Of a DNA stretch of 64,000 bases, positions 1 through 64,000 are shown in pieces. Position 1 is the first letter of the stretch. Every line of letters begins with the position of its first letter. Made by a program: the position numbers and the translations under genes. Source of the stretch: Alphaproteobacteria bacterium (GTDB taxonomy: Bacteria; Pseudomonadota; Alphaproteobacteria; SMXQ01); the NCBI GenBank assembly GCA_009380075.1, contig WHSO01000005.1, positions 22,646 through 86,645 of the forward strand, written 5' to 3'. The notes beneath the pieces were generated by a model. That model saw nothing but the letters and a program-made list of their open reading frames with translations. It did not search any database and was not told where the DNA came from.

Positions 1-1
1 G

Positions 2-490
2 CATCTCCCGCCCATCAACCTTGCGGTCGGGGCGTTCGATATCGAAAACCGCTACGTGCCGCCGCTCAAGGACCCCAATGTCGAACACCGCGCCCCCGTG
101 CCTCCCTACAACGCGGCCCGCCAGTGGGGAATCGACCGCATCAAGGCGCTGGGCGGTCCGGACCGCGCGCGGCTCCAGATCCTGGACGCGTCCATCGTCG
201 AGGTGCCGCTGGCGGTGACGGGCGGCGTCCGCGGGATGTTCACCCGCGACCAGGCCGCACGCTACGACGGCAAGATCGAGATGACGCTGGAGATCCTCGA
301 CCCCAATGGGCGCCGGCGTGCCTTCGTCACCGGACGCGCCAACCGCTCCGAGACGGTGGCCGAAGGCGCCCCCATCGCCGAGCGCGAACGGGTCTGGCTT
401 ACCATGACCGAGGAAATGATGCGCCAGCTCAACCAGGAGATGACGCAGAACGTCGAGCGCTACTTCGCCAACTACATGGCGCGGCCTTAG
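2..490 (+). CDS. Conserved hypothetical protein, 5' truncated by window edge
   Basis: Frame of ORF 56..490 is open back to base 2 (HLPPINLAVGAFDIENRYVPPLKDPNVEHRAPVPPYNAARQW...); stop at 490. No family recognised with certainty. Confidence 0.7.
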   Translation, partial: HLPPINLAVGAFDIENRYVPPLKDPNVEHRAPVPPYNAARQWGIDRIKALGGPDRARLQILDASIVEVPLAVTGGVRGMFTRDQAARYDGKIEMTLEILDPNGRRRAFVTGRANRSETVAEGAPIAERERVWLTMTEEMMRQLNQEMTQNVERYFANYMARP

Positions 491-491
491 G

Positions 492-1940
492 TCAATTCCG
501 CCAGAACGCCGGCGTGAGCAGGATCAGCACCGTGAACAGCTCGAGCCGGCCGAGCAGCATCCCGAACGACAGCAGCCATTTGGCCGGATCCGGCAGGGAT
601 GCGAAGGTGCCCGCCGGGCCGATGACGTCGCCGAGTCCCGGCCCGACGTTGGCGATCGCGGTCGCCGCCCCCGACACGGCGGTCAGGAAGTCCAGTCCCG
701 TGGCGCCGAGCCCCACCGACAGCGCGCCGAACGACACGACGTAGAGGAAGAAGAAGCTGAGCACCGATTCGGAAACCGATTCGGGAATCGGCTTGCGGTT
801 GAAGTGGGGCACGAAGACCCCGTGGGGCTGCAGAAGCTTGCCGATCTGGGCGGTGGTGGTGGCGTAGAGAACCTGGAGGCGGAAGACCTTGAGCCCGCAG
901 GTGGTCGACCCGGCGCAGCCGCCGACGAACATGGCGAAGAAGAACACGGTCAGGGCGAACTCGCCCCACAGGCTGAAGTCGCTGGTGGCGTAGCCGGTTC
1001 CCGTCATCACTGAGACCAGGTTGAAGGTGACCTGCCGGATGGCGGGGCCGATCGCTTCGTCCGCGGCCATGATCCGCCAGCTCGCCAGCAGGAGGATCGC
1101 GGTGCCGGCGATGCCGAAGAACGTATGGACCTGGGAATCGCGCAGGAGAGGCATGATGTTGCCGCGCACCGCCTGGATGTAGAGCACGAACGGCAGCGAG
1201 CCCGACAGCATGAAGGCCACGGCGATCCACTCGATGGCCGGGCTGTTGAAATGCCCGACGGAGGCATCGGCGGTGGAGAACCCCCCGGTGGCGACGGTGG
1301 TCATGGCATGGGCGACGGCATCGAACCCCCGCATTCCGGCCAGCCAGTAGGCGAGCGCGCAGGCCATCGTCAGCCCGACGTAGATTATGCTGATGATGGC
1401 GACGACCTGGGCGACTCGCGGCAGCGCCTTTTCGGTCTTTTCGGACGATTCCATGCGGAACAGTTGCATGCCACCCACCCGCAGCATGGGAAGCACCGAT
1501 ACCGCCATGACGATGATGCCGATGCCGCCGAGCCACTGCAGGATGGCGCGCCAGATCAGGATGCCGGGCGGGGCCCGGTCGAGCCCTACGATCACCGTTG
1601 CGCCCGTGGTGGTGATGCCGCTCATCGCCTCGAATACGGCGTCGGTGTAGCTGAGCTCGAGGTCGGCCAGCGCGAAGGGGAGCGCCCCGAACAGCGCGAT
1701 CACCAGCCACGAGACCGTGGTCAGCAGGAAGGCCTGGCGCACGCCCATGCGCGCCGCTTCCGTCCGCATGGTCAGGATCAGGGTGACGCCGATGAACAGG
1801 CAGGCGCCGGCCGCACCGGCGAAGACCCGCCAGTTCGCATGTCCGGTAACGATGTCGGCGAGCGCCGGCACGCCCATGCCCGCCGAGAGGATGACGAGAA
1901 GCAGTCCGATGATGAAGAAGATGGGGCGGATGTCGGGCAT
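492..1940 (-). CDS. trkH: TrkH-family potassium uptake protein (paralog 1)
   Basis: 482 aa, polytopic; SGITTTGATV, TTVATGGFST, MTGTGYAT, GGCAGSTTCGLKVFR pore-loop repeats typical of TrkH/KtrB. Confidence 0.92.
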   Translation of the reverse strand: MPDIRPIFFIIGLLLVILSAGMGVPALADIVTGHANWRVFAGAAGACLFIGVTLILTMRTEAARMGVRQAFLLTTVSWLVIALFGALPFALADLELSYTDAVFEAMSGITTTGATVIVGLDRAPPGILIWRAILQWLGGIGIIVMAVSVLPMLRVGGMQLFRMESSEKTEKALPRVAQVVAIISIIYVGLTMACALAYWLAGMRGFDAVAHAMTTVATGGFSTADASVGHFNSPAIEWIAVAFMLSGSLPFVLYIQAVRGNIMPLLRDSQVHTFFGIAGTAILLLASWRIMAADEAIGPAIRQVTFNLVSVMTGTGYATSDFSLWGEFALTVFFFAMFVGGCAGSTTCGLKVFRLQVLYATTTAQIGKLLQPHGVFVPHFNRKPIPESVSESVLSFFFLYVVSFGALSVGLGATGLDFLTAVSGAATAIANVGPGLGDVIGPAGTFASLPDPAKWLLSFGMLLGRLELFTVLILLTPAFWRN

Positions 1941-2016
1941 GGGCTCCGCGCGGCGGGGTCGGGCTGGGGCCGACTATAGGGCCTGCCCCGGTTTGCGGCA
2001 AAGGGGCCGCGCGCGG

Positions 2017-3471
2017 CTAGTCCCTCCAGAACGCCCGGGTCAGCAGCACGAAGACGGTGACGAATTCGAGCCGCCCGAGCAGCATTCCCGCCGACAGCAC
2101 CCATTTGGCGCCGTCGGGCAAGGTCGCGAAGTTGCCGGACGGGCCGATGATCGGGCCGAGGCCGGGACCGACGTTGCCGATCGCGGTCGCCGCCCCGGAC
2201 AGCGCCGTCACCGGGTCGAGTCCGAAGACGCTCAGCGCCAATGCGATCACGGCGAAGGTCAGGGCATAGAAGAAGAAGAAACCGAGCACCGATATGGCGA
2301 CGGAGCTTTCGATCTCCTTGCCCTGGACGCGCGGCACCGTCACCCGGTGCGGCGCCAGAAGCTGCATCAACTGCTGATGGGCGACGGCGTAGAGCACCTG
2401 AAAGCGGAAGATCTTCATGCCGCCGGAAGTGGAGCCGGTGCAGCCGCCGACGAAGGTCAGGAAGTAGAAGGCGGCAACGGAATAGGCGCCCCACAGCGCG
2501 TAATCGGCCGAGGCATAACCCGTCGTGGTGATGATGGAGACGACGTTGAACAGGGCGCCGCGAATTGCGTCGTGGATCGCCATGTCCTGGGTCAGGACGG
2601 TCCAGGCCGCGATGGACAGGGTCGCCACGGCAACGAGGGCGAGGAACAGGCGCACCTGTTCGTCGCGCACATAGGCGGCAGGGCCCATTCGCAGCGCCCG
2701 TACGTGTACGGTAAACGTAATGCCCCCAAGCAGCATGAAGACGACGATGATGCCTTCGATCAGGGCACTGCGGAAAAAGCCGATGGAGGCGTCATGGGTC
2801 GAATAGCCACCGGTGGCCAGCGACGTCATGGCGTGATTGACGGCATCGAACAGGCTCATTCCTGCGGCCCAGAGGCTGAGCGCGCAGAGAGTGGTGAGAC
2901 CGAGGTATACGCTGACCAGGGCGGTGGCGACCTGCTTGAGGCGCGGGAACAGCTTGTCGGAACGGTCCGACGATTCCGTGCGGAACAGTTGCATGCCGCC
3001 GACCTGCAACAGCGGCAGCAGCGCGATCGCGGTGACCACGATGCCAATGCCACCGATCCACTGAAGGATGGAGCGCCACAACAGGATTCCCCGTGGCATG
3101 CGGTCGAGGCCGGACAGTACCGTGGACCCGGTGGTGGTGATGCCCGATACCGCCTCGAACACGGCGTCGGCGGGACCGAGGCCGAGGTTGGAGAACAGGA
3201 ACGGGATGGCGGCGAAGAGCGCGACCAGCGTCCAGCTCATCACCGTCAGCAGGAAGGCCTCCCGCAGCCCGAGGCGTCTTTCATCATTGGCGCCGCGCAT
3301 CGACAGCACCAGGCTGCCGCCTACGAAGATCGTCACCATCGACGACACGGCGAACACGCGCCAGTCCACATCGTCGGACGCGACATCGACCGCGGCGGGA
3401 AGCAGCATGGCGACGCCCAACGCGCTCAGCAGCACGCCAACGACGAACAAAACGGGGCGAATATCGGTCAC
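2017..3471 (-). CDS. trkH: TrkH-family potassium uptake protein (paralog 2)
   Basis: 484 aa; SGITTTGSTV, ATGGYST, ITTTGYAS, GGCTGSTSGGMKIFR filter motifs; collinear with the neighbouring paralog. Confidence 0.92.
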   Translation of the reverse strand: MTDIRPVLFVVGVLLSALGVAMLLPAAVDVASDDVDWRVFAVSSMVTIFVGGSLVLSMRGANDERRLGLREAFLLTVMSWTLVALFAAIPFLFSNLGLGPADAVFEAVSGITTTGSTVLSGLDRMPRGILLWRSILQWIGGIGIVVTAIALLPLLQVGGMQLFRTESSDRSDKLFPRLKQVATALVSVYLGLTTLCALSLWAAGMSLFDAVNHAMTSLATGGYSTHDASIGFFRSALIEGIIVVFMLLGGITFTVHVRALRMGPAAYVRDEQVRLFLALVAVATLSIAAWTVLTQDMAIHDAIRGALFNVVSIITTTGYASADYALWGAYSVAAFYFLTFVGGCTGSTSGGMKIFRFQVLYAVAHQQLMQLLAPHRVTVPRVQGKEIESSVAISVLGFFFFYALTFAVIALALSVFGLDPVTALSGAATAIGNVGPGLGPIIGPSGNFATLPDGAKWVLSAGMLLGRLEFVTVFVLLTRAFWRD

Positions 3472-3682
3472 GGAGCTACCCGTATCTGATGCAAACGGCC
3501 GCGATTATGGTCCGGTGCGGCCGCTTGTCCACGCCAAACCGCGCTAGATCGTGGTTCAGGCGCGGTTCGGGCGCGCAAGATACCGGCATTTCGCGGGATT
3601 TTCTGCGCGAAAACCCGCACTGAAACGGCCCTGAACGGCCAGGATTACCGTGAAATCGCGACCGAGGCCGGTCTGTGCCGCA

Positions 3683-4339
3683 TCATGAATTGGGCAGGTG
3701 GTGGTTGCCGGGCGTGCCGATCATGGCGAGGAACTCGCGTCGCGTCTTCTGGTCGGTGCGGAAGCCGCCGAGCATCCGGCTGGTGACCATCGTCGTTCCC
3801 GGCTTGTGGACGCCGCGGGTGGTCATGCACTGGTGCGCCGCCTCGATCACCACGGCGACGCCCTTGGGCTGCAGCACGTCCTCGATGGCCGCGGCGATCT
3901 GGGCGGTCATTTTTTCCTGGATCTGCAGGCGCTTGGCGTAGGCTTCGACCAGCCGGGCCAGCTTGGAGATGCCGACCACGCGCTTGTCCGGCAGATAGGC
4001 GATGTGGGCCTTGCCGATGATGGGCAGCAGGTGATGTTCGCAGTGGGATTCGAAGCGGATGTCCTTGAGCATCACCATTTCGTCGTAGCCGCCGATTTCC
4101 TCGAAGGTGCGGGCGAGGATATCCGTGGGGTCCTCGTCGTAGCCGCGGAAGAATTCCTCCCAGGCGCGCACCACCCGTTCGGGGGTGCCGCGAAGCCCTT
4201 CGCGGTCGGGGTCGTCGCCGGCCCAGCCGATCAGGGTACGAACCGCGGCCTCGGCCTCCATGCGGCTGGGCCGCTTGGGCGCACGGGGTTTGGCTTCAAT
4301 CACGTTGCTGCGGTCGGTCTTCACGGGCCTGCCTCTCAC
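3683..4339 (-). CDS. folE: GTP cyclohydrolase I
   Basis: 218 aa; [35 protein letters not shown] signatures. Confidence 0.95.
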
Positions 4340-4427
4340 GGTTTCACGAGGGTTGCGCCGGCGGGCTGCGCCGGGTCACCCGCAAGGAGCGAACCGCTTT
4401 CCCGTCGCCGGGGAAGGGCGCGCCGGA

Positions 4428-4820
4428 CTAGTGGATCATCGGTCGTTCGCCGGGCGAATCCAAGGAAAAGGCCGGGATGTCCACTTCGAGGCCGTGGCCA
4501 TCCACGGTCTCCATATAGTAGCGCCCCGCCATGATTCCGGAAGGCGTGGTCAGCGGCGTGCCCGAGGTGTATTCGAAGCTCTCCCCCGGCGCCAGCACCG
4601 GCTGTTCGCCGACGACCCCTTCGCCGCGGACTTCCTGGGTCCGGCCGGCCGCGTCGGTGATGCGCCAGTAGCGCCGCTTCAACTGGACCGTCCGGTCGCC
4701 GTGGTTCTCGATCTTGACCTTGTAGGCCCAAACGTAGCGGTGATCGCCCGGTTCGGACTCCTCATCGAGATAATAGGGCTCCACCGTGATGACGATGGAA
4801 TGGGTGGTCGCGGAATACAT
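4428..4820 (-). CDS. apaG: ApaG domain protein
   Basis: MYSATTHSIVITVEPYYLDEES...WAYKVKIENHGDRTVQLKRRYW...SFEYTSGTPLTTPSGIMAGRYYM is ApaG-like; start taken at internal Met (4820) rather than the ORF-track start at 4877. Confidence 0.93.
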   Translation of the reverse strand: MYSATTHSIVITVEPYYLDEESEPGDHRYVWAYKVKIENHGDRTVQLKRRYWRITDAAGRTQEVRGEGVVGEQPVLAPGESFEYTSGTPLTTPSGIMAGRYYMETVDGHGLEVDIPAFSLDSPGERPMIH

Positions 4821-4917
4821 GAACTCGTTTCCTCCTGGCCGCCTGGCCGCCTTTTGACGGGGCGAGCATGACCCCAAGAGTGAACCATGCGGGCGCGGGT
4901 GTCAAAGCGTGGCTGCC

Positions 4918-6120
4918 TCAGCCCGCGGCGGCGGCAAGCGCCTGGTCGATGTCCTTGATGATATCCTCCGGATCCTCCAGCCCCACGGAAAGGCGCACGT
5001 AACCAGCTGTAATTCCTAGATGATTTCGCTCCTCCTCGGACAGGCGCTGGTGCGTGGTGGTGGCCGGATGGGTGACCAGGCTCTTGGCGTCGCCCAGGTT
5101 GTTGGAAATGTCGATCAGTCGCAGCGCGTTAAGGAATCGGAAGGCGCCGGCCTTTCCTTTCGGCACCTCGAAGCCGACCACGGTGCCGAATCCGGACATC
5201 TGCCGCGCTGCAAGGGCGTGCTGGGGGTGGCTCGCAAGGCCCGGATAGACGACGCGCGGCAGCGTGCCCCGCGCTTCCAGCCGGGCGGCGATCCGTTCCG
5301 CCGAATCGCACATGGCGCGCATCCTGAGGTCCAGCGTCTCCAGACCCTTGAGCAGGATCCACGCGTTGAACGGGCTGAGCGCGGGCCCGGTATGGCGCAG
5401 GAACATGCGCAGGTGGTCTTCCATGTACTCCGGATCGCCGAGGATGGCACCGCCGAGCACGCGGCCCTGGCCGTCGATGTGCTTGGTGGCGGAATACACC
5501 ACGATGTCGGCGCCGAGCGCCTGGGGCTTCTGCAGCACCGGCGAGGCGAAGACGTTGTCGACCACCAGCCGCCCGCCGGCCTTGTGCACGAGTTCCGCCA
5601 CCGCCGGCAGGTCGATCACCTCGAGGCCGGGATTGGACGGCGTTTCCAGGAACGCGGCGCGCACCCCCCCGGCCAGCGCCTTTTCCCACTGGCCGATATC
5701 GGCGCCATCCACCAGGACCACCTCGATCCCGTAACGCGGAAGGATTTCGCTCACCACGTAGAGGCAGGAGCCGAACAGGGCCCGCGACGCGACCAGGCGG
5801 TCGCCGGCGCGCAGCATGCACGCCAGCGAGGCGAAGACCGCGGCCATGCCCGACGCGGTCGCGCGGCAGGCCTCCATGCCTTCGGCCAGTGCCATGCGCT
5901 TCTCGAACATGGCGACGGTGGGGTTGGAGAACCGCGAATAGACGAATTTGGTGTTCTCGCCCTTGAACGCCGCCTCGGCCTCTTCGGCATTGGCGTAGAC
6001 GTAGCCCGAGGTGGCGAACACCGCCTCGCAGGTTTCCTGGAAGTTGGACCGGTCGAGCCCGCCACGGACGAGGTTGGTCCGGGTGCGATACCCGTTGCGG
6101 CCCGCGCTTTGATCACTCAT
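4918..6120 (-). CDS. metZ: O-succinylhomoserine sulfhydrylase (Cys/Met metabolism PLP enzyme)
   Basis: MSDQSAGRNGYRTRTNLVRGG...; PLP lysine motif VYSATKHIDGQGRVLGG; preceded by a SAM-II element. The ORF-track start at 6270 runs through the riboswitch; the start is more likely at 6120. Confidence 0.9.
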   Translation of the reverse strand: MSDQSAGRNGYRTRTNLVRGGLDRSNFQETCEAVFATSGYVYANAEEAEAAFKGENTKFVYSRFSNPTVAMFEKRMALAEGMEACRATASGMAAVFASLACMLRAGDRLVASRALFGSCLYVVSEILPRYGIEVVLVDGADIGQWEKALAGGVRAAFLETPSNPGLEVIDLPAVAELVHKAGGRLVVDNVFASPVLQKPQALGADIVVYSATKHIDGQGRVLGGAILGDPEYMEDHLRMFLRHTGPALSPFNAWILLKGLETLDLRMRAMCDSAERIAARLEARGTLPRVVYPGLASHPQHALAARQMSGFGTVVGFEVPKGKAGAFRFLNALRLIDISNNLGDAKSLVTHPATTTHQRLSEEERNHLGITAGYVRLSVGLEDPEDIIKDIDQALAAAAG

Positions 6121-6172
6121 CTGCGTCTCCTGTGCCGGTCCCGCGCCACAGGAACGGGTGGGACCGGGCAAT

Positions 6173-6199
6173 AAAAAACCCCGACCGATGGGGCCAGGG
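6173..6199 (-). terminator. Possible intrinsic terminator/attenuator between the SAM-II element and metZ
   Basis: Minus strand CCCTGGCCCCATCGGTCGGGGTTTTTTATT: imperfect hairpin followed by a T6 tract, within the metZ leader. Confidence 0.5.
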
Positions 6200-6212
6200 C
6201 GGAAACCGCGCA

Positions 6213-6275
6213 CCCGACCTTTTAGCGACATGTTTAACGTGGGCGCAAGCCGGCCGGCACAAATGACCACGTAGG
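6213..6275 (-). ncRNA. SAM-II riboswitch (metA/alpha-type)
   Basis: Minus strand CGTGGTCATTTGTGCCGGCCGGCTTGCGCCCACGTTAAACATGTCGCTAAAAGGTC: P1 CGTGG/CCACG, conserved CATTTG, GGCTTGC, ACGTTAAAC and GCTAAAAGG blocks of SAM-II; located directly upstream of metZ. Confidence 0.88.
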
Positions 6276-6325
6276 GGGTTCATAGACCCAAGCACGCCGG
6301 TGGTCAAGGTTGAAGGGCGAAGCGG

Positions 6326-6763
6326 CTAGCGGTCGTGACGGTGGCCGGACCGTGATCCTCCACCATGCGCGTTGCCGTCGATCAGGTCGGCAAGGCTGTA
6401 TTGCGACAAGGCGGCGATGAAGGCATTGCGTGCGACCTCCAGTGCGGCGTGAAAGCGCTTGTCGCCGGGCTGTACCTGGGGCCCGCGTGTCCCGACATGG
6501 CGACGGAAGGTAGGCTCGACCAGCTCGAGGACTTCGTCGAGACGAATGGCGCCGGCGGGCCTCGCCAGGGCGATCCCGCCACCCTTGCCGCGATAGCCGA
6601 TGATGAACCGGTGCCGCGCGAGATTCTGCGACACTTTCATCAGATGGTTGCGCGAGATGCCGTAGGCTTCCGCGACGGCGGTGATGGGAATCTTCCTGCC
6701 CGGGCGCGCACCCAGGTACATCAGTACCCGGATCGAGTAGTCGGCATGTTTGGTCAGCATCAT
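6326..6763 (-). CDS. Rrf2-family transcriptional regulator (NsrR-like, lacking the Fe-S cysteines)
   Basis: LTKHADYSIRVLMYLG..., GISRNHLMKVSQNLARHRFI, RGKGGGIALARPAGAIRLDEVL, YSLADLIDGN; no Cys in the cluster region. Confidence 0.88.
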   Translation of the reverse strand: MMLTKHADYSIRVLMYLGARPGRKIPITAVAEAYGISRNHLMKVSQNLARHRFIIGYRGKGGGIALARPAGAIRLDEVLELVEPTFRRHVGTRGPQVQPGDKRFHAALEVARNAFIAALSQYSLADLIDGNAHGGGSRSGHRHDR

Positions 6764-7095
6764 GGGTTGTGCCGGTCGTAATGGGGCGTAACATCATCGG
6801 AAAGCGACCCCGCCGCGACGGCAGGACACGTCTTCGGAGGGAAGACGGGAGCGACGGAAAGACGGGAGAACGTCGGCGGATGACGAGGAAATGCCCCCGT
6901 TCCAGGTCACGTCACCAAATCCCCCCAAAAGACATACTACTACTTTTTGTGTAACAATCATCCGCCATGCGATCAAGAGCCGGATACGCCGCCAGGCCGG
7001 GGGATCCACGGATTCCGGCGGTTTGCGTCGCCGAAGCGTGTTTTTGTTGCTGGCGAGCGGGGCTTGCCGCTAGAAATGGGCCCCTTGGATTCATC

Positions 7096-7169
7096 GCGGG
7101 TGTAGCTCAATGGCAGAGCTGTTGCTTCCCAAGCAACTGACGACGGTTCGATTCCGTTCACCCGCTCCA
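7096..7169 (+). tRNA. tRNA-Gly (anticodon CCC), CCA encoded
   Basis: GCGGGTG acceptor pairs with CACCCGC; anticodon stem-loop GTTGC-TTCCCAA-GCAAC; T arm GACGG-TTCGATT-CCGTT; 3' T-CCA. Confidence 0.95.
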
Positions 7170-7210
7170 TTTTCGCCCGCCGGCCCGCGACCGAGACGAA
7201 GGCACGGAGA

Positions 7211-8479
7211 GTGAGCGATCCCCCCATATCGGGCGAGCCTCAGGTGCAAGGTGAAGATCGGCCTCTGACCGGAACGGTCGCGCTGCGCAACCGTGATTTC
7301 CGGCTCTTTTTCTTCGGCAAGGCATTCGCGGCCATCGGGCAGCACATGGTGACGGTGGCCATCGGCTATCAGGTGTACGACCGCACCGGCGATCCGATGG
7401 ATCTGGCCTACATCGGCCTGGCGACATTTGCGCCGGCCTTCGGTTTCGCCCTGTTTACCGGTTACGTCTCGGACCTGTTCGATCGCCGCCTCGTACTGTC
7501 GTACTGCTACGGCGTGATGATGACGGCGGCGGTATTGCTGTTCATCTTTACCGTTCACGGCGGTGCCGACGTCTGGCCGGCGTTCGTGATCATGTCCCTG
7601 ATGGGGACGGGGCGGGCGTTCTACCAGCCGGCGTCCAATGCGCTGGTGCCCAATCTCGTGCCCGCCGTGGAGTTTCCCAACGCGGTCGCCTGGAACACCG
7701 GCGCCAACAAGGTCTCGCAGATGCTCGGGCCGGCACTTGGCGGAGGCCTTTACCTGATCGGGCCGGAGGTGGTCTACGCCACAGCAGCGGCCGCGTGCGT
7801 CGTCGGTATCGCGTCCACGGCGATGATCCGCACGCGTACCCATCGCACCGGCAAGGAACCGACCACCCTCAAGATTCTGTTGGCCGGCCTCAGCTACGTC
7901 TACCACAAGAAGATCATTTTCGGCGCCATCACCCTCGACCTGTTCGTCGTGATCCTGGGGGGCGTCACGGCGCTGCTGCCGGTCTTCGCCAAGGACATCC
8001 TCGAGGTCGGGCCGTCGGGTGCCGGCTTGCTGCGTTCGGCGGCCGCGTTCGGCGCTGTCCTGAGTGCCGCCCTTCTGACCCAGATCGCGATGACCCGCGG
8101 CGTCGGAAAGATCCTCTTCGTCATGGTGTTCATTTTCGGCTTCGCCACGATCCTGTTCGGGCTCTCCCAGTGGTTCTGGCTGTCGATGGCGGCGATGACG
8201 ATTATCGGCGCAGCCGACATGGTCAGCGTCTATATCCGCTCCACGCTGCTGCAGATCGCCACTCCTGACGACATGCGCGGGCGGGTCAGCGCGGTCAACT
8301 CGGTGTTCACCGGGGCATCCAACGAAATCGGCGAATTCCGCGCCGGGACGATGGCGGCCCTGATCGGCACGATCCCGGCGGTCCTGTTCGGCGGCATCGG
8401 TTCGGTTATCGTCGCCGCCGTATGCTGGAAGCTGTTCCCGGTGCTGGTGCGGGTCGAGCGCATGGACCGTAATATGTAG
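7211..8479 (+). CDS. MFS transporter (enterobactin exporter EntS/DUF894-like)
   Basis: 422 aa polytopic; LRNRDFRLFFFGKAFAAIGQHMVTVAIGYQVYD typical of this MFS subfamily; RBS-like GGAG upstream. Confidence 0.85.
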   Translation: MSDPPISGEPQVQGEDRPLTGTVALRNRDFRLFFFGKAFAAIGQHMVTVAIGYQVYDRTGDPMDLAYIGLATFAPAFGFALFTGYVSDLFDRRLVLSYCYGVMMTAAVLLFIFTVHGGADVWPAFVIMSLMGTGRAFYQPASNALVPNLVPAVEFPNAVAWNTGANKVSQMLGPALGGGLYLIGPEVVYATAAAACVVGIASTAMIRTRTHRTGKEPTTLKILLAGLSYVYHKKIIFGAITLDLFVVILGGVTALLPVFAKDILEVGPSGAGLLRSAAAFGAVLSAALLTQIAMTRGVGKILFVMVFIFGFATILFGLSQWFWLSMAAMTIIGAADMVSVYIRSTLLQIATPDDMRGRVSAVNSVFTGASNEIGEFRAGTMAALIGTIPAVLFGGIGSVIVAAVCWKLFPVLVRVERMDRNM

Positions 8480-8571
8480 GGACGCGGCAGGGTTCCGGCA
8501 CTGGCTCGCCCGGTGGCGGCGGTCTATTCTGCCCGTTTCCCGGCGATGTGCCGCCGCGATTTCAGGACGCC

Positions 8572-10164
8572 ATGGCCGAGTCCCGGACATCTTTCGCCGC
8601 ACCAAGTGCCAAGACAACGGTGCGCGACCTCATGACCGTCGTCGCCGTGCTCGGCGCCGTTACGGTGCTGCGCCTCGTCGCGCTGGCCTACTACCGGCTC
8701 GACCTCTACCCCGACGAGGCGCAGTACTGGTCGTGGTCGCGCGACCTGGCCTGGGGGTATTTCTCCAAGCCGCCCGTCATCGCCTGGCTGATCGCCGCCA
8801 GCACCGCCGTCTGCGGCGCCGGCGAGGGCTGCATCAAGGCGTCGATCCCGCTCCTCTATTTTGCCACGTCCCTGCTGATCTACGGGATCGGCCGCCGGCT
8901 CTACGGCGGGACCATCGGATTTTTCGCCGCACTTGCGTTCATCACGCTGCCCGGCGTGAGCTACTCCGCCGTCATCGCATCGACGGACCCGCCGCTTTTC
9001 GCGTGCTGGGCGCTCGCGACCTATGCGCTGGTGCGCCTGGCCCAGGGGGAAGCGCGTCGCTTGGTCTGGTGGGTCGTGCTTGGCGCGGCCATCGGTCTCG
9101 GCCTCCTGTCCAAATACGCCATGGCGTTCTTCATCGTCGGCCTGGCGCTCTGGATCGCCTGCGACGGCGAGGCGCGCCGCCGCCTGGCGCTCCCGGAAAC
9201 GGCTGGCTGGCGCCGGCTCGGCCTTGGCCTTGCCATTGCCGGCGCGATCTACCTGCCCAATCTCGTCTGGAACATCCGGTCGCAGTTCGTCACCTTCGCC
9301 CACACCGGCGGCAACGCCAACCTCCGCGGCGACCTGTTCCATCCCGATCACCTGCTCGACTTCGTCGCTTCGCAGTTCGGCGTCTTCGGGCCGGTGCTGT
9401 TCGCCGTCCTCCTGTTTGTGATCCTCCGCCCCACGCGCTGGCGGGCCGACTGGCGGACCCGCCTGTTCGCCGCCCTGATCTTGCCGATGCTGGTGTCGAT
9501 CGCCGTGCTCGCGCTCCTGTCGCGGGCCAACGCCAACTGGGCGGCGCCTGTCTACGTCGCCGGCACGGTATGGGTCACCGCCGTCCTGATTGAGGGCGGC
9601 CGGCGCTGGCTCGCGGTGGCCTCCCTGGCACTGCATGTCGCGGTCGCCGCGGCGGTGGGTGTCTTGCCCGTCCTGCGCGACGGGCCCGGTACCTACGCAG
9701 GCCTGCGCTTTCCGCGCGGCCTCGACCCCTTCCTCCACTACGACGGGTGGCAGGAGGTCGGCGCGCGTCTTTCGGCGATCCGGGCGCGATTCCCAAGCGT
9801 GCCGCTACTGGTCGATGACCGCAAGCTATTGGCGGAGTTGCTCTACTACGTCCGGCCCTGGCCTGAGGATATCTACTCCTGGCGGCGCGACGGTCGGATC
9901 GGCGATCATTTCGACCTGACCCGTCCCATGCCGGAATCGCCGGGGGGCGACTACCTGTTCGTGACCGACTACGACGATCCCCGCTATATCCTGCGCCATT
10001 TCCGCGATTTTGCCATGATCGATGCGGTTTCGGTGCCCATTGCCGCCCGCCGGGATCTTCGCGTCTGGGTGTTTCACGTGCGCGGATTTCTCGGCTATAA
10101 GGCACCGCGCATGTTCTATGACGACAACCCGCTGGAGACCCGCAAAGGGCAGGCCGAAAGATGA
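8572..10164 (+). CDS. Glycosyltransferase family 39 / ArnT-like membrane protein
   Basis: YYRLDLYPDEAQYWSWSRDLAWGYFSKPPVIAWLI (PMT/ArnT acidic loop motif), multi-TM. Start may be 8548 or 8572. Confidence 0.85.
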   Translation: MAESRTSFAAPSAKTTVRDLMTVVAVLGAVTVLRLVALAYYRLDLYPDEAQYWSWSRDLAWGYFSKPPVIAWLIAASTAVCGAGEGCIKASIPLLYFATSLLIYGIGRRLYGGTIGFFAALAFITLPGVSYSAVIASTDPPLFACWALATYALVRLAQGEARRLVWWVVLGAAIGLGLLSKYAMAFFIVGLALWIACDGEARRRLALPETAGWRRLGLGLAIAGAIYLPNLVWNIRSQFVTFAHTGGNANLRGDLFHPDHLLDFVASQFGVFGPVLFAVLLFVILRPTRWRADWRTRLFAALILPMLVSIAVLALLSRANANWAAPVYVAGTVWVTAVLIEGGRRWLAVASLALHVAVAAAVGVLPVLRDGPGTYAGLRFPRGLDPFLHYDGWQEVGARLSAIRARFPSVPLLVDDRKLLAELLYYVRPWPEDIYSWRRDGRIGDHFDLTRPMPESPGGDYLFVTDYDDPRYILRHFRDFAMIDAVSVPIAARRDLRVWVFHVRGFLGYKAPRMFYDDNPLETRKGQAER

Positions 10165-12224
10165 GCCAGTACCGTATCACCGTCGACACCGGCGGCACCT
10201 TCACCGACGTGGTCTACTTCCGCGAAGATAAACGCGAAATCTCCATCCACAAACTGCCGTCGACGCCCCATGACCCGTCGCAGGCGATCGTCGCCGGGGT
10301 GCAGCACCTGCTCGACCAGGGGGTGAAGCCGGGAGACATCAAATATTTCTGTCACGGCACGACGGTCGGCACCAACGCGTTGCTGGAAGGGAAGGGCGCG
10401 CGCACCGGCTTGTTGGTCACGGAGGGATTCCGGGGCATCTACGAAGTCGGCGAACAATCCACGCCCCACGGGCCATCGGTGTTCGATATCGAGTACGAGA
10501 AGCCCAAGCTGCTCGCGCCCGAAAGCCTGACCGGCGAAGTGAGGGAGCGCGTCGATTTCCAGGGCCGCGTGCTGACGCCGCTGGACGAAGGGGCGCTGCG
10601 CGCGACGGTGCGGGGCCTGCACGCGAAGAAGGTCGAATCGGTCGCGGTCTGCCTGCTGTTCTCGTTCCTGTACCCGGCGCACGAGAAGCGGGTCGCCGAG
10701 ATCATCCAGGAGGAAGCGCCGGGCGTCAGTGTGTCCCTGTCGTCGGACGTGCTGCCGCAGATCCGCGAGTTCTTCCGGCTGTCGACCACGGTGATCAACG
10801 CCTGTCTGCAGCCGATCCTGGAACGCTATGTCCATCACCTGGAGCGCCAGCTCGATTCCGCCGGCGTGCGCACGGGCAAGCGCTATATCATGCAATCCAA
10901 CGGCGGCTCCGCCACCTTCGCCGCCGCCGCCCGCAAGGCAGTGGCGACCGTGCTGTCGGGCCCTGCGGGCGGCGTCACCGCGGGCGTAAATCTTGCCCGC
11001 GACGCGAAGGAACCCAACCTGATAACCTTCGACATGGGCGGCACCAGTTGCGACGTGGCGCTGATCCGCGACGGGCAGGCGTCCAACGCCAACCGTATCG
11101 AGGTCGACGGCCGCGTCATCGCCGTGCCGATGATGGACATCAATACCGTTTCGGCGGGCGGCGGGACGATCGCCCGCGTCGATACCGTGGGCCAGCTCCA
11201 GGTCGGTCCCGATTCCGCCGGCGCCGTGCCCGGGCCCGCCTGCTACGGCAAGGGCGGCACGCTGCCCACCGTGACTGACGCCAACCTCGCACTCGGCTAT
11301 CTCGGCGAGGGCAATTTTCTGGGCGGGCGCATGCGCCTCGACACCGCCCTCGCCCGCAAGGCGCTTCAGGACAACGTCGCCGGCCCCCTCGGCATGAGCG
11401 TCGAAGCGGCGGCCGAGGGCATCGTCCGCATCATCAACGTCAAGATGGAAGAAGCGATCAAGGCGATCTCGACCATGCGCGGCTACGACCTGCGCGATTT
11501 CATGCTGGTCGCTTTCGGCGGCGCGGGGCCGCTGCACGCGGGGCAGATGGCGCGCGACCTCGGCATGCGCGGCGTGCTGGTGCCGCTCTATCCTGGTGTC
11601 AATTCCGCGATCGGGCTGCTGCAGGCCGACGTGCGCCACGACTACGCGGCCTCGCGCCTTACGCTGCTGTCGGAGGTCGGTCCCGGCGAGGTGTCGAGCC
11701 GCCTCGGCGTCCTGGCGGATCAGGCGCGGGCCGAGCTGCGGGCCGAGGGATTCAAGGCATCCGAGATCGCCCTCGAATACGGGATCGACATGCGCTACGC
11801 CGGCCAGGGCTACGAGCTGACGGTTCCCCTCGATTCCGCCAGGGTCACAGGGAAGGTCCTTGCCGCCATGCGCGCGCTGTTCGATGCTACCCACAGGCAG
11901 TTGTTCGGCCACAGCGCGCCGGACGAACCGGTGGAAGCGGTCACCTACCGGGTGACCGGCGTCGGCAGGCTGCCGGAGGTCCGCATGCCGACCTTCCGCA
12001 AGCAGGGCCAGAAGCTGAAGGATGCCCGCCTCGGTACCCGCCGCGCGCGCTTCGACGGCGAAACCGGCGATGTCGCCGTGTACCAGCGCGAGCGCCTCGA
12101 CGTCGGCCACAGGGTCAAGGGGCCGGCGGTTATCGAGCAGCTCGATTCGACCATCGTCCTCCACCCCGGACAGGTGGCCGAGGTCGACCGGTTCCGAAAC
12201 CTCCATATCACCGAAGGGAAGTGA
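10161..12224 (+). CDS. Hydantoinase/oxoprolinase family protein, A subunit
   Basis: YRITVDTGGTFTDVV, CHGTTVGTNALLEGKGARTGLLVTEGFRG, FDMGGTSCDVALI, GGAGPLHAGQMA; overlaps the preceding gene by 4 bp. Confidence 0.93.
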   Translation: MSQYRITVDTGGTFTDVVYFREDKREISIHKLPSTPHDPSQAIVAGVQHLLDQGVKPGDIKYFCHGTTVGTNALLEGKGARTGLLVTEGFRGIYEVGEQSTPHGPSVFDIEYEKPKLLAPESLTGEVRERVDFQGRVLTPLDEGALRATVRGLHAKKVESVAVCLLFSFLYPAHEKRVAEIIQEEAPGVSVSLSSDVLPQIREFFRLSTTVINACLQPILERYVHHLERQLDSAGVRTGKRYIMQSNGGSATFAAAARKAVATVLSGPAGGVTAGVNLARDAKEPNLITFDMGGTSCDVALIRDGQASNANRIEVDGRVIAVPMMDINTVSAGGGTIARVDTVGQLQVGPDSAGAVPGPACYGKGGTLPTVTDANLALGYLGEGNFLGGRMRLDTALARKALQDNVAGPLGMSVEAAAEGIVRIINVKMEEAIKAISTMRGYDLRDFMLVAFGGAGPLHAGQMARDLGMRGVLVPLYPGVNSAIGLLQADVRHDYAASRLTLLSEVGPGEVSSRLGVLADQARAELRAEGFKASEIALEYGIDMRYAGQGYELTVPLDSARVTGKVLAAMRALFDATHRQLFGHSAPDEPVEAVTYRVTGVGRLPEVRMPTFRKQGQKLKDARLGTRRARFDGETGDVAVYQRERLDVGHRVKGPAVIEQLDSTIVLHPGQVAEVDRFRNLHITEGK

Positions 12225-12225
12225 C

Positions 12226-14046
12226 ATGGCACGGCTCACTCCATCACGGTCTTCTTCATCCCGGCGGGGTCGCAAGGCGCCCGCGCGACGATCCGTGAAA
12301 ACGGCCCCGGCGCGCCGCCGCGACCACATCGACCCGGTGACCTTCCAGGTCATCAAGGCGTCCCTCGTCGGCATCGTCCGTGAAATGCAGAACTGCCTGT
12401 TCCGGACCGGGTTCTCCACCATCATCCGCGAGAGTCAGGATGCATCCTGCGCCCTGATGAACGCGAGCGGTGACGTCGTCGCCCAGCATGTCGTGCTGCC
12501 GCTCCACATCGGTGCCTTTCCCCATTGCACGGCGGCGGTGATCCGCGATTACGGCCACGATCTCGCGCCGGGGGATGCCTTCCTCATCAATCATACCTAC
12601 GAAGGCGGCAGTCCCCACGCGCCCGACATGGCGGTGATCACGCCGATCTTCGTGGGCAAGCGGCTCATCGGCTTCTGCGGCAATATCGCCCACAAGCCCG
12701 ACCTCGGCGGGCCGGTGCCCGGGAGCTGCTTCGCGCTGGCCAAGGAGATTTTCGCCGAGGGTCTGCATCTTCCGGCCGTGCGATGCGAGCAGGATTTCAG
12801 GCCCCTGCGCGAGGTCGCGCGCATCATCGGCGCCAATTCCCGTACCCCCGAAATGGTGCTGGGCGACATCCGCGGCCAGATCGGGGCGGACCGCCTGGGC
12901 GAGCGGCGGGTCGCCGAGCTCATCGGCAAGTACGGCGACAATCAGGTGCTGGCCAGTTTCGACGAGTTGATGCGGGTCTCCGAAGGCATCCTGCGCGCCG
13001 CCATCGCCAGGTGGAAGGACGGCCGCTTCGAGGCGGAACGCTTCGTCGACAACGACGGCATCGACCTCGACAAGCCGATCCGCGTCCATGTCGTCGTTGA
13101 GAAGAAGGACGACCGCATCTCGTTCGATTTCTCGGACTCCAACGACCAGACGCGCGGGCCCGCCAACATTCGCCCGCCGCTGGTGCAGGCGGCGATGGTC
13201 TATACCCTCATCACCCAGGTGGATCCGAGCATCACCATCAACTCCGGTCTCCTTCGGGTGGCGGAGATCAAGTTGCGCGAGGGCAGCGTCGTCAATCCGA
13301 TCTTTCCGGCGCCGGTCAACACCTACATGCCGACCGTGACGGCGGTCACCGAAGCAACCGTCGAGGCGATGAGCAACATCGTTCCCGGCCGGGCCCGCGC
13401 CGACGGCTGCGGCTCGCGCTCGATCATCATCGGCGGCCGCTCGACCCGCTCCGGCAAGGGCTACGTGCAGTATGAGATCGTCGGCGGTGGCACCGGCGGG
13501 CGGGCGATGAAGGACGGCGTCTCGGGCGCCTGCTCGCACCAGTCGAACGCCCGCGTCGCTCCGATCGAAATCATCGAGTCCGAGTTTCCGACGCGCCTGC
13601 GCCGGTTCGAGCTGATCCGCGATTCGGGCGGCGCCGGCGAAAACCGCGGCGGCCTCGGCGTGCTGCGTGAATATGAAAACCTGGGGGAGGCGCGGTTCTC
13701 GATCCGCTCCAACAAGCATTTCATTCCGCCGCGCGGTGTGGCGTCCGGCAATGACGGGCGGTGCGGGCGGCTCACGGTCCATCCGGGCGAGGCGGAGGAG
13801 AAGATCCTGCCGTCGCGCTATTCCGACTACCCGCTCGCCGACGGCGACATCTTCTGCCTGGAAACGCCCGGCGGTGGCGGCTACGGCGATCCGAAGAAGC
13901 GCGCGCCCGAGCGCGTCGTCAACGACGTCAACGAAGGCTATGTGTCCGTGGCGGCGGCGCGGGAAATCTACGGTGTCGCCCTGGCGGAACGGGATGGTAT
14001 TTTTGTGCTCGACGAAGCTGCGACCCGCACGCTTCGGAGAGCCTAA
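12226..14046 (+). CDS. Hydantoinase B/oxoprolinase family protein
   Basis: IDPVTFQVIKASLVGIVREMQNCLFRTGFSTIIRESQDASCAL; NDVNEGYVSVAAAREIYGV C-terminus. Start set at ATG 12226 downstream of hyuA-like stop. Confidence 0.92.
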   Translation: MARLTPSRSSSSRRGRKAPARRSVKTAPARRRDHIDPVTFQVIKASLVGIVREMQNCLFRTGFSTIIRESQDASCALMNASGDVVAQHVVLPLHIGAFPHCTAAVIRDYGHDLAPGDAFLINHTYEGGSPHAPDMAVITPIFVGKRLIGFCGNIAHKPDLGGPVPGSCFALAKEIFAEGLHLPAVRCEQDFRPLREVARIIGANSRTPEMVLGDIRGQIGADRLGERRVAELIGKYGDNQVLASFDELMRVSEGILRAAIARWKDGRFEAERFVDNDGIDLDKPIRVHVVVEKKDDRISFDFSDSNDQTRGPANIRPPLVQAAMVYTLITQVDPSITINSGLLRVAEIKLREGSVVNPIFPAPVNTYMPTVTAVTEATVEAMSNIVPGRARADGCGSRSIIIGGRSTRSGKGYVQYEIVGGGTGGRAMKDGVSGACSHQSNARVAPIEIIESEFPTRLRRFELIRDSGGAGENRGGLGVLREYENLGEARFSIRSNKHFIPPRGVASGNDGRCGRLTVHPGEAEEKILPSRYSDYPLADGDIFCLETPGGGGYGDPKKRAPERVVNDVNEGYVSVAAAREIYGVALAERDGIFVLDEAATRTLRRA

Positions 14047-15443
14047 GCCTTCGAGCCCAGCCCCAGCCGGAACGGCCAGGCACCCCTCGGGCGCGGCGTG
14101 TACCGGCCGGCGAGGGCCTCGGGAAGGTCGATGCCGGAGCGGGCGAAGATGCCGCGCATCCATACTGCGGCGGCGAAGCCGATCCAGGCGCCGAACACCA
14201 CGTCGGAAACAAAGTGCTGGTACTCGGCCACCCGCGTGACGAGAACCGCCAGCGCTACCGCGAGGAAGGCCACCCGGAAGCGCGGCAGAATAAAGCCGAG
14301 TCCGACCATCATCGCGGTGATGGTATTGGCGTGGCCGGATGGAAAGGACATGAACTTCGCGGTCAGGCTGAGCCAGTGGAAACCGGCATCGCCCGAGCTC
14401 AGGAAAACGCCGGGGCGGGCCCGCCCGAACAGAATCTTCAGCAGGATCCCGGCCAGTCCGGCCACCGCGGTCGCGGCGAACAGGTAGAGCGGCAGCATCG
14501 ACCATGCCTTGAACTGCAGCTCGCGCGCCGTTCCCGGCGCCACCTTCGCTCCGAGCCACAGGGCGGCGAAACACAGGGCGAAAATGATGTACCAGCGCGT
14601 CGATTCGCCGACGTTGGCGACGCGCTCGAACCAGACATGAAGATCTGGCGGCGCCTTTGCGGCCCATCGGGCGACGGGCTCATCGATGAAGGCGACGCAC
14701 AGGGTGGTGGCGGCGGCGACCCCCGCCAGAATCATCAAATGTCGCCGAAACGAACGGGTCTGCATCAGTTCGGCCACAGCACGCGAAACCTCATCCCGGG
14801 CGATCAGCCAATGATGCAGCGTCCAGGCGACCCCGATGTTGATGAAGCCGGCGAAGACGATATCGGACAGCCAGTGCGATCCCTGGGCCATGCGGCCGAG
14901 CCCTATGATGGACCCGGCGGCGACGGCCGCAGCGACGGCGGCCCGGCGCCGGGTGCCCGGTGCCGCCAGAAGGGCGAAGGTGACAAGGAAAAACCCCACC
15001 GCGGCATGGCCTGAGACAAAGGCGCAATTGGCCGGACACTCCTTCGCTGGAATGATCGCGGAACTGAACGCCTTGGGGCCGCCGAATTCGACGATCTGCG
15101 CCGGACGCGCGCGGCCCCAGTTTTCCTTGAGCAGGCCGTTGCTCAGGAGCCCCGGGCCGACGGCGAGCGACAGCGCCACGTAAACGATGACGGCGCGGCG
15201 CACGCGAAACCGCGCCAGTGCCGGTATGAGCCAGGGGAGGGTCGCGACGATGAGCCCCGCCACGGTCAGCCACGGGATGACCGGCACGGATTCGTAGATC
15301 GCGACGACGGGCCACCACTCCCTGAGCGGAAAATGCTTCGGCGGAACGTGAAAAAGGCGCGCGGTTTCGATGTCGAGGCCGGGGAACAGGACGAACACGA
15401 AGGCCGCCGCAACCGCCAGAGCCAGAAAGTAAGCTGGTTTCAT
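14043..15443 (-). CDS. Phosphatase PAP2 family protein with two PAP2 domains
   Basis: 466 aa; domain 1 KENWGRARP...FVSGHA...GRMAQGSHWLSD; domain 2 KILFGRARP...FPSGHAN...TRVAEYQHFVSD. Confidence 0.9.
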   Translation of the reverse strand: MKPAYFLALAVAAAFVFVLFPGLDIETARLFHVPPKHFPLREWWPVVAIYESVPVIPWLTVAGLIVATLPWLIPALARFRVRRAVIVYVALSLAVGPGLLSNGLLKENWGRARPAQIVEFGGPKAFSSAIIPAKECPANCAFVSGHAAVGFFLVTFALLAAPGTRRRAAVAAAVAAGSIIGLGRMAQGSHWLSDIVFAGFINIGVAWTLHHWLIARDEVSRAVAELMQTRSFRRHLMILAGVAAATTLCVAFIDEPVARWAAKAPPDLHVWFERVANVGESTRWYIIFALCFAALWLGAKVAPGTARELQFKAWSMLPLYLFAATAVAGLAGILLKILFGRARPGVFLSSGDAGFHWLSLTAKFMSFPSGHANTITAMMVGLGFILPRFRVAFLAVALAVLVTRVAEYQHFVSDVVFGAWIGFAAAVWMRGIFARSGIDLPEALAGRYTPRPRGAWPFRLGLGSKA

Positions 15444-17104
15444 CGTCCTTCCGGTTTCGCCCGGTAAAGGGTGAGGCGCGTCAGGCGCCCGCGCGCCGTG
15501 TTGAAGCCGGATGCGGTTCCGAGCCGTTCCGCGGCGATCCCGAGGGCGGCGAGCGCGGCCGTGAACTTAGCCGTCTCGGCGCTCTCGATCAATGCCACTG
15601 CGCCGGGTCGGGAGGCCAGATGCCGCGCCGCGCCGGCGCCCCCGGTGAGCACGGTGTCCGTCCCCAGGGCGAAGACGATGCTGGGCTCTGCGTAGCCGGC
15701 GACCGCCACCGACGGCCCCGGCGTCAACCGGTGCCGGCTGACCAGATCGACCGCCGCCCGGGTCGGCCAGATCGGCAGCGCCGGCAGGGTCAGGGCAAAC
15801 GTCACGCCGACGAAAGGCACGACGGCAAGGGCGGCGAGCCCGAGCGCCCCTGCAGGGCGCCTCCACCACGCCCAGACGCCTCCTGCCAGCGCCGCCACCG
15901 CCAGTGCCACGGCGGCGATCCAGGTGCCGGGCGGCAGGCGCAGGCTGAGATAGGAGAGAAGGGTCGGCAGGGCGGCTGCGAGTGCGATGCCGACGACGGC
16001 GCTCAGGGTGATCCAGGTACGCGCGCCCCAGCGTCTCAGGCGATCCGTGAAGGATTCCGCTGTCGCGGCGAGCCCGATCAGCAGCGCGAGAGCGGGATAC
16101 AGCGGCAGTACATAGTGGGCGAGCTTGGTCGGCACCGCTTCGAACATGAGCCAGGCGGGCACGGCCCAGGCCAGGGCAAAGCGGACCACGGCAGCCTCGC
16201 GGTTCATCCAGGCCCAGGCCAGCGCCGGCGCCAGAAGGATCGAGGCGGGGAAGAAGGTGATGGCCGCCAGCGCCAGGTACATGCCGGGTGGGCCGCCGTG
16301 GGATTCGTGCGCGCCCACCAGCTTGGGCAGCAGGTCGCCGGTGAACGCGGCCGCGACGAAATTGCTGTCCCCCAGACTGGAAAGAATGAACCACGGCGCG
16401 GCGATGGCCACGGCGAGCAGGCATCCCCACAGCGGGTGCAGCGCCGCGCGAAACCGTCGATTGCTGCCGGTGCCGCGATCGGCGATCAGCAGCGCGGCGA
16501 TGGTCAGCCCGGCGATCAGCGGTGCCACCGGTCCCTTGATCAGGATTCCGGTGCCGAGAGCGCCCCAGAACAGGGCGGCGAGCCACGGGGCCGTTGCCTG
16601 CTCCGCACGTGCCGCCGTGTAAAGGCGCAGGAGCGTGCCCTGGGCCGCGACCACGAGGGCGAGCAGGATCGCATCGGTCTTGGCGATATGGGCCTCGACC
16701 GCGAGCAGCAGGCAGGACGCCAGCGCCAGCGCGGCAAGGAACGCCGCTTCGACGCCGGCGACCGGCCGGGCGAGCGCGAACAGCAGCAGCACCGCACCGA
16801 TGGCGCCGAGGACCGACACCAGCCGGTAGGCCCAGATGGCGCCGGTATCGCCGCCGGCGAACGCCTGGATCGCGGCCGCCTGGAGCCAGTAGATGCCCGC
16901 CGGCTTCTTGTCGCGGGACTGGTCCTGAAAGCGGATATGGACGAAATCCCCGCTTTCCATCATCTGCCGGGTGGCCTGGGCGAAGCGGGCCTCGTCGCGG
17001 TCGGTCACCGGAAGGGCGTGGATTCCCGGGAGATAGAGGGCGAGGCCCAGAAGAAAGAGCAGGACGAGGGCGCGGGGTCCCCGGATGGTGCGCGGCAGGG
17101 TCAT
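15440..17104 (-). CDS. ArnT-like glycosyltransferase family 39 protein
   Basis: MTLPRTIRGPRALVLLFLLGLALYLPGIHALPVTDRDEARFAQATRQMMESGDFVHIRFQDQSRDKKPAGIYWLQA: ArnT/PMT N-terminal signature. Start at 17104 preferred over 17251. Confidence 0.9.
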   Translation of the reverse strand: MTLPRTIRGPRALVLLFLLGLALYLPGIHALPVTDRDEARFAQATRQMMESGDFVHIRFQDQSRDKKPAGIYWLQAAAIQAFAGGDTGAIWAYRLVSVLGAIGAVLLLFALARPVAGVEAAFLAALALASCLLLAVEAHIAKTDAILLALVVAAQGTLLRLYTAARAEQATAPWLAALFWGALGTGILIKGPVAPLIAGLTIAALLIADRGTGSNRRFRAALHPLWGCLLAVAIAAPWFILSSLGDSNFVAAAFTGDLLPKLVGAHESHGGPPGMYLALAAITFFPASILLAPALAWAWMNREAAVVRFALAWAVPAWLMFEAVPTKLAHYVLPLYPALALLIGLAATAESFTDRLRRWGARTWITLSAVVGIALAAALPTLLSYLSLRLPPGTWIAAVALAVAALAGGVWAWWRRPAGALGLAALAVVPFVGVTFALTLPALPIWPTRAAVDLVSRHRLTPGPSVAVAGYAEPSIVFALGTDTVLTGGAGAARHLASRPGAVALIESAETAKFTAALAALGIAAERLGTASGFNTARGRLTRLTLYRAKPEGR

Positions 17105-17232
17105 GATCGACGTGGGCTTCCCTTCCCGGGCCTTGGTTTCCGGGGTTCCGGAGGAGTGTATCAACAAACGCCTTGGACAAGAATCGCCCCGTTCTGTAAA
17201 ACCCGAGCAAACCGGACACCCCGCGGAAAGAG

Positions 17233-17970
17233 ATGCAGGCAAGCCCGTCACCCGTGCTCTCGGTCGTCGTTCCCGTACGCAACGAAGCCGACAACATTAT
17301 CCCGCTGATCGAGGAGATCCACGCGGCGCTCGAGGGCGCGCACGCGTTCGAGGTGATCTACGTCAACGACGGCTCCTCCGACGCGACGGCGGACCGCCTT
17401 GCCGAGGCGCGCACCCGCTTTCCCCGGCTCCGCGTAATGACCCATCGGGTGAGCTGCGGCCAGTCCACCGCCATCCGCACCGGCGCCGAAGCCGCGCGCG
17501 GCACCTGGATCGTGACCCTCGACGGCGACGGCCAGAACGACCCGGCCGATATCCCCGCTCTGGTGCGGATCGCGATCGAGGATGCGACGGGACGGGTGCA
17601 CCTGGTCACCGGCATTCGCGCCAAACGTCAAGACAACTGGCTGCGGCGGGTCTCCTCGCGTGTCGCCAATACCGTCCGCCAGGCCCTGCTGCGCGACGGC
17701 GTCAGCGACACCGGCTGCGGCCTCAAGGTGATGCGCCGGGACGCCTTCCTCCGCCTGCCGTACTTCGATCACATGCACCGCTATTATCCAGCGCTCATCA
17801 TCCGCGGCGGCGGTGCCATCCGTTGCGTTCCCGTCAATCACCGTCCGCGCCTGCGTGGCACCTCGAACTACGGCCTGTTCGACCGGCTGTGGGTCGGCAT
17901 CACCGACCTGTTCGGGGTGGCCTGGCTCGCCCGCCGGGCAAAGCGGCCCGACATCGCTCCCGAAAGCTGA
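17233..17970 (+). CDS. Glycosyltransferase family 2 (dolichyl-/undecaprenyl-phosphate sugar transferase-like)
   Basis: LSVVVPVRNEADNIIPLIEEI, YVNDGSSDAT, TLDGDGQNDPADIP. Confidence 0.92.
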   Translation: MQASPSPVLSVVVPVRNEADNIIPLIEEIHAALEGAHAFEVIYVNDGSSDATADRLAEARTRFPRLRVMTHRVSCGQSTAIRTGAEAARGTWIVTLDGDGQNDPADIPALVRIAIEDATGRVHLVTGIRAKRQDNWLRRVSSRVANTVRQALLRDGVSDTGCGLKVMRRDAFLRLPYFDHMHRYYPALIIRGGGAIRCVPVNHRPRLRGTSNYGLFDRLWVGITDLFGVAWLARRAKRPDIAPES

Positions 17971-17977
17971 TCGCTTC

Positions 17978-18691
17978 ATGTCCGCGCTCAAGCCCTATCT
18001 GCGCGGCCTCGTGCTGATCGCGACCTTCGTCGCGCTCGGCTATCTGGTCAAGGAAACGGGCCTGTACGACCTGCTTGACGAACGCTGGATCGACCGCGAG
18101 ATCCGCGGCCGCGGCATCGCCGGCGAACTCCTGTTCCTGGGTCTCGGCGCGGTGCTGACCGCCATCGGCTTTCCGCGCCAGGCGGTGAGCTTCCTCGGCG
18201 GCTACGCCTTCGGCTTCGGCGCGGGGACGGCTCTCGCCCTTGCCGCCGCCGGCTGCGGCTGCATCCTCGCCTTCACCTTTGCCCGCATCCTGGGGCGTGA
18301 ATTCGTGCGCGGGAAATTCGGCCCGCGCGTGCGCCGCCTCGACGATTTTCTGCGCGACCATCCGTTCTCCATGGCGCTCCTGATCCGCCTTCTGCCGGTC
18401 GGTTCCAATGTGGTGACGAACCTTGCCGCCGGCGTGTCCGGCATCCACGCCGTGCCCTTCATCGCCGGCTCGGTCATCGGCTACCTGCCGCAGACCGTGA
18501 TCTTCGCCCTGCTCGGGTCGGGGATTCACCTCGACCCGAGCCTCCGCATCGGCGCCAGCGTGGTGCTGTTCGTGGTATCGGGCATGCTCGGCGTCTACCT
18601 GTTCCGCCGTTACCGCACCAGTCGCGCGCTCGACGCCGATGTCGCCCTCGGCGCCGACGGCGGGGGAAACCCCGACGGGGGCGGGCGATGA
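17978..18691 (+). CDS. TVP38/TMEM64 (VTT/DedA-like) family membrane protein
   Basis: [67 protein letters not shown]; start at internal ATG 17978 after GT2 stop. Confidence 0.85.
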
Positions 18692-19392
18692 GCGCCGCGC
18701 ACCGCCGTGCCGTGGTGCTGCTGTCGGGCGGGCTCGATTCCGCAACCGTGCTGGCGATGGTTCAGCGCGACGGGTTCGAGGCGTATTGCCTGTCCTTCCG
18801 CTACGGCCAGCGCCACGCGATCGAGCTCGATGCCGCCGAGGACGTCGCCCGGGCGCTCGGTGCCGCCCGCCACGTGGTTCAGCCCATCGACCTGCGCGCC
18901 TTCGGCGGTTCGTCCTTGACCGCCGACATCGACGTGCCCAAGGGCCGCGACGAGGCAGCGATGGCCTCCGGCATCCCGGTCACCTACGTGCCGGCGCGCA
19001 ACACCGTGTTCCTGGCGCTCGCGTTGGCCTGGGCCGAGGTGCTGGCGACGGGCGACATCTTCATCGGTGTCAACGCCCGCGACTACTCCGGCTATCCCGA
19101 CTGCCGGCCCGAATACATCCGGGCCTTCGAAACCATGGCCAACCTCGCCACCCGGGGCGCCGTGGAGGGCACCCTGCCGGTCCGCATCCACACGCCGCTG
19201 ATCGCCATGACCAAGGCGGATATCATCCGCACCGGCACCGCGCTCGGGGTGGATTACGCCCTGACCCAAAGTTGCTATGATCCGGACCCGGCGGGCCGTG
19301 CCTGCGGGGCGTGCGATTCCTGCACGCTGCGGCGCAAGGGCTTTGCCGAGGCCGGTGTCCCCGATCCCACCTTTTACCAGCAAAGGTCCTGA
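18688..19392 (+). CDS. queC: 7-cyano-7-deazaguanine synthase
   Basis: [16 protein letters not shown] (PP-loop), [36 protein letters not shown] zinc motif. Confidence 0.96.
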
Positions 19393-19394
19393 CC

Positions 19395-19895
19395 ATGTCT
19401 GCGTTGTCCCGATATCGTTCGACCCTCGTCTATATCGCGCTGATCGTCGCGGTGAACTGGGGCTTCACCGTGGTGCCGCTGGTCAAGATGCCGGGGGGCG
19501 AGATGTGGCCGCCCCTGTCGCTGGCGGTGGGTTTCATTTTCGTGGTGCGCGACTTCGCCCAGCGCGAGATCGGCCATCGTGTGCTGTTCGCCATGCTGAT
19601 CGGCGCGGCGCTGTCCTATGTCATGGCTTCGCCCTATGTGGCGCTTGCCTCGGCGGCCGCATTCCTGGTCTCGGAATTGGCCGACTGGCTGGTCTATACC
19701 GTCACCCGGCGCCCGCTGTCGGAACGCATCCTTTATTCCAGCCTGCTCGGCACGCCGGTCGATTCGGTCGTGTTCCTGTGGGGCATCGGACACCTGTCGG
19801 TCACCGGCGTCGCCGCCATGACGGTGTCGAAGATGCTGGGCGCGCTGGTGGTGTGGTGGTTGATCCGCCGCCGGGAGACGGCTGCGGCAGCCTGA
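19395..19895 (+). CDS. VUT (DUF165/YhhQ-like) family transporter, putative queuosine-precursor transporter
   Basis: VVRDFAQREIGHRVLFAMLIGAALSY, SELADWLVYTVTRRPLSERILYSSLLGTPVDSVVFL; adjacent to queC. Confidence 0.88.
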   Translation: MSALSRYRSTLVYIALIVAVNWGFTVVPLVKMPGGEMWPPLSLAVGFIFVVRDFAQREIGHRVLFAMLIGAALSYVMASPYVALASAAAFLVSELADWLVYTVTRRPLSERILYSSLLGTPVDSVVFLWGIGHLSVTGVAAMTVSKMLGALVVWWLIRRRETAAAA

Positions 19896-19906
19896 CCCCT
19901 ATATCC

Positions 19907-20164
19907 CTATTGCCGCTCCGCGCGCGGCGCGGCCTGGTTGAGCCGGTCGAGGACGTAGAGCAGCACCGCGAAGAATGCGTAGATGTAGAAGAAGACGTTC
20001 ACGAATGGCACGACCGCGAGGATCGCCCAGGCCCATTGGGTGCGGCCCATGCGGCCCGCCACCAGATAGACGCCGATCGCGATCGGGATCGAAACCACGA
20101 TCAACCATAGAAATGCTGGGAATAACATCCCCCCGGAATCCCAGTCGTTCTCGTACATCATCAT
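19907..20164 (-). CDS. Small (85 aa) membrane protein, function unknown
   Basis: MMMYENDWDSGGMLFPAFLWLIVVSIPIAIGVYLVAGRMGRTQWAWAILAVVPFVNVFFYIYAFFAVLLYVLDRL; two hydrophobic segments; GAGGGGG upstream of ATG; 18 bp downstream of queF, same strand. Confidence 0.75.
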   Translation of the reverse strand: MMMYENDWDSGGMLFPAFLWLIVVSIPIAIGVYLVAGRMGRTQWAWAILAVVPFVNVFFYIYAFFAVLLYVLDRLNQAAPRAERQ

Positions 20165-20182
20165 TTCCCCCTCGTGTTGTGA

Positions 20183-20650
20183 TCAGCCACGCCCGCGGTA
20201 GGGGGGCATGCCAGGTTCTGGCAGGTGAATACCCTCGGGCGGGTCGCCCGACTGGTAGAACACGTCGATGGGAATGCCGCCGCGGGGATACCAGAAGCCG
20301 GAAATACGGAGCCAGCGCGGCGTCGCTGCCTCGGTCAGGCGCTTGGCGATGGTGAGCGTGGTCGATTCGTGGAACGCGCCGGTGTTGCGCCAGGACGCAA
20401 GGAAGAGCTTCAGCGACTTGCTTTCGACGCAGCGTTCGCCCGGCACGTAGTCGATGACGAAATGGGCGAAGTCGGGCTGGCCGGTGATCGGGCACAGGCA
20501 AGTGAACTCTGGGCAGGAAAAACGCACCAGATAGGGGGTGCCGGGATCCGGGTTGGCGAAGGTCTCAAGCGTCGCTTCGTCGGGACTGGCGGGTAGCGGC
20601 CTCGGCTGGCCGAGCTGGCGGAGGCCGGGCGGTTCGGGCGTATCACTCAT
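20183..20650 (-). CDS. queF: NADPH-dependent 7-cyano-7-deazaguanine reductase
   Basis: [50 protein letters not shown]. Confidence 0.96.
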
Positions 20651-20694
20651 GGCGGCATCTTACGGCGGCCCCGGGTTCAAGTCCATGCGGGGAC

Positions 20695-21828
20695 CTACAG
20701 TGGCTCGATGTCGCCGTGCGCGAGGTCCGCTTCCCAACGGTCGGCGGTTTCCGTGAATGTTCCCCCCTCGATCGCGGCGCGGAGGCCCGCCATCAGGTCC
20801 TGGTAGAAGGTGACGTTATGGGCCGTGAGCAGCATGCCTGCCAGCATTTCCTCGGCCCGGAACAGGTGATGCAGATAGGCGCGCGAGAACCGCACGCAAG
20901 CGGGGCAGCGGCATTCGGCATCGAGCGGCCGGGGATCGAGGGCGTGACGGGCGTTGCGCAGGTTGACCTCGCCCCGCTGGGTGAACCCCTTGGCGGTGCG
21001 GCCCGATCGCGTCGGCAGGACGCAGTCGAACATGTCCAGCCCGCGCGCGACGGAGCGGATCAGGTCCTGGGGCGTGCCCACCCCCATGAGGTAGCGTGGC
21101 CGGTCGGCGGGCAGGTGCGGGACCGTCGAGTCCAGCGTGGCGAGCATCCTGTTCTGGCCTTCGCCGACGGCGAGGCCGCCGACGGCGTAGCCGTCGAATC
21201 CGATGGCGCAGAGGGCACGGACCGATTCCTCGCGCAAGTCGGGATGGATGCCGCCCTGTACGATGCCGAACAGCCCGTAGCCCGGCCGCTCGCGGAACGC
21301 CTCGCGCGACCGCATCGCCCAGGCCATGGACAGGCGCATGGAGCGGGCCGCCTCCGCCTCCGTCGCCGGGAAGGCGGTGCATTCGTCGAGCACCATGGCC
21401 ACGTCGGCATCGAGCTGGTGCTGGATGTCCATCGCGCGCTCGGGCGTGAGCTCGTGCTCCGAACCGTCGAGGTGCGAGCGGAAGGTCACCCCCGCTTCAG
21501 TGATTTTGCGCAGCTTGGCCAGGCTCATCACCTGGAAGCCGCCGGAATCGGTCAGTATCGGACCCGGCCAATCCATGAAGCGGTGCAGCCCGCCCAGCGC
21601 CGCGATCGCTTCCGCCCCGGGGCGCAGCATCAGGTGATAGGTATTGGCGAGGATCATCTCGGCACCGGCGGCGCGCACGGCGTCCGGCGTCATTGCCTTG
21701 ACCGTGGCGCGGGTGCCTACCGGCATGAAGGCCGGCGTTTCCACCGTGCCGTGGGCGGTCGTGATGCGCCCGCGCCGGGCCGCGCCCGATGTGGCGAGAA
21801 GATCGAAGCGGAACCGGGACGCGCTCAT
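20695..21828 (-). CDS. tgt: tRNA-guanine transglycosylase
   Basis: [57 protein letters not shown]. Start at 21828 overlapping queA stop (ATGA). Confidence 0.97.
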
Positions 21829-22895
21829 CGGTCGGTGACGCGAACGCCAGGCGCTGGATGCAGCAGGCAGCAATCGCCGTAGGAATAGAACCGGTAGCGC
21901 CGTGCCATGGCATGGGCATAGGCCACCTGCATCCGGTCGAGCCCGGCAAAGGCGGCGACCAGCATGAACAGGGTCGAGCGCGGCAGGTGGAAATTGGTCA
22001 GGAGAAGGTCCACGGCGCGGAAACGGTAGCCGGGCGTGATGAAGATGTCGGTGTCGCCGGCGAAGGCGCGGAGCCGGCCGTCTTCGCCGGCCGCCGCCTC
22101 CAGTAGCCGCAGCGCCGTGGTGCCGATGGCGACGACCCGACCGCCCCGCAGGCGTGCACGGTTGATGAACTCCGCGGTGAAGGCGTCGATCTCGCCCCAT
22201 TCGGCATGCATCCGGTGCTCCTTCACGTTCTCCGTCTTGACCGGCAGGAAGGTGCCCGCGCCGACATGCAGGGTCAGAGTTGCGCGCTCGATACCCCTGG
22301 CCAGCAGGCGCCGCAGCAGCCCTTCGGTGAAGTGAAACCCGGCGGTGGGCGCGGCGACGGCACCCGGCTTGGCCGCGAAGACGGTCTGATAATCGGCAAT
22401 ATCGCGTTCATCCGGCCCGTCGTCGCGCGGGATGTAGGGCGGTAACGGGGCCGATCCGTAGCGTTCCAGAGCCGCAAGGACCTCTGCTTCGGGGAGGGCG
22501 AACTCCAGTTCGACCTCGCCTTCCTCGCCCCTGGCGGCGACGTCGGCGGCGAATCCCTCGGCGAAGACGATCACGTCCCCCGCGCGCAGCTTGCGGGCGC
22601 CCTTGGCGAAGGCGTGCCAGCGCGATGGCGACAGCGGTTTGTGCAGGGTGATCTCGACCTTTGCGTCACCGCGGCGGCCCCTGAGACGGGCACGCACGAC
22701 GCGGGTGTCGTTGACCACGACCACGTCACCGGCGTGCAGAAGGTCGGGCAGGTCGGCGACGCGACAGTCGTTAAGTCCTTCTCCAAGGGTTTCGGCCTGC
22801 CGGACTTCGAGAAGCCGCGCCGCTTCGCGCGGCTCCATCGGCCGCGTTGCGATCAGGTCGCGCGGAAGATCGAAATCGAAATCAGCAAGCTTCAT
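21825..22895 (-). CDS. queA: S-adenosylmethionine:tRNA ribosyltransferase-isomerase
   Basis: [81 protein letters not shown]. Confidence 0.97.
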
Positions 22896-24070
22896 GATGC
22901 GACGCGTCTTCGTACTCGCGCGGTACGCTTCGGCTTCCCGGTGTTGCGGGCGAAGCCACCGCGCCATTCCATACGGACCGATTCATCGGGCTCGGTTGCC
23001 AAATGCAGCTCGGCGAGCGCGGCGAAGGCGTCCGGCGCGAGCAGGCGCGACAGGGCCCATACCGCCATGCCGCGCACGAGCGGCGAGGCGTCGCCGAGCA
23101 GGCCGGCGGCGCGGGACGCCAGCGCCACGTCGCCGGCGTTGCCGATGGCGATGAGGACGTTGCGAATGAAGCGGTCGCGGCCGATCCGCTTGATCGGCGA
23201 GCCGGAGAAGACACGGCGGAAACCGGCGTCGTCGAGGCCGGCGAGGTCGGCGAGCTTGGGCGCCGTCAGCTCGATCCGCGGCAGGAAGGCCAGTTCCCGG
23301 GTGCGGGCCGCGTATTTGTTCCACGGACAGACGGCGAGGCAGTCGTCGCAGCCATAGATGCGGTTGCCCATCGGCGCGCGGAATTCCTCGGCAATGGGAC
23401 CCTTGTGCTCAATGGTGAGGTAGGAGATGCAGCGCCGCGCATCGAGTTGGCCCGGCCCGGGAAATGCCGCCGTCGGGCAGGCGTCGAGGCAGGACCGGCA
23501 GGTGCCGCAATGGTCGGTCCCGGCCGCGTCGGGAGGCAGGTCGAGGGTAGTGAAGACTTCCCCCAGCAGCAGCCACGAGCCGTGCCGGCGCGACACCAGG
23601 TTGGTGTGCTTTCCCTGCCAGCCGAGTCCCGCCGCTTCCGCCGCGGGTTTTTCCATCACCGGGGCGGTATCGACGAAGACCTTGACCCCGGCGCCGGTGG
23701 ATTCGGCGATCCACCGCGCCAGTTGCTTGAGACGGGGCTTGATCACGTCGTGATAGTCGTGTCCCCGCGCGTAGGCGGCTATGGAGCCACGATCCGGCCG
23801 GGTGAGCAGCGCCAGGGGATCGCCCGGCGGCGCGTAACTGATGGCGAGCGCGATGACGGAACGGGCCTCGGGCCATAGGCCCGGCGGGCTTGCGCGCTCG
23901 TCCACCCGGCGCGCCATCCAGTCCATGCCGCCGTGGTGACCCGCACCCAGGTACGCGGCCAGGGCCTCGCGCCCGTCGGGCACCGTTCCCGCCGCGGCAA
24001 AGCCAACGGCGTCGAAGCCCAAGGCTTCCGCCCGTGCCCGGATGGCGGTCTTGATCTCGTCCGTGTCCAT
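22892..24070 (-). CDS. queG: Epoxyqueuosine reductase
   Basis: [67 protein letters not shown]: two 4Fe-4S motifs and the QueG signature. Confidence 0.97.
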
Positions 24071-24247
24071 GCTGGTTGCTCGGTTTTTCCTGCCGGGGGC
24101 CTTACCTTAGCGGCTCCCGCGACCGGCGCAAGATGGCCCCTGGAAGGGCGCCATTGTTGGAATTCGAATGGTTCCGGCCTAGAATAGTTCGCAAGCTAAT
24201 GGTCCTCGTCGCACATCGGCAAGGGCCGGGACAAAGGCAGGGCCCCC

Positions 24248-24754
24248 ATGACCGACCAATTCGATCTGGTACCCGAAGCCGCCGCCGCGGCCGAGGCGGC
24301 CGCCAAGGGCAAGGACGTCGAGTTCCATTCGGAGACCAGCGTCGGCTACCTGCTGCGCGATACCTACCGCGTCTTCACCCGGGTCCTTCAGGCGCGTATC
24401 TCCACCCACGGCGTGACCATCGGCCAGTGGTATTTCCTGCGGGTGCTGTGGGACGAGGACGGGCTCACCCAGCGCGAACTGTCCCAGCGTGTCGGCATGA
24501 TGGAGCCGACCACGGTCACCGCCCTCAACGGCATGGAAAAACGCGGCTACGTCAGGCGCGTCCGCAACACGGACGACAAGCGCAAGGTCAACATCTACCT
24601 GACCGACCGCGGCCGTGCCCTTCGCAACATCCTGCTGCCGCACGCCATCGACGTGAACGTGCGCGCCGTGGCCGGCGTGCCGCTCGCCGACGTGGAGACG
24701 CTGCGTCGCACGCTCCATACGATGAAGCGCAACCTTTACGGCCTCGCCCCCTAG
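24248..24754 (+). CDS. MarR-family transcriptional regulator
   Basis: GQWYFLRVLWDEDGLTQRELSQRVGMMEPTTVTALNGMEKRGYVRRVRNTDDKRKVNIYLTDRGRAL. Confidence 0.93.
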   Translation: MTDQFDLVPEAAAAAEAAAKGKDVEFHSETSVGYLLRDTYRVFTRVLQARISTHGVTIGQWYFLRVLWDEDGLTQRELSQRVGMMEPTTVTALNGMEKRGYVRRVRNTDDKRKVNIYLTDRGRALRNILLPHAIDVNVRAVAGVPLADVETLRRTLHTMKRNLYGLAP

Positions 24755-24790
24755 GGACGGCCGTCAACACCCAAGGACAGGGAGAGACAT

Positions 24791-25585
24791 ATGGCGACCG
24801 CCGCAGCGGGCTCCAATACCGGTGCATCGATCACAAGCCTCCGCATCCAGCTCGCGGCGCTGACCCGCCTGCTGCACAAGGAAGGCATCCTGACGTATTC
24901 GGGTCACGCCAGCGTGCGCATCCCCGGCCGCGACGCGTTCATGATCCAGTCCATCAACGACAGCCGCGCCGGGATCAACCCGGAAGGCTTGCTGATCTGC
25001 GATTTCGCCTGCAAGGTGCTGGAAGGTCCGGCGGACCACCGGCCGCCGCTCGAATCCTACATTCATTCGGAAGTGCTGCGCGCGCGGCCCGACATCGATT
25101 GCGTCGTGCACACCCATTCGGACCTTGCCGCGATGTTCACGATGCTCGACGGCATCGAACTCGCCCTGATGAAAAGCCATGCCCAGCGTTGGGCGTCGGG
25201 GATTCCCACCCATCTCGATCCGACCCATATCAAGACCCCGAAGCAGGGCCGCGACCTGGCCCGGACCCTCGGCCCCCACCAGGGCGCGCTGATGCGCGCA
25301 CACGGTGGCGTTCTGGTTTCGGAAACCCTGCCGGCGCTGCTGGTCGATGCCGTCCATTTCGAGGAAAATGCCAAGGCCTATTACCAGGCGGCGACGGTCG
25401 GCAAGGTCAAGCCGCTGACGCGCGCCGAGCTCGACCTCATCGGCGCGGTCAACACCAACCGCGAGCAGCATTGCTACAAGCTGTGGAGCCATTATGTCGG
25501 CATGGGTTTCGACGACGGCACCCTGCCGCAGGACTGGAACGAGCATATCTGGGGCTCGGTCAACCCGAAGGCCGAGGCGACCTGA
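24791..25585 (+). CDS. Class II aldolase/adducin family protein
   Basis: TYSGHASVRIPGRDAFMIQ, PLESYIHSEVLRARPDIDCVVHTHSDLAA, AHGGVLVSETLPAL. Confidence 0.92.
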   Translation: MATAAAGSNTGASITSLRIQLAALTRLLHKEGILTYSGHASVRIPGRDAFMIQSINDSRAGINPEGLLICDFACKVLEGPADHRPPLESYIHSEVLRARPDIDCVVHTHSDLAAMFTMLDGIELALMKSHAQRWASGIPTHLDPTHIKTPKQGRDLARTLGPHQGALMRAHGGVLVSETLPALLVDAVHFEENAKAYYQAATVGKVKPLTRAELDLIGAVNTNREQHCYKLWSHYVGMGFDDGTLPQDWNEHIWGSVNPKAEAT

Positions 25586-25610
25586 TTACAAGGGATCACG
25601 GCCGGTGACC

Positions 25611-26450
25611 ATGGACATCCGCAAGCTGTCGGACGCGCTCGGCGCGGAAGTGAGGGGAATAGACCTGAACGAACCGCAGGAGGCCGCCACGGTCGAGGCG
25701 ATCCGCCGCGCCTTTGCCGAGAACCTCGTGTTGGTGGTGCGCGACCAGCGGGACCTGCAGCCCGAAGCGCAGGTCCGGTTCTGCGAGTTCTTCGGCCCTC
25801 TGGGCAAGCGGTCCCGTCCCGCCGACACGCGCCACGAAAAGTCCGACGAGCCGGCAGAGGTGATGTTCGTTTCCAACCGTCGGGAGAACGGCAGGTACGT
25901 CTACACCCTGCCGGAGGGCGAGATGATGTTCCATATCGACCAGTGCTATGTGGAAACCCCGGCCCGGGCGACCTCGCTCTACGCGATCACGGTGCCCGAA
26001 GAAGGCGGCGACACGCTGTTCGGCAATCTCTGTGCCGCCTACGACGCGCTGCCAGTCGACCTGCGGGCGCTTGTTGACAGCCATCGCGCCCTCAACGTCT
26101 TCACCTATGATTCCACGCAGCGTGACCAGGTCGGCAATCCGTCGAAACGCCGCGAGCACGTCCAGCCCATGGTCGTGCGCCATCCGGTGACCAGTCGCAA
26201 GGCGCTCTATGTCAACCGGCTGATGACGTGGTCGATCGAGGGACTCGACGCGCCTACGAACGAACAGGCGCTCGCGCGACTGTTCGATCACGAGGAACGC
26301 CCGGAATTCGTCTACCGGCACAAATGGCGGAAGGACGACCTCGTGATCTGGGATAACCAGTGCACCATTCACGCGCGGACGGACTTCGATCCCGGCAAGG
26401 ATCGCCATCTGCGCCGCTTTACCGTCGCGGGCGGGCCGCTCCGGACCTGA
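25611..26450 (+). CDS. TauD/TfdA-family Fe(II)/2-oxoglutarate dioxygenase (paralog A)
   Basis: GAEVRGIDLNEPQ, MMFHIDQCY (HxD), GGDTLFGNLCAAYDALP, VIWDNQCTIHARTDFD (distal His/Arg). Confidence 0.93.
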   Translation: MDIRKLSDALGAEVRGIDLNEPQEAATVEAIRRAFAENLVLVVRDQRDLQPEAQVRFCEFFGPLGKRSRPADTRHEKSDEPAEVMFVSNRRENGRYVYTLPEGEMMFHIDQCYVETPARATSLYAITVPEEGGDTLFGNLCAAYDALPVDLRALVDSHRALNVFTYDSTQRDQVGNPSKRREHVQPMVVRHPVTSRKALYVNRLMTWSIEGLDAPTNEQALARLFDHEERPEFVYRHKWRKDDLVIWDNQCTIHARTDFDPGKDRHLRRFTVAGGPLRT

Positions 26451-26498
26451 ACCCGTTCCGTATCACGTCTGTTCATCACCCTACAGGGAGAGCCCGCC

Positions 26499-27287
26499 AT
26501 GGCCGAAATCTCGCGCACCCGTCCGAGCCTGGACCTCACCGACCGCGTCGTTATCGTGACCGGGGGCGCAACCGGCATCGGCAAGGTCTATTCCACCCGG
26601 CTCGCCGAAGCAGGGGCGCGGGTGGTCATTGCCGACATCGTCGATGAGGCTAACCACGCACTTGCCAAGGAACTGACCGGGCGCGGCCTTCAGGCACTGG
26701 CCGGGACCACCGACGTCGCCGATCCGAAGATGACCGAGGCGCTGGCCAAGGCGACGGTGGACAAGTGGGGCCGCATCGATGGGCTGGTCAACAATGCGTC
26801 CCTCATGGCGGTGCTGGGACGCAAGCCGTGGACCGAGATCCCGCCCGACGAATGGGACCGCGTGATGCAGGTCAATACCAAGGGGCCGTTCCTGTGCGCG
26901 CTCGCGGTCTATCCGTACATGAAGGAACAGGGCGGGGGAAAGATCGTCAACATCGCGTCGTCGCGCGTATGGGAGGGCGGCAAGTGGCGCCTGCACTATT
27001 CGGCCTCCAAGGGTGCGGTACTGGTGTTCACCCGGGCGCTCGCCCGCGAGATCGGCGCCGACAACATCTGCGTCAACTCGATCTCGCCGGGCTTCACCCT
27101 GTCGGAAACCCAGGTCGCGACCTCGACCAACCAGCACATGGCGCTGCGCCAGGAATCGGACAAGTGCTTCAACCGCGACCAGATCCCCGACGACCTGGTC
27201 GGTGCCCTGATGTTCCTGCTGTCGGATGCGTCGAACTATATCACCGGCCAGTGTATCAACGTCGATGGCGGGCGCTCCATGCACTGA
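26499..27287 (+). CDS. SDR-family oxidoreductase
   Basis: VIVTGGATGIGKVYS, NNAS, YSASKGAVLVFTRALA, ITGQCINVDGGRSMH. Confidence 0.95.
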   Translation: MAEISRTRPSLDLTDRVVIVTGGATGIGKVYSTRLAEAGARVVIADIVDEANHALAKELTGRGLQALAGTTDVADPKMTEALAKATVDKWGRIDGLVNNASLMAVLGRKPWTEIPPDEWDRVMQVNTKGPFLCALAVYPYMKEQGGGKIVNIASSRVWEGGKWRLHYSASKGAVLVFTRALAREIGADNICVNSISPGFTLSETQVATSTNQHMALRQESDKCFNRDQIPDDLVGALMFLLSDASNYITGQCINVDGGRSMH

Positions 27288-27313
27288 GCGTGCCACTGAG
27301 CGCGGAGGCGCAG

Positions 27314-27418
27314 ATGCTTGAGCTCAAGATGTGGATCCGGGGGCACAAGACCCTGGCAGCGTTCATTATTTTCGCGCTGGTGCTGACCCTCGGCCTGCTC
27401 TTCAATCACGACCTGTAG
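27314..27418 (+). CDS. Putative 34-aa single-pass membrane peptide
   Basis: MLELKMWIRGHKTLAAFIIFALVLTLGLLFNHDL; GGAGG 6 nt upstream of ATG; directly downstream of SDR on the same strand. Confidence 0.55.
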   Translation: MLELKMWIRGHKTLAAFIIFALVLTLGLLFNHDL

Positions 27419-27467
27419 GGCTGAAGCCATAGGCCCCGCGTCGTCCCGGCGGTGCCGGGCAGCAGCT

Positions 27468-30122
27468 TCAGGACGCTTTGGCAGGGGCACGGGCAGGCCG
27501 CGCGGCCGACGCCTGTGCCTGCCGGAGAACGTCGGACAATTCCTCAGCCAGCGTCTGCACGTGCGGCTGGGTCATGATTTCGTAGTGCCGGCCGGAGATC
27601 GGCCGGATCTCCAGGCAGCCCCGGATCAGCTTGTGCCATCCGTCGTGCTGATCGGCATGCGCCCAGGCGTACCGTTCCGCCTTGAACAGGACCGCGTCCC
27701 CGTCATAGGGACAAGGCTGGTAACTGCGCCGGATTATGTCATTGGCGGGCACGGGACGGCGCAGGAAGCGCGGCAGCGGCTTGCCGCGTGACTTGTAGAA
27801 TGCCCACGCGGCGGAATAGCTTTTCAAGCGCGCCCGCATATAAGTCATCTTCGCCAGGTTACGTGCGCGCAGCCACAGGTAGCCCGGAATCTTTGCCGCC
27901 GGTAAGGTCTTCAGGCGTTCCCGGTGGTGCGCGATCCAGTCGCGCAGCGTGACCTTCTGTCGGCCGTGGGCACTGTAGGTGTCGAACAGGGCGAGTAGGG
28001 CGACCGCATGGCCTGCCGCGCGGAGGTGCTGGGCCATGACGAAGGCGACGCGCCCGCCGAATGAATACCCACCGAGAAAATAGGGTCCCGACGGCTGGAC
28101 CTTGCGGATTTCACGGACGTAATGGGCCGCCATGTCGTCGATGCGCGTGAACGGCTCCTCCTTGCCGTCGAGCCCGCGGCACTGGATGCCGTAGAACGGC
28201 TGCGACTTGCCGAGGAACCGGGACAGGTCGCGGTAATTGAGAACCTGACCGTTACCGTCATGCACGCAGAAGAATGGCGGCTTGTCCCCCTTGGGTTGGA
28301 TCGGGACGAGACAGGGGGAGGGTATCGATTCCTCGATGCGTTGCGCCATCTTGGCTACGGTGCCGGCCTCGAACAGGACCGAACGGGGGAGACGCCGGTC
28401 CAGTTGCTTCTCGACGCGCAGGAACAGGTCGACCGCCTGCAGCGAATCGCCGCCGAGCAGGAAAAAATCCTCGTGCAGGCCGACGCGTTCGAGCCCGAGG
28501 GTGTCCGCCCACAGGCGTTGCAGCTTTCCTTCCAGCGCTGTGGGCTCACGGTCGTCGACGGCAACCGGTCTGGCCTTGGACGAATCCGTGACCAGTCCGA
28601 AGGCTTCGGCGAGATTCCGCCGTTGAATCTTTCCCGCGGCTCCCTTGGGAATTTCGTCAACGATGACAAACCGGCGCGGCACCTTGAACGTTGCCAGACG
28701 CCCGCGGAGGAATTTTGTCAAGATTTCATCGGTGAACTCTGCGCCTTGTGCCGGCACGACGGCGGCGGCGACCTCCTGCCCGAGCGTCGCGTGCGGCACG
28801 GGGAAAGTCACCGCCGTGGCAACGTCGGGATGATTCTCGAGCGCGCCGTCGATCTCGGACGGCGTGATCTTCTCGCCGCCGCGGTTGATGATGTCCTTGA
28901 TGCGTCCCGTGAGGGTCAGATAGCCGTCGCGGTCGATAGTCCCCTCGTCACCGGTACGGAACCAGCAGCCGACGAAACACGTCTCATTCGCGTCGTCGTC
29001 ATTTTCATAGCCGGTGAAGATGCCGGTGCTGTCCACCACGACTTCGCCTGGCTCCCCCTGCGGGAGAAGCCAGTTGTCCGGCCCCATGATCGCGATGTCA
29101 CCGGCGACGGGGACTCCCACGGTGCCGGGTTTGCGCACGGCCGGCGGGAGCGGGGTTCCGCAGATGTGGCCGGTCTCCGTGCTGGCGTAAGTCGAGATGA
29201 CCGGCGCGCGGAAAAGCATTTCCAGTGCTTCGACGATCCGCGGGTCGAGATGACCGGATCCCGTCTTTACGAAGCGGAACCGGGCCTTCCGGATCGCGCC
29301 GACATGGTCTTCCGCTGCGGCGCAGATCGCATGGTGGAAAGTGTAGCTGCCGGTATACCAGGTCGGCGCCAGGGTTGTGACCAGACGGAAGAATGACTCC
29401 ACCGAGAATTCGGGGAGCGTCACCACGCTTGCGCCGGAAAACAGGGTGGCGCCGAGCGAGGTGTAGAGCCCGTGGCCGTGAAACAGCGGCATCAGGTTGA
29501 GGCAACGGTCGTCCGCCGTCATCGCCTGAGCCCTGACGTGGCGGGCAACCTTGGTCACGAGCTGCCGATGGGTGACGGGAACGATCTTGCTGTGCGACGT
29601 CGTGCCCGAGGTGGTCAGCACGAGGGCCAGATCATCCGGTTGCGCGGGACCGGGCCGAGCGGGCGTTCCGACGATGGAGCCCGCGCCGATCTCGATCAGG
29701 CCGGCGGTATCGCCCGCGGCGGGCTCGATCTCCAGAACCGGCAGGCCGATCTTTCGCGCGGCGACGCGGGCCGCCGTGTCGATGTCCGCGCTGATCGCGA
29801 TCGCCTGCACCTTCAGGTCGCGCAGGTAGAGGACGAACTCGCCGACCGAAAGGTCGGGGTTCATCGGAACCGCAACCGCGCTGTCCATGATACCGATGAT
29901 GAGTGCGGCCGTGGCCGCGTCGTTGGGGCCGACGGTCGCAATGCGGTCGCCGCGACCGAACCCCGCGACGTTGATCCGCTCATGGATGTGGTCCATCAGG
30001 CGCGCCAGCGCCGCATAGGTCAGAGGCGCCCGGTCTTCGGCGACGAGCGCCGGGGCATCCGGTGTCGCGCGGGCGTGCCGGCGGACGACGTCGGTGACGG
30101 TTTCTCTGGTGGGGATGGTCAC
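27468..30122 (-). CDS. NRPS-like adenylation - peptidyl carrier - thioesterase protein (A-T-TE, no condensation domain)
   Basis: 884 aa; LTTSGTTSHSKIVPVTH, YASTETGHICG, GRIKDIINRGGEKI (AMP-binding); DFFLLGGDSLQAVDL (PCP); GGYSFGGRVAF...FDTYS...GRHYEI (TE). GTG start. Confidence 0.92.
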   Translation of the reverse strand: MTIPTRETVTDVVRRHARATPDAPALVAEDRAPLTYAALARLMDHIHERINVAGFGRGDRIATVGPNDAATAALIIGIMDSAVAVPMNPDLSVGEFVLYLRDLKVQAIAISADIDTAARVAARKIGLPVLEIEPAAGDTAGLIEIGAGSIVGTPARPGPAQPDDLALVLTTSGTTSHSKIVPVTHRQLVTKVARHVRAQAMTADDRCLNLMPLFHGHGLYTSLGATLFSGASVVTLPEFSVESFFRLVTTLAPTWYTGSYTFHHAICAAAEDHVGAIRKARFRFVKTGSGHLDPRIVEALEMLFRAPVISTYASTETGHICGTPLPPAVRKPGTVGVPVAGDIAIMGPDNWLLPQGEPGEVVVDSTGIFTGYENDDDANETCFVGCWFRTGDEGTIDRDGYLTLTGRIKDIINRGGEKITPSEIDGALENHPDVATAVTFPVPHATLGQEVAAAVVPAQGAEFTDEILTKFLRGRLATFKVPRRFVIVDEIPKGAAGKIQRRNLAEAFGLVTDSSKARPVAVDDREPTALEGKLQRLWADTLGLERVGLHEDFFLLGGDSLQAVDLFLRVEKQLDRRLPRSVLFEAGTVAKMAQRIEESIPSPCLVPIQPKGDKPPFFCVHDGNGQVLNYRDLSRFLGKSQPFYGIQCRGLDGKEEPFTRIDDMAAHYVREIRKVQPSGPYFLGGYSFGGRVAFVMAQHLRAAGHAVALLALFDTYSAHGRQKVTLRDWIAHHRERLKTLPAAKIPGYLWLRARNLAKMTYMRARLKSYSAAWAFYKSRGKPLPRFLRRPVPANDIIRRSYQPCPYDGDAVLFKAERYAWAHADQHDGWHKLIRGCLEIRPISGRHYEIMTQPHVQTLAEELSDVLRQAQASAARPARAPAKAS

Positions 30123-30134
30123 GGGCGGGCACTC

Positions 30135-30183
30135 CTACGAACTACGAACTACGAACTACGAACTACGAACTACGAACTACGAA
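30135..30183. repeat. 7-bp simple tandem repeat, 7 perfect copies of CTACGAA (TTCGTAG on minus)
   Basis: Direct reading: (CTACGAA)x7, 49 bp, ends about 12 bp before the GTG start of the A-T-TE gene, with the AGGAG RBS at the repeat edge. Confidence 0.97.
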
Positions 30184-30255
30184 CGCACTCAGGAAATGGA
30201 CTAAAATGTCCCGCAAATTGTTCCCTTGCGCCGCGCAGATTCTTCAGAATAAGGG

Positions 30256-30267
30256 ATTAACGTTAAT
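30256..30267. promoter_or_regulatory. Perfect 12-bp palindrome ATTAACGTTAAT in divergent intergenic region
   Basis: Direct reading; lies between the A-T-TE gene (-) and TauD paralog B (+), in a locally AT-richer stretch. Confidence 0.45.
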
Positions 30268-30465
30268 GCTTTACTGTCGGTATGCAGGGAACTCATGGGC
30301 AGCCTGCACGCGCTGACTCCGCGCGGTGTTTTGCGGCGTAAACGCCCGATGATCGCGACCCCGTTGACGGTGCGGGGACGGAACTTCTATATTACTTAGA
30401 ATTCGTATGAATCTCGCGTCCAAGCCGGACGCAGCCGGGGGCCACCGCAGCCGGTGGAACGTGTC

Positions 30466-31353
30466 ATGGCCATCCAGCTCGCCGATTTCCCCGAAGTGAC
30501 CAAAGCGCCGCCGCGGGCGAAGACGTACAAGGGCGTCCAGGTCCTCCGCCACGATCCGTGCGGCGTCGAAATCCTTAACATTGATCTCGCCCAGCCGATG
30601 GCCGACGGGACCTTTCGGGCGGTCATGGACATCTGGCACCAGGGTCTCGTCATCTGTTTCCGCAACCAGGACCTCACGGCGGAGGACCAGCTCCGCTTCG
30701 GCCGCCGAGTAGGCGAGCTGTCGGTGATCCATACGCCGGAATTCACCGGCGAGGATCCCTCGATCATGTACATCTCCAACGTCAAGAAGAACGGCGAATT
30801 CGTCCACGCGTTGCCGATCGGCGAGATGATGTTCCACATCGACCAGTGCTACCAGCCGCGGCCGGCCAAGGCGACGATCCTGTACGCGATGAAGATTCCG
30901 AAGACCGGTGGCAATACATTGTTCTGCGATCTTCAACGCGCCTACGACACGCTGGACGAGGAGACCAAGGCGCGCATCGCCGGCCGCAGGGTCATGCATG
31001 TCTACGACTACGACGCCGGCGCGACGCACACGGCGGCGGCTGTGGCGGACGATGCGCCGCGTTACGTCCATCCATTGGTGCGGACGCATCCCGTGACCGA
31101 GCGCAAGTGCCTTTACGTCAATCGCCTGATGACGCGCGAAGTGGTGGGGATGGACAAGGCCGAGAGCGATGCGCTGCTGGCGCGCCTGTTCGACCACATG
31201 GAGAACCCGGAATTCGTTTACGAGCACCGCTGGAGGCTGGGCGACCTCCTGATGTGGGACAACCGCTGCACGGCCCATGCGCGGCGCGATTTCGATCCGG
31301 AGCAGGAACGGGTCATGCGCCGCCTTACGGTGCTCGGCGAGGCGCCCGCCTGA
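30466..31353 (+). CDS. TauD/TfdA-family Fe(II)/2-oxoglutarate dioxygenase (paralog B)
   Basis: GEMMFHIDQCYQPRPAKATILYAMKIPKTGGNTLF...LYVNRLMTREV...MWDNRCTAHARRDFDPEQERVMRR. Start may be GTG 30454 or ATG 30466. Confidence 0.93.
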   Translation: MAIQLADFPEVTKAPPRAKTYKGVQVLRHDPCGVEILNIDLAQPMADGTFRAVMDIWHQGLVICFRNQDLTAEDQLRFGRRVGELSVIHTPEFTGEDPSIMYISNVKKNGEFVHALPIGEMMFHIDQCYQPRPAKATILYAMKIPKTGGNTLFCDLQRAYDTLDEETKARIAGRRVMHVYDYDAGATHTAAAVADDAPRYVHPLVRTHPVTERKCLYVNRLMTREVVGMDKAESDALLARLFDHMENPEFVYEHRWRLGDLLMWDNRCTAHARRDFDPEQERVMRRLTVLGEAPA

Positions 31354-32497
31354 CCCTGTGCCGGCGCTGTTGCCTGCCGCCGAGCCAGCCGCGTTTCCGG
31401 AACCAGAAGACGAGACCCACCGCCGTTCCCGCCATCAGCGCGAGGGCGAACGGGTAGCCGAGCGTCCAGTGCAGTTCCGGCATGTTCCAGGGCGACGCCT
31501 TGGTGTCGAAGTTCATGCCATACAGGCCGGCGATGAAGCTGAGCGGGATGAAGATGGTGGCGATCATGGTCAGCACCTTCATGATCTCGTTGAGCCGGTT
31601 CGACAGGCTCGACAGGTAGATGTCGAACAGGCTTGCCGTTACCTCCCGCTGCATCTCCAGCATGTCCATCAACTGCACGCAGTGGTCATAACAGTCGCGT
31701 AGGTAAGGCCGCGTCTCCGGCGCCATGACCGCGGCGTCGGTCCGCATGAGATTGTTGAGCATTTCCCGGCTGGCCCAGACGATGCGCCGCAGGTTGAAGA
31801 GCTCGCGCTTGATCCGGTGCAGATCCCGGACGATGGATTCCTTCGGTTCCCGCAGCACCGTCTCCGTCAGGTCGTCGAGGAGATCGTCGTAGGCTTCCAG
31901 GACCGGAAAGTAATGGTCGATGACCGAGTCGAGCAACGCGTAGGTGAGGTAGTCCGCTCCTCTGGTGCGAATGAGACCACGGCCGTGGCGGAGCCGGGCA
32001 CGGACATGATCGAAGGAATCGCCGGCGTGTTCCTGGAAGGTGATTACCGTTCCCGGACAGAGAAAGAGGGAAACCTGCTCCGACGGCTCGCGCGCCTGGC
32101 TGTCGAGCAGGCGAAAGACGATGAACAGCCCGTCGCCGTATTCCTCGACCTTGGGCCGCTGATGAACGTGCAGGACGTCCTCGAGCGCGAGCCGGTGCAG
32201 GCCGAACATCTCGCCCAGCCGTGTGATGACACCGGCGTCGCCGAGGCCGACCACGTCGATCCAGTTGACCCCGGCCTTGCCGATCCGACCGGTCAGCGCC
32301 TCCACCCCGACGATGTCCGTTTCGGTGAAATGGTCGGGCCCGAAGGTCATCAGCCGCAGGCGGGGCTTCGGCGCCGTCGGGTCCGAGACAAGGGTGCCGG
32401 GCGCCGCCCCCGGTGCGGTGCGCCGGCGCGGGCGCATCTCGTGGCGGGGCACATCGTCCGGGGCGGTGATGCCGGTTTCGCCGTTGTCCTCGCTCAT
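31325..32497 (-). CDS. corA: CorA-family magnesium/cobalt transporter
   Basis: LHRLALEDVLHVHQRPKVEEYGDGLFIVFRLL, C-terminal YGMNFDTKASPWNMPELHW (GMN motif). Confidence 0.95.
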   Translation of the reverse strand: MSEDNGETGITAPDDVPRHEMRPRRRTAPGAAPGTLVSDPTAPKPRLRLMTFGPDHFTETDIVGVEALTGRIGKAGVNWIDVVGLGDAGVITRLGEMFGLHRLALEDVLHVHQRPKVEEYGDGLFIVFRLLDSQAREPSEQVSLFLCPGTVITFQEHAGDSFDHVRARLRHGRGLIRTRGADYLTYALLDSVIDHYFPVLEAYDDLLDDLTETVLREPKESIVRDLHRIKRELFNLRRIVWASREMLNNLMRTDAAVMAPETRPYLRDCYDHCVQLMDMLEMQREVTASLFDIYLSSLSNRLNEIMKVLTMIATIFIPLSFIAGLYGMNFDTKASPWNMPELHWTLGYPFALALMAGTAVGLVFWFRKRGWLGGRQQRRHRVRRAPRRAP

Positions 32498-32535
32498 GGG
32501 GCCTCCTGGCCGAACGCGGCACCCGGGCGTGCGGT

Positions 32536-33036
32536 TCAGGTACCCAGCACGCCGAATTTGCCGCGGTAATACATCAGGGGCGCCGCCTCGCTCGTCATCG
32601 TCGCGACAGCCTCGCCGATGACGATGACGTGGTCACCCGCCTCAACGGTCTGGCGCACCCGGAATTCGGCGGACGCCAGCGCGCCTGCGATCAGGGGCAC
32701 GCCGAGTTGGCCCGTCTCCGTTGCGACGGAAGCGAACTTGTCGTTGCCCTTGGACGCGAAGGTGTTGGAAATCTTGTCCTGGCCCAAGGCCAGGATGTTG
32801 AGGGCGAAGATACCGCTCTCCATCAGCGGCGCAAGCGTCGTCGACTTCCTGTCGACGCAGGCGAGGAACAGCGGCGGCTCGAGGCACACGCAACTGATCG
32901 CGTTCATGGTGAGTCCGAATGGGCGACCGGCGGCGTCGCAGGTGGTCAGGACAGCCACGCCGGTGGCGAAATGCCCGGCGAAATTGCGCAGAACCAGGGC
33001 CTCGACGGGGCGGGCGGTATCGGGGTTCGTGCTCAC
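32536..33036 (-). CDS. Flavin reductase family protein
   Basis: FATGVAVLTTCDAAGRPFGLTMNAISCVCLEPPLFLACVDRKSTT, FALNILALGQDKISNTFA. Confidence 0.93.
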   Translation of the reverse strand: MSTNPDTARPVEALVLRNFAGHFATGVAVLTTCDAAGRPFGLTMNAISCVCLEPPLFLACVDRKSTTLAPLMESGIFALNILALGQDKISNTFASKGNDKFASVATETGQLGVPLIAGALASAEFRVRQTVEAGDHVIVIGEAVATMTSEAAPLMYYRGKFGVLGT

Positions 33037-33869
33037 GCGTCCTCCTTCAGGAATCTGATCAGCTCGCGGTTGAATTCATCGGCGCATTCGATGTTGGGCA
33101 TGTGGGCGCCTTCCTCGAAGACGTGGAGGCGGGCGCCGGGAATCTGCGCCGCCAGTTCGGGCGCGTAGCCCGGCAGGCGCAGCGGGTCTTTGGCACCGGC
33201 CATCACCAGACAGGGCACGCGGATACGGGTGTAGTCGATCGATTCGCGCTCGCTCGGGCCGCTCCGGTCGCGGAAGGGCGCCTTGAAGCGGGCGGCGGCG
33301 GTTGCCTCCCAGGCGCCCGGCAGGGTTGCCAGCTCCTGGCGGCGGGCGATGTAGGCCTCGTCCCGCGCCCATTTCGGATCAATGAACATCACCTCGATGA
33401 TGCGGCGCATGTGTTCCGCCGTTCCGTCGTAGGAATTCAGCACGTCGCGTGCCTCGTTCGCCGGAGCGAAACCACCACCCGAGCAGGTCACGAGCTTGCG
33501 GATCGGCCAGTCGGGTGTCTCGCGTGCCGCCACCGTCAGCGACAGCCCGCCCGACATGGACGAGCCGACGACGAAGACCTCCCGGATTTTCATGACCTCG
33601 AGGAACCCCTGGATATGCCGGATACGCCGGTCGAACTGGCCACCGAAATCGAACATCTTGTCGGAACGCCCGAACCCGAGATGATCCGGTGCCACCACGT
33701 GGAAATGCTCGGCGACGGCATCGAAATTGTACTGCCAGGAGATTTCCGCCGCGCCCCCGAACTCCGCCGAATGGAGCAGCAGCACGCTCGGTCGGTCGCT
33801 GCGTCGGCCGCCCTCGAAGTAATGAGTGTTGATCCCGTCGACGGAGATGTAGCGGCCCGGGGTCTTCAT
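33033..33869 (-). CDS. Alpha/beta hydrolase
   Basis: VLLLHSAEFGGAAEISWQYNF, VAPDHLGFGRSDK, VGSSMSGGLSLTVA nucleophile elbow, EEGAHMPNIE. Start at 33869. Confidence 0.92.
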   Translation of the reverse strand: MKTPGRYISVDGINTHYFEGGRRSDRPSVLLLHSAEFGGAAEISWQYNFDAVAEHFHVVAPDHLGFGRSDKMFDFGGQFDRRIRHIQGFLEVMKIREVFVVGSSMSGGLSLTVAARETPDWPIRKLVTCSGGGFAPANEARDVLNSYDGTAEHMRRIIEVMFIDPKWARDEAYIARRQELATLPGAWEATAAARFKAPFRDRSGPSERESIDYTRIRVPCLVMAGAKDPLRLPGYAPELAAQIPGARLHVFEEGAHMPNIECADEFNRELIRFLKEDA

Positions 33870-34050
33870 ACGCTCCTCGGCAGTTTCCTTGCGTCGCCCG
33901 CGATGCCGACGCGTGGGCGGGCGAAGGCATGGATCGGGCGGAAAAAACAACGCGATTCGGACCGGTGCGGCGGGACCGGTGGCCGCCCGCGCCTTCGGGC
34001 ACGGGGACCAACCGGTGCCGCTGTCCGCTGCGTGACCGCGTCGCGCGCCG

Positions 34051-35223
34051 CTATTCGGCGGCGGCGCCTTTCGCGGCGGGACGGAAGGCGAATTCCTCCT
34101 TCACCCGCGGGTACACTTCCCTGGCGAAGAGCGTCATGCTCTTGACCGTTTCGTCATGGGTGACGAAACCGGCTTGCTGCATCATCAGCAACTGGCCGAA
34201 GCCGCCGACCAGACCGTAGAAGCGCTTGATCTGCTTGAACACCTGGTCGGGCGTGCCGCAGATCAGCACGCCCTGTTCCTTGAGGTAGTCGAGTCCGCGC
34301 GTGCGCACGGCATCGGTACGGCCGGTGTACTTGCCCTTCAGCGCCTGGACGTTGAAGGCCACCGGCACGTAGCCCGGCGGGTTGCGGAACTGCGGCGGGG
34401 TCTTTGCATGCAGGTACCATGACAGCTTCTGGGCGAGCGCTTCGGCCTCGGCCTCGGTGTCCGCAGTCGCCACCAGCGGCATGTAGGCAATGTGACGGCG
34501 GGTTTCCTCCGGGTCGGAATAGATGCTGGAGGAGCGGTAGGCGTCGAACATCTCCTTCACCTTCTCGTGCGGCTGAAGGAACATGGCGAAGGTGAAGCCC
34601 CGCCGGGCTACTTCCTTGATGTTCTCCTTGTCCGACGAGCCGGTGATCCACACCGGCGGGTGCGGCTGCTGGTACGGGCGCGGCCAGATGTTGACCTGGC
34701 GCTTGTGCCAGAACTTGCCTTCGAAGTTGAACGGACCGTCGTGGGTGGTCCAGGCCTTGACGCAGAGGTCGATGCCCTCCCATAGGCGCTCCAGCGTCTG
34801 GGTCGGGTTGGTGTTGGCGGCGAAGGTTTCATACGGTACGCCGCGCACGAAGCCGCTGTCGAGGCGCCCGCGCGAGATCACGTCGATCATCGCCATTTCC
34901 TCGGCGACGCGCACCGGGTCGGCGCGGTTGGCCATTGGGTTGCCGAGGATGCAGATGCGCGCGCGCCTGGTCTGACGGGCCAGGATCGCCGCCGCCAGAG
35001 GCGCCGCGACATCGGTGCAGGTCGCGGTCTGGTGATGCTCGTTGAGCATAATGTCGAGTCCGAGCTCGTCGGCGATGACGTGCTCGTCGAGGTAGCGCTG
35101 GTAGAGGTCGGCGCCGGTCTTCGGATCGTAATACTTGTTGGGGATGCTGACCCGCACCGAATCGATCGTATCGAGGGCGGGCAGATGGGGGTATGGCATC
35201 TCGGTGAAGTGCCAGCAGCGCAT
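34051..35223 (-). CDS. LLM-class flavin-dependent oxidoreductase (luciferase-like monooxygenase)
   Basis: LGLDIMLNEHHQTATCTDVAAPLAAAILARQTRRARICILGNPMANRADPVRVAEEMAMIDVISRGRLDSGFVRGV. Confidence 0.93.
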   Translation of the reverse strand: MRCWHFTEMPYPHLPALDTIDSVRVSIPNKYYDPKTGADLYQRYLDEHVIADELGLDIMLNEHHQTATCTDVAAPLAAAILARQTRRARICILGNPMANRADPVRVAEEMAMIDVISRGRLDSGFVRGVPYETFAANTNPTQTLERLWEGIDLCVKAWTTHDGPFNFEGKFWHKRQVNIWPRPYQQPHPPVWITGSSDKENIKEVARRGFTFAMFLQPHEKVKEMFDAYRSSSIYSDPEETRRHIAYMPLVATADTEAEAEALAQKLSWYLHAKTPPQFRNPPGYVPVAFNVQALKGKYTGRTDAVRTRGLDYLKEQGVLICGTPDQVFKQIKRFYGLVGGFGQLLMMQQAGFVTHDETVKSMTLFAREVYPRVKEEFAFRPAAKGAAAE

Positions 35224-35238
35224 GGTGGAATCTCCCTA

Positions 35239-36183
35239 TTACCGTCTCTTGCCCTTGCGGGACATGGCTCGCACGGACGTGCGTGAGGATGTCTTGGCGT
35301 TGCCCTTGGTCCTCGCCTTCACTCTCGCCTTCGATTTGGCCGTGCTTCGCGATTTCGCCTTTGCCTTCGTCGACTTGCGGGCCGGCGCCTTGGCCAGGCC
35401 GATGAATCCGCCGACCGCCCTGAGGAAGGCCTCGGGCTGTTCGATATGCGGGAAGTGACCCGCCCGGGCGATGGTGGCGAAGCGCGCCCCCGGAATTTCC
35501 CTGGCGTAGGCGCGGCCGTAGGCCGGGGTGATGACGCCGTCCGAATCGCCCCACAACACAAGGGTCGGCACGTCGATGCGATGCAGGCGGCGCTTGAGCT
35601 TGGGATTGTGCATGTAGGGCTGCCAGCAGAAGCGGGCGTAGGTCTCCTTGTTCCGCGCGATGATCTCGAGCTTCTTCTCCGGCATCACGGCGTAGTCGAT
35701 CCGGCCCTTTTCGACATCGGCGTATTTCAGCGCCAGCAGCCTGTCGGGGGCGAGGAACCAGATGTCCTGGATGTCGCGATCGAAGGGTCCGCCGACCTTG
35801 ATGCCGAAAGGATCCACCAGCACCAGACGCGAAAAGCTATGCGTGGTCTTGACCGCCATCTCCGCCGCGAGCCAGCCGCCGAGGCCGAAACCCATCACGG
35901 TCGCGTTCCTGACCTTGATCGCGTCGAGGACATCGAGGCAGATGTAGGCGCAGTCATCGATGGTTTCGATCCAGTCCGGGCGGTCGGACAAGCCGAACCC
36001 GGGCGGCGAGACGATGATGAGCTGGAAGGATCGGGCGAGGGCGTCGAGCACGGGACTGTCCAGCGTCAACGCTTCCTCATCATAAAAAATCACGAGAGGC
36101 TTCTTCCCCGTCCCACGGCGTTCGACCTCGATCTTCATGCCGAAGGCCTTGACGCGGGCGGCGCGCCTCTTTGCTACAGCCAT
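35239..36183 (-). CDS. Alpha/beta hydrolase with Lys/Arg/Ser/Ala-rich C-terminal tail
   Basis: VSPPGFGLSDRPD, VMGFGLGGWLAAEMA, LVLWGDSDGVITPAYG, RAGHFPHIEQPEAF followed by KAPARKSTKAKAKSRSTAKSKARVKARTKGNAKTSSRTSVRAMSRKGKRR. Confidence 0.88.
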   Translation of the reverse strand: MAVAKRRAARVKAFGMKIEVERRGTGKKPLVIFYDEEALTLDSPVLDALARSFQLIIVSPPGFGLSDRPDWIETIDDCAYICLDVLDAIKVRNATVMGFGLGGWLAAEMAVKTTHSFSRLVLVDPFGIKVGGPFDRDIQDIWFLAPDRLLALKYADVEKGRIDYAVMPEKKLEIIARNKETYARFCWQPYMHNPKLKRRLHRIDVPTLVLWGDSDGVITPAYGRAYAREIPGARFATIARAGHFPHIEQPEAFLRAVGGFIGLAKAPARKSTKAKAKSRSTAKSKARVKARTKGNAKTSSRTSVRAMSRKGKRR

Positions 36184-36325
36184 GTGCACCGATTCTCCCT
36201 TGTGCCGCCTTGCACGGCGCTTGCTTGATTGAGGATAGAAATTACCCCGCCGGAACCCATCCGACAAGCGGTCGGAGCCGCAGATTCAAGCCAAATCGAC
36301 GGGATATTCGACGGATCAGGGGGAC

Positions 36326-37462
36326 TTAGGTGGCGATCGGCTGTTGGGCGATGAGGTTGATCCCGTAGCCGTTGAGCCCGACAATGGTCCGCTTCGCGTT
36401 GGTCAGCAGGATCATGTTGCGAACCCCGAGCTCGATGAGGATCTGGGCGCCGATACCATACTGGCGCAGTTCGGAAATCGGCGTGGTCATCGGTTTTCCG
36501 TCGCGTTCATGCACGTAGCGGGAGACGGCGGTGGGCGTCGGCTCGCGGATGATCACGACGACCCCGCGTCCTTTTTCCGCGATCAGCCGCATTGCCGACT
36601 GGAGTTCTGTCGCGCGGTCGCGGGACTCGCCGGCGGCGAACTCGCTTGTTGTCGAATCCCCAAGGACATCGGCGAGAAGGTTGAGGGCGTGCATGCGGAC
36701 CAGCACCGGCTCTTCGCCCGAGACGTCGCCCTTGGTCAGCGCGAGGTGCTCGGCGTAGCTGATCTGGTTGGCGAAGACGTGCAGGTGGAATTCGCCGCCG
36801 AAGCGGCTGTTGATGACCGTTTCCGCGACCTTCCTGACGATCTTCTCGGTGCGCCGCCGGAAGGCGATCAGGTCGGCGATGGACGCGATCTTGAGCTTGT
36901 GCCGCCGGGCGAAGGCCAGAAGGTCGGGCAGGCGCGCCATGGTGCCATCATCGTTCATGATCTCGCAGATCACGCCGGACGGGTTGAGCCCAGCGAGGCG
37001 CCCTACGTCGACCGCCGCCTCCGTATGTCCGGCGCGCACCAGCACGCCGCCGGGCTGGGCGATCAGCGGGAAGACGTGCCCCGGCGTGACGATGTCGTCG
37101 CGGCCGCGGTTGGAATTGATGGCGACGGAGATGGTATGGGCGCGGTCCGCCGCCGAAATACCGGTGGTCACGCCTTCCCGCGCCTCGATCGAGACGGTGA
37201 AGGCGGTCTGGTGCCGCGACTGGTTCTTTGCCGCCATGAGTTGCAGGCCCAGTTGCTCGGACCGTTCCGGCGTCAACGACAGGCAGATCAGGCCACGGCC
37301 GTACTTGGCCATGAAATTGATCGCTTCAGGGCTCGCCTTTTCCGCGGGAATGACGAGGTCGCCCTCGTTCTCCCGGTTCTCGTCGTCCACCAGGATGAAC
37401 ATGCGCCCGTTGCGCGCGTCCTCGATGATCTCGCTGATGGGGGAAAGCTCGGATTTGGTCAC
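36326..37462 (-). CDS. ribB: 3,4-dihydroxy-2-butanone 4-phosphate synthase fused to a degenerate GTP cyclohydrolase II-like domain
   Basis: MFILVDDENRENEGDLVIPAEK, HTEAAVDVGRLAGLNPSGVICEIMNDDGTMAR (DHBPS); C-terminal RibA-like region lacks the Zn Cys motif. GTG start at 37462. Confidence 0.9.
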   Translation of the reverse strand: MTKSELSPISEIIEDARNGRMFILVDDENRENEGDLVIPAEKASPEAINFMAKYGRGLICLSLTPERSEQLGLQLMAAKNQSRHQTAFTVSIEAREGVTTGISAADRAHTISVAINSNRGRDDIVTPGHVFPLIAQPGGVLVRAGHTEAAVDVGRLAGLNPSGVICEIMNDDGTMARLPDLLAFARRHKLKIASIADLIAFRRRTEKIVRKVAETVINSRFGGEFHLHVFANQISYAEHLALTKGDVSGEEPVLVRMHALNLLADVLGDSTTSEFAAGESRDRATELQSAMRLIAEKGRGVVVIIREPTPTAVSRYVHERDGKPMTTPISELRQYGIGAQILIELGVRNMILLTNAKRTIVGLNGYGINLIAQQPIAT

Positions 37463-37618
37463 GGAATCTCTCTTCGGAGGGTGTGCGCGGGGGCGGATTC
37501 CCGCCCCGGGGTCTGGCTGGGCAAGGTATCCCGCCGGCCCCCCGCGATCAAGGCCCGCCGCCTTGGCGCGCGCGACGGCGGGGGCTACACTGGCCGGGAA
37601 AGCAGAAGGATTCCTCCC

Positions 37619-38482
37619 ATGCCCGACGTCGCCTCCGTTACCGTAACACCGCTTTCGCCCGTGCTCGGCGCTCGGATGGACGGGATCGACCTGCACCGTC
37701 CTCTGGATGAGGCGGCGTTCGCCGTTGTTCACGACGCGTTTCTGCGCCACCAGGTGTTGTGCTTCCCCGGCCAGCACCTTTCCGCCGACGACCAGATTCG
37801 TTTCTGCGGCTATTTCGGCAGGGCCGATTCCGACTACAAGGCACCGGCGTCGCAGCTTGCCCCCGCCGATCGCACCCGGGCCGACTACCGCAAGGGCGTG
37901 ATGCTGGTGACCAACGTGCGCAAGGACGGCGTGCCCATCGGCAACCTGCCCGACGGCGACATGCAGTTCCATTCCGACGGGGCGCACCGGCCCAACCCCT
38001 ATCTTGCGACGACCCTCTACGGCATACGCGTGCCGCGGGAGGGCGGGGACACGCTGTTTGCGAATCTGTACGCCGCCCACGACGCGTTGCCGCCCTCGAT
38101 GAAGGAGCGGATCGAAGGCCTCAGGGTGCACAACGTCTATCTTCTGGATGCGACCGATGCGGCGGAATTCGACGCCGACGACCCGCGCATGCGTCACGCC
38201 GTGCATCCGCTCGTGCGTGTTCACCCGGAGACGGGCCGGCGCGCTCTCTACGTCAACCGGCTGATGTCGCGCTGGATCGAGGACATGGACCGTGCCGAGG
38301 GAGAGGCGCTCGTCGCCGAGTTGGTTGCGGTGAGCGAGCGGCCGGAGTTGGTTTACGCCCATAAATGGACGCAGGGGGATTTCCTGATCTGGGACAATCG
38401 CTGCGTCAACCACGCACGCAGCGACTTCACTCCCGACGAGGTCCGGTTGCTGCGCCGCTACACCATCTCGGATGCCGCCTAG
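37619..38482 (+). CDS. TauD/TfdA-family Fe(II)/2-oxoglutarate dioxygenase (paralog C)
   Basis: GARMDGIDLHRPLDEAAF, DMQFHSDGAHRPNPYLATTLYGIRVPREGGDTLFANLYAAHDALP, LIWDNRCVNHARSDF. Confidence 0.93.
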   Translation: MPDVASVTVTPLSPVLGARMDGIDLHRPLDEAAFAVVHDAFLRHQVLCFPGQHLSADDQIRFCGYFGRADSDYKAPASQLAPADRTRADYRKGVMLVTNVRKDGVPIGNLPDGDMQFHSDGAHRPNPYLATTLYGIRVPREGGDTLFANLYAAHDALPPSMKERIEGLRVHNVYLLDATDAAEFDADDPRMRHAVHPLVRVHPETGRRALYVNRLMSRWIEDMDRAEGEALVAELVAVSERPELVYAHKWTQGDFLIWDNRCVNHARSDFTPDEVRLLRRYTISDAA

Positions 38483-38494
38483 GACGGGCCGGTA

Positions 38495-38522
38495 GCAAAA
38501 AAGGGGCGCCCGGAGGCGCCCC
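38495..38522 (-). terminator. Rho-independent terminator for the tctC end
   Basis: Minus strand GGGGCGCC-TCCG-GGCGCCCC-TTTTTT; convergent intergenic position. Confidence 0.9.
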
Positions 38523-38543
38523 TACTGGTGAATACCTTTGCGC

Positions 38544-39494
38544 TCAGCGCTTGGCCAGCGCGTCCTTGTACCTGGCGTAGAACTTGGCTAGCTTCTGGAG
38601 TTGCTGTTCCGCCGCTTCCCCCGCCAGAGGGTTCACCGGACGGCCCGTCTTTTTCGACCACGCCTGGATTTCCTTGTCCGCAAGCGTCTTCATGAGCGCT
38701 TCCGAGATCACCTTCCTGATTTCGGGTTTCAGCCCCGGCGGCGCGCCCACGTAGCGGTCGACCGACAGGATCGAAAGGTCGGGGTGCCCGGCGTCGGCAA
38801 CCGTCGGCACTTTGGGCCACTGGCTCTTGTCCTCGAGCGCAAGGATGAGCTTGATATCTCCGCCTTCCGCCCACTTGGCGCCCGACGCCGCGTTGAACAG
38901 CGAGACATCCGTGTCGCCGCGAACCATGGAAAGAGATATGGCTGCCGACCCCTTGTAGCCGGGCAGGAACGTCACCTTGAGCCCCATTGCTTCGGAGAGA
39001 ATCCGCCCCGCCACGTAGGAGCCCGAATTGTAATTGGTGATCGCGTACTTGAGCGACTTGCCCTTGAGGTCCTTCCACGACTTGATGCCGGTCTTCGCGC
39101 TCGCGGTAAGGACGTAGGGATCCACCGCGATCCGCCCGATCCATGTGAACTTGTCGATGTCGTAGTCGGTCTTCTGGCCCAGGATCTTGTCGAGCAGCAT
39201 GCCGGGCATGTTGAAGATCGCAATCTGGTAGCCATCCGGCTTCGCGCGATAGAGGGTCACCAGCGCCTTCTTACCGCCGCCCCCGGCGATGTTCTTTGGG
39301 ACGACGTTGACCTTGTTGGGCAGATACTTCTGCATCACGGGAGACAGCTTGCGCACGATCGTGTCGAAGCCGCCTCCGGGTCCATAGGGAATGACGAAGG
39401 TGATGTCCTTGTCCGGGAAGCCGGCGGCCATCGCCGGTCCCGTTACAGTCATGGCCGCCGCGAAGGCGGCGCCGATACCGATTATCCTGCGCAT
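38544..39494 (-). CDS. tctC: Tripartite tricarboxylate transporter substrate-binding protein (Bug/TctC)
   Basis: Signal peptide then FPDKDITFVIPYGPGGGFDTIVRKLSPVMQKYLPNKVNVVPKNIAGGGG. Confidence 0.93.
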   Translation of the reverse strand: MRRIIGIGAAFAAAMTVTGPAMAAGFPDKDITFVIPYGPGGGFDTIVRKLSPVMQKYLPNKVNVVPKNIAGGGGKKALVTLYRAKPDGYQIAIFNMPGMLLDKILGQKTDYDIDKFTWIGRIAVDPYVLTASAKTGIKSWKDLKGKSLKYAITNYNSGSYVAGRILSEAMGLKVTFLPGYKGSAAISLSMVRGDTDVSLFNAASGAKWAEGGDIKLILALEDKSQWPKVPTVADAGHPDLSILSVDRYVGAPPGLKPEIRKVISEALMKTLADKEIQAWSKKTGRPVNPLAGEAAEQQLQKLAKFYARYKDALAKR

Positions 39495-39605
39495 GTCATG
39501 CTCCCTGTTCTATTTGCCGCTCGGGAGGCGTCGCCTCCGAACGAAGGTTACGTACCGGGCAGGTTTCCGTTCCCAGATTTTTTATTGCTCAAATGCGAGA
39601 ATATA

Positions 39606-40268
39606 CTACTCGTCCATGAGTTCGATGACCCATTCGGCCACCAAGCCACGGTAGAGTTCGTAGCTCAGGGCGAACTCGAACAGCAGCCATATGAAGACCA
39701 CGACGGCAACTCCGGAATACAAGGCAAAACGCACCGGCTTGCCGCCCCACAGCCACATCCACAGGAACACGAACACGGGCGCGGCGCCGAGAAACCCGAA
39801 CAGCCACACCAGGGGGCCCGCCGCCGCTATGGCGGCGATACACGCCACCTCGCGCCGAACCGGGCGCTCGCCCGCCGCGATCTCGGCCGGCTGGACGCCG
39901 AAGATCGCGGCGAGGATGCGTCCCGCACGGGTTTTGGTGAGTGCGAGAATCTCGATTCCCGTCAGCACGATCCCGATCCACCCGACCATGAGTGGGAACG
40001 CCCGAACGCTGCCCTGATACTCGTAGGTTTCGTGGAGAAAGAAGATGAAGAAGGCCGCGAGAACGAACGAGAAGTGGAGGGCCTGTCGCCTTTGCTCCGG
40101 CACCAGCGGGCGCGAGGCTGCGAGAGCCGCCGCCCAGCCGACGACGGCCGGAGCCACAAGCGCTGTCTCGTGAAGTCCGGTGAGCCACATGCCGGCAAAT
40201 GCGGCGCAGGCTCCGCAGAACAGAACGATGCCGAGCCGGGCCGAGGTCGGGAGCGACGCACCATTCAT
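39606..40268 (-). CDS. tctB: Tripartite tricarboxylate transporter TctB-family small membrane subunit
   Basis: MNGASLPTSARLGIVLFCGACAAFAG...; polytopic, overlaps tctA stop; gene order. Start taken at 40268. Confidence 0.85.
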   Translation of the reverse strand: MNGASLPTSARLGIVLFCGACAAFAGMWLTGLHETALVAPAVVGWAAALAASRPLVPEQRRQALHFSFVLAAFFIFFLHETYEYQGSVRAFPLMVGWIGIVLTGIEILALTKTRAGRILAAIFGVQPAEIAAGERPVRREVACIAAIAAAGPLVWLFGFLGAAPVFVFLWMWLWGGKPVRFALYSGVAVVVFIWLLFEFALSYELYRGLVAEWVIELMDE

Positions 40269-41809
40269 GTCGTGCCTCCCGGGTGTGCCCCCGATTTGAC
40301 GGCGGTGCGACGTTCCATGACGGCCCGGATACTGGGGACCAGCAACGTGAGGATGCACATCACGACCAGGATCAGCGCCACCGTGCGTGTGAAGAAGATG
40401 GTCCAGTCCCCATCGGAGATGCCCATGGCCTGGAAGAAGCTCCGCTCCGTGATCTCTCCCAGAACAAGGGCTATGGTGAAGGTCATTCGGGGATAATTGA
40501 AGCGTATCATCAGGTATCCCAGGACACCGAACGCGAGCGCGACGATGACGTCCACGATCTCGCCGTTGATCACGTAGGCGCCGACCAGCGAAATGATCAG
40601 CACGGTCGGAACGAGGATCGGCGCATCCACCAGCGTGAGGTACGTCATCGGCTTCGCCAGCAAGAGGACGATCACGGTTGCCATCACGCAGGCGGTGGTG
40701 AGGGAAAGAATGAGCGTGAATACCACGTCTTCGTGGTCGAACAGCAGCCGCGGCCCTGGTTCGAGGCCGTGCAGCACCATGGCCCCCAGGAACACCGCGG
40801 TCTCCGCGCTGCCCGGAATGCCGAAGGCGAGCGTCGGCACGAGCGCCCCGCCGTCGGTGGCGTTGTTGGCCGCTTCCGGGGCGATCACGCCGCGGATATT
40901 TCCCTGACCATAGGGAATGTCGGGGTTTGGATCGCGCTGGACCTGTGTCGTATAGCTCAGGAACGCGGCGACCGTACCTCCGACGCCCGGAATGGCGCCG
41001 ACGAACGTGCCGATCGCCGATCCCGTGACCACGGTGCCGAAGTTCCGGAAAGTCGCCCTGATCCCGTCGGAGATGCGCTGGATCTTGACCCTCGTCACGT
41101 CCTCCGCGATCGAGCCGCCTTTTACGCCGAGATCTATCATCTGGGCGATCGCGAACATCCCGATGAGCGCCGGAACCAGCTTGATGCCGTCCCATAAGGC
41201 GTCGACGCCGTAGGTGTAGCGCACGACCCCCGAGACGGGATCGAAGCCGACGAAGGCGCAAGCGAAGCCGATGGCCGCTCCGATCAGCCCTTGCAGGAGG
41301 CGGCCGCCCGCCGCGACCGCGATGGCGCACAGGCCGAAGATGGCGAGCAGGAAGAACTCCGGCGGCGAAAACAGGAGCACGATCTCTTTCACGATCGGGA
41401 TAACCAAGATCAAAGTGAATATGCCGATCAGACCGCCGAGCGCCGAGGAGGTCGCGGCGGCGCCGATCGCCTCGCCCGCCCGTCCCCGTACGGCCAGTGG
41501 AAATCCGTCGAACGTGGTTGCTGCGTTGGGGGCCGTGCCCGGCGTATTGAGGAGGATCGCGGAGGTCGAGCCGCCGGTGGTGGCCGCGGCCATGGAACCG
41601 CCCATCATCAGGATGGCATCCGCTTCTTCCATACCGAAGGTAAGCGGAATCATGAGGGCGAGCGCGGTCGTGCCGCCCAGTCCGGGGATCGCGCCGAACA
41701 GGAGGCCGATGCAGGTGCCGAGGAAGATGTAGAAGAGGGAATTGAGATCAAGAAGGTGCAGCGACGCCGTTCCCAGCGCACCGGCCATTCCCCCGATCGC
41801 GTCTAACAT
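40265..41809 (-). CDS. tctA: Tripartite tricarboxylate transporter permease TctA
   Basis: GLLFGAIPGLGGTTALALMIPLTFGMEEADAILMMGGSMAAATTGGSTSAILLNTPGTAPNAATTFDGFPLA. Confidence 0.96.
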   Translation of the reverse strand: MLDAIGGMAGALGTASLHLLDLNSLFYIFLGTCIGLLFGAIPGLGGTTALALMIPLTFGMEEADAILMMGGSMAAATTGGSTSAILLNTPGTAPNAATTFDGFPLAVRGRAGEAIGAAATSSALGGLIGIFTLILVIPIVKEIVLLFSPPEFFLLAIFGLCAIAVAAGGRLLQGLIGAAIGFACAFVGFDPVSGVVRYTYGVDALWDGIKLVPALIGMFAIAQMIDLGVKGGSIAEDVTRVKIQRISDGIRATFRNFGTVVTGSAIGTFVGAIPGVGGTVAAFLSYTTQVQRDPNPDIPYGQGNIRGVIAPEAANNATDGGALVPTLAFGIPGSAETAVFLGAMVLHGLEPGPRLLFDHEDVVFTLILSLTTACVMATVIVLLLAKPMTYLTLVDAPILVPTVLIISLVGAYVINGEIVDVIVALAFGVLGYLMIRFNYPRMTFTIALVLGEITERSFFQAMGISDGDWTIFFTRTVALILVVMCILTLLVPSIRAVMERRTAVKSGAHPGGTT

Positions 41810-42209
41810 GTATTCTCCGTCCGTCCGATGGACGTCACCTCCCGCCGGGCTCCTTGCGCGGAGCCTCTATCGTTCCCTGCCTGCCCTGAATGCACATCCT
41901 TTTCCGGACCCGGCGCGCGGCCTTCCATCGCCTTGATTGGCCTGGGCCCCGGAGGAAGTCTACCGGAATTGCCTTGCGGCTCAATATCTTTCCGCCCGGC
42001 GCCCGGACTGGTGGCGGTGCAATTGACCCGTTCCGGCGATCGGTGTACCACAGCGGCAAAACCGACAAGCCGTCGCCACAGGGAGCCGCCAGTATTTTCC
42101 CCACCGTTTCCCGCGTGCTTCCGCGCGTGTGCCGCGCGCGAGACCGCGTCCGTCCCCGGCGCCGCGCCTCTGACGTCACCGTCCCATCCCAGAACGAGGA
42201 TCGAGTTCC

Positions 42210-44021
42210 ATGACCACGTCACGCAAGACATCCGCCGCTCCGGCCATCGATGCGCCGGTCAAGACCAGGGCGTCCAACCGCCCCGAATACGCCTCCGATG
42301 CCATCGCCGATACGCTCCGGGCCATCGGCTTCAAATACGCCTTCGTCAATCCGGGATCGAGCTACCGCGGGCTGCACGATTCGATGATCAATTATCTCGG
42401 CAACCGCGATCCCCAGGCGGTCTTGTGCGCCCATGAAGACGTCTGCGTCCATGCCGCCCAGGCCTATGCCAAGGCGTCGGGCCTGCCGGCGCTGGCGATC
42501 CTGCACGATCTGGTCGGCCTGATGCACGGCTCCATGGCCATCTACAACGCCTTCGCCGACCAGCAGCCGGTGGTGGTGCTCGGTGGTTCGGGCCCGTCGG
42601 ATCCCAAGCTGCGCCGCGGCATCGACTACGAGCATTCGGCCAACACCCAGGGCGAGCTGGTGCGGCCCTGGGTCAAATGGGACGACGAGGCGACGACCGC
42701 CGAAGGAATCTGCGATTCCATCGCCCGCGCCTGGAAGATTTCCAACACCGGGCCCAAGGGACCGACCTACGTGTCCATCGATTCAGGGATACAGGAATCG
42801 AGACTGTCGGGTCCCATCGCCATTCCCGACATGAAGGCGCCGAGCAATCGCCCGGCGCCGCCGCCGGCCGCCAACCCCGATGCGGTCGAGGCCGCGGCGG
42901 ACCTTCTGGTCAAGGCCAGGAACCCGGTCGTCACCGGCGGGCGTGCCATGTACCGGCGCGAGAGCACGAAGCTTCTGGTGGAGCTGGTCGAACTGATCGC
43001 CGCATCCTACGTCGAGGACCGCAACTGCACCTGCTTTCCGACGGCACATCCGCAGAACATGACCGGCGAAAAGGGCGTGGTGGAGGCGGCCGACGTGCTG
43101 CTCGCCGTCGACAGTCCCGACGTCAACGTCGTCGTCGACGCCTATTCGTCGCGCGTACGTGGCGAAACCGGTTCCGGCGGCAAGGGTACCAGGGTCATCG
43201 ACCTGTCCCAGAACGACTACGCCATCCGGTCGTGGACGCGCCTTGGCGGCAAGGTGGCGCCGACCGAGGTGCAGCTTCTGGCCGATCCGGTCGTCGGTTT
43301 GCGCCAGATCATCGAGGCGGTTCGCGCCAGGCTCGGGCGCACCAGGGGCGGCAGCGCGATCGAGGCGCGGCGCAGGAAGATCGCCAAGGCCCACGAGGCG
43401 CTGGCCCAACGCCAGCAGGAGACGCTGAAGAAGCGCTGGTCCGATGCCCCATTGTCGCCGCATCGCTTCGTTTACGAGATCTACAACGCGGTCCGCTCCC
43501 GGCCGTGGATGCTTACGGTGCGCGGCCATCGCGCCTGGCCGCACGGCATCTGGCAGTTTTCCGGCGCGGGTGAGAACATCGGCGTGTCGGGCGGCGGCGG
43601 CGTCGGCTACGGCCCCGGCGCCATGGTCGGCGCTTCGCTGGCGGCCCGCGACCAGGGGCGGTTCCCCGTTGCCATCCTCGGCGACGGTGATTTCCTGATG
43701 CAGTCCCAGGCGCTATGGACGGCGGTGCACATGCGCATCCCGCTGCTCTGCGTCATCAACAACAACACGTCCTGGTACAACGACGAACAGCACCAGACGG
43801 AGGTCGCGCGCATGCGCAAGCGACCGGCGGAAAATGCCTGGATCGGCACGACCACGCGAGATCCCGAAGCCGACCTTGCCACGCTGGCGCGCGGCTACGG
43901 CGCCTGGGCGGAGGGTCCCGTGAAGGATCCCGACGATCTCGGCAGCGCACTCAAGCGCGCGATCAAGGAGGTCGATGGCGGTGCCGTCGCGGTTCTCGAC
44001 GTGCGGACCGCGCCACGCTGA
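42210..44021 (+). CDS. Thiamine pyrophosphate-requiring enzyme (acetolactate synthase/decarboxylase superfamily)
   Basis: CAHEDVCVHAAQAYAKASGLPA (cofactor Glu region); GDGDFLMQSQALWTAVHMRIPLLCVINNN (ThDP motif). Confidence 0.92.
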   Translation: MTTSRKTSAAPAIDAPVKTRASNRPEYASDAIADTLRAIGFKYAFVNPGSSYRGLHDSMINYLGNRDPQAVLCAHEDVCVHAAQAYAKASGLPALAILHDLVGLMHGSMAIYNAFADQQPVVVLGGSGPSDPKLRRGIDYEHSANTQGELVRPWVKWDDEATTAEGICDSIARAWKISNTGPKGPTYVSIDSGIQESRLSGPIAIPDMKAPSNRPAPPPAANPDAVEAAADLLVKARNPVVTGGRAMYRRESTKLLVELVELIAASYVEDRNCTCFPTAHPQNMTGEKGVVEAADVLLAVDSPDVNVVVDAYSSRVRGETGSGGKGTRVIDLSQNDYAIRSWTRLGGKVAPTEVQLLADPVVGLRQIIEAVRARLGRTRGGSAIEARRRKIAKAHEALAQRQQETLKKRWSDAPLSPHRFVYEIYNAVRSRPWMLTVRGHRAWPHGIWQFSGAGENIGVSGGGGVGYGPGAMVGASLAARDQGRFPVAILGDGDFLMQSQALWTAVHMRIPLLCVINNNTSWYNDEQHQTEVARMRKRPAENAWIGTTTRDPEADLATLARGYGAWAEGPVKDPDDLGSALKRAIKEVDGGAVAVLDVRTAPR

Positions 44022-44132
44022 TCCCGGCGCCCCGTTCCGGCGGGCGTGAAGGACGGGGGAGTACACGGGACATCCCGCGCGCCCCCTTGCCTCGGCCCGC
44101 GATTATACTGGGCGAAACCGTGAGGGCATGGC

Positions 44133-45128
44133 GTGCTGCGACTGGCCACTTTCAACCTCGAAAGCCTCGACGACGGGCCCGACGTGCGCCCGCCGCTCGC
44201 CGACCGCATCGCCGTCCTCGCGCCGATGCTGGAACGCCTCGACGCCGACATCCTCTGCCTGCAGGAGATCAACGGCCAGCGCCCGGACGGCGCGAAGGAA
44301 CGCAAGCTCCTCGCGCTCGAGCGCCTGCTCAAGGCCAGCGCCATGCGAGGCTACCGCGTCGCCGTCACCTCGAAGCGGGGCGGGGGCGGACTCAACGACC
44401 ACCACAACCTCGTGACCCTGTCCCGCCGGCCCATCGCCGCGACCGAGCAGCTCTGGCACGACCTCGTGCCCGAGCCACGGCACGTTTACGTCACCGCCGA
44501 TCCGGCGGTGAAGGATGCGGTGCGGCTCGCCTGGGAGCGGCCGATCCTCTACACGCGCATCGATCGCGGCGGCGGCAAGCCCTTGAACCTGTTCAACGTC
44601 CACCTGCGCGCACCGCTCGCCTGTCCGGTGCCCGGGCAGAAGGCCGGCACTTTCGCGTGGAAGTCCATCGCCGGCTGGGCCGAAGGCTATTATCTGTCGG
44701 AAATCAAGCGCGCGGGCCAGGCGTTCGAGCTCAGGCTCGCCATCGATTCCCTTTTCGATGCCGACAAGGATGCCGATATCTGCATCGCCGGGGACTTCAA
44801 CGCCGAAGAAAACCACACCCCCATCGAAATCCTGCGCGGCGAGGACGACAACACCGGCAACGGCGCGCTGTCGGCGCGGGTCATGGTGCCGGTCGAGCAT
44901 TCGCTGCCGGCCGACCGCCGCTTCACCGTGATCCACCAGGGGCGGCGCCAGATGCTCGACCACATCATGGTGTCGCGCCGCCTGATGGGCCGCTACCGCG
45001 GCTCGGAAATCCACAATGAGGCGCTCGCCGACGAATTGACCGGCCAGGTCGCCGTCAACCCGTCGCCGGTGTCCTACCATGCGCCGGTGGTGGCGCTGTT
45101 CGACCTGCCGGGGGACGGCAAGGACTAG
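44133..45128 (+). CDS. Endonuclease/exonuclease/phosphatase family protein
   Basis: LRLATFNLESLDDGPD, ADILCLQEING, CIAGDFNAEENHTPIE, RRQMLDHIMVSR. GTG start. Confidence 0.9.
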   Translation: MLRLATFNLESLDDGPDVRPPLADRIAVLAPMLERLDADILCLQEINGQRPDGAKERKLLALERLLKASAMRGYRVAVTSKRGGGGLNDHHNLVTLSRRPIAATEQLWHDLVPEPRHVYVTADPAVKDAVRLAWERPILYTRIDRGGGKPLNLFNVHLRAPLACPVPGQKAGTFAWKSIAGWAEGYYLSEIKRAGQAFELRLAIDSLFDADKDADICIAGDFNAEENHTPIEILRGEDDNTGNGALSARVMVPVEHSLPADRRFTVIHQGRRQMLDHIMVSRRLMGRYRGSEIHNEALADELTGQVAVNPSPVSYHAPVVALFDLPGDGKD

Positions 45129-45598
45129 AATTCGCGGCCGATGGCGCGGTCGACCGAAAATCGACCGCCGCCCCGCACGGCGATGGCGGCGGCGAGCACC
45201 GCCCACATCAGCGCGTATTCATAACCACCCTTGCCGACGAAGAATCCGTTGCCCATGTGATGGACTACGGCGGTAGCGAGGAAGATCGTCGCCGCCACGG
45301 CGGCGGGGCGCGTCAGCAGTCCGATGGCGATCAGGATGCCGCCGAAGAATTCGGTGCACCCCACCAGCGTCGCCCACAAGGCACCCGGCGCGTAGCCCAT
45401 CTTGGCGAAGCCCGCCGCCGTTGCCTCCAGCCCGCCGCCGCCGAATGCGCCGAACAGCTTCTGGGCGCCGTGGGGGACGAGGTTGAGGCCCGTGATCACA
45501 CGAATGGCCGGCCAGGCGAGCGGTTCCAACGGGCGGTAAATTGCGGCCGCCCAAGGCAGGATCGGCTTCGTGCCGGTACCGGAATGGGTGTCGGACAT
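45125..45598 (-). CDS. DoxX family protein
   Basis: GAQKLFGAFGGGGLEATAAGFAKMGYAPGALWATLVGCTEFFGGILIAIGLLTRPAA. Confidence 0.92.
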   Translation of the reverse strand: MSDTHSGTGTKPILPWAAAIYRPLEPLAWPAIRVITGLNLVPHGAQKLFGAFGGGGLEATAAGFAKMGYAPGALWATLVGCTEFFGGILIAIGLLTRPAAVAATIFLATAVVHHMGNGFFVGKGGYEYALMWAVLAAAIAVRGGGRFSVDRAIGREF

Positions 45599-45671
45599 TA
45601 TGCGCCTCCATTGAAGTTGGTAGTGGCGGGGTTTGTCGTGAGATGGATGGCGGGGACCCGTGCGTCGCGCC

Positions 45672-47780
45672 TCAGCCGCCCTCGCGCCGCCAGGCCCAGA
45701 TCATGGCGCCGAGCGCCAGCAGGAGTGCCAGCAGCGCCGGCAACAGGGGAATCTGGTTGACGCCGCGCACGATGTAATCGCCGTTGGCGCGCAGCCCCAG
45801 CCAGCCGCGTCCCGACATGGCGCGCCCGGGCTGCGGGCGGCGGACGTCCGGCATGCCGTCGACCAGCCAGAAGGTGCCGCCGCCAGTGGCCTTGGCCAGC
45901 GGCGCCAGAACCTTCTCCGTCGTCGTCACGTCGGCGAATTCGATCGGATTGAGGGTGCCGGCCGCGGCGAACACCGTCTTGTTCTTTTCCGCGTCGGTGA
46001 TGCGGTAGAGGCCGGGATCGGTGATCGTGATCACGCCGGTGGCGCGGCCGTCGCCGCGGTCCACCAGGGGCAGCTCGCTCTCGTCGCCCGACGGCGAGCG
46101 CACGGTGACCGGGCGCTCGTCCTTCTCCAGGCTCTGGCGGGTGACCGTGAGGCGCTGGCCCTGGATTTCCGCCCGCAAGTCGTTTTCCTCCAGGTCCGGT
46201 TCCTTCATCAGCCAGTGCGCGGTGCGGCGCAGCAGCTCCGCCTGCGGCCCGCCGCCGTCGAAACCACGCGCCCACAACCAGATCTGGTCGGTGAGCAACT
46301 GGGCAATCCGGCCCTTGCCGACGCGGTCGAGCGCCAGGACGGGACGGTCGTTCGCGCCCTTCATCACCACCACGCCGCGCCGCGTTTCGGCCTCCACCAG
46401 CCGGAGCCAGCGCCCCCAGGCGGGTTCCGCGCCCTGGGTCTCGGGGGCGCCCGGAAGATGCGCCGTCACCGGATGGCGTCGGCCGGCGTCGGTGATGTCG
46501 GCGCGGAAGGTCTGCTCGATCATCCGGCCGGTGGGTGCAAGCGGCAGGATTTCGCCCAGCGGCGTGCGGAACAGTCCCAGCGGCGTCGCCAGCGCCGGCC
46601 CACCCGCTTCAAGAATGGCGCCGCCGTCACGCACGTACTTGACGATGTTGTTGAGGTAGTTAACCGGCAGCACGCCGCGACGGTGGTAGCGGTCGAAGAT
46701 GATGAGGTCGAAATCGTCGAGCTTCTCCTCGAACAGCTCGCGCGTCGGGAAGGCGATCAGCGACAGTTCGTTGACCGGCGTGCCGTCCTGCTTCTCCGGC
46801 GGGCGCAGGATGGTGAAGTGGACGAGGTCAACCGCCGGGTCCGCCTTCAGGAGGTTGCGCCAGACCCGTTCGCCGGCGTGCGGCAGGCCCGACACCAGAA
46901 GCACCCGCAGCCGGTCGCGCACGCCGTTGATGACGACCGCGGCGCGGTTGTTGGCCATGGTCAGCTCGCCCGGCGCGCCCTCGACCTCGATCTCGAAGAC
47001 GTTGGGCCCGCCGTGGGCGACGGTGACGTCGACGGTGTGGCTGAACCCGGTGGTCAGGTCCATCTCACGCCGGTCGCCGCCGTCGCGCGCGATGGACAGG
47101 CGCGCGCGCCCGGTGCCGCCGCCCGATTCCTGGATGCGCAGGGTCAGGGTCGCGGATTCGCCGACGATGCCGAAGGTCGCCGCCTGTTCGACGACGAGGC
47201 GGCGGTCGCGCAGCGCGCGCGTGCCGGTGAGGATGCCGTGCAGGGGGCCGGAGAGGCCCATCTCGCGCGCCTCCTTTGGGGCATCATGGACTTGTCCATC
47301 GGTCAGCAGGATGGCGCCGGCGAAGCGTTGTGGCGGGATGTCGCCCAATGCACGCCCCAGCACCTCGAACAGGCGCGTGCCGCGGTCGCGCGGTGCCGCG
47401 ACATCCGTCGCTCCCGCGGCCGGAGGCGCCGGCTTGCCGGCGCGCAGGACGCGGACATCGAGGTCTTCTTCCCTGGCGAGCCGCTCGGTCAGGGACTTGA
47501 GCGCCTCCGCCGTCTGGGTCGGACGCGGCGCGATGTCCTGGGACCGGCTTTCGTCGACGACGATGACTGCCACGTCTTTCAGTGGCTCACGCAATTCCTC
47601 CTTGATGGCGGGGTTGGCGAGCAGGCCCGCGAGAACGGCGATGGCGGCGGCGCGGGTCACGGTGCCACGTGCACGGCGCCAGGCGGCGAAGGCGGCGAGG
47701 GCCGCGGCCATCGCGACGACGCCGATCAGCAGCTCCGGCGGCACCAGCGGTGCGAAGACGATGCTGGTCGCGCCGTTCAC
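45672..47780 (-). CDS. Large membrane protein of BatA/glutamine-amidotransferase-like superfamily (MoxR-associated cluster)
   Basis: 702 aa; VIVVDESRSQDI...DVRVLRAG, ILLTDGQVHDAP VWA-like segment; FDLIIFDRYHRRGVLPVNYLNNIVKYVRDGGAILEAGGPA; C-terminal TM. Confidence 0.8.
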   Translation of the reverse strand: MNGATSIVFAPLVPPELLIGVVAMAAALAAFAAWRRARGTVTRAAAIAVLAGLLANPAIKEELREPLKDVAVIVVDESRSQDIAPRPTQTAEALKSLTERLAREEDLDVRVLRAGKPAPPAAGATDVAAPRDRGTRLFEVLGRALGDIPPQRFAGAILLTDGQVHDAPKEAREMGLSGPLHGILTGTRALRDRRLVVEQAATFGIVGESATLTLRIQESGGGTGRARLSIARDGGDRREMDLTTGFSHTVDVTVAHGGPNVFEIEVEGAPGELTMANNRAAVVINGVRDRLRVLLVSGLPHAGERVWRNLLKADPAVDLVHFTILRPPEKQDGTPVNELSLIAFPTRELFEEKLDDFDLIIFDRYHRRGVLPVNYLNNIVKYVRDGGAILEAGGPALATPLGLFRTPLGEILPLAPTGRMIEQTFRADITDAGRRHPVTAHLPGAPETQGAEPAWGRWLRLVEAETRRGVVVMKGANDRPVLALDRVGKGRIAQLLTDQIWLWARGFDGGGPQAELLRRTAHWLMKEPDLEENDLRAEIQGQRLTVTRQSLEKDERPVTVRSPSGDESELPLVDRGDGRATGVITITDPGLYRITDAEKNKTVFAAAGTLNPIEFADVTTTEKVLAPLAKATGGGTFWLVDGMPDVRRPQPGRAMSGRGWLGLRANGDYIVRGVNQIPLLPALLALLLALGAMIWAWRREGG

Positions 47781-50623
47781 TGGCCGAGCCTTTCGAGGAT
47801 CGCCGGCACGTGGACCTGGTCCGCCTTGTAATTGCCGGTGAGCGCGTACATGACGACGTTGATGCCGAAGCGGTAGGCCATTTCGCGCTGGCGTGCGCCG
47901 CCCGGCACCACCGGGAACGATGGCTGCCCGGCCGAATCGACCGCCCAGGCGGCGGCAAAATCGTTGGCGCCGATGATGACGGACGAGACGCCGTCGTTGG
48001 CGTGGCCCGACAGGCGCTCGACCCAGATAGCGCCACCCGTCCAGCGGCCGGGAAATTCGCTGAGCAGGTAGAAGGCCTTGGTCAGGATGTGGCCCTTGGA
48101 GACCGGCATCAGCGCCGGGATGGCGAGACCGCGCAGGATGTCGCGCAGCTTGGCGGCACCCGGACCGGTTGTTCCTTCACCGCCCGGTTCGGTCAGCGTG
48201 GTCGGCGCCTGGTCCCGGGTATCGAACAGGATCATGCCGCCCGACGCGAGGTAGCGCGCGATGCGTTCGCGCGCGGTGGTGCTCGGGCTCGGCTGGGTGG
48301 GCGAAATCGGCCAGTAGAGGAACGGGAAGACAGCGATTTCGTCGCGCTCGATATCGACGGAGAGCGGCTCCTTCGGTTCCACCGACGTGCGCGTGCGCAG
48401 CATCAGGGAAAGGCCCTCAAGCCCGGCGCGGCTGACCTGATCGATCCCGGAATCGCCCGTCAGCACGTAGGCGAGCCGGGTCTCGAAGGTCGCTTCGGCG
48501 GCACGCTGGGAGTCGAAGGCGGCCGTGCCGTCCTGGGCGTGGGCGGTGCCGGACAAGATCAGCAACAGCACGACGACGGCCGCGCTGGCGCGTGCCGCAG
48601 GTACGCTTTTCGATTCACCGGTCTGGGCCGAGAACGGCCAATGGGACGGCGCCAGGCCACGCAGCACCAGGCCGATCCACATGTCGATCAGCAACAGCGC
48701 CAGCGCGGCGAACAGCAGCCACGGCTTGACGTCGAACTCGCTCGGTGCGGCCAGCGACAGTTCGGCAACATTCGCCGGAAGCGGCCCGATCGCGGCCAGT
48801 CCGGTCAGGCCACCCGCTAGGTTGAGGGCGACGCGGGCCGATTCGTTGCCGTAGAGGCCGGGCGGATTCTGCGCGCTGACCGCCGGCGTGGTGTTGACCG
48901 TCGCTGCGGTGCCAGCGGTCTTCGGTTCCGGTGCCCCGGCGGCGGCGCGGTCCGCGGTTTCCGACAACGGTTGTGCCGAAGGTGGGGGATCGCCCATGCG
49001 GCCGAAGCCATCCAGCGCCGAAACCGGCGGTAGTGCCTGGGTACGGGCGCCGGACACGCCCTGGCTTACGGCGACGACACGGCGCAGCATCTCGACGAAC
49101 AGGCCGGACAACGCAAGGTTCGACCAGTCGGTATTGGCCGTGGTGTGGATCAGGATGGTACGCCCGCGCCCGCGGTCGGCTGCCGTCACCAGCGGGGTGC
49201 CGTCGGCAAGTCGGGCCCAGGTATGGTTGGGCAGGTCGAGCGCGGGCTGCGCCAGGACCTGCCGGTTGATCAGGATTTCGTCGGGAACCTGGGCCCCGGC
49301 GAAGGGCGAGGCGTCGTCGAACGGCGCCAGTTTCGCCGGCTGTGACCACGACATGGCGCCGCCGAGGGTGCGGTCGCCGCGGCGCAGCATCACTGGCAGG
49401 AGGTCGTCGGCGTTCTGGGCGACGCGGGGCCCGGCGAAGCGCAGCAACGTGCCGCCCTGTTCCATCCACGACTTGATCGCGCCGCGCGCGGATTCGCCCA
49501 GTCCCGCCGCATCGGGCACGATCAGCACCGCGAGCGGCCGGGCGAGAAGCTCCTGCGCCGTGCCGCGGCGCACCTCGGCGTAAGGGGTGAGCGCGCGTTC
49601 GAGATAGAACAGTTCCGACAGCAGCGGCTGCGCCTCGGACCGGCTGGCGCGGTTGGTGACGATGCCGACGGGACGCCGGCGATAGCGCTCGTCCACCAGC
49701 GCCACGGCGGCGGCGCTGCGGACGTCCTCCAGCTCGAGGCGGGCGAGCCGGTTGCGCAGCTCCGTCGGCAGGTTGACCGCGGCTTCGGCGGTTTTCGCGC
49801 CATTGGCAAATCCGACCCGCTCGCGCAGTACGATGCGCCCGCGCTCGTCAAGCCCGCGCACCCAGTGGGCGGCGGCGGGGCCGGCCTCGGCGCGCAGCAG
49901 CTTGAGGATCAGGCGCGGTTCCCCGGCGGGCGGCGGCACCAGAGCGACGGCGCCGGCGCCGCGCGGATCGTTCATGACCGTGACGGTTCCGCGCTGCTGC
50001 AGCGCGCGCACGAAATCCTGCGCCCTGCCGTCGTCGACCCCATCGGACAGCCACACGATGTTGGCGGGATCGTTAAAGCGCGCGGCGCGGAAGGCTTCGA
50101 GCGCCCGTCCCCGCGCCGTCGGCCACGGCTTGGGCTGCAGCACCTCGGCGGCGCTGCGCGCCGCCGCCCCGGTCAGAAGGTTGCTCGCCCGGATCGCCGC
50201 GCCATCGGCAGGCGGCGCGGTACCGAGCAGCATGACCGGACGGCCCGTGCGTTCGGCGCGGGCGATGAGATTGTCGATCGCCTTCTGGCGGTCGGTCCAG
50301 CCACGGGCAGCGGCGAAACCGTCGTCCACGACCAGCACCAGCGGCCCGCTCTCGGCGAACCGGTCACCGGCGTTCCACAGCGGATGGGCGAGGCCGAGGA
50401 TCACCAGAGTCGCCACGATCATGCGCAGCAGGATGAGCCACCAAGGCGTGCGCGACGGCGTCTGTTCGTCCTGGTTGAGGCCGAACAGCAGCAGGATGGC
50501 CGGGAAACGCAGCAGCCGCGGCGCCGGCGGCGTCACCCGGAGCAGCCACCACAGGATCGGCAGCCCGGCCAGCGCAACCAGCAGCCACGGCGCAGCGAAG
50601 GAGAGGGCGCCCATGCTCAGCAT
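47777..50623 (-). CDS. BatA-like N-terminus plus DUF4159 C-terminal domain protein
   Basis: N-term FAAPWLLVALAGLPILWWLLRVTPPAPRLLRFPAILLL; C-term LAYVLTGDSGIDQVSRAGLEGLSLMLRTRTSVEPKEPLSVDIERDEIAVFPFLYWPI...YRFGINVVMYALTGNYKADQVH typical of DUF4159. Confidence 0.87.
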   Translation of the reverse strand: MLSMGALSFAAPWLLVALAGLPILWWLLRVTPPAPRLLRFPAILLLFGLNQDEQTPSRTPWWLILLRMIVATLVILGLAHPLWNAGDRFAESGPLVLVVDDGFAAARGWTDRQKAIDNLIARAERTGRPVMLLGTAPPADGAAIRASNLLTGAAARSAAEVLQPKPWPTARGRALEAFRAARFNDPANIVWLSDGVDDGRAQDFVRALQQRGTVTVMNDPRGAGAVALVPPPAGEPRLILKLLRAEAGPAAAHWVRGLDERGRIVLRERVGFANGAKTAEAAVNLPTELRNRLARLELEDVRSAAAVALVDERYRRRPVGIVTNRASRSEAQPLLSELFYLERALTPYAEVRRGTAQELLARPLAVLIVPDAAGLGESARGAIKSWMEQGGTLLRFAGPRVAQNADDLLPVMLRRGDRTLGGAMSWSQPAKLAPFDDASPFAGAQVPDEILINRQVLAQPALDLPNHTWARLADGTPLVTAADRGRGRTILIHTTANTDWSNLALSGLFVEMLRRVVAVSQGVSGARTQALPPVSALDGFGRMGDPPPSAQPLSETADRAAAGAPEPKTAGTAATVNTTPAVSAQNPPGLYGNESARVALNLAGGLTGLAAIGPLPANVAELSLAAPSEFDVKPWLLFAALALLLIDMWIGLVLRGLAPSHWPFSAQTGESKSVPAARASAAVVVLLLILSGTAHAQDGTAAFDSQRAAEATFETRLAYVLTGDSGIDQVSRAGLEGLSLMLRTRTSVEPKEPLSVDIERDEIAVFPFLYWPISPTQPSPSTTARERIARYLASGGMILFDTRDQAPTTLTEPGGEGTTGPGAAKLRDILRGLAIPALMPVSKGHILTKAFYLLSEFPGRWTGGAIWVERLSGHANDGVSSVIIGANDFAAAWAVDSAGQPSFPVVPGGARQREMAYRFGINVVMYALTGNYKADQVHVPAILERLGQ

Positions 50624-50654
50624 GGCGCCGCCTCACGCCTTGCGATGCCGCGCC

Positions 50655-51581
50655 TCACCATGACCGAACCCCGCCCGCCGGCACCGGTGGCAACGACAGC
50701 GCGGCATGGAGCGCCAGAAGCGCCTCCGCCGCCGGCCGATCCGTGTGATGCAGTGTGAACGACCAGGCGTTGCGCCGCGCCAGCCGGCCCAGCGCTTCTC
50801 GCCGCGCCGACAGGCGGTCGTGATACGGCCCGCGCACCGATTCGGTCCGGTTGATCAGGGTGTTGCCCTCGTTCTCGAGCCCTTCGAACCGGATGCGTCC
50901 GGCAAAGGGCAGGGATTCCTCCGCCGGGTCGAGCACTTGCACCAGGTGGCCTTGCAGGCCGCGGGCGGCATAAGTTCCGACGGCGGCGGTGATGTCGTCG
51001 AGGGGGCCGAGGAAATCGGAGAACAGCGCAATATGTGCGTAGCGTGGCAGCGGTTCGAGGGGCGGTACATTGGCGGCCTGCGCGCCGGGCCGGGCCAGCA
51101 CCGCCGCCATGCGCGCGAGCGCGCCGCGCCCGGTTGCCGGGGCGCGGCCTTCGCCGGACAGCGCCACGTGTTCGCCGGCGCGCATCAGCAGCGCGGCGAG
51201 CGCGAGGGTAAGAAGCTTCGCACGTTCCGCCTTGGGCTCGAGACGGCGCGAGGACGCGTAATCCATCGACGCCGAGCCGTCGCACCACAGCCACACCGAT
51301 TGGGCGGCGACCCATTCCTGTTCGCGGATGAAGACCTGGCCGGACTTGGCGGTCTGGCGCCAGTCGATGCGCTGGGCCGGGTCGCCCGGCTGGTAATGCC
51401 GGAACTGCCAGAAGGTTTCGCCCGGTCCCATGCGCCGGCGGCCGTGCACGCCCTGCATCACCGTCGCGGCGATGCGCTGCGCGCGCACCAGGAGCGGTGG
51501 CAGGTGTGCACCTGCCGCTTCCGCCCTCTGCAGGCGGGCCAGGGCCTTGTCGGCTCTCGGGGCGCCCTCCGGCTCGGCCAT
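50655..51581 (-). CDS. DUF58 domain-containing protein
   Basis: GRRRMGPGETFWQFRHYQPGDPAQRIDWRQTAKSGQVFIREQEWVAAQSVWLWCDGSASMDY. Confidence 0.93.
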   Translation of the reverse strand: MAEPEGAPRADKALARLQRAEAAGAHLPPLLVRAQRIAATVMQGVHGRRRMGPGETFWQFRHYQPGDPAQRIDWRQTAKSGQVFIREQEWVAAQSVWLWCDGSASMDYASSRRLEPKAERAKLLTLALAALLMRAGEHVALSGEGRAPATGRGALARMAAVLARPGAQAANVPPLEPLPRYAHIALFSDFLGPLDDITAAVGTYAARGLQGHLVQVLDPAEESLPFAGRIRFEGLENEGNTLINRTESVRGPYHDRLSARREALGRLARRNAWSFTLHHTDRPAAEALLALHAALSLPPVPAGGVRSW

Positions 51582-51591
51582 GCGGCGGCGC

Positions 51592-52608
51592 TCAGGCCAG
51601 GGGTTCGGCGAGGCGGTCGATCACCTGATCCATGGTGACGCCGTCGGCGCGCGCGGCAAAGGTCAGGGCCATGCGGTGGCGCAGCACGGGATGGGCCAGC
51701 GCCACCACGTCGTCCACCGAGGGCGCGAGACGTCCCTCCAGCACCGCACGGGCGCGGGCGGCGAGCATCAGGGCCTGACTTGCCCGCGGGCCAGGACCCC
51801 AGGCGATGGTGGCGTCGGTGTCGGTATCGCCGACCCCCGGTCGCCCGGCACGAACCAGCGCCAGGATCGCCTCGACCACCGAGTCGCCCACCGGTATCCG
51901 CCGCACCAGGCGCTGGGCCGCGATCAGCTCATCCGCCGTCAGCACGGGGCGGGGCTCGGCGTCGACGGCGCCGGTGGTGGCCAGCAGCATCGCCCGCTCG
52001 GCCTCCTTGTCGGGGTAGCGCACGTCGATCTGCAGAAGGAAACGGTCGAGCTGCGCTTCCGGCAGCGGATAGGTTCCTTCCTGTTCCAGCGGGTTCTGGG
52101 TGGCGAGGACATGGAACGGGCGGGGCAGGTCGTGGGTGACGCCGGCCACCGACACGGCGTGCTCCTGCATTGCCTGCAGGAGCGCCGACTGGGTGCGCGG
52201 GCTGGCACGGTTGATCTCGTCCGCCATGAGCAGCTGGCAGAACACCGGTCCCTTGATGAAGCGGAAGCTGCGGGCGCCGGCGTCGGTCTCCTCCAGCACC
52301 TCGGAGCCGAGAATATCGGCGGGCATCAGGTCGGGGGTGAACTGGATACGCTTGTCGTCGAGACCCAGCACGATGCCCAGCGTGCGCACGAGGCGGGTCT
52401 TGGCGAGCCCGGGAACGCCGATCAGCAGGCCATGCCCGCCGGCAAGAAGGGTAATGAGGGTTTCGTCCACGACCTGCTTCTGGCCGAAGATGATTTCGCC
52501 TATGGCGGCGCGCACGTCCTGCAGGCGATTGCCGAGCCTTTCGATGTCGGCAGCGAGTTCACGCGCGTCCGCTTGGGCCTGGGCGGAAGGTGTGTCGGTG
52601 ATGGTCAT
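51592..52608 (-). CDS. MoxR-family AAA+ ATPase
   Basis: IFGQKQVVDETLITLLAGGHGLLIGVPGLAKTRLVRTLG, ADEINRASPRTQSALLQAMQE, ATQNPLEQEGTYPLPEAQLDRF. Confidence 0.96.
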   Translation of the reverse strand: MTITDTPSAQAQADARELAADIERLGNRLQDVRAAIGEIIFGQKQVVDETLITLLAGGHGLLIGVPGLAKTRLVRTLGIVLGLDDKRIQFTPDLMPADILGSEVLEETDAGARSFRFIKGPVFCQLLMADEINRASPRTQSALLQAMQEHAVSVAGVTHDLPRPFHVLATQNPLEQEGTYPLPEAQLDRFLLQIDVRYPDKEAERAMLLATTGAVDAEPRPVLTADELIAAQRLVRRIPVGDSVVEAILALVRAGRPGVGDTDTDATIAWGPGPRASQALMLAARARAVLEGRLAPSVDDVVALAHPVLRHRMALTFAARADGVTMDQVIDRLAEPLA

Positions 52609-52747
52609 GAACAGAATCCTCTAACACCATCGGCGCGCCGACCCCGATCCGGCGAACCTGCCCGGGGCGTCGTGGTCGCGCGCCTCGGGGCACGGTTGAC
52701 GCAAGAAACGCCTTTACCACGGTCGAATCAGTATAGGATGATTCCCG

Positions 52748-53266
52748 GTGCTTTCCATACCGGGCAAATGGGCTGAAATTGTGGCGGAAATCACCGAAAT
52801 CGGGGCTGGAGAACGTTTTCGTATCCTCGCCGACGGGACTTGGTTGCACGAAGGCCGTCCGATCACGCGGCCGGCCCTGATGCGCCTGTTCGGGAGCGCG
52901 CTCCGGCGTATGCCGGACGGCGGCCACTGGCTGGTGACGCCGACCGAAAGGATTCCGGTCGCGGTGGATGACGCACCCTTCGTTGCCGTGGCGATGGCGG
53001 CGGAGGGCGCCGGCCGCGACGCCGCGATCCGGTTCCGCACCAATATCGATTCCTGGGTCCGGCTCGACGCCAATCACCCCCTCCGGATTGCCGGCGGCGC
53101 CAAGGGGCCGCGGCCCTATGTCGGCCTCGATGGCGGGCTCGAGGCACTGATCGCGCGCAGCGTCTACTACGACCTTGCCGCGCACGCCGTGACGGGGCCG
53201 GACGGCCGCGCCGGCGTGTGGAGCGCCGGCCGTTTCTTCCCGCTCGTGCCGGAAGCCGCGTCGTGA
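52748..53266 (+). CDS. DUF1285 domain-containing protein
   Basis: FRILADGTWLHEGRPITRPALMRLFGSALRRMPDGGHWLVTPTERIPVAVDDAPFVAV, SVYYDLAAHAV. Confidence 0.88.
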   Translation: MLSIPGKWAEIVAEITEIGAGERFRILADGTWLHEGRPITRPALMRLFGSALRRMPDGGHWLVTPTERIPVAVDDAPFVAVAMAAEGAGRDAAIRFRTNIDSWVRLDANHPLRIAGGAKGPRPYVGLDGGLEALIARSVYYDLAAHAVTGPDGRAGVWSAGRFFPLVPEAAS

Positions 53267-53937
53267 CCGTGATCGACGCCCGGGATTTTGCCGACCGCAT
53301 CCGGCCGCACCTCAAGGCACCTGAGGCGGCCTATGCGGCACCCCGGTTTCGCATCGGTTTCGGCGCCGAGGAGAAGTTCCTCGACGTCGCCGAGGTCGGG
53401 ACACGGTACCGGCCCGCGGCGGTTCTGGTGCCGGTCATCGACAGGCCCGACGGCGCGACGGTGCTGCTGACGCGGCGCTGCTCCCACCTGCCGGACCACG
53501 GCGGGCAGATCAGCTTCCCCGGCGGGCGCGTGGAGGACGGCGACGACGGCCCGGTGGAAGCCGCGCTGCGCGAGGCGCAGGAAGAGGTCGGCCTGCCGCA
53601 CGGGCACGAGGTGCGTGTCGTCGGCGCGCTGGAAACGCGCGGTACGGTGTCGAATTACCGGGTCACGCCGGTGATCGCTGTGGTCGCGCCATTCGTGCCC
53701 CGCGCCCAGGAGGACGAGGTCGAGGAAATCTTCGAGGTGCCGCTCGATTTTGTCCTCGACCCGGACCGGCACGAAGGGCTCCGCGTGTCACCCGCCGACG
53801 GACGGCCGCGACAGATGTACGCGATCCGCTACGGCGGGCACTTCATCTTCGGCTTTACCGCCCGGATTCTGGTACAATTGACGGAAATTTGGTTGGGAGG
53901 CAATTACGCGCCGGACATCAGCCTGTTCGGCAACTGA
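53263..53937 (+). CDS. CoA pyrophosphatase (NUDIX)
   Basis: HLPDHGGQISFPGGRVEDGDDGPVEAALREAQEEVGLP NUDIX box; start GTG 53263 overlapping DUF1285 stop. Confidence 0.93.
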   Translation: MTVIDARDFADRIRPHLKAPEAAYAAPRFRIGFGAEEKFLDVAEVGTRYRPAAVLVPVIDRPDGATVLLTRRCSHLPDHGGQISFPGGRVEDGDDGPVEAALREAQEEVGLPHGHEVRVVGALETRGTVSNYRVTPVIAVVAPFVPRAQEDEVEEIFEVPLDFVLDPDRHEGLRVSPADGRPRQMYAIRYGGHFIFGFTARILVQLTEIWLGGNYAPDISLFGN

Positions 53938-53943
53938 GGTGAT

Positions 53944-54228
53944 ATGTTCAGACTTTTCTTCACGTTTGTGCTGCCGTTGATTGCGCCGACGGGGCTCTAC
54001 CTCGCATGGAACTGGATCCAGTTGCGCCGGATCGCTTCCGGCAAGCGGGCGGAGCCAACCCCCACCTTCGCTGAAATGCCCTGGCTGGTGCTGGCTGGCG
54101 CCGGCGTGTCCATGCTCGTCGTGACGCTTCTCGCCTTTGCGGTGATGGGCGGCGGCGCCGAGCCCGGCAGCACGTATGTTCCGCCACACATGGAGAACGG
54201 CAAGCTGGTGCCGGCCGAAACGCGCTGA
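53944..54228 (+). CDS. Small membrane protein (DUF6111-like)
   Basis: 94 aa; MFRLFFTFVLPLIAPTGLYLAWNWIQLRR...; two TM segments; conserved position upstream of the CCA transferase. Confidence 0.75.
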   Translation: MFRLFFTFVLPLIAPTGLYLAWNWIQLRRIASGKRAEPTPTFAEMPWLVLAGAGVSMLVVTLLAFAVMGGGAEPGSTYVPPHMENGKLVPAETR

Positions 54229-54232
54229 TCCC

Positions 54233-55519
54233 ATGACCGCGCACCCGACGCTTCCGCCGCAGCCCTGGATGACGGACCCGGCGACGCGCGCGGTAATGGC
54301 GGCGCTCGCGCCGGGCGGGCCGCCGCGATTTGTCGGTGGTTGCGTGCGCGACGCGCTGTGCGGATTCCCGCGTGTCGGCGATATCGACATTGCCACGCCG
54401 ACACCACCGGACCGGGTCCTGGAGCTTCTCGCCGCCGCGGCGATCCGCGCGATCCCCACCGGCATCGCCCACGGCACGGTGACGGCGGTGGTGGGTGCCC
54501 GGTCTTTCGAGATCACGACGCTGCGCCGCGACGTCCGGACCTATGGCCGCCACGCCGACGTCGCCTTTACCGACGACTGGCGCGAGGATGCCGCGCGGCG
54601 CGACTTCACCATCAACGCCATGTCGCTGAGCGAGGCGGGGGAGCTGTTCGACTATTTCGGCGGTCGCGAGGACTTGGCGGCGGGGCGTGTGCGCTTCGTC
54701 GGGGATGCGGCGACGCGCATACGAGAGGACGTGCTGCGGCTGCTGCGTTTCTTCCGGTTTCATGCCTGTTACGGCAAGGGCGCGCCCGACCCTTCGGCCC
54801 TGGCCGCGGCGGGTGCGGCGGCGCACCTGACGCCGGGCCTTTCGGGCGAGCGTGTCTGGGCCGAACTGTCGCGCATCCTGATGGCGACGGATCCGGCGGC
54901 GGCGTTGACGCTGATGGAGGATGCGGGGGTTCTGGTCCACGTTCTGCCGGCCTGGCTGGACGATGGCGGCCGGGGTATCGCGAGGCTCCGTGCGCTCGTG
55001 GCCATCGAGGCGGCGGAAGGGCTGGCCCAGACGCCCGATCCCGTGCGCCGCCTCGCCGCGGTGCTGGACAGCGACCCCGGAGCGGCGGATGCGACGGCGG
55101 AACGCCTCCGGCTGTCGCGGGACGCGAGGGTGCGGCTCGGCCGTCTCGCCGTCGCGGGCACGTCGGTTGCCGTCGACACGAGCCCGGCCGACGCGCGGCG
55201 CGCGATCTACCGTGACGGCGCGGAACGGTTCCGCGATTGTGTGCTGCTGTCGTGGGCGGCCGAGTGGGCGGAGGGACGCGACGCCCACAGCGCCCGGGAC
55301 GCGGCGATGGCCTATGGGGCGCTGCTCGAGGTTGCCCGCATCTTCGTGCCGCCTGTGTTTCCGCTTTCGGGTGCCGACGCGGCGGCCGCCGGCCTGTCTC
55401 CCGGCCCGGCTATGGGCGTTGCGTTGCGTGCGGTGGAGGACTGGTGGCTGGCGCGGGACTTCCGCCCCGGCCGCGACGAACTGCTCGCCCGGCTCAGGGC
55501 GGAAATCGCCAGGAGTTGA
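54233..55519 (+). CDS. CCA tRNA nucleotidyltransferase / poly(A) polymerase family
   Basis: PRFVGGCVRDALCGFPRVGDIDIATPTPPDRV, RRDFTINAMSLSEAGELFDYFGGREDLAAGRVRFVGDAATRIREDVLRLLRFFRF. Confidence 0.95.
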   Translation: MTAHPTLPPQPWMTDPATRAVMAALAPGGPPRFVGGCVRDALCGFPRVGDIDIATPTPPDRVLELLAAAAIRAIPTGIAHGTVTAVVGARSFEITTLRRDVRTYGRHADVAFTDDWREDAARRDFTINAMSLSEAGELFDYFGGREDLAAGRVRFVGDAATRIREDVLRLLRFFRFHACYGKGAPDPSALAAAGAAAHLTPGLSGERVWAELSRILMATDPAAALTLMEDAGVLVHVLPAWLDDGGRGIARLRALVAIEAAEGLAQTPDPVRRLAAVLDSDPGAADATAERLRLSRDARVRLGRLAVAGTSVAVDTSPADARRAIYRDGAERFRDCVLLSWAAEWAEGRDAHSARDAAMAYGALLEVARIFVPPVFPLSGADAAAAGLSPGPAMGVALRAVEDWWLARDFRPGRDELLARLRAEIARS

Positions 55520-55536
55520 CGTTTTTTCCGGCGACG

Positions 55537-57162
55537 CTAGCCGGCCATGCTCAGCCTGGATGCTGGTTGCGCATGCGCAGATGTTGGCTGCACGGCGTCG
55601 TCGGCGTGTTCCGTTTCCGTCGGCGCGGCGCCGGCGGCTGGAGTGCGGTCGGGCAGAACGAGCGTGACGACGGTGCCTTCGCCCGGCCGGCTTTCGATCT
55701 CGAGCGCGCCGCCGAGCACCTCGGCGAGCTTCTGGCACAGGGGCAGGCCGAGGCCTTTCCCCGGATGGGCGCCGTCCTGGTTATTTTCAACCTGTCCGAA
55801 CGGCGTGCAGGCGATCAGGATTTCCCCTTCCGACATGCCAATGCCGCGATCGATGACACGGATGCGGGTGTCGTCGCCCGACTGCTGGTCGATGGCGATA
55901 TCTATGCGGCTTCCGGGCGGCGAAAACTTGATCGCGTTGGACAGGAGATTGACCATGATGCGGCGCAGGATGTCGGGGTCCGTCTCGATCTGACGGGGCG
56001 GTCCCGAAGTCGTGACCTCGATGTTGTGACCCGATTGCTTCAGCGGTGCCGCCGCCGCGCGGACGGCCCGGCGCGCCGCTTCGGAGAGGTCCAGTGTCCT
56101 CGGTGCGACGTCCATCTTCCGGTTTTCCGCCTTCACGAGGTCGAGGACGTCCTCGATCATGAGGAGGAGGTTCTGGCCGGAATTGTAGATGTCGACGATG
56201 TAGGACTTGTAGTGCGGGTTGTCGAGGGGACCCCTGATCTCGTCACGGATCAACTGGGCGAAGCCGATAATGGAGTTCAGTGGGGTGCGCAACTCGTGGC
56301 CCATGTGTGCGAGAAACTCGTTCTTCGCGTCATTGGCCGACTTCAGGCGCCAGATGCGGGCGGTCAGGCGAAGGTTGGCGTCGTGCTCGCCGCGCATGAT
56401 CTTCTGGAAGGTCCAGACGAAGAAGACGAGGGCGAGGAATGTCAGGACGAAGGCGACGGCGATCACGACCAGGTCCCGCCGCTTGAGCGCTTCGACGCCG
56501 GCGACCATCGGGGTTACGTCGCGAAAGACTTCGGCCATCCCTTCGACGGGGCCGTTGGGTCCCTGCGCGCGAATGGGAACGAGGTTCGACAGCACCCAGC
56601 GGTTCGCCACCACCCCTTCGAACGTGTCGAAGGAACGGTGGAACTGAAGATCGGCAGTGTCATTCCCGGCAAGCGCGCCGAGAAAGTGGGGATCGCGGCC
56701 GTGGTCGACGCCGATCCGGGAGCGATCGGAGGAAAAGACGGTGAATCCCCTGGGGTCGTAAATGTTCACCTTCAGCACCGGCACGCCGCGCGCCTGATCG
56801 GCGAGGTCGCCGGCCAGGGCGGCCGTCTGGGGCAGGCTGCGGATCGCCTCCGCGCCCTGCTGGTGGGCCGAGGCCACGAAGGCGCGGTGGCGCTGCCAGA
56901 GCGTGTTGGTGAAGCTTCGAATGAAATTGGAGTTGTTCTCGGCCGCAAGTGCGGTCAATTGCGTGCGTCGGCCCGAGTCGTTGGCCAGGATCACGACGAG
57001 GGCGGCAACGATCAGAACCGCGGCCGCGCCGAGCGCGAAATTGAATGTTAGCCGAAAGTAACCGGCGCGTGGAATCGGCGCGCGTTCAAAGTGATCGGAC
57101 ACGAAATCTCCTGATACGGCCAAGGGCCCGCGTTTGATCTTATTGGGCCGATGGAACCGCAT
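55537..57162 (-). CDS. Membrane-bound sensor histidine kinase
   Basis: Two TM segments flanking a ~200-aa sensor region; LAHMGHELRTPLNSIIGFAQLI (H box), NLLSNAIKF (N box), VIDRGIGMSEGEI, HPGKGLGLPLCQKL. Confidence 0.94.
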   Translation of the reverse strand: MRFHRPNKIKRGPLAVSGDFVSDHFERAPIPRAGYFRLTFNFALGAAAVLIVAALVVILANDSGRRTQLTALAAENNSNFIRSFTNTLWQRHRAFVASAHQQGAEAIRSLPQTAALAGDLADQARGVPVLKVNIYDPRGFTVFSSDRSRIGVDHGRDPHFLGALAGNDTADLQFHRSFDTFEGVVANRWVLSNLVPIRAQGPNGPVEGMAEVFRDVTPMVAGVEALKRRDLVVIAVAFVLTFLALVFFVWTFQKIMRGEHDANLRLTARIWRLKSANDAKNEFLAHMGHELRTPLNSIIGFAQLIRDEIRGPLDNPHYKSYIVDIYNSGQNLLLMIEDVLDLVKAENRKMDVAPRTLDLSEAARRAVRAAAAPLKQSGHNIEVTTSGPPRQIETDPDILRRIMVNLLSNAIKFSPPGSRIDIAIDQQSGDDTRIRVIDRGIGMSEGEILIACTPFGQVENNQDGAHPGKGLGLPLCQKLAEVLGGALEIESRPGEGTVVTLVLPDRTPAAGAAPTETEHADDAVQPTSAHAQPASRLSMAG

Positions 57163-57453
57163 TCGTTGGCTTCCACCGCAACTTTATGCGACCGAAATGC
57201 TTAACTTTCGTTTAATCACCATGACGAGATCGCCGCCGCGAACCGCACTGTGGGGCGATGGCCGGTTTTGTTCGTGCCAAAATGCGGCACCGGATTTGCT
57301 GACGTCATGTCAGCCGATATCAGTACGTGAAATCGGACCGCGCGTGTCAGGTTGTGCTGGCTGCGAAAGATGGGGGTTGGTTAACGATACGTTTATCAAC
57401 CTCGACAGACGCCGGGAGTCCCCTGGTCTGGAGATTTGATTTTTTTATACCGA

Positions 57454-58359
57454 TCAGGGCCAGAGGACTTCGGGCGGCAAGCTCATCAGGATGGCTTCCG
57501 TGTTGCCGCCGGTCCTGAGGCCAAACTGGGTACCGCGGTCGTAAAGAAGGTTGAACTCGGCGTAGCGTCCGCGGCGGATCAACTGGTGGCGGCGCTGGTC
57601 GTCGGTCCAGCCGTCGCTCATCCGTGCCGCGACGATGCGCGGATAGACCTCCAGGAACGCTTCGCCCACGGCGCGGGTGAAGGCGAAATCCGCGTCCCAG
57701 TCTCCGCTGTCGAGGTCATCATAGAAGATGCCGCCGAGGCCGCGCGGCTCGTCCCGGTGGGGCAGGAAGAAATACTCGTCGCACCACGCCTTGAAGCGGG
57801 GATAGTAGTCCGGGTCGGCGGCGTTGCAGGCGGCCCGCAGCGCAGCATGGAAGGTCTGCGCATCCTCCCGCGCCGCGGCTCCGTCGGGAAACATCGGCGT
57901 GATGTCGGCGCCTCCACCGAACCACCCCTTGGCGGTGACGATGTGCCGCGTGTTCATGTGCACCGCCGGCACCAGCGGCGAGCGCATGTGAGCGACGAGC
58001 GAAATTCCCGACGCCCAGAACCGCCCGCCCGACGCGTCAGCGCCGGGGATCTGCCTCGCGAACTCCGGGGCGAAGGTCCCGAATACGGTCGAGACGTTGA
58101 CGCCGACCTTCTCGAACACCCGTCCGCGCATCACTGCCATGACGCCACCGCCGCCGTCGGCGTCGCCCCGTGGCGGCCGTTTCCAGGCGGTGCGCGCGAA
58201 CCGGCCCGGAGGGATGCCCGCAACCTTGCCGAGAGCGGGGCCGTTAAGCGCGTCCTCGATGCCCTCGAAGGCGGCGCAGACGCGATCGCGCAGGGATTCG
58301 AACCAGGCGCGCGCGTCGTCCTTGCGGCGAGACATGTCTGTTCCCTCGATGGCGGTCAT
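57454..58359 (-). CDS. hemF: Oxygen-dependent coproporphyrinogen III oxidase
   Basis: [69 protein letters not shown]. Confidence 0.97.
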
Positions 58360-58853
58360 CGGGCGCTCCCGGGAATCGCGTTTCGCGGATCGGCGCGGTC
58401 ACTTGGAAAGCCTCGGGTCTGACGCAGAGCTTCCCCAAGGACCACGGCCGCGGCGGTAGCAACATTAAGGCTGCGGGCGCTAGCGGCCAAGGGAATCGTC
58501 ACCGTGAGGTCGGCCGCGCGGTGAACGGCCTCGGGCGTGCCGGCCGATTCGCTGCCGAGCAGCAGCACGTCATCGTCGCCGTAGGCGACGGTGCGGAAGT
58601 CGGTTTCCCTGCGAGTGGTGAGCAGGATCAGCCGTCCCGGCGCGGTGATGGTGGATTTGAGTGCGTCAATGTCCGGGTAGCGGATTATATCGGCGAGAGC
58701 GATGTAATCGAGCCCGGCGCGCCGGAGTTTCGCGTCCGACAGAACGAATCCTGCCTGCCCGACGATGGCCACGCCGACGCCGAGGCAGGCACCGAGGAGC
58801 AGCATCGCGCCGGTGTTCTGGGGGATGTCGGGTTCGAAGAGCGCCAGGCGCAT
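58356..58853 (-). CDS. trmL: tRNA (cytidine(34)-2'-O)-methyltransferase
   Basis: [77 protein letters not shown]. Confidence 0.94.
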
Positions 58854-59094
58854 TCTCGTCGTTTTCGGTTTTCCAGTCGATCACAGCAGCGCTCGGCCGG
58901 CCGTCTCGATTGCATGTGGGGCGCCGCACGCAAAGGTATCACGCGGAGGTCTCGCAAACCGCCTGTTTCAGCGAAAAAGGGCCAGATTAGGGCTTTGCTT
59001 GACTGGCGATTTATATTACACCCAACGCCACCGAAACCACCCGTCCGGGGGCCGATTCCGGGACCCGGGGTGGCGCGTAAAGGGGAATTCACCA

Positions 59095-59643
59095 ATGTCC
59101 GATACCGTTCACGGTCACGGCGGCGAAGACGGCGAAACCCGCCGCGACTTCCTGGTCCTGGCCAGTGCCGCGCTTGGCGCTGCCGGCGCCGGCCTCGCCA
59201 TCTGGCCCCTGATCGACAGCATGAACCCGGCCAAGGACGTGCTGGCGCTGTCGACCATCGAGGTCGACCTCACGCCCATCGCGGTCGGCCAGCGCATCAC
59301 CGTGAAATGGCGCGGCAAGCCGGTGTTCGTCGATCACCGCAGCCCCGAGCAGATCGCCAAGGCGGCCGCAGACGACAACGCCAGTCTCAAGGACCCGCAA
59401 ACCGACAAGGACCGCGTCAAGAAGCCGGAATGGCTGGTGCTGGTCGGCGTCTGCACACATCTCGGCTGCGTGCCGCTGGGCCAGAAAGTCGGGCAGCCGC
59501 GGGGCGACTTCGGTGGCTGGTTCTGTCCGTGCCACGGATCGCACTACGATACGTCCGGCCGCATCCGCGTCGGTCCCGCGCCCGTGAACCTCGAGGTTCC
59601 GACCTACTCCTTCCTCAACGATACAACCTTGCGCATCGGCTAA
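59095..59643 (+). CDS. petA: Ubiquinol-cytochrome c reductase iron-sulfur subunit
   Basis: [58 protein letters not shown]. Confidence 0.97.
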
Positions 59644-59657
59644 AAGGGATCACCATC

Positions 59658-60872
59658 ATGAGCGCGTCCAGCCAGCAGCAGGGCCCTGTCGTCCGTTGGA
59701 TCGATCAGCGTCTGCCTATTTTCTCGTTCTTGCAGCACGAGCTTCATGAATATCCCACGCCGAAGAACCTGAACTACTGGTGGAATTTCGGATCCCTCGC
59801 CGGGATCGTGCTGGTGATCATGATCGCCACCGGAATCTTCCTGGCGATGAACTATACGCCGCACGTCGACCACGCGTTCGATTCGGTCGAGCGCATCATG
59901 CGCGACGTCAACTACGGCTGGCTGATCCGCTACGTTCACATGAACGGCGCGTCGATGTTCTTCCTCGTGGTCTACATCCACATTTTCCGGGGCCTCTATT
60001 ACGGCTCCTACAAGCCGCCGCGCGAGCTTCTATGGTGGCTCGGCCTCATTATCCTGCTCCTGATGATGGCAACCGCGTTCATGGGCTACGTCCTGCCGTG
60101 GGGCCAGATGAGCTTCTGGGGCGCCACCGTCATCACCAACCTGTTCTCGGCGATCCCCTGGGTGGGGGAGCCGATCGTGACCTGGCTGTGGGGTGGTTTC
60201 GCAGTGGACAATCCGACGCTGCAGCGCTTTTTCTCGCTTCACTACCTGTTGCCCTTCGTCATCGTCGCCGTCGTCATGCTCCATCTGGTTGCGCTGCACA
60301 CGGCGAAGTCCAACAATCCGCTCGGCATCGATCCCAAGAGCGACAAGGACACCATTCCCTTCCATCCGTACTACACGATCAAGGACAGCTTCGGCCTCGG
60401 CGTGCTGCTGATCGTCTACATGGCGCTGGTGTTCTACGCGCCCAACGCGCTGGGCGAGGCCGAGAACTACGTCCCCGCCAACCCGCTGCAGACGCCGGAA
60501 GAAATCGTCCCGGAATGGTACCTGCTGCCGTTCTACGCCATCCTGCGCTCGGTGCCGGACAAGCTCGGCGGAGTGGTGCTGATGTTCGCCTCGATCTTCA
60601 TCCTGTTCGTGCTGCCGTGGCTCGATACCTCCAAGGTGCGCTCGGCGAGGTTCCGTCCGATCTACAGGCAGGTGTTCTGGATATTCGTCCTCGCCTGCAT
60701 CGTCCTGGGCTGGGCCGGTGCCCAGAAGCCGGAAGGCGCGGCGCTGATGATCGGCCGGCTGGCGACTGCCTATTATTTCTTCCATCTGCTGATCCTGATG
60801 CCGATCCTGGGCAAGTTCGAGAAGACTCGACCCTTGCCCGAAAGCATCTCCCAGCCGGTCCTCAAGAACTAG
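59658..60872 (+). CDS. petB: Cytochrome b (bc1 complex)
   Basis: [72 protein letters not shown]. Confidence 0.97.
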
Positions 60873-60890
60873 GCGCGGGAGACGCTTATC

Positions 60891-61649
60891 ATGACAATTT
60901 TCAAGTTCACCGCCGCGGCTGCCGTGACCGCCCTGCTGGCATTTACCGCCGCCGCGAGTGAGGCTCCCGTGCCACCCGCGCAGTCGTGGTCGTTCTCCGG
61001 CCCCTTCGGCACCTACGACCGTGCGGCGCTCCAGCGCGGCTTCCAGGTGTATAAGGAAGTGTGCGCCGGCTGCCATTCGTTGCGGCACGTCTACTACCGC
61101 GACCTTGCCGCGCTCGGCTACAACGAGGACGAGATCAAGGCGATTGCCGCCTCCGTCGAGGTGCAGGACGGTCCCAACGACCAGGGTGAGATGTTCACGC
61201 GCCCTGGCCGGCCCTACGACCGTTTCAAGTCGCCGTTCCCCAACGACAACGCGGCGCGCGCGGCGAATAACGGGGCGTTGCCACCCGACCTCAGCGTTAT
61301 CACCAAGGCGCGGCCGCACGGCCACGACTATCTCTATGCCCTGATGACCGGCTACAAGGAGCCGCCCGCGGACATGAAGATGACCGAGGGTATGCAGTAC
61401 AACACCGCCTACGCGGGAAACCAGATCGCCATGGTGCCGCCGTTGTCGGAAGGGTCGATCGAATACAAGGACGGGACCAAGGCCACCGTGCCGCAGATGG
61501 CCAGGGACGTGACCGTGTTCCTTGCCTGGACGGCGGAACCCGAAATGGAGGAACGCAAGCGCCTCGGCTACAAGGTCCTGCTGTTCCTGCTGGTGCTGAC
61601 CGGCGTGCTCTATGCGGCAATGCGCCGGGTCTGGTCCAAGGTGCATTAA
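60891..61649 (+). CDS. petC: Cytochrome c1
   Basis: QVYKEVCAGCHSLRHVYYRDL (CxxCH), ARAANNGALPPDLSVITKARPHG, C-terminal TM anchor. Confidence 0.97.
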   Translation: MTIFKFTAAAAVTALLAFTAAASEAPVPPAQSWSFSGPFGTYDRAALQRGFQVYKEVCAGCHSLRHVYYRDLAALGYNEDEIKAIAASVEVQDGPNDQGEMFTRPGRPYDRFKSPFPNDNAARAANNGALPPDLSVITKARPHGHDYLYALMTGYKEPPADMKMTEGMQYNTAYAGNQIAMVPPLSEGSIEYKDGTKATVPQMARDVTVFLAWTAEPEMEERKRLGYKVLLFLLVLTGVLYAAMRRVWSKVH

Positions 61650-61673
61650 GGCAACGCGCGTACCGATCGGTCA

Positions 61674-61698
61674 AAAGGCCGGGCTCCGCCCGGCCTTT
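61674..61698 (+). terminator. Rho-independent-like terminator after petC
   Basis: AAAGGCCGGGC-TCC-GCCCGGCCTTT hairpin just downstream of petC stop. Confidence 0.85.
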
Positions 61699-61759
61699 GT
61701 CGTTATAGTTCGGTGCGTCGCGCGGAGGTGCGGCGGAACCAGGGGAAGCCGGGGGTTTC

Positions 61760-62635
61760 ATGGCGGAAGCGGTGCTTGGGATCATCGGGGGCTCGGGTCT
61801 CTACGACATCGAGGGCCTGACCGGCACGCACTGGCGGCGCGTCGCGAGCCCGTACGGGGAGACCTCGGACGAATTCCTGTTCGGCGGCCTGGCCGGCCGT
61901 GACGTCGTGTTCTGCCCGCGCCACGGCCGCGGGCACCGGATTCCCCCTTCGGACGTCAATTTCCGCGCCAATATCGACGCCCTGAAGCGCGTGGGCTGCA
62001 CCGAAATCATCTCCCTCAGCGCTGTCGGCTCGTTGAGCGAATCACTCGCCCCCGGCACCTTCGTCCTCGTCGACCAGTTCATCGACCGCACGTTCGCACG
62101 CGAACGATCCTTTTTCGGCACCGGCATGGTCGCCCATGTGTCGATGGCGCATCCCGTCTGCGCGCGCCTCGGCGATGCGCTGGAGGTGGCGGCACGCGCC
62201 GAGGGCATCCCGGTCGCTCGCGGCGGCACCTATGTGGTGATGGAGGGGCCGCAGTTCTCGTCCCTGGCCGAGGCCGAGCTCTACCGGTCCTGGGGCGCGG
62301 CGGTAGTGGGCATGACCAATATGCCGGAAGGCAAGCTCGCCCGCGAGGCCGAGATGTGCTACGCGACCGTTGCCATGGTCACCGATTACGATTGCTGGCA
62401 TCCGGGCCATGACAGCGTGACGGTCGACGCGGTCATCGGAGTACTCCTGGCGAATGCGGCGAAGGCCCGCGGCCTGATCGCGCGTCTGGTGCCCGCCCTC
62501 GTGCCGCCGGAGACGCAGTGCCCGAAAGGTTGTCACGCCGCGCTCGACCACGCCATGATCACGGCACCCGGCGCGCGCGATCCCGAGCTGCTCGCGCGCC
62601 TCGATGCTGTCGCGGGACGGGTGCTGAAGGACTGA
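61760..62635 (+). CDS. mtnP: S-methyl-5'-thioadenosine phosphorylase
   Basis: LGIIGGSGLYDIEGL, FCPRHGRGHRIPPSDVNFRANI, VVMEGPQFSSLAEAELYRSWGAAVVGMTNMPEGKLAREAEMCY. Confidence 0.96.
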   Translation: MAEAVLGIIGGSGLYDIEGLTGTHWRRVASPYGETSDEFLFGGLAGRDVVFCPRHGRGHRIPPSDVNFRANIDALKRVGCTEIISLSAVGSLSESLAPGTFVLVDQFIDRTFARERSFFGTGMVAHVSMAHPVCARLGDALEVAARAEGIPVARGGTYVVMEGPQFSSLAEAELYRSWGAAVVGMTNMPEGKLAREAEMCYATVAMVTDYDCWHPGHDSVTVDAVIGVLLANAAKARGLIARLVPALVPPETQCPKGCHAALDHAMITAPGARDPELLARLDAVAGRVLKD

Positions 62636-62644
62636 GTGTCAATG

Positions 62645-62676
62645 AAAAGGGCCGGCGGTCGCCCGCCGGCCCTTCG
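62645..62676. terminator. Hairpin between convergent mtnP and dienelactone hydrolase genes (likely bidirectional terminator)
   Basis: AAGGGCCGGCGG-TCGC-CCGCCGGCCCTT, perfect 12-bp stem. Confidence 0.85.
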
Positions 62677-62697
62677 TCGCGGTAGCGGCACCAGCGC

Positions 62698-63381
62698 CTA
62701 GGCGCTGACCTTGCTGAGATGCTCGCTCAGGAATTCCAGGGTGCGTGAGCGTGCGGTCTTGGCGGCGGCCTCGTTGTAGGAGCCGCGGTGGTCGCAGTTG
62801 AACCCGTGACCGGCGCCGTCATAGAGGTACACCGGCACCTGCGGCTGGCCCTGCTTGATCTTTTCCACCTTTTCGGGGCCGATGCCCTTGTCCTCCTTGC
62901 CGATGTGGCAGATCGTCGGGCACTTCGGCTTTTCGTTGGCGAAGTCGGCCGCGTTGCCGCCGTAATAGGACACCGCCGCGTCGAAGTTGCCCCGCGTCGC
63001 GGCGATCCAGGCGACCGAGCCGCCGAAGCAGTAGCCGATGATGGCGACCTTGCCGGCGTCCTTGCGGATCGCTTCTGCCGCCGCCTGGGAGTCGGCCAGG
63101 GAATCGTCCCAGTTCAGCTTGGCGCGGGTGGCCTTGCCCTTTTCCTGGTCCTCGGGCCCGTAGCCGAGTTCGAGGTTGCGTTCGACGCGGTCGAACAGCG
63201 CCGGCGCGATGGCGACATAGCCGTCCTTGGCGTAGCCGTCGCAGACTTCCTTGATGTGCTTGTTGGCGCCGAAAATCTCCTGGATGATGACGACGCCGCC
63301 CTTGGGCTTGCCGGCCGGGTCCGCTCGATAGGCGCCGAGTTCGAAGCCGTCTTTGGATTTCAGCTTAATCATTTGTCCCAT
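62698..63381 (-). CDS. Dienelactone hydrolase family protein
   Basis: GGVVIIQEIFGANKHIKEVCDGYAKDGYVAIAPALFDR, VAIIGYCFGGSVAWIAA (Cys nucleophile), YDGAGHGFNCDHRGSYNEAAA. Confidence 0.95.
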   Translation of the reverse strand: MGQMIKLKSKDGFELGAYRADPAGKPKGGVVIIQEIFGANKHIKEVCDGYAKDGYVAIAPALFDRVERNLELGYGPEDQEKGKATRAKLNWDDSLADSQAAAEAIRKDAGKVAIIGYCFGGSVAWIAATRGNFDAAVSYYGGNAADFANEKPKCPTICHIGKEDKGIGPEKVEKIKQGQPQVPVYLYDGAGHGFNCDHRGSYNEAAAKTARSRTLEFLSEHLSKVSA

Positions 63382-63528
63382 GCTGGGTTCTCCCTGATTT
63401 CTTGGTTGCAGATAGGGGTGAATGGATCCCCGTCGGGGGCATCCCCGGAAATACGGGCGAATTGTAAAGGCTGTGGCGGGCGCTGGCAAATGGCGGTTCT
63501 GTGACAACTGCACGCGGCGGGAATTCCC

Positions 63529-64000
63529 CTACACGTTGAAGCGGAATTCGATCACGTCACCGTCCTGGACGACATAATCCTTGCCCTCGGTCCGCATCTT
63601 GCCCGCCGCGCGCGCGCCCTGTTCGCCGCCGCAGGCGATATAGTCCGCGTAGGAAATTGTTTCTGCTGCGATAAAGCCGCGTTCGAAATCGGTATGGATG
63701 CAGCCCGCGGCCTGGGGTGCGCGAAATCCCTTCGGAATCGTCCAGGCGCGGGCCTCCTTGGGCCCCGCCGTAAAATAGGTGATCAGGCCGAGCAGCCTGT
63801 AGCCCTCGCGGATCAGCCGGGTGAGGCCCGGCTCCTCGAGCCCCAATTCCGCGAGGAACGCCTTGCGTTCCCCGGCGTCGGTGAGCTGCGCGACCTCCGC
63901 CTCGATGGCGGCCGAGATGACGACGGTGCCAGCGCCCTCGGCGGTGGCCTTTCGCGCCACCCTCTCGGAATACTCGTTGCCGGTGGCGGCGGAGCCTTCG
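63529..64000 (-). CDS. ychF: Redox-regulated ATPase YchF, C-terminal part (continues past window end)
   Basis: [61 protein letters not shown]...[50 protein letters not shown]; frame open to window edge. Confidence 0.95.

Follow-up and report, generated by a model that had tools for sequence, protein, structure and literature searches.

A perfect heptanucleotide array lies directly upstream of an intact NRPS-like gene in this genome of an uncultured alphaproteobacterium and raises the question whether the number of its units controls the expression of the gene or is neutral for it. In the window, i.e. the whole 64-kb stretch of DNA that was analysed, the period-7 run of the unit CTACGAA covers 50 bp and comprises 7.1 copies (7.14) with zero mismatches, a copy number known from one genome of the species. 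Seven flawless copies had already been counted by a sequence-only reading of this DNA; the count was confirmed and the perfect run delimited (Table 1). The assertion that nothing similar occurs in the window also held, as no second period-7 run is found there and the array reaches a Tandem Repeats Finder score of 100 compared to 61 for the next best repeat. Tandem copies of CTACGAA/TTCGTAG are absent from the remainder of the 3.54-Mb genome, both as exact copies and with 3 mismatches in 21 bases, and a search of another 385 genomes from the class found no TTCGTAG array. In 460 kb of DNA from the same genome (13% sampled), the array is the sole period-7 run of at least 18 bp, and in third-order Markov simulations of equal length such runs reach 17 to 20 bp. 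The array is a long simple sequence repeat (LSSR) of the heptanucleotide type and far beyond chance. Heptamers are described as the commonest class of long SSRs in most prokaryotic genomes, for which slippage is given as the explanation (Mrazek et al. 2007, as cited in PMC4679880), and the kind of array found here, a heptanucleotide microsatellite in a 5' leader, is already known.

Table 1. Features of the array locus (positions in the window)
Feature	Position	Strand	Basis or remark
Heptanucleotide array, perfect, G(TTCGTAG)7, 50 bp	30135..30184	minus	run scan and simulation
A-T-TE protein gene, 884 aa, intact	27468..30122	minus	Pfam domains and core motifs
Shine-Dalgarno (SD) AGGAG	30132..30136	minus	AG from last array unit, GAG from flank
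GAGTGC direct repeat, adjoining array 3' edge	30129..30134	minus	includes GAG of SD
GAGTGC direct repeat, adjoining array 5' edge	30185..30190	minus	target-duplication-like
Lineage-specific insert, ~3.1 kb (A-T-TE gene, array, upstream region)	27288..30363		synteny; right edge approximate, ~30360
TauD promoter-like site TTGACG-18-TATATT	30364..30393	plus	kept in sister species; ~180 bp from array
TauD/TfdA-family dioxygenase, divergent neighbour	30454..31353	plus	neighbour gene

The gene that follows the array encodes a protein with AMP-binding, carrier and thioesterase domains (Pfam), the composition of an NRPS-like A-T-TE protein, and all core motifs were found, namely TSGTT, FRTGD, GRIKD, PKGAAGK, GGDSL, GYSFG and the C-terminal GRHYEIM. 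The nearest solved structures of its adenylation part are oxalate-CoA ligases. Seven other long copies (46-79% identity) and nine contig-end fragments are present in the same genome, several of them in tandem, and the sister species possesses no A-T-TE relatives, only ligase relatives of ~520 aa at 44%. Judged from these comparisons, the A-T-TE family is large and lineage-specific and has a putative oxalate-CoA-ligase-like A domain. With the gene at 27468-30122, the family counts eight long copies besides the nine fragments, and its other members were recorded at eleven loci on eleven contigs of the genome; tandem copies seem to break the assembly. Where the 5' region of a paralogue could be read, no heptamer array precedes the gene, and the upstream regions of the paralogues do not align with that of the gene studied here; for all copies readable in this way, a regulatory array common to the family was thus ruled out. 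The interval between the SDR and A-T-TE genes further contains a small ORF (27314-27418) for a hydrophobic peptide of 34 aa (MLELKMWIRGHKTLAAFIIFALVLTLGLLFNHDL), which has no convincing relative among the loci compared.

The surroundings of the gene are conserved. In one genome of the same genus and two of the same family, the gene order is MarR - class II aldolase - (TauD) - SDR - TauD, followed by flavin reductase, hydrolase and a luciferase-like gene, and SDR and TauD are ~100-140 bp apart. In the studied genome, these two genes, adjacent in the relatives, are separated by the A-T-TE gene, the array and a further ~180 bp; the array is therefore part of a lineage-specific insert. An orthologue of the A-T-TE gene was not found in the same genus, and the insert is absent from the cluster in genus and family, so that the genomes compared offer no orthologous array site. 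The insert ends shortly before the TauD promoter, and this promoter can be recognised in the congener, too (TTGACGG...TATATT.CTTAGAATTCGTATGA). In the stretch 30364-30410, this promoter is followed by CTTAGAATTCGTATGA, conserved in the sister species, which is a candidate operator, perhaps for the MarR-family-like regulator encoded at 24248-24754. In the congener and one of the family relatives, two luciferase-like monooxygenase genes stand in tandem where the window has one (34051-35223).

On the minus strand, the 3' end of the array passes into GAGTGCCCGCCCGTG, and the SD motif AGGAG is followed by a 9-nt spacer and the start codon GTG at 30122-30120; the sequence-only reading had placed AGGAG and the GTG correctly. 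The edge of the array is located 12 nt before the start codon. The junction with the array permits an SD/anti-SD duplex of -6.8 kcal/mol, compared to -2.2 kcal/mol if the flanks are joined at GAGTGC and the array is absent. The SD is identical for any unit number of at least one, and its distance to the start codon does not depend on the copy number. Predicted SD accessibility ranges from 0.03 to 0.12 over 2 to 15 copies, and from 3 to 15 copies the accessibility of both SD and start codon is low and nearly flat; these values are RNA folding estimates, which predict translation poorly. Since the duplex energies differ this much and the folding is nearly flat, the presence or absence of the array is predicted to have a larger effect than the gain or loss of one unit. 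Compared with its shuffles, the leader has less structure (z +2.26).

The best promoter candidate upstream of the array is weak (8/12 match) and ends ~116 nt before the GTG, and the array itself contains no -10-like hexamer, the best match being 3/6, which ruled it out as a promoter element. On these grounds, transcription most likely starts upstream of the array, which would then be situated in the transcribed leader. All three minus-strand frames are closed by a TAG within the array; gain or loss of units can therefore not shift the reading frame, and a translational ON/OFF frame switch was ruled out.

The proposal that the array is a phase-variation switch is supported in part. The array is a plausible substrate for slippage, being pure and placed in the probable leader of an intact gene, for which hmw1A provides a precedent (PMC8262952), and its position before such a gene is one of the features of a contingency locus. 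However, a frame shift is excluded, the SD-start spacing is copy-independent, predicted SD accessibility stays within the low range given above, the readable paralogues lack an array, and only 1 of 112 TTCGTAG arrays of other genomes occupies a comparable position at a start. We favour, with a probability of roughly 0.62, a heptanucleotide microsatellite that was grown by slippage in the leader of a recently inserted A-T-TE gene and is now neutral or nearly neutral for expression. According to this reconstruction, the A-T-TE gene would have been inserted recently into a conserved catabolic cluster, a seed or short insert would have been placed at a GAGTGC site, and the array would have grown by replication slippage. 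The last TTCGTAG unit would donate the AG of AGGAG, a static contribution at any copy number, and each unit gained or lost would alter the length of the untranslated leader upstream of the SD by 7 nt. Any copy-number effect would be graded at most, of the hmw1A kind rather than ON/OFF, and probably small; neutral or near-neutral status is favoured over a mild rheostat. What counts against neutrality is that chance would rarely place an array exactly at the SD of an intact gene, and selection could also account for a pure array where the 13% of the genome sampled contains no other heptamer run.

Should the locus act as a rheostat after all, slippage at a high rate would change leader length or mRNA level and thereby cause heritable cell-to-cell variation in A-T-TE output. 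We consider this unlikely, although the pure array in the probable leader of an intact gene would suit it and a related system has been described in Haemophilus influenzae, where the copy number of heptamers downstream of promoter P2 tunes expression of hmw1A, which is high with 13-14 and low with 20-24 copies (PMC8262952). Like the repeats of hmw1A and hmw2A, the array is a pure 7-bp tandem and a slippage substrate, and it probably lies, as they do, in the interval between a promoter and the coding region. However, hmw1A/hmw2A have 13-24 copies in the cited strains and constructs, two mapped promoters and an expression that was measured to fall as copies are added (PMC8262952), whereas the array studied here has 7 copies of another unit, precedes an enzyme gene and is known from sequence alone. 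Its shortness, the predicted SD accessibility that is hardly altered by a one-unit change, the array-free paralogues with readable 5' region and the lack of other such loci in the sampled part of the genome all argue against a rheostat. Moraxella uspA2 (AGAT) and Neisseria nadA likewise carry an SSR 5' of the start, which acts without a frame shift and whose copy number alters expression, as has been measured; these are, however, tetranucleotides or promoter-spacing mechanisms of surface-protein genes (PMC4679880 introduction, PMC2791445). If copy number did tune the A-T-TE gene, leader-SSR rheostats would reach beyond the well-studied, host-associated genes for surface proteins and include a biosynthetic-type enzyme of an alphaproteobacterium that is not among these models.

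The two edges of the array could point to another origin. Both are abutted exactly by GAGTGC, and the pair resembles a target duplication, a pattern that was spotted post hoc. A ready-made array could thus have been inserted at a staggered break at GAGTGC, with duplication of 6 bp, rather than grown in place. Random pairings of flanks from 103 arrays of other genomes give an abutting match of at least 6 in ~0.1 per 103, and GAGTGC occurs 11 times in the window, both strands counted, which speaks for such an insertion. It is nevertheless improbable, and more so than a rheostat: coincidence fits as well, as 50 + 6 = 56 = 8 x 7, and the relatives lack the whole gene and hence an empty site for comparison. 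Among other TTCGTAG arrays, target duplication was seen just in compound arrays and at one further locus, and since most others lack the pattern, it was ruled out as a general trait of these arrays. A little less probable again is that the TTCGTAG repeats, in mRNA or DNA, serve as binding sites for a translation-controlling protein (S1, Csp, Csr-like or a regulator), a role that has been proposed for the TAACTGA repeats of marine Beggiatoaceae (PMC4679880). The array shares with the TAACTGA sets of marine Beggiatoaceae, Cyanobacteria and Bacteroidetes that heptamer direct repeats are placed directly before starts and that the unit occurs in distant phyla, and a leader with less structure than its shuffles would suit such binding. 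TAACTGA, however, occurs in 169 sets in one genome, with 2-6 copies, mostly in place of a canonical SD (PMC4679880), whereas the array here is single, consists of a different unit and completes a canonical SD. TTCGTAG is rarely found at starts in other genomes, and a single array in 3.54 Mb does not make a regulon, which ruled out a TAACTGA-type network. An even smaller chance is left for a combined course of events, in which a ready-made array arrived at GAGTGC with the 6-bp duplication, provided a newly acquired A-T-TE gene with its SD and today acts as a copy-number rheostat, the heptamer being seeded across phyla by an unrecognised process. An assembly or binning artefact is very improbable: the genome is a draft of 162 contigs, but a 50-bp array is below the usual read length, its flanks are unique, the contig bears the syntenic cluster of the family, and paralogues of the gene are present elsewhere in the same genome. 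As things stand, the locus is a clean example of a heptamer array whose edge donates part of an SD.

The locus also draws attention to a heptamer whose arrays are found again in many phyla. GTDB genomes carry (TTCGTAG)4 in 111 stretches, among them those of Cyanobacteria (Hormoscilla), Omnitrophota, Planctomycetota, Bacillota, Bacteroidota, Verrucomicrobiota, Actinomycetota and others. A crude ORF call places 33 of 112 arrays in ORFs, 47 in plain noncoding DNA and ~24 near stop codons or gene ends; 8 of the 112 are near starts in either orientation, and the single comparable case mentioned above has the orientation found here and is followed by a start codon within 30 nt. All 33 ORF-internal arrays are read on the CTACGAA strand, because the opposite strand has stops. 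In viral contigs, three TTCGTAG units in tandem gave 3 matches, compared to 12, 0 and 4 for three control units of the same composition and 100 for TAACTGA; a mobile origin seen in viruses was ruled out, as TTCGTAG is no commoner there than shuffled units. A TTCGTAG array was not found in the relevant literature, where the lone text match is an unrelated sequence string. Intergenic heptamer arrays of proteobacteria and cyanobacteria have been described for Xanthomonas and Nostoc (GGGAATC and GGGGA(C/T)T); however, these SSRs are G-rich, form quadruplexes and occupy hundreds of loci (PMC4692102), whereas TTCGTAG is not G-rich and is present once in the genome studied here. Several of the TTCGTAG loci in other genomes have peculiarities of their own. 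At seven loci, the arrays are compound, with one heptamer passing into a related one, and at four loci the same or similar flanks recur at several sites of one genome. Repeated flanks were also observed at TTCGTAG loci of Hormoscilla, at least four in number, and all these arrays with recurring flanks look as if they belonged to a dispersed element.
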